DNA from: Paracoccaceae bacterium
GTDB taxonomy: Bacteria > Pseudomonadota > Alphaproteobacteria > Rhodobacterales > Rhodobacteraceae
Assembly (NCBI GenBank): GCA_004153385.1
Contig: SDAL01000003.1
Coordinates: 248,001 to 312,000, forward strand
Length of the DNA: 64,000 nt
Direction: 5' to 3'
The notes under the pieces are model-generated. The model had not been told where the DNA came from, made no database searches, and saw nothing but the letters and a program-made list of their open reading frames with translations. Positions 1 to 64,000 of the stretch are shown piece by piece. Position 1 is the stretch's first letter. Every line of letters begins with the position of its first letter. Made by a program: the position numbers and the translations under genes.

Positions 1-268
1 CCAGCGCCATCAGCCGCGCGCGCAAATCCCCCACCGCCGGCATATCAAACACACGGCGGAGTTCTTGCGAGCTGCCGCCGCTGTCAAATGGCGTGATCAG
101 ATGGATTGTGTTGTGAGTATATGATTTTAGTTTGCGCGAAATCCCGTTGAGTGCACTGCCACCACTGAAAAACAAGATCCGCGGGCCGAGATGGGGCGCG
201 CTTCGCGCGCGCGCCACGCGTAAATCATCTGGCAGCCGCAAGGCCCGCTCGACATAGGCGACGGTCAT
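1..268 (-). CDS. CofD-like / YvcK-family protein (N-terminal part, cut by window edge)
   Basis: About 89 N-terminal codons are present; the rest lies off the left edge. The protein reads MTVAYVERALRLPDD and then ILFFSGGSALNGIS at about residues 36-49, followed by THNTIHLITPFDSGGSS. The GG(S/T)ALN and TPFDSGGS motifs are the nucleotide/phosphate-binding loops of the CofD/YvcK fold (2-phospho-L-lactate transferase or gluconeogenesis-factor-like proteins). The ATG at 268 follows GAGG with a good spacing. Roseobacters generally lack F420, so a true CofD role is unlikely. The sequence resembles the CofD-related proteins named for the GAK system, but that cannot be confirmed without the remaining gene and its neighbours. 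Confidence 0.7.
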   Translation of the reverse strand, partial: MTVAYVERALRLPDDLRVARARSAPHLGPRILFFSGGSALNGISRKLKSYTHNTIHLITPFDSGGSSQELRRVFDMPAVGDLRARLMAL

Positions 269-400
269 GGAACCTCATCTTCTGCGGGGCGCAGGCCCGT
301 CCCGGTCTTTGGCCCGAGATCCCGTGCCGGGCACATCCAAGGCATTTGCCCGAAGCATAACCGCGCGCAGCCCGCTTGTCATCCGTTCCGGACCGATGAC

Positions 401-470
401 CGCCCTATCCGATGAGGGCGCGCTTTTATCGCAACCGGCCCGCGCGCTTATGCGGCGGGCCGGTTGTTTT
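401..470 (+). terminator. Tandem hairpins; second is intrinsic-terminator-like on the plus strand
   Basis: A small hairpin (CGCCCT/AGGGCG, 401-420) is followed by a strong one, AACCGGCCCGC (433-443) with GCGGGCCGGTT (455-465), then GTTTTTG. The U-tract lies on the plus strand. The nearest gene ending here is the minus-strand gene that stops at 476, for which the hairpin would act without a U-tract. It may be bidirectional, or may end a small plus-strand RNA. Confidence 0.6.
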
Positions 471-475
471 TGCCA

Positions 476-2935
476 TCACACAGGCAGTTCGCGGCGCTCG
501 CCGTTCAGGGTCCACGTCATCGGATCAAGGGTGCGGCCTTCGGCAATCACCTTGCCATCACGGCGGAATTGCACTTGGCCGTATTGCGCATCGTCAATCA
601 CAAACGTGCCATCTGTGGTTTCGCTGATATCAAGCGCGTGGGTCTGCGCGAAGGTCGCCAGATCGGATGTCTGGCCCAACCGCACAACCCAGATGCCCTG
701 ACGCCCCGCCAGCCGCAGCTCGTGGCACGCAGAACCGCCTTGCGTCATCAACTCCAACGGGCCCGAGGCTTGCACCACCATCGCCCCCTGACCCGAGCGC
801 GCAACGCCACGATGCCCGTCAAGCGACCAGTCATCAAATACGGGCGTGGGGAACCACGCATGGGTATAGTCGGGCTGCGGGGCCACACCATCAAAACACA
901 CGATCGCCAGATCGCGGTATTGCTGCACACGCGGGACACTGGCCGAGCCGCCCCAGAACGACGGACGCCCGAACCCCGATTGCACGATCTCGCCCGGATG
1001 GTTGATAAACAACTGCGCATTGGGGTCACGGCCGATCCGTGCCTGAATGACGGTTTCCTGATATCCCCAGTCTTTCCAGCGATAGAGGGCCGCACTGCCC
1101 ATCGCCGTTTCACTGGTTTTGTAGTGATACAGGCGGCAAAATGCGTTTTCGCCCTGCCAGAAGGTCCATTCCTGTGCGGTATCGGAACGCTCCCAGTTGG
1201 CAATGGCTTCCAGATCGGGCAGATCCAGCCCGTGATCACGCAAGGCCAGCGCCATCTGTGCCAGACAATTTACATGCGCGCCGAACTGTCCCTTGCCCCA
1301 CAGCAACCGCGCAAGCGCCGTCAGCTCCAGCGTATCGGCCACACAAAGCGAATGCTCGTAGCTGCGGCCTTGGGCGCCTGTGATCACACCGTGATGGGCC
1401 GAATGGGCCACCATTGTCACCAGACGGATGATCGCGCGGCGCGCACGGGCGCGCATATCCGCATCGGGCGCCAGCGCATAGAGCGCGGTGAGCCCTTTGA
1501 GATCGATCGGGAAATAGGTGCCGGAGTTGAACTCTGCCATTTCCGCAGCTTCGAAGTGATCGAACCATGCCACCAGACGGTCGTAGCCCACGCGGCTTTG
1601 ATCGCGCCCCTGACGACCGGAGCGCGCGAAGGTTGCATCGGGATGCAGGTGTCCTGCCAGATAGGCAGAGGTATGGAACAACAGCGCGTGGTTTTCGGAG
1701 AAATACCACTGCACATCATTGCCCGGCTCGTCCATCCAGTACCTGAAGCCGAGGGTTGCCGCGTCGATACGCGCGACCAGTTCCGGCGACAGACGATCTG
1801 CATAGACCATGCGCGTCCACAACAGCGGCACAAGGGCGAAATCCGCGCAATCGAAACACCGCTCGATGCCGGTAAGGGCCGTGGTGATGATTGCCTCGGC
1901 ACGCGCTCTGGCCGCGTCATCGCCTACAGCGGCACATGCGAGGGCGGTCTCGGTATCGGTTTCGGCGTGGCGTGCGATCCATTCCAGCGCCTCGGTGATA
2001 CGCGCGCCTTGGGTGTCGGGCGCCGCACCTGTTTTGCTGCGCCAGCTGACCTCGGCCCCGAGCCGTGCCGAGGTCGTGAAACCGCCGCATGACAGGGTAA
2101 TATCGAAATATCTGTAATCGGCCGGAAACGCCCGCGACGATCCAAGACGCACACGCGCCGCCCCTGCAGGAATATCCACCCGCAGATCATGGTGGTCATG
2201 CGACATGAAGTGGCCGCCCACCCGCACATGCGCATCCACGCCTTGCGCAAACGGCACCGGCATCACCAGTGACACATCCTGCCCATCATAGAATTTGCGA
2301 TCCAGATGCATCGTATCCAGCGTGGCCTCGATCTGCGACAGCGCATCATCCGTGACGGGGAAGCAATGCGAGGCCCGCGCCTGAGGCCCGTCGAGCCAAC
2401 TCAGCGCGATACGGATCACGGCGTCCCGTTCACACAGGTCTTCGAACTGGATCGCGATTTCGTTGTGACCGGCCACAAGATCGGCCTCGAATTCCACCTC
2501 GTCCAGCGCGTTGCGGGTTGCAGGCGACAGCCATGTGACGGCGGTCCCGTTCACATAGGCGCGCGCCGCGCCGCAAATCCCCAGCTTCAGCCGGGCTGTG
2601 CCGGCGGTCTCGGCATGGATCGCGGTGCGCGCCCATCCCTCGATCCGGGTCGCGCGGAACCAAAAGCCCGACAGATCCAGAAACGGCGAGCCGAAGGGCA
2701 GCACATTGCGCGCGGTGTCCCAGTTCGGGGCGGGCTTCGGGGCCAGCTCCTGATCACGGCGCTGCGCGATATAGGCCGTGCGGCAGGGATAGGTGTGGGG
2801 GATGATGTTTTTGTCTTTGGTCATGAAGAAGGTCGAGTCCATCTCGCCCTCCATCGGCGTTTCCGCCACATTGTATTCTGCCTCGACCAAAGGCGTGACC
2901 TGCCAATATGGCACTGGGGATCCGGCGATAAGCAT
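476..2935 (-). CDS. Uncharacterised 819-aa protein of the uronate locus (possible glycoside hydrolase or lyase)
   Basis: I do not recognise the family. The protein has no signal peptide or membrane segment, so it is probably cytoplasmic. The first roughly 300 residues look like beta-rich modules (repeated short strands, GICGAARAYVNG, VRVGGHFMSHDHHDLRV). Residues about 320-650 are helical with motifs such as VQWYFSENHALLFHTSAY, AEFNSGTYFPID and GRSYEHS, which recall alpha/alpha-toroid carbohydrate enzymes; a C-terminal beta region follows. Its ATG lies only 3 nt after the kduI stop, so the two are almost certainly co-transcribed, kduI first. Context suggests action on an unsaturated oligouronide or a rhamnogalacturonan fragment taken up by the nearby TRAP system. 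Function is inferred from context only. Confidence 0.75.
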   Translation of the reverse strand: MLIAGSPVPYWQVTPLVEAEYNVAETPMEGEMDSTFFMTKDKNIIPHTYPCRTAYIAQRRDQELAPKPAPNWDTARNVLPFGSPFLDLSGFWFRATRIEGWARTAIHAETAGTARLKLGICGAARAYVNGTAVTWLSPATRNALDEVEFEADLVAGHNEIAIQFEDLCERDAVIRIALSWLDGPQARASHCFPVTDDALSQIEATLDTMHLDRKFYDGQDVSLVMPVPFAQGVDAHVRVGGHFMSHDHHDLRVDIPAGAARVRLGSSRAFPADYRYFDITLSCGGFTTSARLGAEVSWRSKTGAAPDTQGARITEALEWIARHAETDTETALACAAVGDDAARARAEAIITTALTGIERCFDCADFALVPLLWTRMVYADRLSPELVARIDAATLGFRYWMDEPGNDVQWYFSENHALLFHTSAYLAGHLHPDATFARSGRQGRDQSRVGYDRLVAWFDHFEAAEMAEFNSGTYFPIDLKGLTALYALAPDADMRARARRAIIRLVTMVAHSAHHGVITGAQGRSYEHSLCVADTLELTALARLLWGKGQFGAHVNCLAQMALALRDHGLDLPDLEAIANWERSDTAQEWTFWQGENAFCRLYHYKTSETAMGSAALYRWKDWGYQETVIQARIGRDPNAQLFINHPGEIVQSGFGRPSFWGGSASVPRVQQYRDLAIVCFDGVAPQPDYTHAWFPTPVFDDWSLDGHRGVARSGQGAMVVQASGPLELMTQGGSACHELRLAGRQGIWVVRLGQTSDLATFAQTHALDISETTDGTFVIDDAQYGQVQFRRDGKVIAEGRTLDPMTWTLNGERRELPV

Positions 2936-2938
2936 GGG

Positions 2939-3775
2939 TTAACGAAGCTCCGAAATTGCAACGGGGGACACATCCCCATAGGCTTGGTTTTCACCCGTCA
3001 TGCCCCAGACAAAGCCGTAAGGGCCGGTGCCTGCGCCCATGTGAATGGACCATGCGGGCGACATGACGATATCGCCGTCGGCCACAACAAGATGACGGGT
3101 GTTGTCGGGACGTCCCATGAAATGCATCACGCGGTCCTCGGGCGACAGATCAAAATAGCAATAGGCCTCCATCCGGCGTTCGTGCAGATGTGGCGGCATC
3201 GTGTTCCACATAGATCCTTTGGCCGGATCGGTGATCCCCATCAACAACAGGCACGACGGGGCCACTTCGGGATGGATATACATCGCAAGCGAACGCTGGT
3301 TGCCGCGCTCGGCCTCGCCAAGGTTCAAAACCTTTGCTTCTGCGCGCGTGATCAGGCGGGTCGCGATATCGGCGCCCGCAGGCACGGAATTCATGTAAAA
3401 CCATGCGGGGGTCGAGGGATCATCACTGCCCAGACGCACGGACTGCGTGCCCCGCCCGATATACAGCACATCGCGGTTGGCAAGCGCATGGCGTGTGCCA
3501 TCGACCTCGATCCAGCCCGCACCACCCAGATTGGCAATGCCCATCTCTCGCGCATCAAAGAATCTGGGCGTGCCGACATCCGCGCCATCGCCGAATTCCA
3601 GCGTGTTTTGGGTAGGCACGGCTCCGCCTACGATCATGCGATCGAAATGGGTATAGGCAAAACCGATTTTGCCCGGTGTGAACATACGCTCGACCATGAA
3701 CGCATCGCGCAGCTGATCTGTTGTCATACCGTCGATCTGGTTTGGTCCGGCGCCGTATTTTTGCAGCATTCCCAT
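2939..3775 (-). CDS. kduI: 5-dehydro-4-deoxy-D-glucuronate isomerase KduI
   Basis: KduI isomerises 4-deoxy-L-threo-5-hexosulose uronate (the keto form of the unsaturated uronate released from pectin or glycosaminoglycan fragments) to 3-deoxy-D-glycero-2,5-hexodiulosonate in the cytoplasm. The protein shows the KduI cupin signatures: TPGKIGFAYTHFDRMIVGG near the N-terminus, the metal-site stretch WNTMPPHLHERRMEAY with two His and one Glu, and WSIHMGAGTGPYGFVWGM near the C-terminus. The ATG at 3775 is chosen because AAGGAGG stands 7 nt upstream. This gives 278 aa, the usual family length; an upstream in-frame extension to 3886 is not supported. It is first in a two-gene operon with the 819-aa protein and divergent from the LacI regulator. 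Confidence 0.95.
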   Translation of the reverse strand: MGMLQKYGAGPNQIDGMTTDQLRDAFMVERMFTPGKIGFAYTHFDRMIVGGAVPTQNTLEFGDGADVGTPRFFDAREMGIANLGGAGWIEVDGTRHALANRDVLYIGRGTQSVRLGSDDPSTPAWFYMNSVPAGADIATRLITRAEAKVLNLGEAERGNQRSLAMYIHPEVAPSCLLLMGITDPAKGSMWNTMPPHLHERRMEAYCYFDLSPEDRVMHFMGRPDNTRHLVVADGDIVMSPAWSIHMGAGTGPYGFVWGMTGENQAYGDVSPVAISELR

Positions 3776-3987
3776 GGGAACCCCTCCTTGTGAACTTACG
3801 GCCGGTCCCGTCAGCATATCGCCACAGGATCGACCAATACTTACAGGAGTGGCAAGAAAAGCGCCCCCAAGCCCACATGCGACCATCGCCTGTGTGGGCT
3901 GTGCGCAAGTCTCTGCGGGACCATTATCCCCTCCCCGCAGCCTCCCCTGCTTTTGCTATTTCAGCATTCTCATTCGGAAAATATTTG

Positions 3988-4010
3988 TGCAACATGTAAT
4001 TTATTTGCAT
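3988..4010. promoter_or_regulatory. Candidate operator of the uronate regulon (kduI/lacI control region)
   Basis: The site is TGCAACATG-N8-TTGCAT, whose outer parts form the dyad (G/A)TGCAA...TTGCAT. The same 23-bp arrangement, identical at 18 of 23 positions, occurs at 7793-7815 in the TRAP control region. It lies 47 bp upstream of the LacI-family start and about 210 bp from kduI. It is the best candidate binding site for that regulator; binding is inferred. The rest of 3776-4057 is AT-richer intergenic DNA without other clear features. Confidence 0.5.
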
Positions 4011-4057
4011 AGTGTCCACATTTACCAGCAACGCATCACACATAGGAAAGGGTCGCC

Positions 4058-5083
4058 ATGTCTGCCTCAAACCGGCCACGGATCAGCGATATCGCCCGCA
4101 AACTCGGGGTGTCCACAGCGACCGTCTCGCGCGCCCTGAGCGGCAACGGATACGTACGGGAGGCCTTGGCCACGCGCATTCGCTCCACAGCAATCGATAT
4201 GAATTATGCACTGCCCGGTGCCGCGCCGGGGCAAAAGGCACTGATCGTATCGTCCCAAGAGGCCATGATCGATTTCAAGCGCAGCCAGTTCACGATGTAT
4301 GTGCTGGAGGGCGTGCGCGAACGCGCGGATGTGCAAGAGATCGACCTGCAAACAGAAATCTACACGGCCAATGAAGGGTTCGACACCTTGCGTAGTGCCG
4401 CCCTGCAAGAGGATGTGATCGGCCTTTTGCTGGTGACGGTCGATGATACAGTGCTGGAAGTGGTGCGTGATCTGGGTGTGCCTGCGGTGATGGTGAACGG
4501 CGATGACCCGGAGATGTGTCTGAGTTCGGTCACGCCCTGCAACAGGTCTGCGGCCATGCTGGCCACGCGGCATCTGATGCGTCAGGGTCACCGCCGCATC
4601 CTGTTTTTGAACCGTCCCGGACGGCGCACGATCACCCGCCGGCTGGAGGGATGGCGCGACGCACTTGGCGATGCGCATGATCCCGATCTGGTTATTGATG
4701 TGGCCGACTGGACCGCGGAGGCTGCGGCCGCGCGTATCGCGGAAGTCTTGCAAAGCGGTTTGCAGTTCACCGGCATTGTGGCCGCCGGCGACATTCTGGC
4801 GGCCGGCGCGATACAGGCGCTTCAGGCGGCAAAGCTGTCGGTGCCGAACGATATCTCTGTGATCGGCATCGACGGGTTGCCGCAGGGCCAGTACATGTCG
4901 CCCGCGCTCACGTCGGTCAGGATCCCGATGCAGGCTGTGGGCGCCCTGTCGCTTGATCTTCTGGTCGACACAGCCAAGCTGCGCAAGGCAGGCGTACAAA
5001 TGCCCGCGCGCCGGATCGAGCTGGCTTGCGAGCTTTTGCATCGTGCAAGCGCAGGCCCTGTGCCACCGCACAAGGCCCGCTGA
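4058..5083 (+). CDS. LacI-family transcriptional regulator of uronate catabolism (KdgR-like role)
   Basis: This 341-aa repressor-type protein has an N-terminal LacI helix-turn-helix (RISDIARKLGVSTATVSRAL, about residues 8-27) and a periplasmic-binding-protein-like effector domain (about 60-330; ISVIGIDGLPQGQYMSPALTSV near the C-terminus is typical). The ATG at 4058 follows GAAAGG. It is divergent from kduI and faces kduD tail to tail. Being embedded among kduI, kduD, TRAP and GH105 genes, and sharing a putative operator with the TRAP promoter, it probably controls the whole locus in response to a deoxy-keto-uronate. It is not the IclR-type KdgR of enterobacteria, so I give no symbol. Confidence 0.85.
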   Translation: MSASNRPRISDIARKLGVSTATVSRALSGNGYVREALATRIRSTAIDMNYALPGAAPGQKALIVSSQEAMIDFKRSQFTMYVLEGVRERADVQEIDLQTEIYTANEGFDTLRSAALQEDVIGLLLVTVDDTVLEVVRDLGVPAVMVNGDDPEMCLSSVTPCNRSAAMLATRHLMRQGHRRILFLNRPGRRTITRRLEGWRDALGDAHDPDLVIDVADWTAEAAAARIAEVLQSGLQFTGIVAAGDILAAGAIQALQAAKLSVPNDISVIGIDGLPQGQYMSPALTSVRIPMQAVGALSLDLLVDTAKLRKAGVQMPARRIELACELLHRASAGPVPPHKAR

Positions 5084-5102
5084 TCACCGCGCTAATTGAT
5101 CG

Positions 5103-5843
5103 CTACCGCGCAAGCCAGCCGCCATCCACATTCAATACCGCGCCTGTGATATAATCGGATGCAGGCGCGGCAAGAAACACCGCCGTTTGCGCAATGTCTT
5201 CGGGCTGACCCCAGCGGCCAGCGGGAATGCGGCCCAAAATCTCGGCAGAGCGTTCGGGATCATCGCGCAGGGCTTGGGTGTTATTGGTCGCGATATACCC
5301 CGGCGCGATCGCATTTACATTGATCCCCTTGGCCGACCATTCATTGGCCAAGATCTTGGTCAACCCTGCCACACTATGCTTGGAGGCTGTATAGGACGGC
5401 ACGCGAATCCCGCCCTGAAACGATAAAAGCGAGGCAATATTGATGATCTTGCCCCTGCCGCCCTGCGCCAGAACCTCGCGGGCGAAGGCCTGTGTGGTGA
5501 AAAACACCGCCTTGGCGTTGATGTCCATCACATCGTCCCAGTCGGCCTCGGTGAAGTCCACGCTATCATTGCGGCGGATGATGCCTGCATTGTTCACAAG
5601 AATGTCGATCCCTTGTCCGGCAAACAGCGCGGCCCCTGCCATAGGATCGCTGAAATCGGCGCTGACTTCGGTGGCGCGCCCGCCTGCGCGGTGAATCAGA
5701 TCCACAGTCTGCGCACAGCTGCGCCGCCCGACGCAGACCACATGCGCGCCTGCTTGTGACAAAGCGACGGCAATGGCCTGACCGATACCGGTATTTGCAC
5801 CCGTGACCAGTGCTTTTCGGTTTTCAAGAGAAAATGGGTTCAT
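5103..5843 (-). CDS. kduD: 2-dehydro-3-deoxy-D-gluconate 5-dehydrogenase KduD (SDR)
   Basis: KduD reduces 3-deoxy-D-glycero-2,5-hexodiulosonate, the KduI product, to 2-keto-3-deoxygluconate using NAD(P)H. The 246-aa protein is a classical short-chain dehydrogenase: TGANTGIG at residues 14-21, NNAG at 84-87, catalytic Ser138, Tyr151 and Lys155 (YTASK). The C-terminal YITGAVLNVDGGW is typical of the KduD group. The start follows GGAGATGCGCT. It lies 22 nt downstream of the TRAP large permease gene and is the last gene of a dctQ-dctM-kduD operon. A generic SDR is possible by sequence alone, but kduI next door makes KduD the natural call. Confidence 0.92.
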   Translation of the reverse strand: MNPFSLENRKALVTGANTGIGQAIAVALSQAGAHVVCVGRRSCAQTVDLIHRAGGRATEVSADFSDPMAGAALFAGQGIDILVNNAGIIRRNDSVDFTEADWDDVMDINAKAVFFTTQAFAREVLAQGGRGKIINIASLLSFQGGIRVPSYTASKHSVAGLTKILANEWSAKGINVNAIAPGYIATNNTQALRDDPERSAEILGRIPAGRWGQPEDIAQTAVFLAAPASDYITGAVLNVDGGWLAR

Positions 5844-5865
5844 AGCGCATCTCCGGTTAAAGGGG

Positions 5866-7188
5866 TCACATCAAACCAAGCAATCGCGGCAGTGCCAATG
5901 TAAACCACGGCACATAGGTCACCAGGGCAAGCGCGATACAGGTTGCAAAGAAAAACGGCAGGATCGGGCGAACGATCTGTTCGATGCGCAGGTTGGCCAC
6001 CGCGCAGCCCACAAACAGCACACTGCCCACAGGCGGGGTCATCGAGCCCACGCCCAGATTGAAGATCATCATAATCCCCAAGTGCACCGGCTCCATCCCT
6101 ACTTCACGGGCGATGGGCAGGAAAATCGGGGTGAAAATCAGAACAGCCGGCGTCAGGTCCATGAAAAACCCGATGATCAGCAGGCTGATATTCATGATGA
6201 GCAGGATCACCAGCGGGTTATCAAATGTCAGAATGCCATCGGCGATAATATCGGGGATGCCTGCAATCGTCATCACATACGACATCACACCGGATGTCGC
6301 GATCAAAAACAGGATCGAGCAGCTGGTGATGGCGGAGGATTTCAGCGCCTCGACATATTCGCGCCAGCTTGCCAGACGATAGAACAGCGATAGCACAAAC
6401 GAGTAAAGCACTGCCACTGCCGCGCCTTCGGTTGCTGTGAACGCGCCGATGGAAATCCCGCCGATCACCACCACAACCATCATCAGTGACGGTAGCGCCG
6501 ACCAAAAGACCTTGAGCGCCTCGGCAAAGTTGGTGCGCGTCTCAGAGCGGTAGCCGCGCTTGCGGGCAATCAGCGTGATCACGATCATCACCGACAGGCC
6601 CATCAGGATCCCCGGCAGATAGCCCGCCATGAACAGCGCCGAAATCGATGTGCCGCCAGACACCAAGGAAAACAGGATCAGCGGGCCTGATGGCGGGATC
6701 AGGATCCCTGTAGGCGCAGAGGCGATGTTGACGGCGGCGGAAAAGCGCGGGTCATAGCCCTCTTTCGCCTGAAGCGGGCCCATCACACCACCAACGGCGG
6801 CTGCAGCCGCAATCGCCGAGCCGGAGATCGAGCCGAACAGCATATTGGCAATCACGTTGGTATGCGCCAGCGCCCCTGGCAGGCGTCCGCCCAGAAGCTT
6901 TGCCAGATTGATCAGCCGGATGGCAATGCCACCCTTGTTCATGATGTTGCCCGCCAAGACGAAAAACGGAATTGCCAGCAATGTGAAACTGTCGATGCCC
7001 GAAAACATCTTTTGCGCGCCGACGAAGTTCATCACATCAGGCGGGAAATAGGCAAGACCCACCACGATGGAGGAGACCCCGATGGCCACCGAAATCGGTG
7101 TGCCCAGCATCAAAAGCCCGAAAAACAGCGCAAACAGCACCACCGCCGCCCCGGCCGGGTCGAGCATGTAATCGATCAGGACATCCAT
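5866..7188 (-). CDS. TRAP transporter large permease subunit (DctM family)
   Basis: This is the 440-aa multi-pass inner-membrane subunit that moves substrate using a sodium gradient. Nearly the whole protein is hydrophobic with about 11-13 membrane segments; GLLMLGTPISVAIG, PFFVLAGNIMN and GSISGSAIAAAAAVGGVMGP are hallmark DctM stretches. The ATG at 7188 is one base past the dctQ stop (7190-7192), so translation is coupled; the longer frame to 7242 would run into dctQ and is not used. With kduD in the same operon and GH105 with DctP on the other side of the control region, the likely cargo is an unsaturated uronate or oligouronide. Confidence 0.93.
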   Translation of the reverse strand: MDVLIDYMLDPAGAAVVLFALFFGLLMLGTPISVAIGVSSIVVGLAYFPPDVMNFVGAQKMFSGIDSFTLLAIPFFVLAGNIMNKGGIAIRLINLAKLLGGRLPGALAHTNVIANMLFGSISGSAIAAAAAVGGVMGPLQAKEGYDPRFSAAVNIASAPTGILIPPSGPLILFSLVSGGTSISALFMAGYLPGILMGLSVMIVITLIARKRGYRSETRTNFAEALKVFWSALPSLMMVVVVIGGISIGAFTATEGAAVAVLYSFVLSLFYRLASWREYVEALKSSAITSCSILFLIATSGVMSYVMTIAGIPDIIADGILTFDNPLVILLIMNISLLIIGFFMDLTPAVLIFTPIFLPIAREVGMEPVHLGIMMIFNLGVGSMTPPVGSVLFVGCAVANLRIEQIVRPILPFFFATCIALALVTYVPWFTLALPRLLGLM

Positions 7189-7189
7189 G

Positions 7190-7690
7190 TTAAAGCGTCT
7201 CCTCTGACGGGCCGGTCGGGCTTGTGCGTCCGGTGACGACAAGGGCTGTATTGACGATCTGTAGCAAGATGATCAGCACGGCCGACACCGGCACGGCCAG
7301 ATAGACCATCCCCATCGACACCTGCATGATGGGTGACAGCTGTGTCATCGCCGACTGACTGGCCTGCCAGCCACCCAACAGCATGGTGAAGCTGGCAAAG
7401 CCGATTGTAATCAACCCGTTGAATACAGCCAGCACACGCTGCGCCCAAAGCGGGCAAAGATAGATCAACAGTTCCAGCGACAAATGCCGCCGCGTGCCGA
7501 AGCAGTAGGCCGTGCCCAGAAGGGCCATCCAGATCATGGTGAAACGCAGTGTTTCTTCGGTGAAAAGCGCAGGCGCGGCCAGAACGTAGCGGGTAAACAC
7601 CTGCCACAACATCAGGCAGACCATCCCCACCAGCAAAACGCAGATAACCACCAGCAACAACCGTTCCAGTGTTCGCTTGAATAACAACAC
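7190..7690 (-). CDS. TRAP transporter small permease subunit (DctQ family)
   Basis: The 166-aa protein has four predicted membrane helices and the usual DctQ features (LLVGMVCLMLWQVFTRYVL near the N-terminus, TEETLRFTMIWMALLGTAY in the middle). It pairs with the large permease that follows directly. It is the first gene of the leftward TRAP-kduD operon and is divergent from the substrate-binding protein gene at 8095. Start ATG at 7690. Confidence 0.9.
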   Translation of the reverse strand: MLLFKRTLERLLLVVICVLLVGMVCLMLWQVFTRYVLAAPALFTEETLRFTMIWMALLGTAYCFGTRRHLSLELLIYLCPLWAQRVLAVFNGLITIGFASFTMLLGGWQASQSAMTQLSPIMQVSMGMVYLAVPVSAVLIILLQIVNTALVVTGRTSPTGPSEETL

Positions 7691-8094
7691 GTCTTCGCCT
7701 CCTCCTCGAAGCAGCCTTCAGCGCGGGTGCCGGAAATCCTCATTCCCAAGACATCCGCGCCGTGCACAAGCATGCGGTGTGAAAATATGCCATGCAACAT
7801 GAAAAATTCTTGCATCTCGCAGCTTTTCGCGCGTCTTTGACAAGGCTGCCTCGCAGTGGTGGCTTTGAAACGCATCGGATTTACATCCAGTCTTGGCGAT
7901 TTTAACAACTCTGGTTGCGCGTACCGATCAGACCGGCAAAATCATATCGCCACCAAACAACAGTATGAAATATTTTTACATGTAGAAAATATATTTCACA
8001 ATTGGCAGGATGCGTCCATTCGCCATGGGCCCCGGCCTGTGATGTATGCGTAGATCACGCCCTTGGGAGGGGGCGCGCACTCAGGGAGAAGATT
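7691..8094. promoter_or_regulatory. Divergent TRAP control region with two dyads
   Basis: This 404-bp gap separates dctQ (leftward) from dctP (rightward). It holds the 23-bp element TGCAACATG-N8-TTGCAT at 7793-7815, matching the one at 3988-4010. A second dyad, TGAAATAT (7966-7973) with ATATTTCA (7991-7998), lies about 100 bp upstream of dctP in an AT-rich stretch. Both are candidate binding sites for the LacI-type regulator. No gene was seen here. Confidence 0.5.
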
Positions 8095-9069
8095 ATGTTT
8101 TTGAAAAGCCTTACATTCGCAATCACGACCGCTGCCGCACTTGCGGCCACGACGGCAGATGCGAAAACGCGCCTGCGGTTGGCCAATGCGCTGTCCGAGG
8201 ATCATCCCACCAGCACCGCGCTCAAACAGTTTGCCGACGAGGTGGACGACCGTACGGATGGCGAAGTGACCATCCGCCTGTTTTTGAACGGTGTGCTTGG
8301 TTCGGAGCGTGAGGTTCTGGAGCAATTGCAAAACGGTGCCGTCGATATAACCCGCGTCAACGCCGGTAATCTTGAGAATTTCGCGCCCATATTCAAAGCC
8401 TTTACCCTGCCCTACATCTTCAAAAGCGAAGATCACTTCTATCGCGTGATGTCGGGGCCTGTCGCAGATCAGGTGTATAATGCCACCAAAGACAGCGGCT
8501 TCACCGGCCTGACATTTTTCGACAGCGGGGCACGCTCGTTTTACACCAGCGACCGCGCAATCGAGACGCCCGACGATCTGAAGGGCGAAAAGATCCGCGT
8601 GATGGATTCCAACAGCTCCATCCGCATGGTCGAAATGATGGGCGGCACCCCGACCCCGATGCCCTACGGCGAAATCTACACCTCGTTGCAGCAAGGGGTG
8701 ATTGATGGGGCGGAAAACAACGTGACCGCACTGACAATCGGGCGCCATGGCGAAGTCGCGAAATACTACAGCGCCGACGAGCATCTGCGTATTCCCGACT
8801 TCCTCGTGATCTCCAACTCCGCGATGGACAAGTTGACAGACGAGCAGCAGCAGATCGTCAAGGAAGCGGCCGTTCATGCGACCGAAAGCTTCCGCGGCAT
8901 CTGGGACGAGGCAATTTCCCAAGCGCGCAGCGAGGCCGAAGATATGGGCGTGACCTTCGTCGAACCCGATCAGGCGCCTTTCCGTGAAAAGGTCATGCCG
9001 CTTTTGAACGAATATCGCGACAATCCTGACTTCGGCGATCTTCTCAACCAGATCCTCGCCACAGACTAA
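8095..9069 (+). CDS. TRAP transporter substrate-binding protein (DctP family)
   Basis: This periplasmic solute receptor delivers substrate to the DctQM permease. From the ATG at 8095 (AGGGAGAAG upstream) it is 324 aa. An N-terminal signal peptide, MFLKSLTFAITTAAALAA, probably ends after ADA near residue 23. The mature part has DctP hallmarks: LSEDHPTSTALKQFADEV, LNGVLGSEREVLEQLQNGAVDI, and the motif around KIRVMDSNSSIRMVEMMGG that carries the carboxylate-binding Arg in this family. An upstream extension to 8002 is not supported because the signal peptide would be buried. It is 46 nt upstream of the GH105 gene, and both are probably one transcript. Confidence 0.93.
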   Translation: MFLKSLTFAITTAAALAATTADAKTRLRLANALSEDHPTSTALKQFADEVDDRTDGEVTIRLFLNGVLGSEREVLEQLQNGAVDITRVNAGNLENFAPIFKAFTLPYIFKSEDHFYRVMSGPVADQVYNATKDSGFTGLTFFDSGARSFYTSDRAIETPDDLKGEKIRVMDSNSSIRMVEMMGGTPTPMPYGEIYTSLQQGVIDGAENNVTALTIGRHGEVAKYYSADEHLRIPDFLVISNSAMDKLTDEQQQIVKEAAVHATESFRGIWDEAISQARSEAEDMGVTFVEPDQAPFREKVMPLLNEYRDNPDFGDLLNQILATD

Positions 9070-9115
9070 CGCGCAAGCCCTAACGCCTGAACCAATTGAC
9101 GAAGCGAGACATACT

Positions 9116-10213
9116 ATGAGCACCGACACCGCTACATTGCGCGGCGATATCCAGCAGCAAATTTCACGGATCGTCACCGGTTTGCGCAACTTGCGCGACG
9201 AAGGCCGGTACAATGAGCCCAACCTCGACGGGACAGCAGGCGATTATGTCAGCTTCGACAGTTGGGAATGGCCTCAGGGCGTCGGGCTTTACGGGATTGC
9301 GCAGCTATGGCTGCAAACCGGTGACAAAGAGGCCCAAAGCCTGCTTGAGGATTGGTATACCACACAGTTCAGCCGCGGCCTGCCGGAGCTGAACGTCAAC
9401 ACGACCGCGCCGATGCTGGCATTGTCGATGCTGTGGTCCAAGACGAAAGATCCCAAATGGGGCGCGGCCTTGGATGAGTGGGCCGACCGGGTTGTGAAAG
9501 ATGCGCCCCGCACGGTTGCAGGCGGTTTCCAGCATGATGTCTCCGACAAGGTCAACAATGGCGAGTTATGGGATGATACGCTGTTCATGCTGGGGCTGTT
9601 TCTTGCCAGCTACGGTCAGGCCAGTGATCGCCCCGAACTGGTCGAGGAAGCGGTGTTCCAGTTCCTGATCCACACGCATTACCTGTCGGAGCGCGAAACA
9701 GGGCTGTGGTTTCACGGCTGGACCTTCGAGGGACATCACAACTTTGCCCGCGCCCGGTGGGCGCGTGGCAATAGCTGGATTTCTGCCGGTATTCTGGATC
9801 TGTTCGATCTGGCTGATCTGGCACCGGGCGACAAACGGTTTCTGGCTTGGGTTGTGACCGCGCAGCTTGAAAAACTTCTGGAATATCAATGCGACAGCGG
9901 CGCATGGCGCACCTTGGTGGATGACGAAACCTCGTATGAGGAAATCTCGGCCACGGCTGCCATCGGGTATGGTTTGCTGAAAGGGCACAGGCTGGGGCTG
10001 GGCGATGCGCGCTGGCTGGAGGCAGGCACGCGGGCCTTGCGCGCGGTCATGCGCAATATCGATGCAGATGGCGTTGTGCAGCAGGTGTCATATGGCACGC
10101 GCATGGGTCATGATCTGCAGTTCTATAAAGACATCCCGATCCAGCCTACAGGATACGGCCAATCCATGGCCCTGTTGTGTCTGGTCGAAGGGCTCAATCA
10201 CATTCAGGATTGA
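9116..10213 (+). CDS. GH105 unsaturated glucuronyl/galacturonyl (rhamnogalacturonyl) hydrolase
   Basis: GH105 enzymes (YteR/RhiN type) remove the terminal 4,5-unsaturated uronic acid from oligosaccharides by hydrating the double bond; the product rearranges to the KduI substrate. The 365-aa protein lacks a signal peptide, so it acts in the cytoplasm. Family features are the alpha6/alpha6-barrel motifs NTTAPMLALSML, GGFQHD, ELWDDTLFMLGLFLASYG (Asp153/Asp154 in the position of the catalytic Asp), FHGWTFEGHHNFARARWARGNSW and a C-terminal GYGQSMALLCL. It is downstream of the TRAP receptor and fits a scheme of import, hydrolysis, then KduI/KduD. Whether it prefers rhamnogalacturonyl or other unsaturated disaccharides cannot be read from sequence; the rhamnose operon nearby favours the former. 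Confidence 0.9.
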   Translation: MSTDTATLRGDIQQQISRIVTGLRNLRDEGRYNEPNLDGTAGDYVSFDSWEWPQGVGLYGIAQLWLQTGDKEAQSLLEDWYTTQFSRGLPELNVNTTAPMLALSMLWSKTKDPKWGAALDEWADRVVKDAPRTVAGGFQHDVSDKVNNGELWDDTLFMLGLFLASYGQASDRPELVEEAVFQFLIHTHYLSERETGLWFHGWTFEGHHNFARARWARGNSWISAGILDLFDLADLAPGDKRFLAWVVTAQLEKLLEYQCDSGAWRTLVDDETSYEEISATAAIGYGLLKGHRLGLGDARWLEAGTRALRAVMRNIDADGVVQQVSYGTRMGHDLQFYKDIPIQPTGYGQSMALLCLVEGLNHIQD

Positions 10214-10226
10214 AAGCTCATGCCAG

Positions 10227-10266
10227 ATCAGGCGGCGGACGGCCACGTGCCTTCTCGTCGCCTGAT
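10227..10266 (+). terminator. Hairpin after the GH105 gene
   Basis: ATCAGGCGGCG (10227-10237) pairs with CGTCGCCTGAT (10256-10266) with one mismatch, 13 bp after the GH105 stop. There is no U-tract. A second weak hairpin, GCCG-GGCTT-CGGC followed by TTTT, occurs at 10426-10442. Confidence 0.45.
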
Positions 10267-10447
10267 AGCCCCCTGATTGATCCCTGATCCGGCGTGGGCC
10301 TTATCGCGCCCTGCGTGACGCATCGCACGAGTGCCCCTTTGCAACGGGTGATTGCAGCCAGCGCCCACCTGCCGGAAAAGCCCTGAGCACAGCGCACCCT
10401 CCCGCCTTGCAAGGCCAATCGTGCGGCCGGGCTTCGGCTTTTGGCGA

Positions 10448-11299
10448 TCAATCCGTTGGCGGCATCTCGCGCAGTGCCAAGCCGTCAAATCCGACCCCGA
10501 CCAGCACATCCGCCAAGGCCGCCGGCGCGGCGAGCACCGGACCAAGCCCCGTCAGGTCCGTCAGTGTTGCGGGCCAGCTGCCGGTCCGGCCACCGGCCTC
10601 TTTCACCAAAAGCAGCCCCGCCAGACAATCCCAGCTGTTCATCGTCAGCTCCAGATACCCGTCGGAGCGCCCTTCGGCGACATAGGCCAGCGCAAGTCCG
10701 CCAGACCCACCACGTCGCAGATTGGCGCCTGTCTCCAGCACGAAGGATTGGGCCTCAAGGTAGCGCGCGACCGGATGCCTGCGCGACCAGCCCATCTCGA
10801 TACAGGCCTGCCCCATATCGGTTGTGGCCGACACATGGATCGGCGCATCGTTTTTAAAGGCCCCGCGCCCTGAACGGGCCAGATAGGTCTCGTTCAAAAC
10901 AGGGTGGGCGATCGCGCCCAAAAGACACTCTCCCTCCACGCAAAACGCGATAATCACACAAAAATGCGGCACCCCGCGCGCAAAATTTGCCGTGCCGTCA
11001 ATCGGATCTATCACCCAGGTGGCGTGTGCGGGGGTGCCGCCGCCCTCCTCGCCCAAGATCGCATCATCGGGAAATGCGACCGCGATTTCGGCGCGGATCA
11101 GATCCTCGACCGCCAGATCGGTTTCGGTCAGGAAATCCTGCGGCCCTTTGAGGGTAAACTGCCCCGCCTGCCGTTTGGCGAAGCCCTCCAGCGCACGTGC
11201 GGCAGCCTTGGCAATCAGGCGGTGCAAAAACGCCTCGCGCGCGTCCAGATCGATATGCGCGCCATGAGGCGCCGATGATGTGGGCAAGGACTGTGTCAC
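10448..11299 (-). CDS. Inositol monophosphatase family protein (possible histidinol- or nucleotide-phosphatase)
   Basis: This Mg-dependent sugar-phosphate phosphatase carries the IMPase signatures GEE at residues 83-85 and WVIDPIDGTANFARG (Asp98, Asp101), plus NSWDCLAGLLLVKEAGG near the C-terminus, which supplies the third metal Asp. The proposed start is the GTG at 11299, preceded by GAAAGG, giving 283 aa; there is no nearby ATG, and the frame open to 11536 codes an unlikely Arg/Pro-rich leader. It is transcribed towards the GH105 gene, so it is probably not part of that operon. Substrate is unknown: inositol-1-phosphate, histidinol-phosphate and 3'-phosphoadenosine 5'-phosphate are all handled by relatives. 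Confidence 0.85.
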   Translation of the reverse strand: MTQSLPTSSAPHGAHIDLDAREAFLHRLIAKAAARALEGFAKRQAGQFTLKGPQDFLTETDLAVEDLIRAEIAVAFPDDAILGEEGGGTPAHATWVIDPIDGTANFARGVPHFCVIIAFCVEGECLLGAIAHPVLNETYLARSGRGAFKNDAPIHVSATTDMGQACIEMGWSRRHPVARYLEAQSFVLETGANLRRGGSGGLALAYVAEGRSDGYLELTMNSWDCLAGLLLVKEAGGRTGSWPATLTDLTGLGPVLAAPAALADVLVGVGFDGLALREMPPTD

Positions 11300-11646
11300 G
11301 GGGTGCAGCCTTTCGCATAGGGCAGTCGGGAGTATTGTGCAAACAATGGCCGGCCCCGGCACCGATGGCAAGGTGCCCCTGCCTGTCGCAGACGGCACGC
11401 CCGCACCATATGGTGCGGACCTTACGCAACTATTTTGCCCCGCGCGATGGTTCCTGTAAACCCGCGGCGCAAGACTGCGTGGTATGAAAGCGGTTTTTCG
11501 GCACATTCTGGCGGATCGGCGCAGGCGATTGGACATGAATAATCACGCCGGGATGCGGCCTGACGGCGCGACGTTTCCTCAGGATGCTTTGTCAGGCGGG
11601 GCGGCATCCCGCCTGACACATTATACCGTCTTGGTACAATCGGGTG
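11300..11646. other. Intergenic region with an 11-bp stem hairpin
   Basis: This 347-bp stretch contains no supported gene. TGTCAGGCGGG (11590-11600) and CCCGCCTGACA (11608-11618) form a perfect hairpin with a 7-nt loop, 28 bp past the OmpA-gene stop on the minus strand, and probably end that transcript. The remaining sequence must hold the promoter of the phosphatase gene, but I see no clear -35/-10 pair. Confidence 0.55.
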
Positions 11647-13818
11647 TTACAGAAGCGGCGTGATGATCCGAACCCCCACGCGGCGATTGCGGGTTTCGGC
11701 GGCTTGGGTCTGGACCAACAGCTCCGTCTCGCCATAGCCTTGCACCACCATGTTCTCCGGAGGAATGTCGAAATACTCCGTCAGGGCCAGCGCCACGGTT
11801 TCTGCACGACGGTCCGACAGCGCAAGGTTCATCGCAGCCTTGCCCGTGGCATCCGTGTGACCTTCGATCAAAAAGACCTCGTTGGGGTTCTCGGCTAGAA
11901 GGTTTTGCATCACCTCTCCCACACCCGCCAGTGCATCCACCTGACTGGTCGTCAACGCCGACGAACCGGAGGCAAAGGTCACCCGCTCCACCCCGATCAT
12001 CGCGGCCAGATGACGCACCTGTGCCAGATCACGCACCTGCCGCAGGCTGAAGCTGCGATCAAGCTTTTCGATCTCGCGCCGTGCCAAAGCGGCTTTGATG
12101 GCCGCGTCACCCTCATTTGCGGATATTACCACCGGACGGGATTTGGGCGCAGGCAAATTCGAGACATTGACCGCCGTCTCTTGGGCCAGATCATTGAACA
12201 GCACTCGTTCCTGACCATCGACATCCACATGGGTGCGGCGCAAAACGCGGCCCGTGGCATTACGGATCGTGACAATCTGCGAACCGTCGTTGCGGTCCAC
12301 CACCGTACGGGTCGAACCGTCGTTATAGGTTTCGGTGCGCAGCGTGCTGCCGGGCTGGCGTAACAGGGCATCGTCGTCCTTATACACCTGATAGCTACCG
12401 TCGGGCTGCATCACCACCACACGGTCCCCGGTGTTGGAGACCACCTGCTGCTGGTTGGGTGCCGCTGTATCCGCAGTCGTGTTATTTTGTTTGAGGATTG
12501 CGCCCACAGCCAGCGCGCCCAGCCCCAACAGCCCCGCTTTCTCCAGATTGGACAGACGGTCTTTTTTGCCGGGGGCTACAGTTTTCGGCGCTGCGGAAAA
12601 CTCCTCTGTGGCGGTGCGGGTCGTGCCTTCGGTGATCACCTCGGTGCTTTCATTGACCGCTTGGCCCGAGGGCGTATCCGCATCCTGCGCGCCCTCTTCG
12701 CCCTGACCGGCAGCGGCGGCCTGCGCCTCTTGTGCGGTCTCGCCATCTGTTTCGGTCTGCTGACCCGAAATCAGATTCGACAACGCCTGCATCGTGTCCT
12801 CGTCCACGACCGGTGCCTCGACCGGTTGGGCATCAGGATCGGGTGCGTCCTGCGCGGTTTTCAACCCTGCATTAGGGTCTACAATCATACCATCCTCGGA
12901 CCGGTCCAACTCCGCTTCGGCCTCTGCGCGGGTGGTATCGCCATTGGCGGCATCGGTCGCGGGTTGCGCATCGGTCGCATCGGTCTGTGCGCCCTCCACG
13001 CTGTTGGCCGGTGGCGCTGGCTCGGCGGTGGCATCGGGGTCTGCATCGCCGTTCGTGCGGTCCGCTGGCATATCAGCAGGCTCCGACGACCCATCCGTAG
13101 AGGTTTGTGTGTCATCTTCGGATGTTTGGGCCTCGGGTGTTTGGGCAGCGGGTGGCTGTGTTGTCGCCTCGGGCGTGGCAGGGTCGGCCTCGGAGGACAT
13201 ATCAGACGCGGCGTCGCCCTCCGCTTGCGGGGCACGATCAGATATCACATCCGCCGCAGGGTCCTCCGCCGGCATATCGGACGGGGCCTCTTCACCAGCG
13301 GGCGGACCTGCGTCGGTCGCGTCCTCGCCAGCCGGACCGGCGGCACTGTCCGCATCCGGCTCTGGCACAGGTTGCACCTTGGCTGCCGGTGGCGTGTCTT
13401 GCTGGATCAGCTGATCTTGCGCGCGCGTATCAGTCGCCTTCTCTTGGTCAGCTGCGTTCTCTGGGTCAGCCGCCTTTTCAGGGTCAGCTGGTTCCTCTTG
13501 GGTCGTATCGGCTTGGGTCGTATCGGCCTGCACCCCGACATCGGCCTGCGCACCGGTAGAGACATCCGGCGTGGTCTCTGCGCCCTGTGTTATCTCAGTA
13601 GCGGGGCCAGCCTCGCCATCGGGGCTCCCTTCAGACGCGGCATCGGCTTTGGCTGCAGGATCGCACTCGTCTTGTGTCCCTGCTTGCGCGTCGCGATCGC
13701 ACTGGATCTGAGCTGCGACCGCGCCTGCATCCTCTGTATCTTGCGCCATAACAGGCCATGCTTGGGCATGAAACAACACCAAAGACGCCACAGCGGTAGA
13801 GTTTAACAATCGTTTCAT
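11647..13818 (-). CDS. OmpA-family outer-membrane/peptidoglycan-binding protein with long acidic linker
   Basis: The 723-aa protein begins with a signal peptide (MKRLLNSTAVASLVLFHAQA, cut near VMA-QD). About residues 30-400 are low-complexity, rich in Asp, Glu, Ala, Thr, Pro and Gln, with imperfect repeats such as ADPEKAADPENAADQEKA and TQADTTQADTTQ. A hydrophobic segment (AGLLGLGALAVGAIL, about 430) follows, then a basic/Thr region and a C-terminal OmpA domain (VTFASGSSALTTSQVDAL ... LIEGHTDATG ... LSDRRAETV ... VVQGYGE) that should bind peptidoglycan. The ATG at 13818 follows AAAGGT; the frame runs on to 13893. It is probably a structural envelope protein. The acidic linker length is likely to vary between strains because of the repeats. 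It is divergent from the PhoD gene. Confidence 0.88.
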   Translation of the reverse strand: MKRLLNSTAVASLVLFHAQAWPVMAQDTEDAGAVAAQIQCDRDAQAGTQDECDPAAKADAASEGSPDGEAGPATEITQGAETTPDVSTGAQADVGVQADTTQADTTQEEPADPEKAADPENAADQEKATDTRAQDQLIQQDTPPAAKVQPVPEPDADSAAGPAGEDATDAGPPAGEEAPSDMPAEDPAADVISDRAPQAEGDAASDMSSEADPATPEATTQPPAAQTPEAQTSEDDTQTSTDGSSEPADMPADRTNGDADPDATAEPAPPANSVEGAQTDATDAQPATDAANGDTTRAEAEAELDRSEDGMIVDPNAGLKTAQDAPDPDAQPVEAPVVDEDTMQALSNLISGQQTETDGETAQEAQAAAAGQGEEGAQDADTPSGQAVNESTEVITEGTTRTATEEFSAAPKTVAPGKKDRLSNLEKAGLLGLGALAVGAILKQNNTTADTAAPNQQQVVSNTGDRVVVMQPDGSYQVYKDDDALLRQPGSTLRTETYNDGSTRTVVDRNDGSQIVTIRNATGRVLRRTHVDVDGQERVLFNDLAQETAVNVSNLPAPKSRPVVISANEGDAAIKAALARREIEKLDRSFSLRQVRDLAQVRHLAAMIGVERVTFASGSSALTTSQVDALAGVGEVMQNLLAENPNEVFLIEGHTDATGKAAMNLALSDRRAETVALALTEYFDIPPENMVVQGYGETELLVQTQAAETRNRRVGVRIITPLL

Positions 13819-14195
13819 CGTGATACCTTTCAACATCGGGTCACCAAGAACTGCGGTCTTTGCGATCTGCCGCCATGGTGCTTGTAACAACACTCGTTCG
13901 ATACGCGTCGATATGCGATAACGTGGTCATGTTATCAGATAGCAGCGGCGTAAGATCACGCGCGTCTTTCTTGCCCGTGACCGGTCTTGTCATGTCAGTT
14001 AGGGCATCACGCGCGGCTGTCTAGGCATGTTCGTGACGCATGCCCGTTATGACAAAAAAGACAAACGGTAAGGCAGCGATCAAAGGGGCATGCCCGATGT
14101 GCCAGTGCAACATTTCTGCTGCCCTTTACTAACAAAGCGCCAGCCGCTTCCTATCTTCAACAAAGACTGGACGCATATCTCAGGAAGGGCCCGCC
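13819..14195. promoter_or_regulatory. Divergent intergenic region between ompA-like and phoD-like genes
   Basis: A 377-bp gap that must carry both promoters. Visible symmetry: GATAAC (13917-13922) with GTTATC (13931-13936), and GGCATG (14024-14029) with CATGCC (14039-14044). Neither matches a regulator I can name. No small gene is supported. Confidence 0.3.
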
Positions 14196-15632
14196 TTGCC
14201 GCACACATCACCGCCCACCCAGATCGGACCGTTTTTGTATTTTCGCGCCAGTGACGCGGCAGGGGTGGCAGTGGATGCCATCGTGATCCGCAAGGACACC
14301 ACACCCCCCGCCCCGATCCTGATCCAAGACACATCACACGCACCGCATCTGCTCGTGCAGCTACCGGCGCATACGGTCTGGCGATATCGTCTGACCCTGC
14401 CCCCCGAGGCCACGGGCTACCGGTTCGATGGTGACACCTATCGCGTGACCGCCCACCACGCGGGGGATCTGCGCATCGGGTTTGTGTCGTGCAACGGGGA
14501 AGAACATGGCGACCTGACCCGCCCCGAGCCTGAGCGAAACGTGATGTGGCACCGGCTTTTGGAGCAGCACCGCAAAGCCCCGATGGCGCTTTTGGTGCAA
14601 GGGGGTGACCAGATCTATGCCGACGAGGTCACCGACGGCCATCCTTTAAGCGAAAACTGGCCCGATGACGTGCCGCTTGACCCCGGCGCGGAAGATCTTG
14701 CGGATCTGGAGGCGCATCTGAGCCGTGGATTCATCGACCGCTATCTGACGGTTCTGGGTGCTGCGGCACCGGCGCGGCTTATGGCCGAAGTGCCCAGCCT
14801 TGCAATCTGGGACGACCACGACATTTGCGATGGCTGGGGGTCGCTGCGCCAACAGGCCACCATGAGTGCTGTTGGCCAATGCCTGTTTCGTGTGGCGCGC
14901 CGGTTCTACCTTTTGTTCCAGCATGGCGCGGTCGAGGCGGATGTGCCCGATCTGTTTCTGGATGCGCAAGGCTATAGCCTGAGCTGGCGCCATCATCTGC
15001 CCGGAGTGACGCTTCTGGCCCCTGATCTGCGCTCCGAACGCAGGCGGCGCCAAGTGATGGGCATCCCCGGCTGGCGCGCGATTGATGAGACCCGTTTGGC
15101 CGCCGGCGACCATATGATCCTTGTGTCATCGGTGCCGTTGCTGGGGCCGCGCCTGTCGCTTGTCGAGGGGCTGATGATGAGCATTCCGAAAATGCAAAAA
15201 TACGAAGATGACCTGCGCGATCAATGGCAAAGCCGCGCGCATCGGGCCGAATGGCAACGGATGTTGCGCCGTGTGCTGGAGTGGCGCAAAGCGGGGCCGG
15301 TCACTGTGATCTCTGGCGAAATTCATCTGGCCACGCGTGCCGAGATGAAATCCGCCCCCGGACCGGTCCATCAGCTTGTGGCATCGGGGATATCGCACCG
15401 CGCGCCGTCGGCAGGCTACGCGCGTGGCTTGGGGCTGCTGGCCGGCCTTGGGGAAGCACCGCTGGCCGATCATCCGATCCGCATCCTGCCCGTGCCCGGC
15501 CAGAAGCGCCGCTATACTGCCGAGCGCAATGCCTTGGTGCTCGAACGTGTAGATGGCACATGGTCGGCGCGCTGGCATCTGGAAAGCAGCGGCATCACCC
15601 CGCCGTTGGAGTTGTCGGACGGGGCGCGCTAG
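14196..15632 (+). CDS. PhoD-type alkaline phosphatase / metallophosphoesterase
   Basis: The 478-aa protein has the calcineurin-like fold signatures of the PhoD group: LRIGFVSCNGEE (about 88-100), VQGGDQIYADEV (about 133-144), AIWDDHDICDGWGS (about 203-216), a ...DLRSERRRRQVMG segment, and VISGEIHLATRAEM (about 370-383). These supply metal-binding Asp and His residues. It should hydrolyse phosphomonoesters or diesters. I see no Tat or Sec signal peptide; the start appears to be TTG at 14196 after GGAAGGGC, so it may be cytoplasmic, as in some PhoD-like proteins. It runs convergently into rhaI with only 36 bp between the stops. The start codon is the least certain part. Confidence 0.82.
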   Translation: MPHTSPPTQIGPFLYFRASDAAGVAVDAIVIRKDTTPPAPILIQDTSHAPHLLVQLPAHTVWRYRLTLPPEATGYRFDGDTYRVTAHHAGDLRIGFVSCNGEEHGDLTRPEPERNVMWHRLLEQHRKAPMALLVQGGDQIYADEVTDGHPLSENWPDDVPLDPGAEDLADLEAHLSRGFIDRYLTVLGAAAPARLMAEVPSLAIWDDHDICDGWGSLRQQATMSAVGQCLFRVARRFYLLFQHGAVEADVPDLFLDAQGYSLSWRHHLPGVTLLAPDLRSERRRRQVMGIPGWRAIDETRLAAGDHMILVSSVPLLGPRLSLVEGLMMSIPKMQKYEDDLRDQWQSRAHRAEWQRMLRRVLEWRKAGPVTVISGEIHLATRAEMKSAPGPVHQLVASGISHRAPSAGYARGLGLLAGLGEAPLADHPIRILPVPGQKRRYTAERNALVLERVDGTWSARWHLESSGITPPLELSDGAR

Positions 15633-15668
15633 ACCGTGTGCGCACCCCGTCCGATTGGTTCTGATGGA

Positions 15669-16943
15669 TCAGACGATACCGCCGCCGCCTGCGCTGGAGG
15701 CGGGCCGTGATGCCGCCACCCGATCACGGTAGCCCGACAGGCGATAGCTCGACAACGGATTGATCGCGCAGCCCTTGCGCAGACGTGCCATCTGCAAGAT
15801 CGGCGTCACGTCTGTCCTGAACGCGGTCTTGAGCGTTTCGGATGCCATAAGCGCGTCGTTATCTTCCTGAAATCCACCCAAGGCGGCACGGTCCACGATC
15901 AGCGCCTGCGCATAGGCGCGCTGCACCTCCATCGCAGAATTCATCAGGCTTTCGATCGGATCGGTCACGTTGTGGCTTTGATCAAGCATATGCGCCGGAT
16001 CGAACCCTTCGGTGTTTTCCGCATCCACCAGCTCGTTGAAGACCAAAAACAGCCGGTAGGGATCAATGGACCCGGTATCGAGATCATCATCGCCATATTT
16101 GGAATCATTGAAATGGAAGCCACCCAGTTTTCCGGCATGGATCAGGCGCGACACAATCATTTCGATATTCACGGTGGGCGCATGGTGACCCAGATCCACA
16201 AGACACGCCGCCTTCGGCCCCAGCTCTTGGGCGATCATATAGTTGGTCCCCCAATCCTGCACGACCGTGGAATAGAACGCAGGCTCGAAAATCTTGTGTT
16301 CCGTGAACAGGCGCCAATCGTCTGGCAGGCCCGCATAGATCTGGCGGGCGCTGTCGAGATAGCGCTCGAACTGTTTGGTGAAATGCGCCTGACCGGGGAA
16401 GTTGGACCCGTCGCCGACCCAGATGGTCAAGGCTTTGGCCCCGAGTTTCTCGCCCAATTCGATGCAGCGCAGATTATGTGCCACCGCCTGATCGCGCACC
16501 GCAGCGCTTGTATGGCTAAGCGAGCCGTATTTATACGAATGGGCCTGACCTGCCTGATCCTGGAACGTGTTGGAATTCATCGCATCGAACCCCAGCCCCA
16601 AGGCCTTTGCCGCCTCGATCAGATCGGCAGGATCTGCATCATCCCACGGGATATGCAGCGACACACGCGGGGTCGCCCCTGTCAACTGATGGATCACGCC
16701 GCAATCGTCGAGCTTGTCGAAGATCGTCGCAGGCTCGCCCGCGCCCGGAAAACGCGCAAACCGCGTGCCGCCGGTACCAACGCCCCATGACGGCACGGCC
16801 ACACCATAGGCCGCGACCTTCTGACAGATATCGTCAATCGCAATGCCGCGCCGGTCCAGCACCTCGCCAAGCGCGCCATAGTCGCGTTGCAGCGTCGCCT
16901 CTGATGCGGCGTTCTGCTCGGCGATCATCATCTTTTCAATCAT
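15669..16943 (-). CDS. rhaI: L-rhamnose isomerase (Pseudomonas/rhizobial type)
   Basis: It converts L-rhamnose to L-rhamnulose in the cytoplasm. The 424-aa protein from ATG 16943 (AAGGGGGAAAA upstream) has the xylose-isomerase-like TIM-barrel pattern with metal ligands in WVGDGSNFPGQ, FTEHKIFEPAFYSTV, CLVDLGHHAPTVN and GGFHFNDSKYGDDDLDTGS. It belongs to the RhaI type rather than E. coli RhaA. It is downstream of rhaD, 114 bp away, as in the rhaDI operon of Rhizobium leguminosarum. The open frame extends to 17045, but that leader has no Shine-Dalgarno support. Confidence 0.94.
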   Translation of the reverse strand: MIEKMMIAEQNAASEATLQRDYGALGEVLDRRGIAIDDICQKVAAYGVAVPSWGVGTGGTRFARFPGAGEPATIFDKLDDCGVIHQLTGATPRVSLHIPWDDADPADLIEAAKALGLGFDAMNSNTFQDQAGQAHSYKYGSLSHTSAAVRDQAVAHNLRCIELGEKLGAKALTIWVGDGSNFPGQAHFTKQFERYLDSARQIYAGLPDDWRLFTEHKIFEPAFYSTVVQDWGTNYMIAQELGPKAACLVDLGHHAPTVNIEMIVSRLIHAGKLGGFHFNDSKYGDDDLDTGSIDPYRLFLVFNELVDAENTEGFDPAHMLDQSHNVTDPIESLMNSAMEVQRAYAQALIVDRAALGGFQEDNDALMASETLKTAFRTDVTPILQMARLRKGCAINPLSSYRLSGYRDRVAASRPASSAGGGGIV

Positions 16944-17013
16944 TTTTCCCCCTTGTCCACGCGCTCCCCACGCCGGACGGTTCAACTGGTATGTGCGCGC
17001 GCATGCAGCAGAT

Positions 17014-17032
17014 GCGCCCCTTGGGGGGGCGC
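17014..17032. other. Hairpin between rhaD and rhaI
   Basis: GCGCCCC (17014-17020) pairs with GGGGCGC (17026-17032) around a short loop in the 114-bp rhaD-rhaI spacer. It may stabilise or attenuate the operon mRNA. There is no U-tract in the direction of transcription. Confidence 0.35.
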
Positions 17033-17057
17033 AGTCGCGCCGCATGCGAACACAGCT

Positions 17058-19160
17058 CTAGCGTGTGAAGGATTGCGGGTTGCCCGCATCCACATTGATG
17101 ATATTTCCGGTCGATTTCGCGCTGGCCTCGGAGGCGAGGAAATAGCATGCCTCTGCAATATCTTCAGGCAAAACGGAGCGTTTGAGCAAGGAGCGCTGGC
17201 GATACATTTCTTCCAGCCCGTCCTTGTCGGTGCCATAGGTCGAGGCGCGCTGGTCAAGCCATTCGCCCGACCAGATCTTGGAACCACGCAAAACCGCATC
17301 GGGATTGACCACATTCACACGGATGCCATCGGGGGCGCCTTCCAGCGCCAGACATCGCGCCAGATGGATTTCAGCCGCCTTGGCCGTGCAATAGGCCGCA
17401 GCCCCCGGACTGGCCGCCAAACCGTTCTTGGACGCCACGAATACAATCGCCCCGCCGATACCTTGCTGTTTGAGCAGCTTGAACGCCTCGCGCGAAACAA
17501 GAAAATACCCGGTGGACAGGATCGACATGTTCTTGTCCCACAAGGCCAGCGTCGTATCCTCGATCTTGGCGGATGAGGCGATGCCAGCGTTGGACACAAC
17601 GATATCAACACCGCCGAATTCCACCGCCATATCAGCATAGGCCTGCGCCACTGCCGCCTCAGAGGTAACATTCATCTCGACCGTGCGCACCACATCTGCC
17701 GAATAGCGCCCTGCCAAGGCCTTGCATGTGTCCGCCAGCGCGTCTGCGTCGATATCGGCCAGCATCACACACGCGCCCTCAGACAGGTATCGCTGCGCCG
17801 TTGCCGCCCCGATGCCGCCTGCGCCGCCTGTCACGATCGCGACGCGCCCGGCCATGGATTTGGGCTTGGGCATGCGTTGTAGTTTGGCCTCTTCCAACAG
17901 CCAGTATTCGATGTCGAAGGCTTCCTGCTCGGGCAGGCCCTGATAGGTGCTGACCGCATCGGAATTGCGCATCACATTGATCGCGTTCACGTAAAACTCT
18001 GCCGAAATGCGCGCAGTTGCTTTATCCTTGGCAAAGGTGAACATGCCCACACCCGGAACCAGATACACGACCGCATTGGGGTCGCGCATCGCGGGGCTGT
18101 TGTCGTGTTTGCAGCGCGCGTAATAGGCCGCATAGTCGGCACGATAGTCCTCGATCATCCCGCGCAGCTTGTCCAGCGTCGCATCGGTATCGGGGTTGGC
18201 CGGATCGAAATCCACGACAAGCGGCCGGATTTTCGTGCGCAGGAAGTGATCCGGACACGAGGTTCCAAGCGCGGCAAGCGGGGCCATGCCTTTGGCACAC
18301 ACGAAATCCAGCACCGTGTCCTGATCGTCGAAATGGCCAACCTTGTGGCTGTCTTCGGAAATCATGCCGCGAATTGCGGGCATCAGACGGGCGGCCACCT
18401 CACGGCGCGTATCTGCCGGCAAGGTGGGATGGGCCACACCGCCAAAGACCGCAACATCTTGGGTTTTCTCTTCGAACCATTCGATGGCGCGGTTGATAAT
18501 GCGCAGCGTCAACTCGTAGCATTCCTGTGCATCATCGGCCCATGTGAACAGACCATGGCTTTCCAGCACAACGCCTTTGGCATCGGGGTTTTTCTGGCAG
18601 AAATCCTCCAGCCACAGACCCAGCTCATAGCCCGGCTTTTTCCACGGCAGCCAGCCGATCTCGTCGCCGTAAATCTCTTGCGTCAACTCTTTGGAGTTTT
18701 CCGATGCTGCAATCGCGATCACCGCATCAGGGTGCACGTGATCGACATGCGTATGGGGTACATAGGCATGCAGCGGCGTATCAATCGAGGCCGCGCGCGC
18801 ATTAAGGTTGAATGTGCAATGGGGCAGATAGCCCACCATTTCGTCTTCGAAATCGACGCCGCGATATTTGTCTTTCAGCGCGCGCAGCTTGTCCATGTAA
18901 AGCGTAGAGAAGCCGGACATCTCGATGGATCCGATATCACCGCCTGATCCCTTTACCCACAAAACCTCCCGGTCCTCGCCTGTCAGCGGATCGGGTTGCA
19001 TGACCTTGGCAGAGGTGTTGCCACCGCCATAATTGGTCACCCGTTTGTCCGATCCCAGCAGGTTCGAGCGGTAGAGCAGCTTTTCAGGCTCGCTCATGGA
19101 GGAGGCTTGCGCCTCGTCCCATTGATTGGCGATCCGTGCGCCTGTGGTGTCTTTGGGCAT
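17058..19160 (-). CDS. rhaD: Bifunctional rhamnulose-1-phosphate aldolase / alcohol (lactaldehyde) dehydrogenase
   Basis: The 700-aa fusion protein cleaves rhamnulose-1-phosphate to dihydroxyacetone phosphate and L-lactaldehyde, then handles the aldehyde with its dehydrogenase half. Residues about 1-430 form a class II aldolase/adducin domain with zinc ligands in PLHAYVPHTHVDHVHPDAV. Residues about 437-700 form an SDR domain (VTGGAGGIGAATAQ, SNAGIAS, AAYCTAKAAEIH). The ATG at 19160 follows GGGAGGAGCAACC. It is the first gene of the leftward rhaDI operon, divergent from rhaR. The fusion is normal for alphaproteobacterial rhamnose loci, unlike the separate aldolase of E. coli. Confidence 0.95.
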   Translation of the reverse strand: MPKDTTGARIANQWDEAQASSMSEPEKLLYRSNLLGSDKRVTNYGGGNTSAKVMQPDPLTGEDREVLWVKGSGGDIGSIEMSGFSTLYMDKLRALKDKYRGVDFEDEMVGYLPHCTFNLNARAASIDTPLHAYVPHTHVDHVHPDAVIAIAASENSKELTQEIYGDEIGWLPWKKPGYELGLWLEDFCQKNPDAKGVVLESHGLFTWADDAQECYELTLRIINRAIEWFEEKTQDVAVFGGVAHPTLPADTRREVAARLMPAIRGMISEDSHKVGHFDDQDTVLDFVCAKGMAPLAALGTSCPDHFLRTKIRPLVVDFDPANPDTDATLDKLRGMIEDYRADYAAYYARCKHDNSPAMRDPNAVVYLVPGVGMFTFAKDKATARISAEFYVNAINVMRNSDAVSTYQGLPEQEAFDIEYWLLEEAKLQRMPKPKSMAGRVAIVTGGAGGIGAATAQRYLSEGACVMLADIDADALADTCKALAGRYSADVVRTVEMNVTSEAAVAQAYADMAVEFGGVDIVVSNAGIASSAKIEDTTLALWDKNMSILSTGYFLVSREAFKLLKQQGIGGAIVFVASKNGLAASPGAAAYCTAKAAEIHLARCLALEGAPDGIRVNVVNPDAVLRGSKIWSGEWLDQRASTYGTDKDGLEEMYRQRSLLKRSVLPEDIAEACYFLASEASAKSTGNIINVDAGNPQSFTR

Positions 19161-19219
19161 GGTTGCTCCTCCCGAATGCATATGCCTTGGTTTGGATGAT
19201 AAACTCTGACTGAAAATGA

Positions 19220-19310
19220 CAAAAGTCAATCGTATTTAATCAAAAACAATCATTCTGCACTGCGGAATAGATATTTCATGATTTTTTATGATTGACAGTG
19301 ATTGATAATT
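19220..19310. promoter_or_regulatory. Phased decamer repeats in the rhaD/rhaR control region (candidate RhaR operators)
   Basis: On the minus strand, TGATTG, TGATTA and CGATTG begin at 19252, 19242 and 19232, exactly 10 bp apart. On the plus strand, TGATTGACAG (19289-19298) and TGATTGATAA (19299-19308) follow each other directly. The two sets point away from each other towards rhaD and rhaR. Repeats spaced one helical turn apart fit a DeoR-family repressor. The plus-strand set ends about 30 bp before the rhaR start. Confidence 0.6.
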
Positions 19311-19339
19311 TAAGCGAACGTGATCTCGGGGAGAGACAT

Positions 19340-20146
19340 ATGATCGAAAGTGAGCGCCATCGCGTAATCCTGTCTGCGGTACAGGCCCGGCCTGTGATCA
19401 CTGTGGCAGAGATCGTCGAACTGACGGAGGCCTCAGAGGCCACCGTCCGGCGTGACATCGCAACCTTGCACATGCAAAAGAAGGTCCGCCGTGTGCGCGG
19501 CGGCGTGGAATCCATTGCGCCGCCACAGTTCGTCGGGCTTTCCGGCCGCCCGTTCGAAATGAACGCCACGCGCAATGTCGCCCAGAAACGGGCCATCGCA
19601 CAGGCTGCGGTGGAAATGTGCGCCGATGGCGATGCAATCATCATCAACGGTGGCACCACCACATTCCAGATGGTCCACCCCTTGGCCAACCGTCGCTGTC
19701 TGGTGTTTACCAATTCGTTCCCGATTGCCGAGCATTTGCTCAAACAATCGAAAAATACCGTGATGCTTGCAGGTGGCACGATCTACCGCGAGCAGAACAT
19801 TATCCTGTCGCCGTTCGAGAACGATGTGACACGCAACTTTGCCGCGCGCCGGATGTTTCTGGGCGCGCAGGGCGTCTCGCATCTTGGGGTAATGGAGCAG
19901 GATCCGCTGATCATTCAGGCGGAAACCAAGCTGATCGGTCAGGCCGACGAGGTTGTGTTGATGGTCGACAGCACGAAATTCCGCAAACGGTCCAGTTTGA
20001 TCCTTTGCCCGCTCGAGCAGATCAGCACGCTGATCACCGATGACGGGATCGAGGACAAAACGGCCGCAATAATCGAGGCAGCGGGCATCGAGCTGGTTGC
20101 CGTGACCCCGGGACGCAACGAGGAGGTGCAGCCCGCGGTCCGTTGA
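19340..20146 (+). CDS. rhaR: DeoR-family regulator of rhamnose catabolism
   Basis: The 268-aa protein has a DeoR helix-turn-helix at its N-terminus (MIESERHRVILSAVQ ... TVAEIVELTEASEATVRRDI ... VRRVRGGVES) and a C-terminal DeoR sugar-phosphate-sensor domain (IIINGGTTTFQMV, TNSFPIAEHLL, VMVDSTKF, LITDDGI). The ATG at 19340 has GGGGAG upstream; an alternative TTG at 19292 would overlap the operator repeats and is not used. In Rhizobium leguminosarum RhaR of this type is a repressor of both rha operons. It is first in a seven-gene set rhaR-S-T-P-Q-U-K, 27 nt upstream of rhaS. Confidence 0.93.
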   Translation: MIESERHRVILSAVQARPVITVAEIVELTEASEATVRRDIATLHMQKKVRRVRGGVESIAPPQFVGLSGRPFEMNATRNVAQKRAIAQAAVEMCADGDAIIINGGTTTFQMVHPLANRRCLVFTNSFPIAEHLLKQSKNTVMLAGGTIYREQNIILSPFENDVTRNFAARRMFLGAQGVSHLGVMEQDPLIIQAETKLIGQADEVVLMVDSTKFRKRSSLILCPLEQISTLITDDGIEDKTAAIIEAAGIELVAVTPGRNEEVQPAVR

Positions 20147-20173
20147 AGTCGTCGCTCATTCAGGGAGGATATT

Positions 20174-21175
20174 ATGAGCATTTCCAGACGCATACTGATG
20201 ATGACAAGCCTAATGGCAGGCGCCGCGTTTATGGCGGGCCCTGTGGCAGCCCAAGATCCGGTGCGCATCGCGATTGTCGCAAAATCACTGGGCAACGGTT
20301 TTTTCGAGGCCGCAGCCCGCGGTGCCGAGGAGGCCGCCAAAGAAGTGGGCAATGCCGAGATCATCTACACCGGCCCCACATCCACCACCGCCGAAGGCCA
20401 GATCGAGGTGATCAACAGCCTGATCGCACAACGTGTGGACGCCATCGCGATATCGGCCAATGATCCAGACGCCGTCGTGCCAGCGCTGAAAAAGGCCATG
20501 CAGCGCGGGATCACGGTTGTATCATGGGATTCGGGCGTGGCCCCTGAAGGGCGCGAAATGCATCTGGCCCCGTCCTCTGATGCGCTGATCGGCCAGACGA
20601 TCATCAAGCTCGCCGCCGACCATCTGCCAGAGGGCGGCAAGGTTGCGGTCTTGTCGGCCACATCCACCTCCACAAACCAGAACATCTGGATTGCGGAGAT
20701 GAAAAAGGTCATGGACCAGTATCCCGATATCGAACTGGTCGCGACCGTCTATGGTGACGATCTGGCCGATAAATCCTACCGCGAGACACAAGGCCTTTTG
20801 CAAAGCTATCCCGATCTGGATGCGATCATCGCGCCGACGTCCGTAGGGATCGTGGCGGCCGCTCAAGCGGTACAGGACGCGGGCAAGGCCGGTCAGGTCA
20901 ACGTGACAGGCATTGGCCTGCCCTCCGAAATGGCAGGGGCGGTTGAAAACGGTGTGAGCCAGTCCTTTGCAATCTGGAACCCTGTCGATCTGGGCTATGC
21001 CACGACGATGCTGGCCTATAATCTTGCGACCGATCAGGCCACCGCAGAACCCGGTGCAGAAATCGCCATGGGCCGCCTAGGCACCGCGACACTGGATGAC
21101 GACAATCAGGCCGCGATGAGCGAGCCGTTCACCTATGACGCATCCAACATCGAAGAGTTCAAGGATATCTTCTGA
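20174..21175 (+). CDS. rhaS: Rhamnose ABC transporter, periplasmic substrate-binding protein
   Basis: The 333-aa protein starts with a signal peptide (MSISRRILMMTSLMAGAAFM ... cut after AAQ or VAA near residue 25). It then has the sugar-binding-protein fold of the RbsB class (VRIAIVAKSLGNGFFEAAARG, NSLIAQRVDAIAISANDPDA, VSWDSGVAPEGREMH, DAIIAPTSVGIVAAAQAV). It captures rhamnose for RhaTPQ. GGGAGG precedes the ATG. The name follows the rhizobial rha locus and should not be confused with the AraC regulator RhaS of E. coli. Confidence 0.93.
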   Translation: MSISRRILMMTSLMAGAAFMAGPVAAQDPVRIAIVAKSLGNGFFEAAARGAEEAAKEVGNAEIIYTGPTSTTAEGQIEVINSLIAQRVDAIAISANDPDAVVPALKKAMQRGITVVSWDSGVAPEGREMHLAPSSDALIGQTIIKLAADHLPEGGKVAVLSATSTSTNQNIWIAEMKKVMDQYPDIELVATVYGDDLADKSYRETQGLLQSYPDLDAIIAPTSVGIVAAAQAVQDAGKAGQVNVTGIGLPSEMAGAVENGVSQSFAIWNPVDLGYATTMLAYNLATDQATAEPGAEIAMGRLGTATLDDDNQAAMSEPFTYDASNIEEFKDIF

Positions 21176-21253
21176 TCCCTGATCACGCATCGGGCCCGCG
21201 CCATGATCCGGTCGGGCCCGATGCGCACGCGACGGCCCGGGAGGGGGTTTCTC

Positions 21254-22789
21254 ATGACTGACAATAACACGACACCGCAGCCTGTGCTGCGACTGAACGG
21301 CATTACCAAGACGTTTCCCGGTGTGCGCGCCCTTTCGGAGGTTGATCTGGCGCTTTATCCCGGTGAAGTCACCGCATTGATCGGGGAAAACGGCGCCGGA
21401 AAATCCACGCTTGTAAAGATTCTCACAGGCATCCATCAGCCCGACGCGGGCCAGATCATCGTGGACGAAACGCCCACCACGCTCGCCGATGCAAGCGCCG
21501 CCACCCGCGCGGGCATTACCGCGATCCATCAGGAAACCGTTTTGTTCGATGATCTTTCGGTGGCCGAAAATATCTATCTGGGCCATGCGCCACGCGGCCG
21601 GTTCGGGCTGCTGGACTGGGCGCGTATGGAGGAAGACGCCAGAGAAATCCTCAAACGGATCGGGGCCGCGATCAATCCGCGCCTGCCCTTGCGCGACCTC
21701 GGCATTGCCTCCAAACATCTGGTGGCAATCGCCCGCGCATTGTCGGTGCAGGCCCGTGTGGTGGTCATGGACGAGCCAACCGCCGCCCTGAGCCAAGCCG
21801 AGATCGAGGAGCTTTATACCCTGATCGACCGGCTGAAGGCCGAAGGCAAGGCGATCTTGTTCATCTCCCATAAATTCGACGAGGTCTTCCGCATTGCCGA
21901 ACGCTACACCGTGTTCCGTGACGGCCAGATGGTTGATGCGGGCATGATCAGCGATGTGACCGAAGATCAATTGGTGGAGAAAATGGTAGGCCGCGCGATG
22001 AGTGCGATCTTCCCCGTGCGCCATGCAACGCCGGGCGAGACAGTGCTGGAGGTGCGCGATTACAGCCATCCGACCGAATTCGCCGATATCTCATTTGATC
22101 TGCGGCGCGGGGAAATTTTGGGATTTTACGGCCTTGTCGGGGCGGGCCGATCGGAAATCATGCAATCACTTTTCGGGGTGACCAAGCCCAGCCACGGTGA
22201 GGCACGGCTTAACGGTCGCGCCCTGTCGATCCGCACCCCCGCAGATGCCATCGCCGAAGGGATCGTCTACGTCCCCGAGGATCGCGGCAAACAGGGCGCA
22301 ATCACCGCCATGCCGATTTTCCAGAACGTCACCCTGCCATCGCTGTCGCGCACCTCGAACAAGGGCTTTATCCGGATGGCGCAGGAGTTCGATCTGGCCC
22401 GCCACTACACCGAAAGGCTGGATCTGCGGGCCTCGGCACTGGATCAAACGGTGGGCAACCTGTCTGGCGGCAACCAGCAAAAGGTGGTGATCGCCAAATG
22501 GCTGGCCACCCGCCCCGAGGTCATCATCCTCGACGAACCGACCAAGGGCATTGATGTGGGCTCGAAGGCGGCGGTGCATGACTTCATGGCAGAACTTGCT
22601 GCCGAAGGGCTGTGCGTCATCATGGTCAGCTCTGAAATTCCGGAAATTCTGGGGATGTCTGACCGCGTCATCGTGATGCGCGAGGGCCGGATCGTGTCCC
22701 AACACCCGCGCGACGGGCTAAGCCCCGAAATCTTGGTACGTGAAGCGGCAGGCTATGGCGCGACCGCACAAAAGGAGAGTGCCGCATGA
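21254..22789 (+). CDS. rhaT: Rhamnose ABC transporter, ATP-binding protein (two ABC domains)
   Basis: The 511-aa protein contains two ABC domains in tandem, as in RbsA and MglA. The first has Walker A GENGAGKST and Walker B VVVMDEPTAALS. The second has the degenerate Walker A GLVGAGRSE, a full signature LSGGNQQK and Walker B VIILDEPTKGID. This asymmetry is normal for the family. The ATG at 21254 follows GGAGGGGG; a longer frame to 21203 lacks a ribosome site. It overlaps the next gene by ATGA, showing translational coupling with rhaP. Confidence 0.94.
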   Translation: MTDNNTTPQPVLRLNGITKTFPGVRALSEVDLALYPGEVTALIGENGAGKSTLVKILTGIHQPDAGQIIVDETPTTLADASAATRAGITAIHQETVLFDDLSVAENIYLGHAPRGRFGLLDWARMEEDAREILKRIGAAINPRLPLRDLGIASKHLVAIARALSVQARVVVMDEPTAALSQAEIEELYTLIDRLKAEGKAILFISHKFDEVFRIAERYTVFRDGQMVDAGMISDVTEDQLVEKMVGRAMSAIFPVRHATPGETVLEVRDYSHPTEFADISFDLRRGEILGFYGLVGAGRSEIMQSLFGVTKPSHGEARLNGRALSIRTPADAIAEGIVYVPEDRGKQGAITAMPIFQNVTLPSLSRTSNKGFIRMAQEFDLARHYTERLDLRASALDQTVGNLSGGNQQKVVIAKWLATRPEVIILDEPTKGIDVGSKAAVHDFMAELAAEGLCVIMVSSEIPEILGMSDRVIVMREGRIVSQHPRDGLSPEILVREAAGYGATAQKESAA

Positions 22790-23763
22790 TCATCAGCTTT
22801 CTGAAATCGCGGGAGGCGATCTTGCTGGGCGCCTTGATCGCCTTGATTTTACTGGTGGAATCACGCTTCTCCGGTTTTGCGATGCCGCGCAATCTGGCGG
22901 CCGTGTTCAACGACACCTCGATCCTGATCATTCTGGCGCTTGGCCAGACACTTGTCATTCTGACCCGCTGCATCGATCTGAGCCTTGCATCAAACCTCGC
23001 GCTGACGGGAATGGTCACGGCCATGTTGAATGCCGCCATGCCGGGCCTGCCGATTGTGGCCCTGCTGGCCGTCGCGGTCGCTTTGGGCCTGATTATGGGC
23101 GCGTTCAACGGCCTGTTGGTGTGGAAACTGAACATCCCCCCCATCGTCGTGACCTTGGGGACGCTGACCATCTACCGCGGGATCATATTCCTTGTGTCAG
23201 GCGGCTCGTGGGTCAACAGCCATGAAATGAGCGCGGCCTACAAAGCTTTGCCCCGTGCCCAGATGCTGGGGCTGCCGGTCCTGTCTTGGATTGCGATTGT
23301 CGTGATCGCGGGCTTTGCCATCGGGGTCAACCGCACCGCTTTGGGCCGCGCGTTCTATGCCGTTGGCGGCAATCCCGGCGCTGCCGTCTATACCGGTATC
23401 GATGTGGGGCGCACACGATTTTCGGCCTTTGTGATCGCAGGCGGGCTTGCGGGGCTTTGCGGCTATCTGTGGGTGTCGCGCTATGCGGTGGCCTATACAG
23501 ATGTGGCAGGCGGGTTTGAGCTGGATATCGTCGCGGCCTGCGTGATTGGCGGCATTTCCATCGCAGGCGGCTCCGGCACGGTTCTGGGGGCGGTTTTGGG
23601 CGCGCTTTTTCTGGGCGTGATCAAGAACGCCCTGCCCGTGGCAGGTATCTCGCCCTTCTGGCAAATGGCGATTTCGGGCGCGGCCATCATCATCGCGGTT
23701 GCCTTCAACGCCCGCAAACCCCCAAGCCGTATCATCCTCAAACATGCGGAGGCACGCTCATGA
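22786..23763 (+). CDS. rhaP: Rhamnose ABC transporter permease
   Basis: A 325-aa inner-membrane permease of the RbsC class with 8-10 hydrophobic segments. Signatures: LGQTLVILTRCIDLSLASNLAL (the conserved (T/S)xGIDLS region, here RCIDLS), GLIMGAFNGLLVWKLNIPPIVVTLGT and the EAA-like GLAGLCGYLWVSR. The start codon overlaps the rhaT stop, and the stop overlaps rhaQ. It forms the channel together with RhaQ. Confidence 0.93.
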   Translation: MIISFLKSREAILLGALIALILLVESRFSGFAMPRNLAAVFNDTSILIILALGQTLVILTRCIDLSLASNLALTGMVTAMLNAAMPGLPIVALLAVAVALGLIMGAFNGLLVWKLNIPPIVVTLGTLTIYRGIIFLVSGGSWVNSHEMSAAYKALPRAQMLGLPVLSWIAIVVIAGFAIGVNRTALGRAFYAVGGNPGAAVYTGIDVGRTRFSAFVIAGGLAGLCGYLWVSRYAVAYTDVAGGFELDIVAACVIGGISIAGGSGTVLGAVLGALFLGVIKNALPVAGISPFWQMAISGAAIIIAVAFNARKPPSRIILKHAEARS

Positions 23764-24785
23764 GCCTTGCTCCCCCCACCCCGACGCACGCGCCGCCTGC
23801 GGGGCGCAAACTCCCCAACCGCCTGAACGGACGCTCCGCACGGGTTTTGAAAAGCTGGGAGGTTCTGCTGGCCGTCATCGCAGTGGCGATATTTTTTGCC
23901 AACACATGGGCCAGCCCCTATTTCCTCGACCCGTGGAACCTGTCGGATGCGACGTTCAACTTTACCGAAAAAGCGATGATCGCGTTTGCGATGGCGCTGT
24001 TGATCATCTCGGGCGAGATCGACCTGTCGGTGGCCGGCATCATCGCGCTGGCCTCAACCGCAATGGGTTGGGCGGTGCAATATGGCGCGGGCACGGGCGA
24101 GCTGGTGGCCATAGGCGTGGGCGTGGGTGCCATCTGCGGCGCGTTCAACGGCGTGCTGGTGACCCGTTTTGGCCTGCCCTCCATCGTGGTGACAATCGGC
24201 ACCATGAGCCTGTTTCGCGGCATCAGCTACATCGTTCTGGGCGATCAGGCGTTTAACGGCTATCCCGAAAGCTTCGCCTTTTTCGGGCGCGGCTATGTCT
24301 TTTGGGTGATCTCGTTCGAGCTGGTACTGTTTGCCGTGTTTGCCCTGATCTATGCGCTGGTGTTGCACGGCACCAATTTCGGCCGCCATATCTATGCGAT
24401 TGGCAACAACCCGACTGCGGCCACATTTTCCGGCATCCGCGTGGAGCGTGTGAAAATGGCGCTGTTCTTGCTGACCGGTCTGATGTCGGGGATCGCAGCC
24501 GTCTGCCTGACCGCGCGGCTTGGCTCCACCCGCCCGTCCATTGCCTTTGGCTGGGAACTGGAGATTGTCACCATGGTTGTTCTGGGCGGCGTCTCGATCC
24601 TGGGCGGGGCCGGCTCTATTCTTGGCGTGGTGATTGCGGCCCTGATCATGGGGATGGTCACCTTTGGCCTCGGGCTTCTTAATGTGCCAGGCATTGTGAT
24701 GTCGATCTTCATAGGCGGGCTGTTGATCGGGGTGATCGCATTGCCGCGCATGGTGCAACTTCTACGAAAAGGACGCCTTACATGA
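23760..24785 (+). CDS. rhaQ: Rhamnose ABC transporter permease (second)
   Basis: A 341-aa permease homologous to RhaP, with a longer hydrophilic N-terminus (about 35 residues, Pro- and Arg-rich) before the first membrane helix. Family motifs: [64 protein letters not shown] and [17 protein letters not shown]. Overlaps at both ends (ATGA) couple it to rhaP and rhaU. Confidence 0.93.
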
Positions 24786-25099
24786 GCGAAAAACACGCCT
24801 TTATCATGCGGCTGATCCCCGGTCAGGAGGCAGAGTATCGCCGCCGCCACGACGCCATCTGGCCAGAGCTGTCGGCGCTTTTGAAACAGGCAGGTGTGCG
24901 CGATTATTCCATACATCTTGATCGCGAGACATCCACACTGTTTGCGGTGCTTACGCGCAGTGATGACCATACCATGAGCACGCTACCCGACCATCCCGTG
25001 ATGCAGCGCTGGTGGTCCTATATGGCCGATATCATGATCACCCACGAGACCAACGCGCCGGTCGAACGGACGCTAGAGACAGTGTTTCACCTGCCATGA
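24782..25099 (+). CDS. rhaU: L-rhamnose mutarotase
   Basis: The 105-aa dimeric alpha/beta-barrel-type protein interconverts the anomers of L-rhamnose so that the isomerase receives its preferred form. Motifs: [24 protein letters not shown] (the conserved His in YRRRHD and the following acidic residue line the active site), [16 protein letters not shown] and [15 protein letters not shown]. It overlaps rhaQ upstream and rhaK downstream by ATGA. It is equivalent to rhaM in other nomenclature. Confidence 0.94.
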
Positions 25100-26508
25100 C
25101 ACCACGCCATATTGCCGTAATCGATATCGGGAAAACCAATGCGAAACTCGCATTGGTTGATGGTGAAAGCCTGACAGAACTGGCCGTCGAAACACGCCCC
25201 AACACCGTGCTTTGCGGCCCGCCGTGGCCACATTTCGATCTGGAGGGACACTGGATATTCCTGCGTGACGCACTGGCGCGGATGCAAGCCGCCCACGGCA
25301 TCGATGCGATTTCGGTCACCACCCACGGGGCGGCCTGCGTGCTGCTGGATCAGGCAGGCGATCTGGCCGCACCGATGCTGGATTATGAATATAAAGGCCC
25401 TGACGATCTGCGCGCCCAATATGATGCGCTCAGACCCGGATTTCATGAAACCGGCAGCCCGCGCCTGCCTGCGGGGCTGAACTTGGGCGCACAGCTTCAC
25501 TGGCAATTTGCAACCGATCCGGATCTGGCGGCACGCTGCGCCCATGTGGTGACCTATCCGCAATACTGGGGCTTCCGGCTGACCGGAAATTTCGCCACCG
25601 ATGTGACCTCGCTTGGATGCCACAGCGATCTGTGGAACCCTTGGACGGGGATGCCATCATCGCTGGTGGACAAACTGGGACTGTCCGGCAAACTCGCCCC
25701 GGCGCGCAAATCCAGCGATATCATCGGCACCGTCAGCCCCGAGGTCGCCGCCCAGACGGGCCTTTCAACCAGCACCCCTGTGGCCTGCGGGATCCACGAC
25801 AGCAATGCATCGCTTTATCCGTATCTGTGCGCGGCACATGCCGCCAATGACGGGCCGAAACCCTCTGATCAGCCGTTTTCGGTGGTCTCCACCGGCACAT
25901 GGGTCGTGGCCATGGCCGTGGGCGGCACCGACGGGCGCAATCTGGACCCTGCCCGCGATACGCTGGTGAACGTCAACGCCTTGGGCAATCCGGTGCCATC
26001 GGCGCGGTTCATGGGCGGGCGCGAATTCGAGGTGATCCGTCAGGGCATCTCTGGCGCGCCCACGCCCGCCGACCGTGCGGCAGTGCTTGACGGGATCTTC
26101 CTTCTGCCCGCGATCGAGCCTGCCACCGGCCCATTTCCAGACCGTCGGGGTGGATTTTCGCGCCAGCCCCGCACGCCCGGCGCGCGTCTGCTGGCCCTGT
26201 CATGGTATCTTGCGCTGATGACCGATCAGTGCCTTGATCTGATCGGCGCCAAGGGGCCGGTCATTATCGAGGGGCCCTTTGGTCGCAACCGTGATTTTCT
26301 GGAGATGCTGGGGTGCCTGCGCCCCGATCCGGTGGAGGCCGCGCAATCGGCGACCGGCACATCCGTGGGCAGCGCGATGCTCTTCATCCCCGCCCACACC
26401 GCCCAACCCGGCACACGTATCCACAGCATGGAGCCGGAAAAACTGCGTGATTACGCACAGCGGTGGCGGGCTATGACGGCGCAAGCGCATGCCGGTGAGA
26501 CGGCCTGA
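25096..26508 (+). CDS. rhaK: Rhamnulokinase (FGGY family)
   Basis: The kinase phosphorylates L-rhamnulose to rhamnulose-1-phosphate, the aldolase substrate. The 470-aa protein has the FGGY-kinase phosphate-1 motif ([17 protein letters not shown], residues 5-21), a substrate-loop region ([14 protein letters not shown]) and an ATP-binding region ([15 protein letters not shown]). The ATG at 25096 overlaps the rhaU stop, so the longer frame from 25012 is rejected. In R. leguminosarum RhaK is also needed for the transporter to function, which fits its place in the transport operon. Confidence 0.93.
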
Positions 26509-26866
26509 TCAATGAAAGGGCCTTGGCGGCGATAGGGTCGGACATTGCCCGCTGGCCGGTTCAAAGGCCCTGCACGCACTGGAACGCTGCACCTCATGCC
26601 AAGGCGGCAGGGCGCGGGCGCGGCTGGCACAGTTCAGACCACCATGATGCATCAGGCGCGCGTGCCCGCCTGTGGGCCGCGCTGATGGGCGGCCATGGCA
26701 AATGCGCGATGTGATTGATATCGCCGTGACCCGCGTGCGCCCTGTTCACGGTCAGAAACCGCGTGCCAGAACACGCGTTACGGGGTATGGGGATCATTGG
26801 GGTCAGGTGTCTTTCAGACGCACCCCAAAGACCCCGCAAACCTGCCCCTGAAAACGGTATTGAAAC
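26509..26866. other. Intergenic region after rhaK
   Basis: A 358-bp gap with no supported gene. AGGGCCTT (26517-26524) and AAGGCCCT (26564-26571) could form a long-loop hairpin ending the rha transcript. The promoter of the following phosphopantetheinyl transferase must lie here. Short frames on both strands are compositional. Confidence 0.4.
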
Positions 26867-27526
26867 GTGACCCAACCGATGGATAGCGCGATCTGGTCCA
26901 ACGTGGAGTTCGCGGGCCACCGCGCTGCGATTGCAAGCGTCGAGAGTGCCACCGATGCTGGATATGGCGATGTCTTGCAAAGGCGCGCCCGTGCACGTGC
27001 CCGCCTGCTGCGTCAGCTTCAGACGCGGTTCGATCTGCCACTTCGCCCCGTTCACAAGGATAAAAACAGCGCCCCCGTCTGGCCGCGCGGGCAGCGGGGC
27101 AGCATCACCCACTGGCGCACGCGCAGCGTGTGTCTGCTTTATCCGGGCAATGATCTGAACTGGGGTATTGATCTTGAGGGCCCCGCCGACGGTCAGGCGA
27201 TTGCAGCCATCAGCACCGAAGCCCTTTGCCCACAGGAACTGGAGCTTCTGGGGGCGGATCTGTCACGAGACTGCGCATTGGTTTTCTCGGCCAAGGAAAG
27301 CTTTTACAAAGCGGCCTATCCCACAGTGGGCCATATCTTCGGCTTTGACGCGCTGCGCCTTAGATCAAGGCCCGCAAACCACCTGATGCAGTTCGAGCTG
27401 GCCTATGACCTGTCGCGTGATCTGACAAAGGGGCGTGCCATAACTGTCGCCTACAGACCGTTTGCGGGCGCGTATTTAACATGGACCGCACTCGCCTGCG
27501 CACCCGACATATCCGCCGCCAGCTGA
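26867..27526 (+). CDS. 4'-phosphopantetheinyl transferase, EntD-like
   Basis: It transfers the phosphopantetheine arm of CoA to the NRPS carrier domain, activating siderophore assembly. The 219-aa protein has the EntD/Sfp motifs: GSITHW at 79-83 (in place of the common S-H-C), WGIDLE at 99-104 with Mg ligands Asp102 and Glu104, and FSAKESFYKAAYP with Lys143, Glu144 and Lys148. The start is GTG at 26867 or ATG at 26879, both in frame; the Shine-Dalgarno is weak. Its 3' end overlaps the convergent sigma-factor gene by 76 bp. The single-module NRPS 7 kb away is the obvious client. Confidence 0.88.
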   Translation: MTQPMDSAIWSNVEFAGHRAAIASVESATDAGYGDVLQRRARARARLLRQLQTRFDLPLRPVHKDKNSAPVWPRGQRGSITHWRTRSVCLLYPGNDLNWGIDLEGPADGQAIAAISTEALCPQELELLGADLSRDCALVFSAKESFYKAAYPTVGHIFGFDALRLRSRPANHLMQFELAYDLSRDLTKGRAITVAYRPFAGAYLTWTALACAPDISAAS

Positions 27527-28056
27527 GCATGGGCGGCCTTGATCAATGCATGCACGCGCGCAGGCGACAGGTTCATCTGCTTGGCGATCTCGTTCTGGCG
27601 GCGCATGTCCAGACGCGCGGCCATAAATGCGTGGCGTTGTTTGGGCGACAGTTTGCACAGCGCACGCGCGAGATGTCGCAGATCCTCGCGGTCGGTGAGC
27701 TGTTTCTCGACCCCGACCCAGCCCGAGGCCTGCATATCCGGCGCGTCACAACAGGGCGTCGCGCGCGTCTGTTTTCGGTACTGGTCAAGCGCGAGGTTGC
27801 GCACCATCCGTTTTAAAAAACCCCGCGGATTGTCGGGGGCCTCCGTCACGGCGCGGCTGGACAAACACCGGATCGCTGCATCCTGCAGCACGTCTTCGGC
27901 CTTGTCGCGGGCGCCCAGAATCCGGATCGCCTCGCACAGCAACATCTCGCGTTCCTGCACGAGATAGCGCAACAAAAGCCGCTGTGCAGTGATGCACCCC
28001 AAGGCGTGAACGGGGGTGGATTTCGAAAAATTGCGGGTGGGATCTATCTTTGACAT
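27451..28056 (-). CDS. ECF-type RNA polymerase sigma factor (iron-starvation type, FecI/PvdS-like)
   Basis: The 201-aa protein has the two sigma regions: region 2 at about 30-95 (LLRYLVQEREMLLCEAIRIL ... RDKAEDVLQDAAIRCL ... NPRGFLKRMVRNLALDQYRKQ) and region 4 at about 120-180 (LPKQRHAFMAARLDMRRQNE-like, here LSPKQRHAFMAARLDM, with IAKQMNLSPARVHALIKAA as the HTH). It is flanked by siderophore genes and separated from the upstream hydroxylase by a hairpin (28170-28196), so it is its own transcription unit. No FecR-like anti-sigma gene is adjacent, and the receptor lacks an obvious N-terminal signalling extension, so control may be by Fur-type repression as for PvdS. Confidence 0.87.
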   Translation of the reverse strand: MSKIDPTRNFSKSTPVHALGCITAQRLLLRYLVQEREMLLCEAIRILGARDKAEDVLQDAAIRCLSSRAVTEAPDNPRGFLKRMVRNLALDQYRKQTRATPCCDAPDMQASGWVGVEKQLTDREDLRHLARALCKLSPKQRHAFMAARLDMRRQNEIAKQMNLSPARVHALIKAAHAQLAADMSGAQASAVHVKYAPANGL

Positions 28057-28169
28057 CGCGCTTTCCAGATAGGGACGGGGCTACCTACCGGGCGACATGC
28101 TGAGTGGATGCGCCTTGGATACCCGAGCCTCGGGCACTGGTAAAGCGCACACTCGATCATCGGCGGATC

Positions 28170-28196
28170 CCCGCGCCCCAAGGCACGGGGGGCGGG
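28170..28196 (-). terminator. GC-rich hairpin ending the siderophore biosynthesis operon
   Basis: CCCGCGCCCC (28170-28179) pairs with GGGGGGCGGG (28187-28196) with one mismatch, directly after the stop of the hydroxylase gene on the minus strand. No U-tract follows. Confidence 0.5.
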
Positions 28197-28200
28197 ATGT

Positions 28201-29496
28201 TCACTCTGCCGCGACCGCCTGTTCAGGGTCGGTCAGATGGCAAAGCGAGTGTGCGATTTCGGCGGATCGTTGCGCCAGCACGGACAGAAGCGTATCGCTA
28301 AGGCCATGGCTTGTTTCGCTGAAGCCTTGCACGAATACCGCCGGATCGAACCCGTCTTTCATCACCAACCGGTAATCGCGCCCTGCGGTGCGGGTGGCGC
28401 AAAACGGCATTAGCCCGTGGAGGGTGTGTTCATCCAGATCCCGGGTGTATCCGGTGGCAAAGATGACCCTGTCGTAATACGCGGTTTCGACCCCCGAACG
28501 CGTTTGCAGTTCAAGCCCCACATCTTCGTCGCGCAGCGACACCCCCGTCACATGGGTCCGCGCGCGCAAGGCCAGCCGCGCCTCACCCGTAACTGCCTGC
28601 TCGTAAAGCATCGTATAGATCGCATCGATCAGATCCTCGTCGACCACAGCATAATTCGTGGCGGCCAGATCCTTGAGAAGGGACAGGCGCGCGCCCTCCG
28701 GCAGATCGTGGAACGCATCTGTCTGTTCGGGCGCGAAAATCTCGTTCACGAAGGCGGAATCATCAGAAGGTTTCATCGCATCCGCACGCATGACCAGATC
28801 GACATGGGGGGCTTGTGGACGGTTTGCGAGATCCGCAAACACCTCGGCCGCGCTTTGACCACCCCCCACGACCGCGATCCTTGCGTTCGGGCGCAACTGC
28901 GGCACAAGCTTGCGCATATAATCATGCGTATGCAAAATCCGGTCCGTGCAGGCCAGCCCTTTGCATACCGCGGGAAACGCCGGCCTCCCCCCCGGTGCCA
29001 CCACAAGGTTTCTGGCGCGATAGCGAACCTCGCGGCCATCTGCGTCGCACGATGTCACCTCGACATTTTGCACCGCACCGGCGCTGGTGTCAGGCTCTAT
29101 CGCGATGACGCGCCGGTCATAATCGCAGCAATCGAACTGGTCCGCGGCCCATTTCAGATAGTCGTTGAATTCCACACGGCTGGGGAAAAAGGTCTTGCGG
29201 TTGATAAAGGCGTTCATCCGACCCTTTTCATGCAAGTAGTTGATAAAGGTATAGCGGCTTTGCGGATTGCGTTGCGACACAAGATCCTTGAGGAAGGAGA
29301 TCTGCATATCCGCACCGGGGATCATCATACCCGGATGCCACGCAAAGGCGGGCCGTGCCTCAAGGAACTTGACCCGCAAGGGGCTGCCGGCTTCCTCCAG
29401 CGCGATTGCAAGGGCAAGATTGGACGGGCCGAACCCCACACCGATCAGGTCATAGGTCTCGGTATCGCCCGCAAGGCTACGTGTCGTGACGGTCAT
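28201..29496 (-). CDS. L-ornithine N5-monooxygenase (siderophore N-hydroxylase)
   Basis: This flavin enzyme hydroxylates the side-chain amine of ornithine (or lysine) with NADPH and O2, the first step to a hydroxamate iron ligand. The 431-aa protein has FAD motif GVGFGPSNLALAIAL (about 18-32), SFLKDLVSQRNPQSRYTFINYL substrate-side region, NADPH motif AVVGGGQSAAEVFADL (about 206-221) and the late ATGYTRDL motif. The C-terminal SHGLSDTLLSVLAQR closely matches ornithine hydroxylases such as PvdA. It is the last gene of the leftward MATE-PLP-esterase-acyltransferase-hydroxylase operon, overlapping the acyltransferase gene by ATGA. Ornithine is preferred over lysine by motif, with moderate certainty. 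Confidence 0.92.
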   Translation of the reverse strand: MTVTTRSLAGDTETYDLIGVGFGPSNLALAIALEEAGSPLRVKFLEARPAFAWHPGMMIPGADMQISFLKDLVSQRNPQSRYTFINYLHEKGRMNAFINRKTFFPSRVEFNDYLKWAADQFDCCDYDRRVIAIEPDTSAGAVQNVEVTSCDADGREVRYRARNLVVAPGGRPAFPAVCKGLACTDRILHTHDYMRKLVPQLRPNARIAVVGGGQSAAEVFADLANRPQAPHVDLVMRADAMKPSDDSAFVNEIFAPEQTDAFHDLPEGARLSLLKDLAATNYAVVDEDLIDAIYTMLYEQAVTGEARLALRARTHVTGVSLRDEDVGLELQTRSGVETAYYDRVIFATGYTRDLDEHTLHGLMPFCATRTAGRDYRLVMKDGFDPAVFVQGFSETSHGLSDTLLSVLAQRSAEIAHSLCHLTDPEQAVAAE

Positions 29497-30536
29497 ATCC
29501 AGTCTCCTGTGGTGTGCAGACGGGCGGGCGAAAACGCTAGGGGCTGCCCGTCATCATGATCATGGCGCGCCCAAAGGCGGGCCTCGAAAAAATGCTGGCG
29601 CTCTAGGCAGACAAGGCTGGCACGTTTGTGGGAAAAGTCGAACTGGCGCAGGTGGGCAAACCCGCCCCGCGAAAGGTTTTTGAGTTGCCGGGCGTGGCTG
29701 GCTTTGGGTTCGCCCATGATCCGCTGCGTGCGTGGTTCCGCCAAAAACATGTAATGCATCAGCGATGGCATCCATGCGGTGACATAGTCGGCCCCGCGTA
29801 TATCCGCCTCGCCCACAAGCACATGCCAGCCGCGATCCCACGGGCCTGCATCATACTGCGCCCCGATGCGGTTCTCGCGGGCCCAGTACAGCTCGAAATA
29901 GGCAAAATCACGCCCGTCCAGCGCCCCGATCACAGGCAGGATATGCGGATCGGCCAGCAGACGCTCCAGATAGGCGCGATGCGCGTCAAGTGTGCCTGCT
30001 TCCTCGAAAAACTCGGCCACGCGCGGGTCGTTTTGCCAGCGGTGGAAGGTCTCCAGATCCGACATATCCAGCGCCCTGAGCGTGAACCATTGATCCAGCC
30101 ACGGGATGTGGCGACGGTAAAGCACCCCGTCGGGTTTGGGGGGGCGCACCGGATGGCGCCCATGCGGGCCTTGGGTCCACAGCGTGGGATAGGTGGCAGG
30201 GGCGTGTCCCAGCCAGCGATCGGGCACCTGCCAAAGTGCCGCTGGCAGCACCACAGGGCCCGAGCGCGCAGGCAGTGCCACGCCTTTTTGCATCAGTTCC
30301 GGCAACAGCGGCGCCCAATCCGGCCCTGCCAGACGGATCGCCACCTCGGGGCCTTCGGCGCTCAGGGTCTCGAACGCGGCCAAAGCCTGTGCCAGCGCGT
30401 CCGGGCCGGTGGGCGCGCCCAGATCCAGACGCCCCTGCCCCAGATCATCCAGCGCAAGCGGCGAATGGGAGGCAACCACAACACTTTGCGGCCCGCGACG
30501 CGCCAGAAGCGGTTGATCTATCACATCACGAGGCAT
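29493..30536 (-). CDS. Siderophore N-acyltransferase (IucB/RhbD-like GNAT)
   Basis: It would acylate the N-hydroxy amine made by the neighbouring hydroxylase, completing the hydroxamate. The C-terminal half (about 150-330) carries the AlcB/IucB-type acetyltransferase pattern: LRALDMSDLETFHRWQNDPRV, FAYFELYWARENRIGAQYDAG, DRGWHVLVGE, RIMGEPKASHARQLKNL and the conserved C-terminal FSHKRASLVCLERQHFFE. The N-terminal 140 residues are a poorly conserved second lobe. The 347-aa length fits IucB relatives. It overlaps the esterase gene by 11 nt and the hydroxylase gene by 4 nt. The acyl donor (acetyl-CoA or other) cannot be read from the sequence. Confidence 0.88.
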   Translation of the reverse strand: MPRDVIDQPLLARRGPQSVVVASHSPLALDDLGQGRLDLGAPTGPDALAQALAAFETLSAEGPEVAIRLAGPDWAPLLPELMQKGVALPARSGPVVLPAALWQVPDRWLGHAPATYPTLWTQGPHGRHPVRPPKPDGVLYRRHIPWLDQWFTLRALDMSDLETFHRWQNDPRVAEFFEEAGTLDAHRAYLERLLADPHILPVIGALDGRDFAYFELYWARENRIGAQYDAGPWDRGWHVLVGEADIRGADYVTAWMPSLMHYMFLAEPRTQRIMGEPKASHARQLKNLSRGGFAHLRQFDFSHKRASLVCLERQHFFEARLWARHDHDDGQPLAFSPARLHTTGDWI

Positions 30537-31479
30537 GGGGCGGCTCCTTTGGTGTGTTCTCTTGAAGGGTCTCGCACGACGCGCGCCATAAGGGCCATGT
30601 CGCTTGATCCAGCCCGAACGCCCAATGAAGCGCGCGGTTCACAGCAACAGGCAGGACGGACATATGCGTTTCTTGCGCATAGGTTTCATAGACCACATCA
30701 CAGCCCTTGCGGGTGAGCGCGCCGGCCATCTCGCGGGCGGCGGCAATCGTGCGGGTCCGTGCGTTGGCAGCCAGACGGGCCGCGCGCTCGGGCCCCTTAT
30801 CTTGGAACGGCGCAAGGTGCGCCCCCTCCCATTCGCCAGCCGACAGATGCACACGCGGCGCAGGCGCAGACGGTGCAAACCTCTCCAGATGCTCCAGCAG
30901 GAAGGACCCCTCCCATGTGATTGCGGGGCTGGCCGCGATCACATTGCGAAATGCCTCAGGTTTGACAAACATCAGCCACAGCGCGAATAGCCCGCCAAAG
31001 GAATGGCCAAACAGCGACTGTTGTGCACGATCAAGGCGGATCTGGGTTTCGACCGCCTCGCGGGCATCTTCCAATAAAAACCGCGCCATCTCGGCCCCGC
31101 CGCCTGTGCGCACCTGTGGGCCGTTGTCGTGGAATGGGGGATAGGTCTGTCCGGGGGGTGGGCCAAGATCCCAGCTGCGCCTAAAGCTGTCATAAGCGTC
31201 ATCGGTGGGATAGCCGACCGCGACCAGCGCCCCCCAGCCCAAATTCGTGCCGGTGGGCCAGAACGCCTGCGCGCGCATCGTATCCACCGCCGTGGCGATC
31301 ACCGCGTTGCCATCCAGCAGCCACAGCGCAGGCCAGCCTGCGGCGGGTTCGGGTCCGGGAGGGGTCCAAAGGAATACCCGCCGGATATCGCCGGTGACAC
31401 GATCAGTCAGATCGGTATAGCGGATCGCGCCGGGCGACCAGAGGTGTGACCAGCCGTTCTCTTTTGCCATATCGCTCAT
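30526..31479 (-). CDS. Ferri-siderophore esterase (Fes/IroE-like alpha/beta hydrolase)
   Basis: The 317-aa esterase would open ester-linked siderophores, releasing iron inside the cell or trimming the product. It has the alpha/beta-hydrolase esterase pattern: RRVFLWTPPG, WPALWLLDGNAV, GYPTDDAY with RSWDL, nucleophile Ser160 in GHSFGG, and a late ETHMSVLP with the probable catalytic His. There is no signal peptide from the ATG at 31479, so it is cytoplasmic. That start overlaps the PLP-enzyme stop by ATGA, so the longer frame to 31701 is rejected. Its presence suggests that the siderophore contains ester bonds, as in cyclic oligoesters. Confidence 0.87.
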   Translation of the reverse strand: MSDMAKENGWSHLWSPGAIRYTDLTDRVTGDIRRVFLWTPPGPEPAAGWPALWLLDGNAVIATAVDTMRAQAFWPTGTNLGWGALVAVGYPTDDAYDSFRRSWDLGPPPGQTYPPFHDNGPQVRTGGGAEMARFLLEDAREAVETQIRLDRAQQSLFGHSFGGLFALWLMFVKPEAFRNVIAASPAITWEGSFLLEHLERFAPSAPAPRVHLSAGEWEGAHLAPFQDKGPERAARLAANARTRTIAAAREMAGALTRKGCDVVYETYAQETHMSVLPVAVNRALHWAFGLDQATWPLWRASCETLQENTPKEPPHAS

Positions 31480-32639
31480 GCGGCCACCTGCTCGCCAAGA
31501 CCAAGCGCGTGGTCCAGATCTGCCAAAATCCGCTCGACCGGCTCCAGACCGACCGCAAGCCGGATCGTGCGTGCACTGACCCCGAAACGCTGGAACGCAT
31601 TGGCAGCGCCCGCCAGACCGCATGCAGCCTGCCCCGGCACGATCAGGCTTTCGGGACCGCCCCAACTGACCCCCAGACGGATCACCCGCAACGCATTGCA
31701 AAAACGCTCCACATCGAGGCCCTGCGCAAGATCGAAGGCGAACAACCCGCCATAGCCTGTCAGCCCGGGAGGGGGCGCGTCTTGCAAAGCGGGGTGATGC
31801 ACTTTGGTGATGCGCGCGTCATTTGACAAAGCGCGCGCCACCGTCAGACCGCCTTGCATATGGGCCTGCATCCTCATTTCGAGCGTCCGCATTCCGCGCA
31901 GTACCAAAAACGCATCCATCGGCGACATGCGACCGCCGAAAAGATGCGTGGCCTCGTGGTCGATCTGCGCGATCAGATCCTTTGGCCCCGCAACCAGCCC
32001 CGCCAGTGTATCGCTGTGGCCCGAGAGATATTTGGAGGCCGCATGAACCACAAGATCGACCCCAAGATCACAGGGGCGCTGGAACAGCGGCGTGGCCCAT
32101 GAATTATCGATCACCGACAAAACGCCCTGCATGCGGGCGGCTGTGGCGATGGATTGCACGTCCTGAACGCGAAATGTCCAGCTGGTGGGGCTTTCCAGAT
32201 AGACCAGCCGCGCACCGGGCAAGGCATCGATCACCGCTTGCGTATCGGTGCCGTCCACATAAACGGTCCTGACGCCGAAGCGGCGCAAAACGGTTTCGAA
32301 CAGACGATAGGCATCGGAATAAAGATGCTCGACCGCCACAATCGTATCGCCCGATTTGACAAAAGGAAGAACCGCGCCGCAAATCGCCGCCATACCGGAG
32401 GAAAACCCCCGCGCGGCCTGTGTGCCCTCAAGACGGGCGATCAGGCCTTCCAGCTCGCTCACCGTCGGATTGTCGCCGCGCGAATATACCAACCGGTTCG
32501 AGCGTCCGGCAAACACATCCGCAATCTGGGCGTAGCTGTCGAACAAAAACGAGGTGGCTTGGAAGATCGGCGGCGCACTGGCACAAAACGGCGCCTCCTG
32601 CACCGGGGTAATCAGATCGGGGCGGGGTGAAGTGGTCAT
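31476..32639 (-). CDS. PLP-dependent Cys/Met-metabolism (cystathionine gamma-synthase/beta-lyase) family enzyme in siderophore operon
   Basis: The 387-aa protein is a fold-type I gamma-family PLP enzyme: YSRGDNPTVSELE (Tyr52 and Arg54 contact the cofactor phosphate), SSGMAAICGA, ESPTSWTFRVQD, VIDNSWATPLFQ with Asp178, and the Schiff-base lysine Lys203 in HAASKYLSGHSD. It overlaps the MATE gene upstream and the esterase gene downstream by ATGA, so it is a member of the siderophore operon, not a passenger. Relatives act on cysteine, homoserine esters or cystathionine. No such step is needed for known simple ornithine hydroxamates, so its role here is unknown. It could modify a building block or supply a substrate for the NRPS. 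Confidence 0.87.
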   Translation of the reverse strand: MTTSPRPDLITPVQEAPFCASAPPIFQATSFLFDSYAQIADVFAGRSNRLVYSRGDNPTVSELEGLIARLEGTQAARGFSSGMAAICGAVLPFVKSGDTIVAVEHLYSDAYRLFETVLRRFGVRTVYVDGTDTQAVIDALPGARLVYLESPTSWTFRVQDVQSIATAARMQGVLSVIDNSWATPLFQRPCDLGVDLVVHAASKYLSGHSDTLAGLVAGPKDLIAQIDHEATHLFGGRMSPMDAFLVLRGMRTLEMRMQAHMQGGLTVARALSNDARITKVHHPALQDAPPPGLTGYGGLFAFDLAQGLDVERFCNALRVIRLGVSWGGPESLIVPGQAACGLAGAANAFQRFGVSARTIRLAVGLEPVERILADLDHALGLGEQVAA

Positions 32640-33961
32640 GCGGAAACTCCCATTGCATCGTGAGAAAGGCGTGCGTGGCGCAGCAAGGCCAGCGCCAGAA
32701 TAGCCGACAAGCAGGCGGCGAGCGTGATGGACAGCGGCAGGGCCACCATGGCGTAGCGCGGCACCAATGCGCCAAGCACCGGCCAGAACACCCAGCCCAT
32801 CGGCGCAAGTCCAAGCCAAAGCGCAAGCCATGGACGGATCGCAGCCTGCAAGCTGATCTGGCCGACAAGCCGCACGGCAATGGCAGGCACCGCCAGCATC
32901 AGCCACCCCAAAGACATCGCGGCATTTTGCTGCACAGCAGCGGAATTGCTGAGCAGACCGGCCAAAGGCGCGGCACAGAAATAGACGACAATCGCAGCCA
33001 GACCGCCCGCCACCAAGGCCGCGCGAACCAGTATGGCCTGAGCATGCACAAGGCGCGCGTGGGCGCCCTCGCCATGGGCATGGGCCAGGATCGGCTGCAC
33101 ACCGATGGCGAACCCCTCAAGCGGCAAGATCAGCACAAACAGCAATCTCAGGGCCAGTCCGAGCCCTGCGACAGCCTCGAGCCCACCCAGATCTGCGGCC
33201 AGACGCAAGACCGCGATGAACCCGAAGGTGGTCACAGCAAATGACACAGCCTCGGGGGCGCCTACGCGAATGATGGGCACCAGAAGGGCAACAGACCCTG
33301 CCTCGGGGCGGCGTTCGGGCGCGCGAAACCACACAGCCCATACGCCAAGCGTGATGATCTGGGCGGTCAGCGTGGCCAAGGCCGCCCCGTCCAGCCCAAG
33401 ACCAAAGGCAAAGATAAATACCGGATCAAGCATCATATTCAGCCCGAAACAGAGCGCGAGTGTCCTCAGGCTCATCCGTGCGGCCCCCCGCCCGATGGCA
33501 AGAAAATCGCACATGATCTGGATCAGACCGAAAGAGACCGTCAGGCTGAGAAACGTATAATAGGAGCTGGCGAGCGACATGCTGGACGGCGGCACACCGA
33601 GCATCCGTAACGCCGGCGCGCGCGCGATCAAAAGCAGGCCCCCGACCGCAACCGCCAGCGCAAACGTGGCGCAAAACGCGACCCCAGCAATCTGGCGCGC
33701 GTGCTGCGGTTTCTTTGCGCCCAAAGCCCGCGCCGTGGTGCTGGCCGCCCCGATCCCCAGCCCGATCCCCAGCGCGGCCACAAGCCCCGCAAACGGGGCC
33801 AGCAACACCAGCACCGCCAATGGCGCGGCCCCGAGCTGGCCCACAAATCCTGCATCGACCACCTGATGGGCCGCGTTAAGCGATAGCCCCGCCATGGCCG
33901 GAAGACCAAGACGGACCATCAGCCTTTTCAGGTCTGGATCGGAAAGATCTGGCACGCTCAT
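32636..33961 (-). CDS. MATE-family efflux transporter (probable siderophore exporter)
   Basis: A 441-aa inner-membrane protein with twelve hydrophobic segments in two MatE repeats (RLGLPAMAGLSLNAAHQVVD ... GQLGAAPLAVLVLLAPFAGL in the first half; RVGAPEAVSFAVTTFGFIAV in the second). It is the first gene of the leftward siderophore operon and translationally coupled to the PLP gene. Context suggests it exports the finished siderophore or a precursor from the cytoplasm. It is divergent from the MbtH-NRPS operon across a 175-bp control region. Confidence 0.88.
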   Translation of the reverse strand: MSVPDLSDPDLKRLMVRLGLPAMAGLSLNAAHQVVDAGFVGQLGAAPLAVLVLLAPFAGLVAALGIGLGIGAASTTARALGAKKPQHARQIAGVAFCATFALAVAVGGLLLIARAPALRMLGVPPSSMSLASSYYTFLSLTVSFGLIQIMCDFLAIGRGAARMSLRTLALCFGLNMMLDPVFIFAFGLGLDGAALATLTAQIITLGVWAVWFRAPERRPEAGSVALLVPIIRVGAPEAVSFAVTTFGFIAVLRLAADLGGLEAVAGLGLALRLLFVLILPLEGFAIGVQPILAHAHGEGAHARLVHAQAILVRAALVAGGLAAIVVYFCAAPLAGLLSNSAAVQQNAAMSLGWLMLAVPAIAVRLVGQISLQAAIRPWLALWLGLAPMGWVFWPVLGALVPRYAMVALPLSITLAACLSAILALALLRHARLSHDAMGVSA

Positions 33962-34136
33962 TGCAGGGATCCTGTTTGCAGAGGCTTTGACAACAAGACG
34001 CAGGGGCCATGCCGAAATTCATAGCCCGCCCGAAAAAATCCCCAAAAGTGGAAAAACTCGTCGCGGGGGGGTGAATTTCCGCCGCTTTGAAACGTCCTCA
34101 GGGGAAACAGACCCATTCGGTTCGGAGGTTTTTCTC

Positions 34137-34367
34137 ATGTCCCTGTCTTCCTCGCATTCCCCTCTGGCGCAGGCGCAATGGCGCATTTTGCGCAATCACG
34201 AGGGGCGCTATTCCGTACATCCGGCCGCCCTTGAAACACCCCCAGGATGGGAGGCTTTGGGGCCACCGGACACCCGCGCGGCCTGTTTGGAAAAGATCGC
34301 ACATCTTTGGTCTGATATGCGCCCCAGCGCCCTTCAGGCGGCGATGACACAGGTGGAGGCATCATGA
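34137..34367 (+). CDS. MbtH-like NRPS accessory protein
   Basis: This 76-aa protein is a chaperone-like partner of adenylation domains. Family pattern: WRILRNHEGRYSVHPAAL, then PPGWEALGP, CLEKIAHLWSDMRPSAL. The usual motif is S-x-W-P after the first strand; here it is SVHP, so the first conserved Trp is His, while the later Trp residues (PPGW, HLW) remain. The ATG at 34137 has GGAGG 8 nt upstream; the frame is open to 33894 but the family length supports the short form. It overlaps the NRPS start by ATGA, which fits a dedicated pair. Confidence 0.85.
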   Translation: MSLSSSHSPLAQAQWRILRNHEGRYSVHPAALETPPGWEALGPPDTRAACLEKIAHLWSDMRPSALQAAMTQVEAS

Positions 34368-37300
34368 GCAAGGATCTGGTGTTCGACACCCCGCCCCGCC
34401 CCGCGTCCGCCCGCCGGTTGGAGGATCTGGAGAAACGCATCTTTGCACATGAACAGGTCGGAGAGCTTGCGCCGTTTTGCCCCGAGACGTTGATCCTTGA
34501 ATTCGATGACCGGTTTCCAAAGCCACAGATCGAAAATGCACTGACCCTGCTTTTGCAGACCCATCCCGCCTTCACCGCGCGGTTCGAGCATCGCCCGGGC
34601 GGCGAAGTCTGGCGCCATGGGGACGCGCGCTACCCCTGCCATCACTGCGGGCACGGCTCGCTCGCCGATGCACAGGCACGCAGCACACGCCACCAGCCCA
34701 CGGTGATGGGCACGCCCGTTCATGTCGATCTATGGCACACCGCCGGTGGCGGGCATATTCTGGCCCTGACCTTGCATCCCATTCTGGCCGATGATGCGGT
34801 CTTTGCCACAATCGAGGCCGCACTTTGCCGCGCGCTCGGGGCGGACGCGATACCTGCCCCGCCCGATGAGGCACCCAACCACGGCCAGTCCGGCCCACAG
34901 GCGCAAAACCTGCACGCATGGCAGGCACTTCTTGACGCCAGCGCAATCGCCCGCGTGCCCCACCGTGCAGCCCCTGTAGACAATGGCGCGCGCCTGCGGG
35001 CCACGCGCATCCTGCCGCGCGCCCTTTCGGATCACATCCGCACGCAAGGCACCGAAGATGTACTGGCCACAGCCCTTGCAGTGGTCTTGCGCCGCTACAG
35101 CGGCCTTGAGGCGTTCCGCTTCGTGCTTGGCACGCCCCGCCCTGCCCGCCATCGCCAAAGCGGCCTGATGCCGCTGTGCGTGACCCCCGATCCGGCCCAA
35201 GGTTTCGCGCAGACACTGCACCATGTCGCACAATCAGCGCGCAACGGGCGGGCGCGAATGATCTCTGCAGAACAGCTTGTTCAGGACCGGTTGGGCCGTC
35301 AGGATGCCGATCGCAACCCGTTGGGGGCAGTGGCGCTGCACATCATGGCAGAGCGGGAACTGCCCCACGGCATCACGCGACATATGCGCCCAACACCGCC
35401 CCTTGCGGAGGAGGTGGTGGTGATGGCCCAGCACACACATGACGGGTTGCACCTGACAGGTGATGCGGAAAAAGGGCTTTATGCACAGGCGCAGATCGAA
35501 CGGCTTTTGTGCCATCTGGAGCGTGTGATCACGGCGGGGCTGGAGCGGCCAGACCATCCGACGGCGCGGATCGAGATTGTCTCGACGGACGAGCTTGATG
35601 CGCTCTCGGCGCCCTATCCCGACAACGTTCCTGTCGACCCGCGCGCGACCCACGAGATTATCGCCGATCACGCGCGGGCGACCCCCGACAAGCTCGCCGT
35701 GATCTGCGGCGCTGACCGGCTGACACACGGCGCGCTTGATGCGCAGGCCAATGCGCTGGCCCACAGGCTTGTGGCGCTTGGTGTTGGCGCGGAAGTTCCC
35801 GTGGCCATCGTGATCGAGCGCGGTGCTGCTGCCATGATCGCTATTCTGGCCGCGATGAAGGCGGGCGGGGCTTACGTGCCGGTGGAACCCGACCATCCCG
35901 AAAGCCGCAATCATCATATTCTGAACGACGCAGGCGTGCGTGTTGTCCTGACCCGCAAGCGCTATCAGAACCGGCTGCCTGCGCAGATGTCGGCCACGGT
36001 GCTTTGTCTGGATGACATCACCGATCCGCCAAGAGGCGACGCGCCTCAGGTCACAATCCATCCCGACCAGATGGCCTATATCATGTATACCTCCGGCTCG
36101 ACCGGCAAACCCAAAGGGGTTGCGGTGGAACATGGTCCGCTGAGCGATCACAACCAGACCACCGCCCGTGTCTATGAGATGAGCAGTGAAAGCCGCGAGC
36201 TACCGTTCTTGCCGTTCTCGTCGGATGGCGGGCACGAACGCTGGATGGTGCCGTTGATGGTGGGCGGATCGGTGGTGATCCCCGACGGCCCGCTATGGAC
36301 GCCGGAACAGACGCTGGCGGCCATGCGCGAACACGGCTGCAACAACGCATCGATCCCGACCACCTACCTGCAACAACTCGCTGAATGGGCCGAAGACACC
36401 CGAAGCGCGCCGCCCATGCGCCTATACAGCTTCGGCGGCGAGGGGTTGGCGCAATCGACCTTTGATCTGTTGTCGCGTGCACTCAAGGCCAAAACCCTGA
36501 TCAACGGCTATGGCCCGACCGAAACCATCATGACGCCTATGGTCTGGAAGGTGGCCGCAGGCACCCAGTTCGAAGGGGTCTATGCGCCCTTGGGGCGTGC
36601 GGTGGGCGACCGGCGGGCCTATGTGCTTGATCCCGAAATGATGCCATGCCCGCAAGGGATCGTGGGAGAGATCTATCTGGGCGGCACGGGCGTGGCGCGT
36701 GGCTATGTCGGCAAGCCCGATGTTACCGCAGACAGGTTTATCCCCGATCCGTTCGGACCGCTGCTGGATGCGACCTGCGGGGCGCGGCTTTACCGTACCG
36801 GTGATCTGGGCCGCTGGCGCGAGGATGGAACCATCGAATTTGTCGGGCGTGTCGATTTGCAGATCAAGGTCAACGGATACCGGATCGAACCCGGCGAGAT
36901 CGAGGCCGCGCTTCTGGCAGAGCCGCTGGTGAGCGAGGCGCTGGTTCTGCTGCGCGAGGACGGGGCCGCAAAGCGACTGTTGGCCTATGTCACAGGCCCG
37001 GATCTGGCCAACGGGCCCGACCTTTTGCGGGCGCTAGAGACCAAGTTGCCCCGACATATGCTGCCAGAGGCGGTGATTGTACTGGACCGCATGCCCACGA
37101 ATGCCAATGCCAAGCTGGATCGCGCGGCCCTGCCCATGATGCCCGCCGCACGGGCCCAAGGGGCCGGTGTGACCGCCAAAGGACCGACGGAGGAAAAGAT
37201 CCTTGCACTGTGGCGCGAGATCATCGGCGTGCCGGATATGGGGGTCACGGATGATTTCTTTGCCATGGGTGGCAAATCCCTGCTGGCGCTCAAGGCCTTG

Positions 37301-38233
37301 GCAGGAATGCGAAAATACTGGCCCGATACGGCGCTTACCATTGCGGATCTGTTTGACGCCCCCACCGTGCGCACGATTGCCGCGCGGATCGAGGCGGGCG
37401 GACAGACCGGACGCACGGCCATTGCCTTGCGCGCAACCGGCACGAAGCCGCGGCTTTATTGTTTTCCGGGGCTTCTTGTGTCCACGCGCGAATATATGCG
37501 CCTGACGGATTATCTGGGGCCGGACCAGCCGGTCACGGGGTTCTTGTGCCACTCGCTCAACGAGGAGAAAACCCTCAATGTCTCTGTAGAGGATGTGGTG
37601 GCCGAATATGTCGCGCATATCCGCGCACAAAGCGCCGGTGAACCGGTGGCCTTACTGGGCTGGTCATGGGGCGGGCTTTTGGCATGGGAGGCTGCGCGCC
37701 AGCTGCGCGATACGGTCGATATCCGGCTGTTGGGCATGGTCGATGTGTGTGATCTGGGCACCGATTTCATGCCGGGTGTCACGCCGCAGTTTGCCGCAGG
37801 CGAACGTGCGAAGCTGGAGCGCGATCTGCAGCTTTGGCTTGGCAAAACCAGAATGCGGCCACAATGGGACCGGCTGATCGGATCGATGGATGCGGAATGT
37901 TATGCCCAGTTCTTGCGCTTTATCGGCAACGAGCGCGACAGCCTGCCCTTTGACGGTCCCGAGATTTCCAGTCGCGAACATACGTTCTGGGTGCTGATCG
38001 ACAATGCGCTGGTGTTTCGCCGCCATCGACCCGCACCGCTGGATCTGCCGGTGGCCTCGTTCAGCGCGGGCGACAGCCTCAGCCGCGGGTTGAACCTGAT
38101 GGACTGGCGCAAACTGTCGCCACGCGCCGCACCCGCAGAGGTCGTGGCAGGCACAAACCACCTCCATATCATCGGCGAGGCGCGGTTTCATGCCCGTTTC
38201 AAAGCGCGGCTTGAGACGGCATGGGAGAGCTGA
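34364..38233 (+). CDS. Single-module NRPS, C-A-T-TE (EntF-like architecture), siderophore synthetase
   Basis: The 1289-aa enzyme has a condensation-like domain (about 20-410), adenylation domain (about 430-925: YIMYTSGSTGKPKG, NGYGPTE, YRTGDLGRW, VNGYRIEPGEIEAALL, NANAKLDRAAL), carrier domain (about 940-1015: DDFFAMGGKSLLAL with the phosphopantetheine Ser near 972) and thioesterase (about 1045-1289: GWSWGGLLAWEAARQL with nucleophile Ser near 1101, late NHLHI with the likely His). The condensation motif HHxxxDG is HPILADD at 138-144: the catalytic second His is Pro and Gly is Asp. The A-domain pocket begins SSDGGHERW, an arrangement seen in modules for polar amino acids. With hydroxylase and acyltransferase genes nearby, the likely monomer is acyl-hydroxyornithine, joined and released, perhaps cyclised, by the TE. 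The product is not predicted with certainty. Confidence 0.93.
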   Translation: MSKDLVFDTPPRPASARRLEDLEKRIFAHEQVGELAPFCPETLILEFDDRFPKPQIENALTLLLQTHPAFTARFEHRPGGEVWRHGDARYPCHHCGHGSLADAQARSTRHQPTVMGTPVHVDLWHTAGGGHILALTLHPILADDAVFATIEAALCRALGADAIPAPPDEAPNHGQSGPQAQNLHAWQALLDASAIARVPHRAAPVDNGARLRATRILPRALSDHIRTQGTEDVLATALAVVLRRYSGLEAFRFVLGTPRPARHRQSGLMPLCVTPDPAQGFAQTLHHVAQSARNGRARMISAEQLVQDRLGRQDADRNPLGAVALHIMAERELPHGITRHMRPTPPLAEEVVVMAQHTHDGLHLTGDAEKGLYAQAQIERLLCHLERVITAGLERPDHPTARIEIVSTDELDALSAPYPDNVPVDPRATHEIIADHARATPDKLAVICGADRLTHGALDAQANALAHRLVALGVGAEVPVAIVIERGAAAMIAILAAMKAGGAYVPVEPDHPESRNHHILNDAGVRVVLTRKRYQNRLPAQMSATVLCLDDITDPPRGDAPQVTIHPDQMAYIMYTSGSTGKPKGVAVEHGPLSDHNQTTARVYEMSSESRELPFLPFSSDGGHERWMVPLMVGGSVVIPDGPLWTPEQTLAAMREHGCNNASIPTTYLQQLAEWAEDTRSAPPMRLYSFGGEGLAQSTFDLLSRALKAKTLINGYGPTETIMTPMVWKVAAGTQFEGVYAPLGRAVGDRRAYVLDPEMMPCPQGIVGEIYLGGTGVARGYVGKPDVTADRFIPDPFGPLLDATCGARLYRTGDLGRWREDGTIEFVGRVDLQIKVNGYRIEPGEIEAALLAEPLVSEALVLLREDGAAKRLLAYVTGPDLANGPDLLRALETKLPRHMLPEAVIVLDRMPTNANAKLDRAALPMMPAARAQGAGVTAKGPTEEKILALWREIIGVPDMGVTDDFFAMGGKSLLALKALAGMRKYWPDTALTIADLFDAPTVRTIAARIEAGGQTGRTAIALRATGTKPRLYCFPGLLVSTREYMRLTDYLGPDQPVTGFLCHSLNEEKTLNVSVEDVVAEYVAHIRAQSAGEPVALLGWSWGGLLAWEAARQLRDTVDIRLLGMVDVCDLGTDFMPGVTPQFAAGERAKLERDLQLWLGKTRMRPQWDRLIGSMDAECYAQFLRFIGNERDSLPFDGPEISSREHTFWVLIDNALVFRRHRPAPLDLPVASFSAGDSLSRGLNLMDWRKLSPRAAPAEVVAGTNHLHIIGEARFHARFKARLETAWES

Positions 38234-38439
38234 ATTCTGACAGGCGTGCCCGGGTCGGGGGGGAGATGCCACCCGTCGGCCCGTCTGCGCCGGATTTCGC
38301 GCGATGCGGGCCCGTAACCATGGGGATGCATCTTTCGTCCATCACATAATTGACATCGCATGTGACTTCGCTATTTTGCCCCCCACCCAGGGTGACCCAA
38401 GGCAACGCAGCATAGTTCAACCTCGGGAAATCTGTTTTC

Positions 38440-40593
38440 ATGATATTTCAACGTTATTTTTCACCCTCGCGCAGGGCACGACGCCTTTTGTTATGCCAAT
38501 CCGCTCTGGTCGGTCTGACCGCCACCACATTTCAGGCTCATGCGCAGGAACAGACGGATGTGGTCCAGCTTGCGCCAATTGTGGTGCAAGGAAAACTGTC
38601 CTATTCCGGTGCGATCGACGGCTACCTTGCCCCCGCCACCGAAACCGGCGTGAAATCCGGTGTGCCTTTGGCGGATGTGCCGCAATCGATCACGGTTGTG
38701 ACCTCGCGCGAACTGCAAGACCGTGCGCCACGGCAAGTCGAGGATGCGATTGCCTATGTGCCGGGGGTGCTGGCCTCGACATGGGGGATGGATGACCGTT
38801 ATGACCAATTCTCGATCCGTGGCTTTGATATGGGGCCGTCGGCCACCTATCGTGACGGTCTGCCCCAAAAAGCGCTGAGCTTTTCAGGCTTCACCGTTGA
38901 TCCCTATATGATCGAGCGTATCGACGTTCTGCGCGGCCCTGCGGGGGTGCTTTACGGCTCCAACGATGCGGGCGGGATGGTCAATATGGTGACCAAACGC
39001 CCCGTGTTTGACCATCTGGCACAGACAACCGTCGGCGTCGATAGCAACGGCACGGGGACTGCCGCGTTCGACTGGTCGGGTGTGCTCGACGAGGCCGGCA
39101 CACTGGCCGGGCGGATCACAGGCAAGGTGCGCAAGGGTGAAACCGAAATCGACGACTCCGACAACGATCGGGCGTTCCTGTCCGGCGGGCTGACATGGGC
39201 GCCGTCAGATGACACCGCGCTGACCCTTCTGGCCCATGTCCAGCGCGACAAGCTGACCCCGATCATCATCGCGCCTGTCAACGGCGAGGATATCGATCCC
39301 GCTTGGGGCAGCGTGCCAAGCGATTACCCCTACAAACAATCCCCCTATAACCATTTCAACACCAAACAGCAGTCGTTCGGCTGGGAATTCACCCATAATT
39401 TCAGCGCAAATCTGGTGTTCAACCAACGCGCCCGATACGCACATCAGACAACAGATTACTCCCAGCTGGATTTCAGCGCCGCCACCGCGAGCGGGCTTGA
39501 ATACTATGCCTTCCGCAACGAGGAAGAGGCCCAGACCTTCGGCCTTGATAACAACATCGGCTGGACGCAGAATTTCGGGGCTGCGGAAAATACACTGACC
39601 GTGGGGGCAGACTACCAACGCTCGCGCTATGAAGTGGGCCAGAAGATCGACTACTCGACCTATATCGTCAGCTATGATGCGCCGAATTTCGATTTCGATG
39701 TCGTCGATCCCGCGCTTGCGACCAAAGATCGCACGACCTATGTGGAAAAAGGCGTTTATCTGCAAAACCATCTGGACCTAGGTCAAGGCACCAAGGTCAC
39801 GGCCGGCTTGCGCCACAGCTGGTTTGATACCAAGGCCGAGAACCTGCTGGACGGCTCACGCGACAGCCAGGACAACTCTGCCACCACCGGCATGATCGGT
39901 CTGACCCATACGATGGCCAACGGCCTGACCCCCTATATCAGCTACACCGAAGGGTTCGTTCAAAATACCGGCCGCACCATCGACGGTGATGTGCTTGACC
40001 CGTCAGAAAGCACGCAATGGGAGGTCGGGCTGCGCTATGCCCCGACATCGGATCTGATGCTGAGTGCGGCACTGTTTGATCTGCGCAAAACGAATGTGCG
40101 GGAATATGACACCCGCGATGCGACATGGTCGAGCTTTACACAAGCAGGCGAGATCAAATCGCAAGGGATCGAACTGGAGGCCCGCGGCAGGCTGACAGAC
40201 CGGCTTGAAGGGGTGATGAGCTATACCTATCTCGACACCGAAAACACCCGTTCGGAAGATGCATCGCTTGTCGGAAACGAAAATGCCTTTGCGCCGCACC
40301 ATCAGGCATCGCTATGGCTGGATTATGATGCCTCCAATCTTACGCCGGGCCTGAAAATCGGTGGCGGCCTGCGCTATGTGTCGTCCTATTACGCGACCCA
40401 AAGCAATGCGCGCAAAACCGACGGCTACGTGCTGGCGGATATGGGGCTCAGCTACGAAATGTCTGATGTGTCGTTCGATCTGGGTGTCACCAACCTGTTC
40501 GATAAAACCTACGAAAACATGTGTTACGACAGCTACGGTTGTTCCAGAGGCGAAGGCCGTCTGGTGACGTTCTCCGTGACCAGCAACTTCTGA
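38440..40593 (+). CDS. TonB-dependent ferric-siderophore receptor
   Basis: The 717-aa outer-membrane protein imports the iron-loaded siderophore using TonB energy. It has a signal peptide (RRLLLCQSALVGLTATTFQA, cut after AHA near residue 34), a short TonB-box-like stretch (DVVQLAPIVVQG), plug domain (DVPQSITVVTSRELQDRAP ... QFSIRGFDM ... IERIDVLRGPAGVLYGSNDAGG) and a C-terminal 22-strand barrel ending in VTFSVTSNF with terminal Phe. The sequence is FhuA/FcuA-like, the class for hydroxamates. It has no long N-terminal signalling domain, so it does not work as a FecA-type sensor. It lies 206 bp downstream of the NRPS. Confidence 0.93.
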   Translation: MIFQRYFSPSRRARRLLLCQSALVGLTATTFQAHAQEQTDVVQLAPIVVQGKLSYSGAIDGYLAPATETGVKSGVPLADVPQSITVVTSRELQDRAPRQVEDAIAYVPGVLASTWGMDDRYDQFSIRGFDMGPSATYRDGLPQKALSFSGFTVDPYMIERIDVLRGPAGVLYGSNDAGGMVNMVTKRPVFDHLAQTTVGVDSNGTGTAAFDWSGVLDEAGTLAGRITGKVRKGETEIDDSDNDRAFLSGGLTWAPSDDTALTLLAHVQRDKLTPIIIAPVNGEDIDPAWGSVPSDYPYKQSPYNHFNTKQQSFGWEFTHNFSANLVFNQRARYAHQTTDYSQLDFSAATASGLEYYAFRNEEEAQTFGLDNNIGWTQNFGAAENTLTVGADYQRSRYEVGQKIDYSTYIVSYDAPNFDFDVVDPALATKDRTTYVEKGVYLQNHLDLGQGTKVTAGLRHSWFDTKAENLLDGSRDSQDNSATTGMIGLTHTMANGLTPYISYTEGFVQNTGRTIDGDVLDPSESTQWEVGLRYAPTSDLMLSAALFDLRKTNVREYDTRDATWSSFTQAGEIKSQGIELEARGRLTDRLEGVMSYTYLDTENTRSEDASLVGNENAFAPHHQASLWLDYDASNLTPGLKIGGGLRYVSSYYATQSNARKTDGYVLADMGLSYEMSDVSFDLGVTNLFDKTYENMCYDSYGCSRGEGRLVTFSVTSNF

Positions 40594-40600
40594 TATCGAC

Positions 40601-40630
40601 GGCCACTGGCGCACGCCCGCGCCGGTGGCC
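40601..40630 (+). terminator. Hairpin after the TonB receptor gene
   Basis: GGCCACTGGCGC (40601-40612) pairs with GCGCCGGTGGCC (40619-40630) around a 6-nt loop, with one G-U pair, 8 bp after the receptor stop. No U-tract follows. Confidence 0.6.
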
Positions 40631-40766
40631 CATGTCCCCCCTGATCACCGCCCGTCCCGCAGGCCGGTTGCCTTTGATGCCTTTGGCAGAAGCCTTCGCT
40701 GTGAACGCGGCCTGACGGTTGGAAAAGGCTGGTGCATGCATAGCTATTGCAGGCAAAACGGTCAGT

Positions 40767-40784
40767 GTGGGCCGAAAGGCCCAC
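40767..40784. other. Perfect GNRA-tetraloop hairpin in a 450-bp gene-free stretch
   Basis: GTGGGCC, loop GAAA, GGCCCAC. The stretch 40631-40992 has no supported gene on either strand, and this hairpin is its clearest feature. A GAAA loop on a perfect stem suggests structured RNA, but no known riboswitch or sRNA family was recognised. Confidence 0.4.
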
Positions 40785-40992
40785 CGCATAGATGCGCAGC
40801 TGTAGGCGGCAATCAGTTGCGACGCGAAATCCTCAAGCATGAATATACGTGCGTTTTGTTCAAATGCGCACGCTGTGTACGCTCGTTGGCCATTACACCC
40901 CACCGGGCGCGACCACCGCCGGTGACGGTGGCCTTATAGATCACGGCCCAAAGGCTGCACGCAACGTCACGACATGCCTACACCACAGCTCA

Positions 40993-41054
40993 GCCCTGCG
41001 ATGTGCTGTGGGAGCCTGATCGGTGCCAGCAGCCCGCAGCGCACATCGCAGGGC
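40993..41054 (-). terminator. Strong hairpin directly after the aldolase gene
   Basis: GCCCTGCGATGTGC (40993-41006) is perfectly complementary to GCACATCGCAGGGC (41041-41054), 14 bp, with a partly pairing loop. It begins one base beyond the stop codon of the minus-strand aldolase gene. It probably ends that transcript. Confidence 0.65.
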
Positions 41055-41055
41055 C

Positions 41056-41814
41056 TTAATATTTTGCCCGTAGCGCCTTTAGGGCCTCGACCAATGCGCC
41101 CACATCGGAGCCTACCGCCACAAACTCGCAGCCTCTGGCGATATAGTCCTGCGCAAGGGCGTGATCGGATGTCAGGATGCCTGCCGCCTTGCCCGCCGCA
41201 TGAATGCGCCGCAATGCATCGTCAATCGCCGCCTGAACCTCTGGCACCTCGGAATGGCCGATATGGCCCATGTCGGCGGCCAGATCTGCGGGTCCGACAA
41301 AGATACCATCCACCCCCTCTACGGCAAGGATATCGTCAAGCGCCTCTAGCCCTGCCACGGTTTCCACCTGCAACAGCAGGCAGATCTGATCCTGGGCCGT
41401 TGTGAGGTAATCGGGAATGGTGTTGTAGCCGGAGGCCCGCGCAAGCGCCGCCCCGACACCGCGCGCGCCGCCTTTGGGATAGTGGACGGACCGCGCGACC
41501 TCGGCGGCCTGATCTCCGCTTTCGATCATCGGCACCAACAGGGTTTGCGCCCCGATATCCAGCATCTGTTTGATATAGGCGCGGTTGTCATCACTGGTGC
41601 GCACCACCGGATGGGTATTGCGGCCCACGGCACGAAGCTGTGCCAGCACATCGCGCAATCCGTTGGGGCCATGTTCCCCGTCAATCACCAGCCAGTCAAA
41701 TCCGGTCAGCGAACACAGCTCGGCCACCGACGGGTCTCCCAAGCCGACCCACAGACCGATCTGGCTTTCACCAGATTTCAGACGCATTTTAAATTCATTG
41801 GTCAATACAGGCAT
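41056..41814 (-). CDS. HpcH/HpaI-family class II aldolase (2-keto-3-deoxy acid aldolase type)
   Basis: The 252-aa metal-dependent aldolase cleaves 2-keto-3-deoxy or 4-hydroxy-2-keto acids to pyruvate and an aldehyde. Signatures: GLWVGLGDPSVAELC, FDWLVIDGEHGPN, LLVPMIESGDQAAEVARSV with YPKGGARGVG, LLLQVETVAGLEALDDI (Glu of the metal site) and VDGIFVGPADLAADMGHIG. Relatives include HpaI, GarL and RhmA; the exact substrate is not clear. The ATG at 41814 is preferred, with a GTG 9 nt upstream as alternative. It follows the Crp/Fnr gene in the same direction after about 240 bp. A role in sugar-acid catabolism linked to the uronate/rhamnose loci is possible but they are over 15 kb away. Confidence 0.87.
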   Translation of the reverse strand: MPVLTNEFKMRLKSGESQIGLWVGLGDPSVAELCSLTGFDWLVIDGEHGPNGLRDVLAQLRAVGRNTHPVVRTSDDNRAYIKQMLDIGAQTLLVPMIESGDQAAEVARSVHYPKGGARGVGAALARASGYNTIPDYLTTAQDQICLLLQVETVAGLEALDDILAVEGVDGIFVGPADLAADMGHIGHSEVPEVQAAIDDALRRIHAAGKAAGILTSDHALAQDYIARGCEFVAVGSDVGALVEALKALRAKY

Positions 41815-42058
41815 AAAAATCACTCAAAGCTCATGGACACATGCCCGTGGAGGGTGAAAGCCTGCGCCCCCGCCCCCCGCCGGGCATTCGATGGGCGATA
41901 AAGACTGTCCGCAGGTGGTGCCCGCCCAGCCTCGATACGCCGTGAATATTGATGCATCGCTTTGGCCGGCCATTCAATCCCCAGTTTTGCGCGATCACAC
42001 TGGAACGATTGAAAAAACCGATGAGGCGGACCTGCCGTGACACGGCCGCCGTGCCGCC

Positions 42059-42754
42059 TCAGGATTGCGCGCAACTGCGCAGCGCGTCCGCGTTCTTCAA
42101 CGTGATAGATTTATAGCTGATCGCGATCCAGCCTCTGGCCTCGAAGGATCGCAATAGCGTATTGATGGTGTGGCGCGAGGTGTTTGTCATCTCGCTCAGT
42201 TCGGCTTGGGTAAAGCAGCACGCCCGTGCCAGTATTCTGGCATCAGGCGTGATCTCGAACAGGCGCAAAAGAACCGACGCCACACGACATTCGGTTTTGC
42301 GTATCAACAAGTCGGACACAACCCGGGCCATAAGGGTTTGATTGTATTCCGACAGCGACATCAGTTCACGCTCGCCCGCTGCAAGGGTTCTGGCGATGTG
42401 ATCCACCCCGTCAGGGGACAGATACAAAACGACGGACGGCTCCATCGCCTTGAAGGTAAGATACCGTGGCTTGTTGCTGCTCAGCCCCCCTTGGCCGAAC
42501 CAGTCCCCTTGCTGGAAAATATGGCCCAAGACGATCCCTGTCTGCTCGCTTTGCGTATAGGTGCCAAAGCTGCCCTCCACTATGCCGTAGATACCGCCGG
42601 GCGCATCACCGATATGATGGGGATATTCGCCAGCACTATAGGACCGCAGGCGGGCCAGATCGCGCACAGCTGCCGCAAAGTCCGGGCTTCGTTCGCCCAA
42701 CCAACCCAAACGGGCATTTGCCCATGCCTTGTCGTCAAGCGTTTGCCCAGCCAT
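42059..42754 (-). CDS. Crp/Fnr-family transcriptional regulator
   Basis: The 231-aa protein has an N-terminal cyclic-nucleotide-binding-type beta barrel (YSAGEYPHHIGDAPGGIYGIVEGSFGTYTQ, GHIFQQGDWFGQGG) and a C-terminal winged helix (ARACCFTQAELSEMTNTSRHTINTLLRSFEARGWI). It lacks the N-terminal Cys cluster of FNR, so it is not an Fe-S oxygen sensor; the cAMP-contact residues are also not obvious. The ATG at 42754 follows GGAAGAAATTT; the frame extends to 42796. Its target may be the aldolase gene downstream or the oxidoreductase gene upstream. Confidence 0.86.
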   Translation of the reverse strand: MAGQTLDDKAWANARLGWLGERSPDFAAAVRDLARLRSYSAGEYPHHIGDAPGGIYGIVEGSFGTYTQSEQTGIVLGHIFQQGDWFGQGGLSSNKPRYLTFKAMEPSVVLYLSPDGVDHIARTLAAGERELMSLSEYNQTLMARVVSDLLIRKTECRVASVLLRLFEITPDARILARACCFTQAELSEMTNTSRHTINTLLRSFEARGWIAISYKSITLKNADALRSCAQS

Positions 42755-42871
42755 AAATTTCTTCCGGTTTATGTCGTATTGTCGGCATTTGAACAATTAT
42801 CAGACAAAAAGACACTAAGAAGTTGCCCGGGGCAGCGATCATTTATCGCCCGACTGTGTAGACCTCCATAG

Positions 42872-42907
42872 AGACCAGGTGGGGCGCCTTGCCCGCCTGG
42901 TCTGTTT
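42872..42907 (+). terminator. Intrinsic terminator with U-tract on the plus strand
   Basis: AGACCAGG (42872-42879) and CCTGGTCT (42896-42903), extended inward by GGG/CCC pairs, followed by GTTTT. Both flanking genes are on the minus strand, so the U-tract is on the unexpected side. It may serve the oxidoreductase gene (stop 42952) without a U-tract, or end an unannotated plus-strand RNA. Confidence 0.55.
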
Positions 42908-42951
42908 TCACCCAGCCCTGCACGCGCGCGGCAAGGGCCAAAGCCGCCGCA

Positions 42952-44997
42952 TCAAAGGCCCTTGGCCACGCGGTAGCCGTCCAGAATAGCGGCATGAATG
43001 TCGCGCGATGAGATCACATCACCGATCCTGTAGAGGGTGAAATCCTTGGTCATGTCAAACGTGTCTTCGGGTTGCGGGCGCCCTTGGACAAGGGCATCGC
43101 TATCGCAACGCCCGTTGTTGCGCGAGGCATCTCGAAGGGTGTCGAACACGTCCGAAAACGGGATGGTTCCATGTTCCAAAACAATATGATCGGCTATTTT
43201 CGTGAATGTTTTCTGGCTATAGCAATCCTGAAATTCCGCCATCAGACGGTTTTCATGGCGCTGAACGCGAACGAGTCTGGCATCGGTTGTACGGGCGATA
43301 TCGTGCTGGGCAAAAAGCTTGCGAAAGCCGCTGCGATCAGGATAGGGCATTTCCAGACAGGTGGCCTCATCCGGCGTCACGAAACCGACCTTACGGCCCT
43401 GTCGCACCGCTTCCAGCACACAAGACGGTGCCGCCTGACGTCCGGTCCCGTCATAGACAAGAAACTCGCCCTCCGGCAGCGGCGCGCCAAGCATATCCCA
43501 GACAGACAAACACAGATCCCCGCCATCAACAAAGTCCGTATCAGGCAGTCCGCCGGTTGCGACAATCACCACCTCTGGCGCGAGCGACACGATATCTTGC
43601 GCATCGGCATAGCTGTTCAACCGGACATCCACGCCCAATCGTTCCAGTTCCGCCTCGCGCCAATCCAGTATACCCACCAGATCGGCGCGCTCCGCCACCA
43701 GTGTGGCCAAGCGCAACTGACCGCCCAGTTTGGCCGCGGCCTCAAACAACGTCACACGATGGCCGCGCTGTGCACTGATGCGGGCCGCCTCCAGCCCGGC
43801 CGGACCGCCGCCCACGACAACCACATGCTTTGCCTGTCCGGCCTTGCCCGCGTCGTGGCCCAAACCACGCTCCCGCGTTGTGGACACATTATGGATGCAG
43901 TGCGATTTGCGATACAGGCAATAGGACGCCCCGACACAGGGCCTGATCTGTTCCTCGCGTCCCGATTGCAGCTTGGCCACGATATCGGGATCGGCGATAT
44001 GGGCGCGGGTCATGCCTACCAGATCCATCAGGTTTTCGCGAATGACATAGCGGGCGGTTGCCGTATCGCGAATGCCGCCTGCATGGATCAACGGCAGGGA
44101 AATCTCATTGCGAAACTGCTGGACGGTCGCAAGATACGGCGCAGATTTCTGGAACATCCCCGGCATGTTATCTTGCGATAACGCCAGATCGCTGTCCATC
44201 ATGCCATACACGCAGTTGAAAAAATCGATGGTGCCGTCCCGCTCGAACATCTGGGCCAGCGCGATCCCTTCCCCAAGCGCCAACCCGCCCTCCACACCTT
44301 CATCCACCGTCAGACGAATGCCCACCGGATAGTCCGGTCCGACCGCTTGGCGGATGGCCTCATGCACGCGCCGCGCAAATTGCGCGCGGTTTTGCAAGGA
44401 GCCGCCAAAACCATCGCTGCGCTGGTTGGTCAGGGGCGACAGAAACTGGCCGATCAGATGCCCGCCCGTCAGCGTTTCGACCCCGTCGAGCCCCGCCTGT
44501 TTCGCACGCAAGGCAGCCTTGGCATAATCGTGGATAATCCGTTCGATATCCTCGGGCCCCATTTCCAACGGAAAGGCCCGATTGCGGCTTTCGCGCACAC
44601 GCGAGGGGGCCAGAACCGGCAGCCAGCTTTTGGTCGAGGATTGCGCGCGCCGCCCCAGATGCGAGATTTGCGTCATCACGGCGGCCCCTTGCGCATGCAC
44701 TTCTTCGGCCAGACGTGCCAGATCGGGAATGATCGCATCATCGGCCATATTGAGCTGACCGCCGCCCCAGCTGGAGTCGGGCGACACCATCGCACTGCCG
44801 CCGATCATGGTCATGGCCACGCCACCGCGGGCCTTTTGAACATGATAGGCACGATACCGGTCCCCGGGCATGCCGCCGTCATCCAGCATAGAGGCATGTG
44901 ATGTGCTGATGATCCGGTTGCGAAGCGTCAATCCCTTCAAGGTAAACGGCTGCAGCAAAGGATCGTGTGTACGGGAAGCCGTCGTCTCTGAATGCAT
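42952..44997 (-). CDS. NADH:flavin oxidoreductase, dimethylamine/2,4-dienoyl-CoA reductase-like (FMN, Fe-S, FAD)
   Basis: The 681-aa protein combines an old-yellow-enzyme TIM barrel (about 15-370: LKGLTLRNRIISTSHAS, MTQISHLGRRAQ, GLDGVETLTGGHLIGQFLSP, PVGIRLTVDEG, LVGMTRAHIADPDI), a cysteine cluster (CVGASYCLYRKSHC) and a C-terminal FAD/NAD domain (VVVGGGPAGLEAARISAQRG at about 402-421). Relatives demethylate or dehydrogenate methylated amines or reduce enoyl groups. The Fe-S motif has Ala where the second Cys of the usual CxxC pair is expected. The ATG at 44997 follows AGGA. The gene is divergent from a LysR regulator. It is a paralogue of the protein at 57758-59794. Substrate unknown. Confidence 0.86.
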   Translation of the reverse strand: MHSETTASRTHDPLLQPFTLKGLTLRNRIISTSHASMLDDGGMPGDRYRAYHVQKARGGVAMTMIGGSAMVSPDSSWGGGQLNMADDAIIPDLARLAEEVHAQGAAVMTQISHLGRRAQSSTKSWLPVLAPSRVRESRNRAFPLEMGPEDIERIIHDYAKAALRAKQAGLDGVETLTGGHLIGQFLSPLTNQRSDGFGGSLQNRAQFARRVHEAIRQAVGPDYPVGIRLTVDEGVEGGLALGEGIALAQMFERDGTIDFFNCVYGMMDSDLALSQDNMPGMFQKSAPYLATVQQFRNEISLPLIHAGGIRDTATARYVIRENLMDLVGMTRAHIADPDIVAKLQSGREEQIRPCVGASYCLYRKSHCIHNVSTTRERGLGHDAGKAGQAKHVVVVGGGPAGLEAARISAQRGHRVTLFEAAAKLGGQLRLATLVAERADLVGILDWREAELERLGVDVRLNSYADAQDIVSLAPEVVIVATGGLPDTDFVDGGDLCLSVWDMLGAPLPEGEFLVYDGTGRQAAPSCVLEAVRQGRKVGFVTPDEATCLEMPYPDRSGFRKLFAQHDIARTTDARLVRVQRHENRLMAEFQDCYSQKTFTKIADHIVLEHGTIPFSDVFDTLRDASRNNGRCDSDALVQGRPQPEDTFDMTKDFTLYRIGDVISSRDIHAAILDGYRVAKGL

Positions 44998-45049
44998 GAC
45001 ATGTCCTGAGGAAAATGGTGCGGTTGGTCCAAGCATGACGGAAATGGTT

Positions 45050-45075
45050 CGCAAATATTAGATTGAAAATTTGCG
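45050..45075. promoter_or_regulatory. Dyad in the oxidoreductase/LysR control region
   Basis: CGCAAATATT (45050-45059) and AAAATTTGCG (45066-45075) match at 9 of 10 positions around a 6-bp centre, in the 99-bp gap between the divergent genes. The size and position fit a LysR-type recognition site for the regulator at 45097. Confidence 0.6.
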
Positions 45076-45096
45076 GCCCACCTATACGCTGGGCGT

Positions 45097-46002
45097 ATGG
45101 AAGACCTTGATCGCAGATTCACCTCCCTGAAGCCGTTTTTGATGTTCGAAAGCGCGGCCCGCAAGGGAAGCTTTTCGGCGGTGGCACAGGCATTCAACAT
45201 CTCCCAGCCATCGGTCAGCCGCAACATCGCCCAGCTGGAACGCGAGATCGGGGTCACCCTGTTCGAACGGCGCGTCAGCGGCGTGCGACTGACACCAGAG
45301 GGCCATGATCTGTTCCATGCGGTGACCCAAGGGTTCGGGCGGATCCTTGAAACGGTCGATGACCTGCAAAGGCGCGCGGGCAGGCGCGAAAATGTTGTGA
45401 GCGTTTCTGTATCGGGCAGCTTTGTAGCGCATTGGATGGCCCCGCGTCTGGCCGATTTTACAAATGCCTTCCCGAACGTGGATCTGCAATTCCAGCTGAT
45501 CTCGGGGCTGATGCCTGAGTTCGACCCCCAGATCGACCTGTCAATCCGCACCATGGACCATGACATGTCTGGACCGAAATCGGTCGCGTTTTGTCCTGAA
45601 ATGGTGCTGCCTGTTTGCAACCATGCATATCTGAACCGCCCGTCAGACATGACACGCCCGACGTTTTTGCATTTTGCCGGCCACGACAGGAAAATCTGGC
45701 GCGATATGACACCCTATCCCATGGCGCATCAACAGCCTGACGGTCATCTGCACGAGTTCGACGATTACTCTATCACGCTTCAGGCCGCCCTGAACGGCAC
45801 GGGCATTGCCTTGGGATGGGTCAGTGTTGTGGCGCGATTGCTGATAGAGGGCCGCCTTGTGGCCGCATCCCCGCATCTGCATAAAACCGGCCGTCACCAC
45901 CAGATCCTGATTTCCCCCAGAACCGAGCGCCCTGTCACCTGTGAGATCGCAAACTGGCTTGCGGCCAGAATGTCCGAAGATATCCGGCAGCTGGATCTGT
46001 GA
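45097..46002 (+). CDS. LysR-family regulator (GcvA-like)
   Basis: The 301-aa protein has an N-terminal LysR HTH (LKPFLMFESAARKGSFSAVA ... FNISQPSVSRNIAQLEREIG ... LFERRVSGVRLTPEGHDLF) and a C-terminal effector domain. It is divergent from the flavin oxidoreductase gene with a dyad between the starts, so it is the probable regulator of that gene. The effector is unknown. The ribosome site for ATG 45097 is weak. Confidence 0.88.
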   Translation: MEDLDRRFTSLKPFLMFESAARKGSFSAVAQAFNISQPSVSRNIAQLEREIGVTLFERRVSGVRLTPEGHDLFHAVTQGFGRILETVDDLQRRAGRRENVVSVSVSGSFVAHWMAPRLADFTNAFPNVDLQFQLISGLMPEFDPQIDLSIRTMDHDMSGPKSVAFCPEMVLPVCNHAYLNRPSDMTRPTFLHFAGHDRKIWRDMTPYPMAHQQPDGHLHEFDDYSITLQAALNGTGIALGWVSVVARLLIEGRLVAASPHLHKTGRHHQILISPRTERPVTCEIANWLAARMSEDIRQLDL

Positions 46003-46754
46003 ACGCTCAATGAAATCGCAAGGGCAGAGCCATAGCACATTCGCGCCGTGCCCTTACAGGCCCGAAGCCGCGCGCAAAAGACCGCTTCGGGAATTGATCA
46101 CACTTGGAATAAACAGGATTTCACGCAAGACGGTATCAAAGGCGACAACGCTGCTGATCCTGCAATCGACCCCCGGATTCCACGCGCCATTTGACCAGAG
46201 TGTTGTCACACCGGATCTGCGCGAAAAGCTGCGGATGACCTGACGCACATCTGCCCTTGCCTCTCGGCCATGGCAATGGCGCGCGCATTGTTTTCCGGAT
46301 TGGCCTCCGTCTTCAGCCTAAAGCGGCGGCGACATTACGGGCATCCGTAAAGTGTCGCATAGTAGTGCAATCAGGACAGAGCCGCCCGAAGACAGGATCT
46401 ACACTCGCCTGTGAGAACTTGGGGGATGGGGCAGCCTAGAAGGCTCGGTTGATGATGCTCTCGGTCGCAAGGCCAACCGCGCCCGGATATGAACTGTAAC
46501 GCCGCCGCTCGGGCTTTGGGGCAACCAAGCTTCCTGTTTCATCAGGCGCCGCCCCACTGTCTCGCAGATCGAGATAGAGTGCCGCATTATGTCGGTTTCG
46601 AGGCTCAGCTAGCCATTGCAGCGATGGCTGCTTTGCAAAGGCCATGCTTCATGGCACGGCGAACAGAAATGTGCTTGTCTTTCAGGGGATACGAGCGCGG
46701 TGGTCAAAGTCATAACTCCGCGCCAGCCTCAGACGGGACCAACAGGACCGGTGC
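46003..46754. other. Gene-poor, decayed region
   Basis: About 750 bp without a supported gene. Short frames exist on both strands (for example 46436-46645 and 46489-46758) but none shows a recognisable domain, good start or consistent composition. The position between a LysR gene and IS remnants suggests eroded sequence. Confidence 0.4.
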
Positions 46755-46935
46755 CTAATGCCGGTGTCTCAGGCCCTGCACATCGCCGCCAAGATACGTT
46801 TCTATCAGTTCAATCGCTGTCTTGGGCAGGTCATGCTCGATCTGAAGTTCGCGGATGTCGCGCAACAATGCTTCACGCTGACCTTTCAATTCTTCGACCT
46901 CTGGCCAAGGAAGCACTTTTCTTGCGTTCCATCAT
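46755..46935 (-). pseudogene. Small gene with one-base frameshift (59-aa ancestral protein)
   Basis: A GGAGG site (46944-46948) stands 8 nt before the ATG pair at 46935/46932. The frame reads MMERKK and then needs a one-base shift in an AAAA run to continue as VLPWPEVEELKGQREALLRD, then ELQIEHDLPKTAIELIETYL and on to a stop at 46755. The continuous frame after removing one A is 59 codons with charged, helix-rich sequence, so this looks like a real small gene broken by a single insertion, or a sequencing error. I do not recognise the family. Confidence 0.5.
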
Positions 46936-47079
46936 GGCAGGAACCTCCGAGCCAAGGCGCTGGTTTTTTCCAGACCATACACCGTCGACCTGCCACCTCC
47001 GACCGCTTATGTCACTGGCACGTGTCGCGGTTTGATGCCGCTCCTTTAATAGCCTTTATTGCAGCAGAGGAGATGGACT

Positions 47080-48235
47080 CTGGGAGTGAAACGAACGGGC
47101 GAAGTCCCGTGCTGATGCAACGTGGATCGCGCTGACCGAGCGGGCTGACGCGCAAACAGATGGCATCGGATTTGGGCGTTGGCCTATCGACACTGAACAA
47201 AGGGGTGACGGGGCATCGCGACAGTGACGTTATATCGGACTTGGCCCGTGAGAACGCGCGGCTACGGCGTGAAACCCGTATCCCGAAGGAGGAGAGGGGC
47301 ATCCTGAAAAGGCAACGGCCTTCTTCGCGAGCCAAACCCCATGAGGCTCCGGTTCATCGAAGAGCACGGCCATGGGTTTACGGTCAACCGCCTTTGCAAG
47401 GTTCTGGATGTCAGCGAACGTGGCCCGCGCGCGCCTATCGCGGCCGAGCTGCCAGTCAAAGGCAACGGACTGACATGGGTGTTCTGGCCCACATCAAGGC
47501 ACAGTTCCGTCTCAGCTTGGGGCCGCGATGGTCGCCCGAGAATGACAGAAAAGTTGAAAGAGCCGGGCCTGAACATTGGCCATCGTCGGGTTGGCCGGGT
47601 GATACGCGAGAATGGCAGTCGCGTTGAACGCTCGAAGACATACAGGGTGACGAGCGACAGCAACCATGCTTCCAACATCGCACCTAAGCTTTTGAACCGA
47701 GCGCTCCGCACCGACCGCCAGAACCGGAAATGGGCGGGCGCCATCAGCGACGTCCGGACCCGAAAGGGATGGCTTTAGCTTGCCGTGATCGTCGATCTGC
47801 ATTCCCGCCGTGTGATTGGCCGAGCGGTCAGCAATCGCAGGAAGCGTGATCCGGCGATCCGGCGATCCGGGGCGTTACAGATGGCCGTGGCGCTCCGCCA
47901 GCCTCCCAACGGCTGCATCCATCACACGGTCCGGGGCCGCCAATATTGCGCCCGCGATTATCAGAAGCTCCTGCGTCGGCACGGCTTCGGTGGCTTGATG
48001 AGCGGCAAGGGAAATTGCTACGATCCCCCGGCCGTCGAGACAGTCTTCGAAACGATCAAAGCACAGCTGATCTGGCGCAGGCGAAGGCCATGGCACACAC
48101 GCCGCAAGGCAGAAGCCGCCCTCTTCCAGTATATCAATGGTTTGCCACAATCCGCGCCGAGGGCACTCAGCATCGGGTTGGAAAAGCCCGGCCGCATGCG
48201 AGAAGAAAGTGGCGCAAACGAGCACCGGGGCAGCA
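47080..48235 (+). mobile_element. Degenerate IS3-family insertion sequence (OrfA and OrfB remnants)
   Basis: OrfA remains are read in the frame from 47152: LTRKQMASDLGVGLSTLNK and LARENARLRRETRIPKEERG, the IS3 OrfA leucine-zipper region. OrfB is spread over two or more frames: MRLRFIEEHGHGFTVNRLCK (47341), GHRRVGRVIRENGSRVERS, then after an in-frame stop at 47776 VIVDLHSRRVIGRAVSNRRK (47785), RQPPNGCIHHTVRGRQYCA, MSGKGNCYDPPAVETVF. The integrase DDE triad is damaged: WAGDIS is WAGAIS, IHHTDRG is IHHTVRG; only the Glu in AVETVF remains. The element is therefore inactive. Exact ends and target duplication could not be identified. Confidence 0.85.
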
Positions 48236-49345
48236 CGAAAACGCGACAGCTCCAAGAGGGTCAAGGCCATCAGCAATGCCCTTCCAGCGATCATCATTCT
48301 TTTACTGGTTGGCATCATGATCGGCATCAGGCTTGTCGCAGAGGGGTGGCGACGCTGATCTATTACGGCCACCAGCTGCTGTCGCCGCACATATTGCTGC
48401 CGGCCACGCCTGTGATCTGCGCGATCTCCTTGGTCATGACCAATTCCGGACGGGGTAGCTATCGTTGCGGTGGCTGTGCTTTCAGGGGCGTATTTCGGCG
48501 ATCTGATGTCACCGCGGTCAAACACAACCACCCTGTCGCCCGCGATGGCCGGATCGCACCCGACCACCCATATCCGTCATATGGGCTGCCCGACAGGGGC
48601 ACTATCATGGTCACCTTAGGCCTTGCGATCCGGCGTGGCCTGATCACCCTGAAGCAAAGCGTCCTCATCTCGCCTGCCGTGCTTTTGCCGCCTTTGGTCG
48701 TGATGGCCGTCATCTTCAAAAAAACCATGCCCCGGGAGCGCGGGCGGCATTCTGACGGGGGCATATAGGCAGTCGTCTGCCAAGGCGCGGAGTTCGCCTC
48801 GCTCCTATCGGTGTCTTTCGGCGGCTTGCACGTCATAACCGGCCTGAAGGATATGGCCGTCGTGCTGATACGCGGCGGGCTGCAAGGTCTGCTGGAATCC
48901 TCACCATCATCGTGGCGGTGATGTGGGGCGGGGGGATGGTGAACAGCCGAAAAAAACAGGGTGATCGCCATCTGTAGCTTATCCAGCACGAAGACGTCAG
49001 GCTTGCTCGTTCTATCGATCAGGCGGATCGCAATCGGGACCAGGCTCGTTTGATGCGACCAGTTCATGGCGATTGGGATGGGGGACCGCAGCCATGCCGC
49101 AGCATATCGCGAACGGGGCCCCGCCCCCGTAAAACCTGTCGCACGCGACCAAGGATACGGCACTGTCATATCCTGTCTTGCGCCGCGGAATGCATTGGGG
49201 GGCCTATCAGGCGGCCACGCCTGTGTCGCGACGGTGGCCGATGCGCCGATCAAGTCGTTTTGGCTGCCTTTCACTGCTGGTGACGCTATTCTTTTGATAA
49301 ATGGGCCAGAAGGTAAAACCGCTTGCGCCTCAGGCAGGGCTGGCC
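48236..49345 (+). pseudogene. Degraded nhaC-type Na+/H+ antiporter gene, truncated by the IS element
   Basis: Fragments in changing frames follow NhaC order: KAISNALPAIIILLLVGIMI (from about 48260), ATLIYYGHQLLSPHILLPAT, then SGAYFGDLMSPRSNTTTLSP with THIRHMGCPTGA, LKQSVLISPAVLLPPLVVMA, a poorly preserved middle, QFMAIGMGDRSHAAAYRERG with APVKPVARDQGYGTVISCL, and a final MGQKVKPLAPQAG (about 49301-49340). At least four frame changes and a deletion after LLPATPVICAIS are visible. The N-terminal part is absent; the IS remnant abuts it. The gene cannot give a working transporter. Confidence 0.8.
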
Positions 49346-49470
49346 CCGCAGAGCGTGGCCCACGCGGCCTTGTGTCAACCAGCCACGGCTGGTCAGGCCC
49401 CCCAAGCAGACAACGCGCGCGGTCAAAGAGGCCTTGGCGGCTGTGGCCGCGCGCCCTCGGTCCGCCAAGA

Positions 49471-49525
49471 CTTCGGTGATCGAGGCTTCGGTGATCGAGG
49501 CTTCGGTGATCGGGGCTTTGGTCGG
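49471..49525. repeat. 15-bp tandem repeat, three copies plus a partial
   Basis: The unit CTTCGGTGATCGAGG occurs at 49471-49485 and 49486-49500, with one change at 49501-49515, followed by a partial copy. The period is a multiple of three, but no gene is supported here. It lies between the dead nhaC and the MocR gene. Confidence 0.85.
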
Positions 49526-49581
49526 TAGGGGCTCGGCGCGTGGGGCTTTCCGCGCGCCTCATGGGCTGGCAGCGTTTCCTA

Positions 49582-51000
49582 TCAGACCACGAATGCCTTG
49601 GCCTGCGGGGTTTTATGCAACGCATCGGCGATATATCTTAGCCCCCGTTCCAGCTCGACGCGGCCCTTGGCAGCCCCCAGACTAAGCCGGACTGCTTCGG
49701 GCGCGGGCCCGATTGCAAACGCATCCGACGGCACGACCCCCACACCAACGGTGCCCAGACGCGCCTGAAAATCCGCGCGTTTCAGATTATCGGGCAGGTT
49801 CAGCCACACATGGAACGCACCTTCGGGCTGATGTGAAAACACCTCTGGCAGCCGCTTGAGACCCAAGGCATGCCGGTGGCGGGTTTCGGTGCGGATTTCC
49901 TGGATCACCCGCGCGGCGGTGCCGCTGGTGATCCACTTCGCCGCGACCGCTGCTGTGAGCGAGGACACCACCGCCGCCGTGGCACGAATGGCAGTTTCGA
50001 TATCATGCGTCTGGCGGCGATGACCTTTCGGCATCACAAGATAGGACACGCGCAACGCAGGCGACAGGCATTTTGCCAATCCCGCAATATAGAAAACCGC
50101 ATCCGGTGCCAGCACGCGCAAGGGCGGGGGCGCATCGGGCACCAAGGCACCGTATGCATCATCTTCAATGATTGTAATCGCGTGCTCTTGCGCGATCCGC
50201 AATATCTCCTTGCGGCGAGACAGCGACATGGTGATTGCGGTCGGGTTATGCAGTGTCGGGTTGATATACAAAACCGCACGCGGGTGCACACGGCAGGCCT
50301 CTTCGAACGCGTCGGGCAGGATGCCATCTGTGTCCATCTGCAACCCGACGGTGCGCAGCCGCAAATACTCCGCCGCTGTAATCATGCCGGGATAGGTCAG
50401 ATTTGCCGACAAGATCGTACCGCCTTCAGGAACCAGCGCGGCAAAAAGCGCAAATATTGCCCCCTGAGCGCCCGAAGTCAGCAGCACATCATGGGCCGAC
50501 ACACCCGGTATCCGGTCCGAAAGCCATCCCGCGCCCACCTCGCGGTCGCTCAACGTGCCGCCCGGAACGTGATATTGCAAAAGAGTTTCCAACCCTGCAT
50601 CGCCCCCACCGAGGGCTGCGATATCGCTCCACATCAGATCCGAAACCGTGCTGTTTTCGAACCGTGGCGGCAGGTTCATCGTCATATCAATCGCGCCTGT
50701 ATCCGGACCTCGGGACGGCGCAGTCACCGGCGCTTGCGGCAGGACGAATGTCCCCTGCCCCGCACGGCCTTCGATCAGACCACGCCGACGCGCCTCCGTG
50801 TAGGCGCGGGTGATTGTCGTGAAGTCGACACCCAGCGCATCGCCAAGCACCCGATGCGCCGGAAGCTTTGCCCCGGGCGCAAGCACCCCTGTGCGCATAT
50901 CCCGCTCCAGTGCATCGGCAATCAGCATGTAAAGCGGTCCGCTATCACGAGCGATATCTGGTGCCCAGATCGGGGCGTGGCGCAATGTCGCGGCTTTCAT
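49582..51000 (-). CDS. MocR/GabR-type transcriptional regulator (GntR HTH fused to aminotransferase fold)
   Basis: The 472-aa protein has an N-terminal GntR winged helix (about 20-88: LYMLIADALERDMRTGVLAP, LPAHRVLGDALGVDFTTITR, GLIEGRAGQGTFV) and a fold-type I aminotransferase domain (about 105-465: LLTSGAQGAIFALFAALVPE, LTYPGM, YINPTLHNPT, IIEDDAYG). The cofactor lysine is present as Lys310 in AGLAKCLSPALR, so it probably binds PLP. It is divergent from hemA with a direct repeat between the starts. MocR proteins sense amino compounds through PLP; ALA or glycine is a reasonable but unproven effector here. Confidence 0.9.
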   Translation of the reverse strand: MKAATLRHAPIWAPDIARDSGPLYMLIADALERDMRTGVLAPGAKLPAHRVLGDALGVDFTTITRAYTEARRRGLIEGRAGQGTFVLPQAPVTAPSRGPDTGAIDMTMNLPPRFENSTVSDLMWSDIAALGGGDAGLETLLQYHVPGGTLSDREVGAGWLSDRIPGVSAHDVLLTSGAQGAIFALFAALVPEGGTILSANLTYPGMITAAEYLRLRTVGLQMDTDGILPDAFEEACRVHPRAVLYINPTLHNPTAITMSLSRRKEILRIAQEHAITIIEDDAYGALVPDAPPPLRVLAPDAVFYIAGLAKCLSPALRVSYLVMPKGHRRQTHDIETAIRATAAVVSSLTAAVAAKWITSGTAARVIQEIRTETRHRHALGLKRLPEVFSHQPEGAFHVWLNLPDNLKRADFQARLGTVGVGVVPSDAFAIGPAPEAVRLSLGAAKGRVELERGLRYIADALHKTPQAKAFVV

Positions 51001-51019
51001 CAGATCACATCCCTTGAGA

Positions 51020-51038
51020 ATAGTGTATGCATAGTGTA
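51020..51038. promoter_or_regulatory. Direct repeat ATAGTGTA in the MocR/hemA control region
   Basis: ATAGTGTA occurs at 51020-51027 and again at 51031-51038, an 11-bp period, next to the MocR start. MocR-type regulators are known to use direct repeats about one helical turn apart. It is the best operator candidate in the 136-bp gap. Confidence 0.55.
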
Positions 51039-51136
51039 AGGTATCAGTATGTAATTATATGCCTACAAGGACGTCAACACATACATACGGTCATGGCACC
51101 CCGCCGTCATCGATCAACTGCAAAGGCGCAAGTCAC

Positions 51137-52417
51137 ATGGTCACATTCGACACGGTATTTCAAGAAGCGCTTGGCCATCTTCGTGCCGAACAGCGCTATC
51201 GCAAATTCCGCTCAATCCGGATGAAGCCCCGAAGTCGCCCCGTTGCCGCGTGGCAAAAGCCTGACGGAACGGTGCAGGATGTAACGGTGTGGTGTTCCAA
51301 CGACTATCTTGGTCTTTCACAACATCCAGACGTTCAGGCTGCCGTTGCAGAGGGGGTCGAACTGTATGGAGCAGGCGTAGGCGGCACGCGTAACATCTCC
51401 GGCACGCATCCCGCCCATATCGCCTTGGAAAAGGGCCTTGCGGACTGGCATGGAAAGGACGCGGCACTGCTGTTTTCATCAGGGTGGGTGGCGAACCTTT
51501 CGGCATTGGGCACATTGGGGCGTGTGCTGCCCGGTTGCGTGATCTTTTCTGACGCGGGCAACCACAACTCGATGATCGAGGGGATGAAACGCTCCGGCGC
51601 AGAGGTCCGGATTTTCCGCCACAATGACACCCGCCACCTTGCACAACTGCTGGCGGCCGCACCGGCAGGCAGTAGCAAGTTGATCGCATTCGAGAGCGTC
51701 TACAGCATGGATGGCTCCGTCGCGCCCCTGCGCGAGATCTGCGATCTGGCCGAACAGTTCGACGCATTCACCTATCTTGACGAGGTACATGCAGTCGGCC
51801 TGTACGGCCCCGAAGGCGCGGGCATCGCAGCGCGCGAAGGGGTGGCTGCGCGGATTACGATGATCCAGGGAACGCTTGCGAAGGCCTTCGGGCTGGTGGG
51901 GGGGTATATTTCCGGATCATCGGCGGCGGTGGACACGGTCAGGTCGTATGCGGAAAGCTTTATCTTCACCTCTTCCCTGCCCGCCTATATCGCCGCGGGC
52001 GCGCTGACCTCCCTTGAACTCCTCAAGACAGCGGACCCTTTACGCACACGTCTGTTTCACCAGATCGCCGCCTTGCGCGACGGGCTGCAGGCCTGCGCCA
52101 TTCCTGTGATTGCAGGCGGCACGCAGGTTGTGCCCGTACTCATCGGCAACGCGCAGCAGACCGCACGCACAAGCGAGCGGCTTCTCGAGGATCACGCGAT
52201 CTATGCCCAGCCCATCAACTATCCCACAGTTCCGCGCGGCACCGAGCGCCTGCGCCTGACCCCGTCACCGCAACATAGCGCAGCCCAGATCAACGCGCTG
52301 GTGTCGGCCCTCGACAGGCTTGCAACCGATATCGGATGGCGCAAGGCACAGACCCGACACCCGGCCCCGCACGCGCATCACAAAGCCTCGCGACATTACG
52401 CCACGTCGCCTTCATGA
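51137..52417 (+). CDS. hemA: 5-aminolevulinate synthase (ALAS)
   Basis: It condenses glycine and succinyl-CoA to 5-aminolevulinate, the first step of haem synthesis in alphaproteobacteria. The 426-aa protein has the alpha-oxoamine synthase pattern: [82 protein letters not shown] and the cofactor lysine Lys249 in [14 protein letters not shown]. It is slightly longer than usual, with a basic, Pro- and His-rich tail. ATG 51137 is used; a frame to 51059 lacks a ribosome site. It is 133 bp upstream of cydA in the same direction. Rhodobacteraceae often have two ALAS genes, so this may be a specialised second copy (hemT-like). Confidence 0.93.
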
Positions 52418-52550
52418 TCAGCATGCCCTACTTATTGGACAGGCCCCACTACACCATCCCACGCGGAGGTATCCCCACAAGGTCCGCCCGACGTACGAAA
52501 AACCGCCTCGGAACGCATCGCGTTCATCATAATCAGCAGGAGAGGGAAGG

Positions 52551-53972
52551 ATGACATTTCTTGGTATGTCCGCCGAGCTTTTAGCCCGGATACAATTCGC
52601 GTTTACCATCTCGTTCCACTTCATCTTCCCCGCCATCTCGATCGGGACGGCCAGCTATCTTGCCGTTTTGAACGCGATGTGGCTGTGGACGCGCGATGAA
52701 GCCTATCTGAAGCTGTTCGAATACTGGAAAACAATCTTTGCCATGACCTTCGGGATGGGCGTCGTCTCGGGGATCGTCATGAGTTACCAGTTCGGCACGA
52801 ACTGGTCTGTGTTTTCCGAAAAAGCAGGCGCGGTCATCGGTCCATTGATGGGCTATGAAGTGTTGACGGCCTTCTTTCTTGAGGCGGGCTTTCTTGGCAT
52901 CGCGCTATTCGGCCGGCAGCGGGTCGGTGACAAGATGCATATGGTGGCCGTGGCCATGGTCGCGATCGGCACATTGATATCGGCCACATGGATCACGTCG
53001 GCCAACAGCTGGATGCACACGCCCGCAGGATATTCGATCGACGCGAACGGTAATTTCGTTCCTGCCGACTGGTGGGCCATCGTGTTCAACCCGTCGTTTC
53101 CCTACCGTATGGTCCACACGGTTCTGGCCGCCTTCCTGACCACCGCATTTGTTGTGGGGGGTGTGGGGGCATGGCATCTGCTGCACGACCGCACGAACCG
53201 GCAGGCGCGGATCATGTTCTCCATGGCCATGTGGATGGCTGCCTTGGTTACACCTGCACAGATTTTCGTGGGCGACATGCACGGCCTGAATACGCTGGAG
53301 CATCAACCCGCCAAGATCGCCGCGATGGAGGGCCATTACGAAACCCATCCCGATGGCGCGCCGCTGATCTTGTTCGGTATTCCCGATGACAAGGCCGAGG
53401 TCACGCGCTATGCCTTGGAAATTCCAAAACTCGGCTCGCTTATCTTGCGCCATGATCCCAATGCCGAGATCAAGGGCCTGAAGGCGTTCCCGCGCGAAGA
53501 CCGCCCGCCAGCGATGATGCCGTTTTTTACATTCCGCATTATGGTGGCGCTTGGCATGCTGATGCTGGCAATCGGCATGTGGTCGCTATGGGCGCGCTGG
53601 CGCGGCACACTTTATACGAACAAAACCCTGCACCGTGCGGCGCTGTGCATGGGGCCATCGGGGCTGATTGCGGTTCTGGCAGGATGGTACACCACCGAAG
53701 TCGGGCGCCAGCCGTTCACGATCTATGGCCTGATGCGGACGTCAGAGAGCATATCACCGCTTGCGGCACAGTCGGTGGGCACGTCGCTTATCGCATTTAT
53801 CTGTGTGTATTTCGCAGTTTTTGGCGCGGGCACATTCTACCTGATCAAGCTGATGGCACGCCCGCCGGTCCTGCTTGAGGATCACGAACTGGACAAGGGC
53901 CCGATCCGCACCGCAGGCATCACGCCCGGTCCGGCACAACAAGACACGCAAGGAGACGGCCATGTGGTTTGA
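52551..53972 (+). CDS. cydA: Cytochrome bd-type quinol oxidase subunit I
   Basis: The 473-aa membrane protein oxidises quinol and carries haems b558, b595 and d. It has about nine membrane helices and family signatures: RIQFAFTISFHFIFPAISIG with haem-ligand His23, FGMGVVSGIVMSYQFGTNW, GYEVLTAFFLEAGFLGIALFG with the conserved Glu residues, and the late GRQPFTIYGLMRT. The quinol loop is short, as in the cyanide-insensitive (CioA) group. GAGAGGGAAGG precedes the ATG. It overlaps cydB by 11 nt. The ALAS gene upstream probably helps meet its haem demand. Confidence 0.95.
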   Translation: MTFLGMSAELLARIQFAFTISFHFIFPAISIGTASYLAVLNAMWLWTRDEAYLKLFEYWKTIFAMTFGMGVVSGIVMSYQFGTNWSVFSEKAGAVIGPLMGYEVLTAFFLEAGFLGIALFGRQRVGDKMHMVAVAMVAIGTLISATWITSANSWMHTPAGYSIDANGNFVPADWWAIVFNPSFPYRMVHTVLAAFLTTAFVVGGVGAWHLLHDRTNRQARIMFSMAMWMAALVTPAQIFVGDMHGLNTLEHQPAKIAAMEGHYETHPDGAPLILFGIPDDKAEVTRYALEIPKLGSLILRHDPNAEIKGLKAFPREDRPPAMMPFFTFRIMVALGMLMLAIGMWSLWARWRGTLYTNKTLHRAALCMGPSGLIAVLAGWYTTEVGRQPFTIYGLMRTSESISPLAAQSVGTSLIAFICVYFAVFGAGTFYLIKLMARPPVLLEDHELDKGPIRTAGITPGPAQQDTQGDGHVV

Positions 53973-54966
53973 TTATTCCCTGATCTGGGCGGCCATCATT
54001 GCCTTTGCCGTTCTGGCCTATGTTGTGCTTGACGGATTCGACCTCGGGGTGGGCATCCTGTTTCCGTTCTTTCCCGAGCGGCGCGACCGCGACATCATGA
54101 CAAATTCCATCGCCCCGGTGTGGGATGGCAACGAGACATGGCTGGTCTTGGGCGGTGGCGGGTTGATGGCGGTTTTTCCTGTCGCCTACGCCACGATCCT
54201 GCCCGCCCTTTACGGGCCGATCATCGCGATGCTGCTTGCGCTCATTTTCCGCGGCGTGGCCTTTGAGTTCCGGTGGCGAACCTCTGCGAGATCGCGGTTC
54301 TGGGACCGTGCGTTTTGTGCCGGATCGGTGGTCGCAGCCTTCATGCAAGGCATTGCTGTCGGGGCATTGGTTCAAGGTATCCGTGTCGAGGAGCGCGCAT
54401 TCGCAGGCGGCACATGGGATTGGCTGACACCGTTTTCGATCACAACTGGCGTTGCGGTTATGGTGGGCTATGCCCTATTGGGCGCCACGTGGCTGAACCT
54501 GAAAACCTCCGACGCGCTGCAGGCAAAAGCGCATAAAATCGCGCTTTGGGCCTGCGCGGCCATCTTCGTATTGATCGCCATCATTTCGATCTGGACCCCC
54601 TTCATCCGCGCGATCTATTTCGAGCGCTGGTTCAGCTGGCCCACCGCCCTATTCACTGTGCTTGTACCGGCCTTGGTGCTGTTGTGCGGATATGTGCTGT
54701 GGCATGGGTTGAAAACGGACAAGCATCTTCAGCCCTTTGTCGCGACGCTGGGGCTGTTCGTGCTCAGCTTCGCGGGCTTGGGGATCAGCTTTTACCCCTA
54801 TATCGTGCCAGGCGCGCTGACAATTCAGGAAGCTGCCGCGCCCACGCAATCGCTTACTTTCCTGCTTGTCGGGGCGGCTGTGCTGATCCCGACCATCCTT
54901 GCCTATACCGGCTATGCCTATTGGGTTTTTCGCGGTAAAATCGATCCGGAAGAAGGATATCACTGA
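53962..54966 (+). CDS. cydB: Cytochrome bd-type quinol oxidase subunit II
   Basis: The 334-aa membrane protein pairs with CydA. Signatures: LIWAAIIAFAVLAYVVLDGF with DLGVGILFPF, NSIAPVWDGNETWLVLGGGG, LIFRGVAFEFRWR, and about eight membrane helices. The ATG at 53962 has AAGGAGACGGC upstream and lies inside the end of cydA, so the frame start at 53875 is rejected. The stop overlaps the next start (TGATG). Confidence 0.95.
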   Translation: MWFDYSLIWAAIIAFAVLAYVVLDGFDLGVGILFPFFPERRDRDIMTNSIAPVWDGNETWLVLGGGGLMAVFPVAYATILPALYGPIIAMLLALIFRGVAFEFRWRTSARSRFWDRAFCAGSVVAAFMQGIAVGALVQGIRVEERAFAGGTWDWLTPFSITTGVAVMVGYALLGATWLNLKTSDALQAKAHKIALWACAAIFVLIAIISIWTPFIRAIYFERWFSWPTALFTVLVPALVLLCGYVLWHGLKTDKHLQPFVATLGLFVLSFAGLGISFYPYIVPGALTIQEAAAPTQSLTFLLVGAAVLIPTILAYTGYAYWVFRGKIDPEEGYH

Positions 54967-55070
54967 TGCCGAAACTTGTCCGTCAGGGTCTGTGGTTTGT
55001 CGGTTTGTGGCTGGCAGGCGTGGGAACGGTTGCAGCCATCGGTCTGGTGATCCGGATGTTTCTGGCCTGA
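54966..55070 (+). CDS. CydX-like small subunit (DUF2474 type) of cytochrome bd oxidase
   Basis: A 34-codon gene missed by length cut-offs. It begins with ATG overlapping the cydB stop (TGATG) and reads MPKLVRQGLWFVGLWLAGVG then a second hydrophobic half ending VIRMFLA. One membrane helix with a short basic N-terminus matches the DUF2474/CydX small proteins that bind CydAB and stabilise the haems. Position directly after cydB, coupling and composition make it convincing. Confidence 0.87.
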   Translation: MPKLVRQGLWFVGLWLAGVGTVAAIGLVIRMFLA

Positions 55071-55134
55071 ACCACCGCCCCTGACACCATGCGACCCCGC
55101 CGCCGCGCGCCATATCATGCGCCCGCATCTGCCC

Positions 55135-56043
55135 CTAGCCTGTCACGCCTTTTTCACGCCACATCTCGGCCTGCATTTCCGCCGTGACGGCGATGGCATT
55201 CTGCACAAGGGGAATATCTTCATCCGCACGCACGATACCAACGATGCCTGAAGGAATGGCAGGCCCTTCAATATCGCGAAACTCCACCCCTTCCAGATGA
55301 ATGCTCGTGCGCAACATATTCGGTATGATCGCCACCGCCCGCTTCAGCGCGACCTGTGTCAAAACCGATATCAAAGAGCCGGGCGTTGACACGACATGCG
55401 GCTCGAACTTGCCACGGCGGGCAACCTCCAGCGTACCGAACTCCTGCTCGGGCACGATGAAGGGCACATCCCTCAGAGCGGCCGCACGCAGCGGCAGGCC
55501 CGCGCCCGCAACCTGAAGGTCTTGGGAGAGTGCTGCCACAAAATGGTCTGTGGTCAGCGCGTATCCGCAAAGATCGGGCGGCAGCTCGACCGGTGCCCTG
55601 ACAAGCGCAACATCAATACGGTGATCGCTCACCATGCGCGGCAGATCCTCCATGACATGTTCTTCTGCGGTGATCGTGGCGGTCGGAAAACAGCTGTGAA
55701 ACCTGCCCACCATTTTCTGCAAAATACCGGCATAGGCGGCCGAACCGACATAGCCCACACGCAATTCACCGGTCATCCCGCGTGTCAGGTTCCGCCCTAG
55801 ATCTTCCGCCGCGCGCGCCGATTGCAAGACATCATCGACGGCAGCCATGAACACTGTGCCATTGCGCGTCAGCCAAACCTTGCGACTGGTACGCGCGAAA
55901 ATCTGCATACCAAGATAATCCTCGGCATGGCTGATCTGAACTGACAAGGTCGGGACCGAAACCCCCAGCTCGGCGGCTGCCAATCGAAAACTGAGGTTGC
56001 GTGCGACGGCGGCGATATAGCGGTAATGGCGTAAATCCAGCAT
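55135..56043 (-). CDS. LysR-family regulator
   Basis: The 302-aa protein has an N-terminal LysR HTH (LRHYRYIAAVARNLSFRLAA, LGVSVPTLSVQISHAEDYLG, IFARTSRKVWLTRNGTVFM) and an effector-binding domain beginning GELRVGYVGSAAYAGIL. It is divergent from the HbpS-like gene across 101 bp that contain a perfect palindrome touching its own start. It probably represses itself and controls that gene. It converges on the cyd operon with a 64-bp gap. Confidence 0.9.
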   Translation of the reverse strand: MLDLRHYRYIAAVARNLSFRLAAAELGVSVPTLSVQISHAEDYLGMQIFARTSRKVWLTRNGTVFMAAVDDVLQSARAAEDLGRNLTRGMTGELRVGYVGSAAYAGILQKMVGRFHSCFPTATITAEEHVMEDLPRMVSDHRIDVALVRAPVELPPDLCGYALTTDHFVAALSQDLQVAGAGLPLRAAALRDVPFIVPEQEFGTLEVARRGKFEPHVVSTPGSLISVLTQVALKRAVAIIPNMLRTSIHLEGVEFRDIEGPAIPSGIVGIVRADEDIPLVQNAIAVTAEMQAEMWREKGVTG

Positions 56044-56046
56044 GGT

Positions 56047-56075
56047 ATGATTGTTAGCCCGAACCTAACAATCAT
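56047..56075. promoter_or_regulatory. Perfect 11-bp palindrome between LysR and hbpS-like genes
   Basis: ATGATTGTTAG (56047-56057) and CTAACAATCAT (56065-56075) are exactly complementary around CCCGAAC. It starts 4 bp upstream of the LysR start codon. It contains the T-N11-A type core expected of LysR sites (for example T56055 to A56067) and is a strong autoregulatory operator candidate. Confidence 0.72.
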
Positions 56076-56144
56076 GCCAGAATAAAAGAATGATACCTAT
56101 GAATACGCGGGGTACATGTCGGGCATCGATCAAAGGAGTATCAT

Positions 56145-56633
56145 ATGATCAAGACATGCCTCACAGCCGCGGCCATCGCCCTTATCACCCCGTTTGGCGC
56201 AGGCGGGGCGGTCAGCGCCCAAACGACAGAAGCAGTTGAAACCATGCCCGTTTTAACACTTGAGGCGTCGCAAACCGTGATGAAGGCGGCCGAGGCCGAA
56301 GCGGCCAAAAACGGTGCATCTTCCATCGTGATCGTGGATGTATCGGGCGCGCCGCTCCTGTTGCACCGCATGACCGGCGCGTTTCCCGCAAGTGCGGCGA
56401 TCGCACAGGGCAAAGCCAGAACCGCCGTCGATTTCCGTACCAGCACCGCGAAGATGGAGGCAGGCATAAACGGCCCGCGTCAGGCACTGCTGTCGTCTGG
56501 ATATGTGATGATGGAAGGCGGTGTGCCCCTATTACTCGACGGGCATGTTGTGGGGGCCGTCGGGGTCAGCGGCGGCACCAAAGAGCAAGACAATGCTGTG
56601 GCCACGGCAGGCGCGGCGGCCTTGGACGACTAG
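56145..56633 (+). CDS. Secreted GlcG/HbpS-family protein
   Basis: The 162-aa protein has a signal peptide (MIKTCLTAAAIALITPFGAG, cut after VSA near residue 25) and one GlcG/HbpS domain: LTLEASQTVMKAAEAEAAKN, SIVIVDVSGAPLLLHRM, AIAQGKARTAVDFRTST, MMEGGVPLLLDGHVVGAVGV, GGTKEQDNAVATAG. HbpS of Streptomyces binds haem; many relatives have no known role. A haem link would fit the nearby ALAS-cytochrome bd genes, but this is inference. AAAGGAG precedes the ATG. It is divergent from the LysR gene. Confidence 0.87.
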   Translation: MIKTCLTAAAIALITPFGAGGAVSAQTTEAVETMPVLTLEASQTVMKAAEAEAAKNGASSIVIVDVSGAPLLLHRMTGAFPASAAIAQGKARTAVDFRTSTAKMEAGINGPRQALLSSGYVMMEGGVPLLLDGHVVGAVGVSGGTKEQDNAVATAGAAALDD

Positions 56634-56655
56634 GCCTGCAAGTCCCCGAAACTCT

Positions 56656-56698
56656 GGCGTGAGGCGGGGCATGAGGTTGCGGTGCCCCGCCTTACGCC
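56656..56698 (+). terminator. 16-bp stem hairpin after the HbpS-like gene
   Basis: GGCGTGAGGCGGGGCA (56656-56671) and TGCCCCGCCTTACGCC (56683-56698) pair at 15 of 16 positions, 22 bp after the stop. It is GC-rich and has no U-tract. Confidence 0.65.
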
Positions 56699-56704
56699 CA
56701 TCGG

Positions 56705-56787
56705 TCGGCCCCACACCATGCACGCCGCGCGCAACCGCCACCAAACGGTGGAGCAGATCGCGCGCCGCGTGCATGGTGTGGGGCCGA
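56705..56787. repeat. Long inverted repeat with 28-bp arms and an inner hairpin
   Basis: The arms 56705-56732 and 56760-56787 are complementary at 27 of 28 positions (outer part TCGGCCCCACACCATGCAC). The 27-nt loop itself holds CCACC-AAAC-GGTGG. It lies between convergent genes, 7 bp past the previous hairpin and 28 bp before the TetR-gene stop. It could be a bidirectional terminator, but the length is unusual and a mobile or processed element is possible. Confidence 0.8.
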
Positions 56788-56814
56788 AGATCGCCTGCGT
56801 TGCGGCGTGTGCAA

Positions 56815-57444
56815 TCAGCCCCGATGGCCGATGCGCGCCATGAAGCGGTCCATTTCTTGCGGCGACGGCGTTTTTCCCGTGTAAATCTCGACATAACGCG
56901 GAAACCGCTCAAGCCGCTCGGCCAGCGGTTCTGTCACGCGCATCGAGATATAGCCGATTTGTACCAGATAGATCGTGCGCGCGCGTGTATCGGCATCCGC
57001 ACGACTGTGCCCCCAATGTTCAAGCAGCTCGCGCAGGGCCTGTATCCGGTCATTGTCGGCCTTGTGAAGGCGCGCCAGAACATCTTCGTCTTGCTGCGCC
57101 CATGCCCGCACGGCCAGCTCCAGCCGCGTATCGAAACCGGCATCGGACAAAAAGGTGTTGATCACGTTCAGCATCGCCTCTGTCTCGCTTGCGGCATAAT
57201 CGCGCGTGGCCGTCACAAGGGGCGTGGTCGTGGTATCCTCCCAGCGGTTGAGCAGCATCGCCAACAACTGCCGTTTGTCTTTGAAAAACCAGTAAAAGCT
57301 TGTGCGGGATAGTTTCAGCGCATTGGCCAGAGGCATGATCTTCACCCCGTCCACGCCATTTTCGACAAGCGCATCATAGGCCGCATCCAGCCAAAGTTCA
57401 GTCGAGCCACGCCAGCCGCGCTCGGGGAGAGAGGTGTCTTGCAT
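56815..57444 (-). CDS. TetR-family regulator
   Basis: The 209-aa protein has an N-terminal TetR HTH (ELWLDAAYDALVENGVDGVK, IMPLANALKLSRTSFYWFFK with DKRQLLAMLL) and a helical ligand-binding domain. It is divergent from the flavin oxidoreductase gene at 57758 across 313 bp and is the likely regulator of that gene. Ligand unknown; a methylated amine or related osmolyte is possible if the enzyme is a demethylase. Confidence 0.89.
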   Translation of the reverse strand: MQDTSLPERGWRGSTELWLDAAYDALVENGVDGVKIMPLANALKLSRTSFYWFFKDKRQLLAMLLNRWEDTTTTPLVTATRDYAASETEAMLNVINTFLSDAGFDTRLELAVRAWAQQDEDVLARLHKADNDRIQALRELLEHWGHSRADADTRARTIYLVQIGYISMRVTEPLAERLERFPRYVEIYTGKTPSPQEMDRFMARIGHRG

Positions 57445-57757
57445 TGCCTGCCCGCTTCGATGTTCTGCGCTGGTCTGACGCTGTCCGGTTTCAAACTGAC
57501 CAAGAGCTTAGCCTGTACAAAAAATAGACAGGAGTGAACACTAAATTACCGTAGATATTGTCTTAAAAGAAAAATATGGCACATAACCGGTGCCTGATCC
57601 GGTCAAACTCATAGGTAATCTCCGTTTTACAATGCAATTGGCATCAAAAATTACCCTGCCCCGCATCTGGGGCGATATAAAATAAATTGACACGTATGAA
57701 CATTTTCGGGAACGTGATCGCAGGCCCAAGGCACCTGAGCAAAGAAAGGTTCCCGTC
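57445..57757. promoter_or_regulatory. Divergent TetR/oxidoreductase control region
   Basis: A 313-bp gap, AT-richer than its surroundings near 57515-57690. CCTGT (57512-57516) and ACAGG (57528-57532) form a small dyad, and ACCGG/CCGGT occurs at about 57579-57596. Either could be a TetR site. AAAGAAAGG lies near the oxidoreductase start. No gene was seen. Confidence 0.35.
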
Positions 57758-59794
57758 ATGTCCAGTGACCCGCTGTTGCAGCCCTACCAGCTTAAACACC
57801 TTACGCTGAAAAACCGTGTGATGATTACCAGCCACGAGCCCGCCTATCCCGAGGACGGCATGCCCAAGGAACGCTACCGCGCTTATCATCTTGAGCGCGC
57901 GAAAGCCGGTGTGGCCCTGACGATGACGGCAGGCTCGGCCAGCGTATCGCGTGACAGCCCGCCCGTGTTCAACAACATCCTTGCATGGAAGGATGAAGTT
58001 GTCGGCCACATGGCGAAGATCGCGCAGGACTGCCATGACGAAGGCTGCGCAGTGATGATCCAGTTGACTCATCTGGGCCGGCGCACCCGATGGGACAAGG
58101 GTGACTGGCTGCCGGTGGTCTCTGCAAGCCACAAACGCGAGGCCGCCCATCGCGCATTCCCCAAAAAGATCGAGGACTGGGACATAACGCGCATTATAGA
58201 AGATTACGCGCAAGCGGCCGAGCGGATGCAGGCCGCTGGGCTAGACGGGTTGGAAATTCAGGCCTATGGTCACCTTATGGACCAGTTCTGGTCACCGCTG
58301 ACAAATGATCTGGATGCGCCTTATGGCGGGGATCTCGACAACCGCCTGCGCTTCACCTTCGATGTCTTGCGCGCAATTCGCGCGCGCTGCGGTGCGGAGT
58401 TTCTGCTGGGCGTGCGCTATACCGGCGACGAAGCCCTGTCGGGCGGGCTGAGCAAGCAAGACGGCCTTGCGATTTCGCATAAGCTGAAAGACAGCGGTCT
58501 GGTCGATTTCCTGAATGTCGTGCGCGGACATATCGACACCGATGCCGGGCTGACCGACACCATTCCGATCCAGGGCATGCGCAATGCGCCGCATCTTGAT
58601 TTCGCGGGCGACATCCGCAAAGCGACCAAATTCCCCACCTTTCACGCCGCGAAAATCCCCGATGTGGCCACAGCGCGCCACGCCATTGCCAGCGGTAAAC
58701 TGGATATGGTGGGCATGACCCGCGCGCATATGGCCGACCCCCATCTGATGCGCAAGGTGATCGAGGGGCGCGAGGAAGATATCCGGCCCTGTGTCGGCGC
58801 GAATTACTGCCTCGACAGGATCTATCAGGGTGGCATGGCGCTGTGTCTGCACAACCCCTCGACAGGGCGCGAGATCGAGCAACCCCACACGATCGACAAG
58901 GCCCAGACACAAAAGCGCGTGACGATTGTCGGCGCGGGGCCTGCGGGACTTGAGGCCGCGCGGGTCGCGGCGCTGCGCGGCCACCGCGTCACCGTGTTCG
59001 AGGCCGCCGATCAGCCGGGCGGTCAGATCCGCCTGAGCGCGCAGCAAGAGCGCCGCCGCGAGATGGGATCGATCACGCAATGGCGCTATGAACAGTGCCA
59101 GAAACACGGCGTGACGTTCCGCTTCAACCTGCTTGCACAGGCAGCAGACGTTCTGGAAACCATGCCCGACGAGGTGATCATTGCAACCGGAGGACTTCCC
59201 GATACCGATGTTCTGGCAGACAATAACGATCTGGTGGTCTCGTCATGGGACATCCTGTCTGGCGATGTAAAGCCGGGCCAGAACGTGCTGGTGTTCGACG
59301 ATGCGGGCGATCATGCAGGGCTGCAAGCAGCAGATGTCATCTCTGCCACCGGCGCCAAGGTCGAGATCGTAACCCCTGATCGCAGCTTCGCACCCGAAGT
59401 CATGGCGATGAACCTCACCCCCTATATGCGCGCGCTACAACAGCGCGACGTCACCTTCACCGTCACGTGGCGACTGACGGGCGTTGCACGCGATGGCAAC
59501 ATGCTCAAGGCAACACTTGGATCTGATTATGGCCACGTGACCCGTGACAGGATGGTGGACCAGATCGTTGTCAATCATGGGACACTACCGCTCGACGAGA
59601 TCTATTTCGAGCTGAAGCCGCACTCGCGCAATCTGGGTGCGGTCGATAACACCGCCCTCGCCACCGGCCAGACGCAACATATCGTGGTAAATCCGGATGC
59701 GGATTTCCGCCTGTTCCGGATCGGTGATGCGGTCGCGGCCCGCAACACCCATGCCGCGATTTACGACGCGCTGCGGCTGGTTCGCGATCTTTGA
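57758..59794 (+). CDS. NADH:flavin oxidoreductase of the dimethylglycine/N-methylproline demethylase type (DgcA/StcD-like)
   Basis: The 678-aa protein has the same three-part plan as the paralogue at 42952: OYE-type FMN barrel (LKHLTLKNRVMITSHEPAYP, MIQLTHLGRRTRW, LEIQAYGHLMDQFWSPLTND, LVGMTRAH-like MVGMTRAHMADPHL), cysteine cluster (CVGANYCLDRI ... GGMALC) and FAD/NAD domain (TIVGAGPAGLEAARVAALRG). CVGANYC has Ala where TMADH-type enzymes have the second cluster Cys. The closest functional types I know are demethylases of dimethylglycine or stachydrine. No partner genes for either pathway are adjacent, so the substrate is unproven. It is divergent from TetR. Confidence 0.86.
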   Translation: MSSDPLLQPYQLKHLTLKNRVMITSHEPAYPEDGMPKERYRAYHLERAKAGVALTMTAGSASVSRDSPPVFNNILAWKDEVVGHMAKIAQDCHDEGCAVMIQLTHLGRRTRWDKGDWLPVVSASHKREAAHRAFPKKIEDWDITRIIEDYAQAAERMQAAGLDGLEIQAYGHLMDQFWSPLTNDLDAPYGGDLDNRLRFTFDVLRAIRARCGAEFLLGVRYTGDEALSGGLSKQDGLAISHKLKDSGLVDFLNVVRGHIDTDAGLTDTIPIQGMRNAPHLDFAGDIRKATKFPTFHAAKIPDVATARHAIASGKLDMVGMTRAHMADPHLMRKVIEGREEDIRPCVGANYCLDRIYQGGMALCLHNPSTGREIEQPHTIDKAQTQKRVTIVGAGPAGLEAARVAALRGHRVTVFEAADQPGGQIRLSAQQERRREMGSITQWRYEQCQKHGVTFRFNLLAQAADVLETMPDEVIIATGGLPDTDVLADNNDLVVSSWDILSGDVKPGQNVLVFDDAGDHAGLQAADVISATGAKVEIVTPDRSFAPEVMAMNLTPYMRALQQRDVTFTVTWRLTGVARDGNMLKATLGSDYGHVTRDRMVDQIVVNHGTLPLDEIYFELKPHSRNLGAVDNTALATGQTQHIVVNPDADFRLFRIGDAVAARNTHAAIYDALRLVRDL

Positions 59795-60225
59795 GGCCAA
59801 GAACAGGCGCGGATCGCCCCGATGCCATCGCGATACCATCGCGCAAGGCCGCGGTTCCCGACCAACAGCGTGGCACATATCGGCCTCGTGCAAGAGGCGC
59901 ACACACCTGCGCGGCCCGTTTGGCTTGAACGTGCGGGATGGCCGTCAGCGCGGAGGCGACGCGGGTGTCGCGGACCTCCCCGACCGGCATCGCTCACGGG
60001 CCGAACGAGCGGAGGACAGGTGGGGGGGACAGATCGAAGAACACGGCCGATCCTTGTCCCCTCCGTGCGGGCCTTCATCCTTGACGCCTCCGGTTGCTCC
60101 TCGATGCACAGGCTTGACCTTTCATGACATTTCCTGCGAATTACTTTTGATCGTGATGTGCTCGGGCGCACCAGCCCCGCCGGTTGAGCTGCCCCGATCA
60201 TCCGCCTTATAAAGGAGATGCCCCC
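59795..60225. other. Intergenic region without supported gene
   Basis: A 431-bp stretch between the oxidoreductase and GNAT genes. Frames on both strands are open by composition only and show no domain. AAAGGAG at its right end is the ribosome site of the next gene. No strong hairpin was found. Confidence 0.4.
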
Positions 60226-61095
60226 ATGACCGCTTGTGCACGATCCGACCGTGTCGGACTGTCCGATCTGGAACTGGTTGATATGCAGCCTTTCCATCTT
60301 GAGGGATTGCACAGGCTTTCGGTCAGCGTGGGCTGGCCGCATCGCAAAAGCGACTGGGCGCGGAATCTGGAAACGGGGCATGGTGTCGTGGCCATAGACG
60401 GCCTTGAACGGATTCACGGCTCGGCCATGTACTTTCCCTATACAAACGGGCCCGCCGCGATTGGCATGGTCCTTTGCCATTCCCGTTCACGCACCGCCGG
60501 CCTGAAAAACGGCCTGACACGTGACGTGATTGAACGCGCCGGGGGCGGTGCTGCGTTTCTCAATGCCTGCCATTGCGATATCAACATGTTCGGACAGATG
60601 AGTGCCCATCCTGTACGCGGGGTTTTCAAATATGAGGGGTATCTCAAGGATCTTCCGACGACGCCACTGGCCACCACACGCCACTGCCTGCCTACGGATT
60701 ACGACCAGATCAGGGAACTTGATCACGCAGTCTATGCATCAGACCGTGGCCCCTTATTGCGCGCCCTGCTCCGGCGCTCGGAGGCGCGGGTCATTGAACG
60801 CGCGGGCCGGGTCGACGCATTCGCCATGCGGCGACCCTTCGGTCGGGGGCTGTTGATCGGACCGGTCGCGGCGACGCACGAGGCGGATGCCATCACCTTG
60901 GTCGCCGCACTTCTGGCCGATTGTCACTCTCACTTCGTCAGGATAGACACCCGCCTTGATCAGGGGCGATTTGTGGAGTTTTTACAATCCCTTGGCCTGA
61001 GACAGAGTCTGCCGGTCACGACCATGGCCTTCGGCCAGCGCGCCAAGGGGCGACACCTTCCTGCCTATGCGCTCTCCGGTCACTCGACAGGCTGA
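60226..61095 (+). CDS. GNAT-superfamily acetyltransferase-like protein (two-domain)
   Basis: The 289-aa protein from ATG 60226 (AAAGGAGATG upstream) shows an N-terminal GNAT-like half (LVDMQPFHLEGLHRLSVSVG, WARNLETGHGVVAID) and a C-terminal half resembling the Acetyltransf_18 domain (GRGLLIGPVAATHEADAITL, FVRIDTRLDQGRFVEFLQSL). Enzymes of this kind acetylate small molecules, but the substrate is not evident. The acetyl-CoA loop of the N-terminal half is weak. The longer frame from 60184 is not supported by a ribosome site. Confidence 0.75.
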   Translation: MTACARSDRVGLSDLELVDMQPFHLEGLHRLSVSVGWPHRKSDWARNLETGHGVVAIDGLERIHGSAMYFPYTNGPAAIGMVLCHSRSRTAGLKNGLTRDVIERAGGGAAFLNACHCDINMFGQMSAHPVRGVFKYEGYLKDLPTTPLATTRHCLPTDYDQIRELDHAVYASDRGPLLRALLRRSEARVIERAGRVDAFAMRRPFGRGLLIGPVAATHEADAITLVAALLADCHSHFVRIDTRLDQGRFVEFLQSLGLRQSLPVTTMAFGQRAKGRHLPAYALSGHSTG

Positions 61096-61215
61096 CCTTT
61101 CGGCAGTCATCGAACGCGCCCCACGCCGCTGTCAGCCGCGCGATAGTGGAAAATATGCGTCGCGGGCGTATAGCCACTCCACCACCCGCGTCGCATCTGA
61201 AGGGGTCGTGACGGC

Positions 61216-61235
61216 AAGCGGGAATGCTCCCGCTT
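61216..61235 (+). terminator. Hairpin terminator after the GNAT gene
   Basis: AAGCGGGA (61216-61223), loop ATGC, TCCCGCTT (61228-61235), followed by TAAAA. It lies 120 bp after the GNAT stop. The remaining 61096-61329 holds no recognised gene. Confidence 0.55.
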
Positions 61236-61329
61236 TAAAACCAACGGGATTCGGACGAATGATTTTCCAGCGCGATGACTGCGGCGCATCTGATGCATAC
61301 GCAGAGAGTGGGGTTGATCCCTGATCCTT

Positions 61330-61410
61330 TCGATCCTGCGACACGCCGAAGGCAGCATGCCGGTGGCTGATCTATACCGCGCGCACGGCCTGAGCGCGGC
61401 ATCCCGCCCG
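61330..61410 (+). mobile_element. IS3-family OrfA fragment
   Basis: The frame starting near 61333 reads ILRHAEGSMPVADLYRAHGL followed by SAAS, matching the helix-turn-helix of IS3 OrfA proteins (the common ILREHEAG...VADLCRKHG...SAS pattern). The expected downstream YKWKxKYGG and leucine zipper are missing or scrambled. It is a short relic, different in sequence from the OrfA relic at 47152. Confidence 0.6.
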
Positions 61411-61695
61411 CAATCAAACGAAAATGACTGCGTAAATTCTACGATGACATCCCGTTAAAAACAGGAGGATTATCGCCGGATGGGATATCTGCAAAGGATT
61501 TCAGCCCTGTGCGGGAGGATGGCCGGATTGGATGACAGGTTCGCCTCCCGAACGCGGAGCGGGATATTCAAATAAAAGATCAAGCAGATCAGAAAACAAC
61601 CCCGAGGATCATAGCCCCGACGACCAGTTGTTCACAGGCCAGAAGTCATGAGGTTTAAATTCATCCAATGACACGCGAGGGCTTTTGCAGCAGCG

Positions 61696-62101
61696 CGCCT
61701 TTGCAAGAGCATGGATGTCCGTTCACGCGGTTTACGCGCATTCCGCAACCGCCCGCCCAGTCGCAGACAGCGGTCTGATCCAAGTCCACAGTCTCATATC
61801 AAAAAACTATCGCGTCACAGGCGTGGCAGCGACGGCCGGCCTTGAATGACGTGAGGGGTGAGGGGGACCGGTCTGGATGTCGGATCACCGTGTAGGCCGT
61901 TCAATGCGCCAGAATGGCAAATTTGTTGAGAGAACACGTCAGTTCATGGCAAAAACCGACAGCGATCACTCGGTCAACATCACGCCTAATGTTGTGGATC
62001 ATGACTTGACGGAAGATCGGGCCCACCAGAACCGGGCGGACCATATCAGCTATGTCTGGGCCAGCGAAGGTTGGCCGCGTAGCATTGCGTTGACGTGTTG
62101 A
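61696..62101 (+). mobile_element. IS3-family OrfB fragment (second degenerate copy)
   Basis: The sequence reads RLCKSMDVRSRGLRAFRNRP then PSRRQRSD (61696-61780), and in another frame from 61877 HRVGRSMRQNGKFVERTRQF ... TDSDHSVNITPNVVDHDLTE ... ISYVWASEGW. This is the same OrfB family as the relic at 47341-48235. The first catalytic Asp is lost (AGDISYVW is ADHISYVW). The integrase core after this point is absent. The fragment is inactive. Confidence 0.75.
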
Positions 62102-63155
62102 TCGTCAAGCCGCCCCGGCTACGGACGAGATGTGACCTCAAGAGGCCGCCTGACGGGGACGCCCCGAAACACTCCTGCCCCCTTGGATCGGTGCCTTGGC
62201 ATATCGCAAGCAATGAGGGCACTATGAAGACGATACATCCAGATAGTATCGGCGTATTTCAGGCCGGCCATGTGGCTGTTGCACGCGATACACAAGGCCC
62301 CCGTTTCGCCGCGTTGTTCATTCCCACGGAACCAAGGCGGGGCGGCACCGAAGCGTTGGGCGCGATTGCTAGAACAGATCCTTGCCTCAGGGATCGAAGG
62401 GGCTGGCGCAAACGGCGCGGGACTTGCCTGATTTTTATGGCTCCAAGGCCACTCGGTCAAACCGGCACCTTTGAGACACGCAAGGCAAAGCAGCCAGATT
62501 GGATGCGCAGAGAACCTGCACGATCCGTTCTCTGCGGGCAAGCAACAGCACGTCCCAAGACCCAGACGGGCTCATTGGCGATGATCTGGCATTTAAAGAT
62601 CGCAGGCGATGGTCATCGCTGAAGACGCTGATCATCAATGTGCCCGCCGATTTGCCTGACGTAATAGATCGGATCCAAGGCAAAGTCGCGCAGATCGGCC
62701 ACATCACGACATTCAGGCAGACCAATCACAGAGATGCCGACACTGGTTGCCTCTATTCAGAGGCGGCGATCGACAGGCCAACGCAGCAGTTTATCGCGCC
62801 ACCCTCGTCAGGATGCGACACCATGAACAAACCCGCGCCTATGCCAGAAAAAGCCTCCAAGAAGAAAAGGGAGATCAATCGTTGCCTGAAACGCGACATC
62901 ATCCGTGAAATCTATAGCCCGTTTGGCATGGCAAAACCGCATCAGCCCAACGCTTGATGCATATCAAAACGTCAATGCAGTGGCAGAAAGCTTCTTCGAA
63001 CCATCAAGGCCGGGCGGGTCTGTCCCTAAACGTGTTCTTCTGCCTTGGCAGGTGGACTGTTTTCGACGGACCCAAACCGTCAACGGTCGGGCACCGCAAT
63101 GACCCTGTTATCACCGGATATGCGGTCTGCCGCCGCGGCGATGCGCGATAGTGCC
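62102..63155. other. Eroded region, no intact gene
   Basis: About 1050 bp. A plus-strand frame, 62499-62957, reads through KKKREINRCLKRDIIREIYS near 62850-62920, which recalls C-terminal segments of some transposases but is not a firm match. NVNAVAESFFEP at about 62968-63003 resembles the IS3 catalytic-Glu region (NAAVETFF). Other frames have no recognised domain. I interpret it as the tail of the IS graveyard. Confidence 0.4.
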
Positions 63156-63803
63156 TCAACCCAAGTCCAGCAGCCGCGCGCGAATACGGACGGCACGCCG
63201 CAGGCTGGTGAGTGCCGCGCCAAGACCCGCAATCCATAGCGCCACCGTCAACACGGTGCCGGGCATTGCAAAAAATGGCTCAAACACCGCCAAAACCGCA
63301 GCCCCCGTGACCAGCGCCATACGCTGCGGCTTGGCCATCGGGCCTCTGAAATCGGGCGGCAGGCCAAGCCCGGCGCCCAGTTCGCGGGTATAGGCCGTCA
63401 GCACCGCCATCGCACCTGCCGCCAGCCCCAATTCAGGATGCCCGACACCGATGCCAATCCCTGCAAAGATCAGCAAATCCGACACGCGATCGGGAAACTC
63501 GTTCCACAGCGGCCCGTCCGGGGCGCTGCGCCCCGCCTCGACCGCGACCATCCCGTCAAAAAGGTTGCACAGTAATCTGACTTGGCAAAAAACCGCCCCC
63601 AGCAGCAGAAGCGCACCGGTCCCCACCACACCTGCCCCCCACCCGCTCGCGGCGAAGGCAAGGCCCGCCACAAATGCCGCCCCCATGCTGGCTTGCGATA
63701 TGGCATTGGGCGTCACGCCCTTATCGGCCAGCACACCGGCACAGCGCGCGGCCCATTTCGTATCACGGCTTCCCAGCGGGCGACGGTTTTTCAGATCAAC
63801 CAT
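63156..63803 (-). CDS. CDP-alcohol phosphatidyltransferase family protein (variant motif)
   Basis: The 215-aa membrane protein, ATG 63803 after AAGGA, has about six hydrophobic segments. The family motif DGxxAR(x8)GxxxDxxxD appears as FDGMVAVEAGRSAPDG and then PLWNEFPDRVSD: the Arg is Val and the first downstream Asp is Asn, while the other Asp residues remain. Such enzymes move a phospho-alcohol from CDP-diacylglycerol or a related donor; the changed residues make the substrate, or even activity, uncertain. Its start overlaps the end of a GtrA-like gene, so they form an operon reading leftward. Confidence 0.83.
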   Translation of the reverse strand: MVDLKNRRPLGSRDTKWAARCAGVLADKGVTPNAISQASMGAAFVAGLAFAASGWGAGVVGTGALLLLGAVFCQVRLLCNLFDGMVAVEAGRSAPDGPLWNEFPDRVSDLLIFAGIGIGVGHPELGLAAGAMAVLTAYTRELGAGLGLPPDFRGPMAKPQRMALVTGAAVLAVFEPFFAMPGTVLTVALWIAGLGAALTSLRRAVRIRARLLDLG

Positions 63804-64000
63804 GGGGGTCCTTCCTATCAGGCCTTCGCCCTGCACGTCTTTGGCGCAGGATGTTATAAGTAAAGATATAGCTCAGCGACACGCACAATGGCACGGCGAT
63901 TGTCGCGACGATCTGTGGCGTGCCACACAGCCAATGCGCCGAGACCAGCAACAAAGCCGATACGCTGATCGCGACCAGCGGCGGCAGCCAGTATCCCGGC
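63796..64000 (-). CDS. GtrA-like membrane protein (C-terminal part, cut by window edge)
   Basis: Only the last 67 residues are inside the window. They read PLVAISVSALLLVSAHWLCG, then IVATIAVPLCVSLSYIFTYN and a basic end ILRQRRAGRRPDRK, two membrane helices with the GtrA-type ending (SYIFTYNILR; usually NFxxxRxxVF). The family flips polyprenyl-linked sugars or related lipids across the membrane. The stop (63796-63798) lies inside the next gene start region, an 8-nt overlap with the phosphatidyltransferase gene. Together they suggest a lipid or glycolipid function. Confidence 0.65.
   Translation of the reverse strand, partial: PGYWLPPLVAISVSALLLVSAHWLCGTPQIVATIAVPLCVSLSYIFTYNILRQRRAGRRPDRKDPHG

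What the first reader, a model, noticed from the sequence alone, without database searches (positions are those of the whole stretch)
26867..40593. Compact siderophore cluster built on a single NRPS module
One C-A-T-TE module with hydroxylase, acyltransferase, esterase, MbtH, exporter and receptor implies an iteratively assembled hydroxamate. An ester-cleaving enzyme suggests ester links or a macrocycle, as in enterobactin-type logic but with hydroxamate ligands. The gene set resembles vicibactin-type chemistry but is not identical. The product may be undescribed.
Basis: partly seen in the sequence, partly recalled or inferred. Interest (0 to 1): 0.75.

Follow-up and report, generated by a model that had tools for sequence, protein, structure and literature searches.

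The report
Marine variant of vicibactin siderophore cluster
This marine-type bacterium carries a relative of the gene set that root-nodule bacteria use to make the iron-scavenging ring molecule vicibactin, but it lacks the usual acetylating enzyme and carries a ring-opening esterase, probably to release the iron after import.

Summary
At 26867-40593 lies a compact siderophore cluster: PPTase, ornithine hydroxylase, acyltransferase, esterase, PLP enzyme, MATE exporter, MbtH, one C-A-T-TE NRPS and a TonB receptor; an ECF sigma factor was missed. It is a vicibactin-type (vbs) cluster. It is still a variant, shared with few exceptions by 19 Rhodobacterales-type loci. (1) The hydroxylase is PvdA-like, not VbsO-like. 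(2) No VbsC (acetylase) or FhuF (ferric reductase) was found in the genome. (3) It carries an esterase whose nearest solved relatives are siderophore esterases, among them fungal EstB. The esterase often sits with uptake genes: near fhuBDC in Rhizobium, and in esterase-ABC-receptor cassettes in two other genomes. It therefore most likely hydrolyses the imported ferric ring. Predicted product: desacetyl-vicibactin-like cyclic trihydroxamate ([M+H]+ 649.340; ferric 702.252). In the window and all 71 readable NRPS relatives the C domain lacks the catalytic His, so the TE probably makes the ester bonds. Product and enzyme activities are untested.

The parts
26867..27526 (+). 4'-phosphopantetheinyl transferase (VbsP position; no detectable similarity to VbsP)
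   Evidence: Pfam ACPS and 4PPT_N; VbsP gives no hit in the window
27451..28056 (-). ECF sigma factor, probable RpoI counterpart (27% to RpoI, 47% to the Pseudosulfitobacter one)
   Evidence: Sigma70_r2/r4; blastp
28201..29496 (-). L-ornithine N5-hydroxylase, PvdA-like rather than VbsO-like
   Evidence: PF13434; best solved relative 3s5w, L-ornithine 5-monooxygenase, 362 bits (its name PvdA is recalled), against 143 bits to VbsO
29493..30536 (-). N5-hydroxyornithine acyltransferase, VbsA orthologue
   Evidence: 51% to VbsA over 226 aligned residues; best solved relative fungal SidF
30526..31479 (-). siderophore esterase, no signal peptide evident by eye; Ser (GHSFGG) and His (THMS) motifs present
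   Evidence: PF00756; solved relatives 6guo fungal siderophore esterase, BES, EstB, ferric enterobactin esterase, IroE; motifs
31476..32639 (-). PLP enzyme, VbsL (acyl-hydroxyornithine epimerase) orthologue with the HAASKY lysine motif
   Evidence: 54% to VbsL; lysine motif in 72 of 72 copies read, 71 loci and the window (L054 has no copy)
32636..33961 (-). MATE exporter, VbsD counterpart
   Evidence: MatE; 38% to VbsD
33997..34022 (-). predicted ECF-sigma promoter of the five-gene minus-strand operon: ATGAATTT-N14-CGTC
   Evidence: motif [N]TGAATTT-N14-CGTC on this side in 18 of 19 Rhodobacterales-type loci
34071..34096 (+). predicted ECF-sigma promoter of mbtH-NRPS: GTGAATTT-N14-CGTC
   Evidence: same side in 14 of 19 Rhodobacterales-type loci
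34137..34367 (+). MbtH-like protein, VbsG counterpart
   Evidence: PF03621; 41% to VbsG
34364..38233 (+). single-module NRPS (degenerate C)-A-T-TE, VbsS orthologue
   Evidence: 49% to VbsS over full length; A-domain pocket region 84%
38440..40593 (+). TonB-dependent ferric-siderophore receptor
   Evidence: 30% to R. johnstonii FhuA, 60% to the Pseudosulfitobacter vbs receptor

Best explanation
A vicibactin-type cluster of the Rhodobacterales kind. Inferred route: the PvdA-like enzyme makes N5-hydroxy-L-ornithine. The VbsA orthologue adds (R)-3-hydroxybutyryl from CoA. The VbsL orthologue epimerises the unit to D. The NRPS A domain, helped by MbtH, loads it on the T domain, and the TE joins three units through ester bonds and closes the ring, the C domain being catalytically dead. 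With no VbsC, the ring keeps free alpha-amines (desacetyl-vicibactin). The MATE protein exports it and the TonB receptor takes back the ferric form, with an ABC importer probably encoded on another contig. The cytoplasmic esterase opens the ring to free the iron, in place of FhuF reduction. The ECF sigma factor switches on the two divergent operons. Shown: gene content, orthology, no match for VbsC and FhuF, motif losses and gene linkage. Inferred: substrates, product, esterase target, sigma-promoter pairing.
For: Orthology to the annotated R. johnstonii 3841 locus. A-domain pocket 84% identical to VbsS against 24% for the C domain. VbsL is the marker by which antiSMASH detects vicibactin (PMC12971057, passages). 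Hydroxylase nearest an ornithine 5-monooxygenase, acyltransferase nearest SidF, esterase nearest fungal siderophore esterase and BES. No VbsC or FhuF in the own genome; VbsC absent in 18 of 19 and FhuF in 19 of 19 Rhodobacterales-type genomes, with 3841 as positive control in the same calls. Esterase about 2.7 kb from fhuBDC in R. leguminosarum WSM1325 and 3841, and in est-ABC-SBP-receptor cassettes in two further genomes. In 27 Rhizobium vbs genomes all 11 without esterase keep an intact FhuF, while 8 of 16 with esterase lack it or hold a fragment. Divergent ECF-type sites conserved in position.
Against: No chemistry or enzyme assay. The hydroxylase is not orthologous to VbsO. Another GNAT elsewhere in the genome could acetylate. 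The esterase/FhuF complementarity rests on 3 independent pairs on supported branches and is not significant on the tree. Esterase and VbsC are not exclusive: L008, L036 and L045 carry both at the locus, and all 16 Rhizobium genomes with esterase have VbsC at the vbs locus. The L050 and L052 genomes have neither release enzyme. In CIAT894 and Shinella the esterase homologue has no hydroxamate-uptake genes among its listed neighbours.
Confidence: 0.78

Rival explanations
1. The product is ordinary N2-acetylated vicibactin; an unlinked, unrecognised GNAT supplies the acetyl groups.
For: NRPS pocket and TE are close to VbsS. In five Phyllobacterium genomes (L030, L031, L035, L046, L065) a strong VbsC match lies outside the fetched locus, so unlinked VbsC exists. 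L008 has VbsC with the Rhodobacterales-type cluster.
Against: VbsC finds only an insignificant match in the own genome (E 0.058) and none at 1e-5 in 18 of 19 Rhodobacterales-type genomes.
Confidence: 0.25
2. The acyl group differs from 3-hydroxybutyryl (a longer or branched hydroxyacyl), giving an undescribed ring size or tail.
For: The acyltransferase is only 51% identical to VbsA over 226 aligned residues, and the nearest solved relative SidF is an anhydromevalonyl-CoA transacylase.
Against: The pocket of the NRPS A domain, which must accept the acylated unit, is 84% identical to VbsS. No acyl-CoA-forming gene is among the 19 proteins of cluster and neighbourhood that were scanned.
Confidence: 0.15
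3. The esterase is biosynthetic or editing (removes misformed chains, acts as a second thioesterase) rather than releasing iron.
For: In the window it sits inside the biosynthetic operon between PLP and acyltransferase genes, and likewise in Pseudosulfitobacter.
Against: In R. leguminosarum it lies near fhuBDC. In L086 and L102 it is with importer and receptor and no NRPS match within the fetched stretch. Its solved relatives are siderophore esterases.
Confidence: 0.12

Closest known systems
Vicibactin (vbs) cluster, Rhizobium johnstonii 3841 pRL12 (product known for R. leguminosarum / R. etli)
   Same: VbsS, VbsL, VbsA, VbsD, VbsG, RpoI-type sigma factor, PPTase and FhuA-type receptor counterparts; two divergent operons
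   Different: no VbsC, no FhuF; PvdA-like instead of VbsO-like hydroxylase; esterase inside the cluster; different gene order; PPTase not detectably related to VbsP
Fusarinine C / triacetylfusarinine C system of Aspergillus (SidA, SidF, SidD, SidG, SidJ/EstB)
   Same: works alike: ornithine hydroxylase, SidF-like acyltransferase, cyclic tri-ester trihydroxamate, optional acetylation, esterase that releases iron (PMC10500206, passages)
   Different: fungal, anhydromevalonyl units, SidD of other architecture (recalled); a parallel in logic, not the same cluster
Enterobactin system (EntF, Fes)
   Same: single-module NRPS with iterative TE and a cytoplasmic esterase for iron release (recalled)
   Different: hydroxamate not catechol; C domain lacks the catalytic His

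Membership tests
Vicibactin (vbs) cluster | VbsS-type single-module NRPS | tested here: met
   49% over full length, pocket 84%
Vicibactin (vbs) cluster | VbsL acyl-hydroxyornithine epimerase (antiSMASH marker) | tested here: met
   54% to VbsL, PLP Lys motif kept; marker use from PMC12971057 (passages). The antiSMASH model itself was not run
Vicibactin (vbs) cluster | VbsA N5-acyltransferase | tested here: met
   51% to VbsA
Vicibactin (vbs) cluster | VbsO hydroxylase (lysine-hydroxylase-like lineage) | tested here: not met
   best solved relative 3s5w, which VbsO ranks only seventh; 19 of 19 Rhodobacterales-type loci nearer the window's enzyme, 53 of 53 others nearer VbsO
Vicibactin (vbs) cluster | VbsC N2-acetylase | tested here: not met
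   no match in the window, only E 0.058 in the own genome
Vicibactin (vbs) cluster | ECF sigma RpoI with its target promoters | tested here: inconclusive
   an ECF sigma gene 27% identical to RpoI is present and divergent TGAATTT-N14-CGTC sites exist; that this sigma factor reads them is inferred
Vicibactin (vbs) cluster | product is a cyclic tri(3-hydroxybutyryl-hydroxyornithine) | not testable with these tools
   needs LC-MS
Siderophore esterases (EstB/BES/Fes type) | PF00756 family with GHSxGG serine and C-terminal histidine | tested here: met
   Ser motif 37 of 37 copies at loci and window; His motif 36 of 37
Siderophore esterases (EstB/BES/Fes type) | hydrolyses a ferric tri-ester siderophore | not testable with these tools
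   linkage to uptake genes only

The most novel reading that the evidence does not exclude
In alphaproteobacteria, ferric vicibactin-type hydroxamate rings are opened by a dedicated EstB-like esterase as an alternative to FhuF reduction, in acetylated (Rhizobium) and non-acetylated (marine) versions alike. The esterase travels in an esterase-importer-receptor cassette that also occurs without the biosynthetic genes (siderophore piracy), and the marine branch makes a non-acetylated ring, so that the bacteria hold both halves of the fungal fusarinine C / triacetylfusarinine C logic.
Probability: 0.5. Interest if true: 0.6.

Novelty: new variant of a known kind. Interest (0 to 1): 0.42.

Why it matters
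Iron release from bacterial hydroxamate siderophores is usually ascribed to reduction; the review passage I read says so of bacteria in general (PMC10500206), although esterases for catecholate tri-esters are known. A hydrolytic route for a bacterial tri-ester hydroxamate would add a second mechanism, give genome miners a marker, and point to uptake-only 'pirate' cassettes in marine bacteria. The missing catalytic His in every C domain read makes the TE the testable ester-forming enzyme for the vbs family.

Tried and rejected
The locus-level anticorrelation of esterase with VbsC and FhuF looked strong. Genome-wide searches weakened it: 16 of 27 Rhizobium genomes have the esterase elsewhere, all with VbsC at the vbs locus, and VbsC is unlinked in five Phyllobacterium genomes. 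Fisher p = 0.008 within Rhizobium, but only 3 independent pairs on supported branches, so no phylogenetically corrected significance. In one search I coded weak FhuF matches (28-32% identity: L040, L042, L056, L073) and the weak L066 esterase match (E 1.6e-6) as absent.

I first thought the A domain lacked Asp235; the HMMER alignment puts the D of SSDGG at that place, so nothing was concluded about acetylation from it.

The promoter motif alone is weak evidence: in the window 6 of 100 shuffles hold a match, and in the own genome 9 places match with spacer 12-18, 2 of them with spacer 14 (the backward control gave 0). Its conserved place in the relatives is what carries weight.

Literature: Heemstra 2009 is not held, so its reaction order and stereochemistry are recalled. 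Vicibactin-like clusters are already noted in passing for Pseudosulfitobacter (PMC12376047, passage) and, with partial similarity, Paracoccus (PMC8273931, passages). No product from this branch stood in the listings I saw, which are partial: 40 of 171; 40 of 46; 25 of 41; 10 of 29. No vicibactin esterase showed (4 papers; vicibactin passages read in 3, esterase passages in 2 of those) or in the listing (12 of 45, listing only). 'Vicibactin 7101' gave no paper; that name and its desacetyl structure are recalled.

Structure prediction was not used. Rows dropped: L009 from the NRPS alignment statistics and tree (my ORF picker took a wrong frame); L025 and L045 are not held in the genome searches and were left out of the trait counts.

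One search scored only 3 candidates per genome, so the absence of the NRPS in G072 and the count of 1 of 198 genomes are uncertain.
Full report
What is there. With starts chosen by me, five genes overlap on the minus strand: MATE, PLP, esterase, acyltransferase, hydroxylase. They diverge from mbtH-NRPS, with the receptor downstream and PPTase and an ECF sigma factor at the left end. Ten proteins were scanned: the sigma factor and nine neighbours. The neighbours look unrelated: a sugar-type ABC operon with an FGGY kinase on the left, an HpcH/HpaI aldolase, a Crp-type regulator, an FMN oxidoreductase and one without family on the right. The genome is 3.77 Mb. On a tree of 72 NRPS rows the window is nearest Sulfitobacter sp. 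DFL-14 (L010) and lies in a fully supported clade of 19 rows: the window and 18 loci of Rhodobacterales type. With L009, left out of the tree, these are the '19 Rhodobacterales-type loci' below; L014 is among them although its record is titled Nocardioides.

What it is. Against the annotated R. johnstonii 3841 pRL12 locus, blastp gives: NRPS-VbsS 49% full length, PLP-VbsL 54%, acyltransferase-VbsA 51%, MATE-VbsD 38%, MbtH-VbsG 41%, sigma-RpoI 27%, receptor-FhuA 30%, hydroxylase-VbsO 32%. The vbs names of that locus are assigned by me from gene order and product, in line with the rpoI and vbsLDAGSO listing in PMC6421345 (passage). VbsC is described as an acetylase in PMC10510648 (passage). VbsL is the marker antiSMASH uses for vicibactin (PMC12971057, passages).

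What differs. (a) Hydroxylase: the best solved relative is 3s5w, an L-ornithine 5-monooxygenase (362 bits; the name PvdA is recalled), with a lysine monooxygenase second (307 bits); VbsO itself ranks 3s5w seventh. 19 of 19 Rhodobacterales-type loci are nearer the window's enzyme, 53 of 53 others nearer VbsO. (b) VbsC: no match in the window, only E 0.058 in the own genome, none at 1e-5 in 18 of 19 Rhodobacterales-type genomes (L008 has it, 46 of 48 asked genomes held). (c) FhuF: no match in the own genome nor in the 19. The 3841 proteins were found in their own genome, which is the positive control. (d) Esterase: at the locus in 18 of 19 Rhodobacterales-type loci and 18 of 53 others. The exception, L010, has it about 46 kb away on the same contig.

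The esterase. Its nearest solved relatives are a fungal siderophore esterase (6guo), BES, the triacetylfusarinine C esterase EstB (6gud) and ferric enterobactin esterases. The serine motif is kept in 37 of 37 copies and the histidine motif in 36 of 37 (the exception, L065, is a short frame). It is often linked to uptake. In R. leguminosarum WSM1325 it lies about 2.6 kb from fhuBDC, and the same genes lie about 2.7 kb from it in 3841; FhuCDB is described as the vicibactin importer in PMC3836376 (passage). In Phyllobacterium sp. 628 it is in the vbs cluster with an fhuB transporter. In the L010 genome and in G072 it forms a cassette with ATPase, two permeases, binding protein and a receptor. The G072 receptor is 69% identical to the window's, and no NRPS match was found there at 1e-250 (with only 3 candidates scored per genome). 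In that sample of 198 family genomes the NRPS was found in 1 (the own) and the esterase in 2. Against the linkage: in Rhizobium sp. CIAT894 the homologue has no uptake gene for hydroxamates among its listed neighbours, and in Shinella it adjoins an iron ABC transporter of another kind.

Esterase and FhuF as alternatives. Of 27 Rhizobium genomes, 16 have the esterase and 19 a near full-length FhuF. All 11 without esterase have FhuF; of the 16 with it, 8 have FhuF, 4 hold only fragments and 4 nothing. Every one of the 27 has at least one. Fisher p is 0.008, but the tree gives only 3 independent pairs on supported branches and no significance. Outside Rhizobium, the L050 and L052 genomes have neither, and the L073 genome has no esterase and only a 30% FhuF match. 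The esterase is not tied to loss of acetylation: all 16 Rhizobium genomes with it have VbsC at the vbs locus.

Assembly. Over the A-domain pocket stretch the window and the 3841 VbsS are 84% identical, against 66% for the A domain, 63% for TE, 45% for T and 24% for C. In 71 of 71 readable relatives and the window the C motif is HPxxxD instead of HHxxxD, so the TE most likely makes all esters; this is inference. The acyltransferase's best solved relative is SidF. The pandorabactin paper states that in the vicibactin model the 3-hydroxybutyryl-hydroxyornithine is made before loading on the NRPS (PMC12144892, passage).

Regulation. Between the two operons lie divergent copies of NTGAATTT-N14-CGTC (33997-34022 and 34071-34096). 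Among the 19 Rhodobacterales-type loci the MATE-side copy occurs in 18, the mbtH-side copy in 14, both in 13, so each has at least one; 5 of 53 other loci have a match near the NRPS. With a spacer of 12-18, GTGAATTT...CGTC occurs 9 times in the own genome, twice with spacer 14, against 0 for the backward control. In the window 6 of 100 shuffles reach one match. CGTC as an ECF -10 element is recalled. No such site precedes the receptor.

Importer. The own genome's best match to the Pseudosulfitobacter vbs binding protein (56%) lies on contig C5 with ATPase and two permeases; no receptor or esterase homologue was found in that stretch. That this importer serves the siderophore is a guess; the genome holds 11 FecCD matches.

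Verdict. A vicibactin-type cluster, variant of a known kind. The product is probably the desacetyl ring. The bolder point is the esterase as the iron-release enzyme for a bacterial hydroxamate tri-ester.

Noticed in passing
34364-38233 and 71 relatives: The second His of the C-domain HHxxxDG motif is Pro in every vbs-type NRPS read, which suggests a dead or structural C domain across the family.
   Followed up: partly
   Followed up: partly
L014: A record titled Nocardioides marinus carries a Rhodobacterales-type vbs cluster inside the Rhodobacterales clade; probably a mislabelled or contaminated record.
   Followed up: no
L054: Phyllobacterium sophorae locus gives no hit for PLP, MATE, receptor and importer genes within the fetched stretch; cluster broken or split.
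   Followed up: no
G054, G058, G059, G069: Short FhuF fragments remain in four Rhizobium genomes that carry the esterase; FhuF seems to be decaying there.
   Followed up: partly
L088 (Phyllobacterium sp. 628), 13965-14839: The esterase match is in two pieces and the open frame is short; possibly frameshifted.
   Followed up: no
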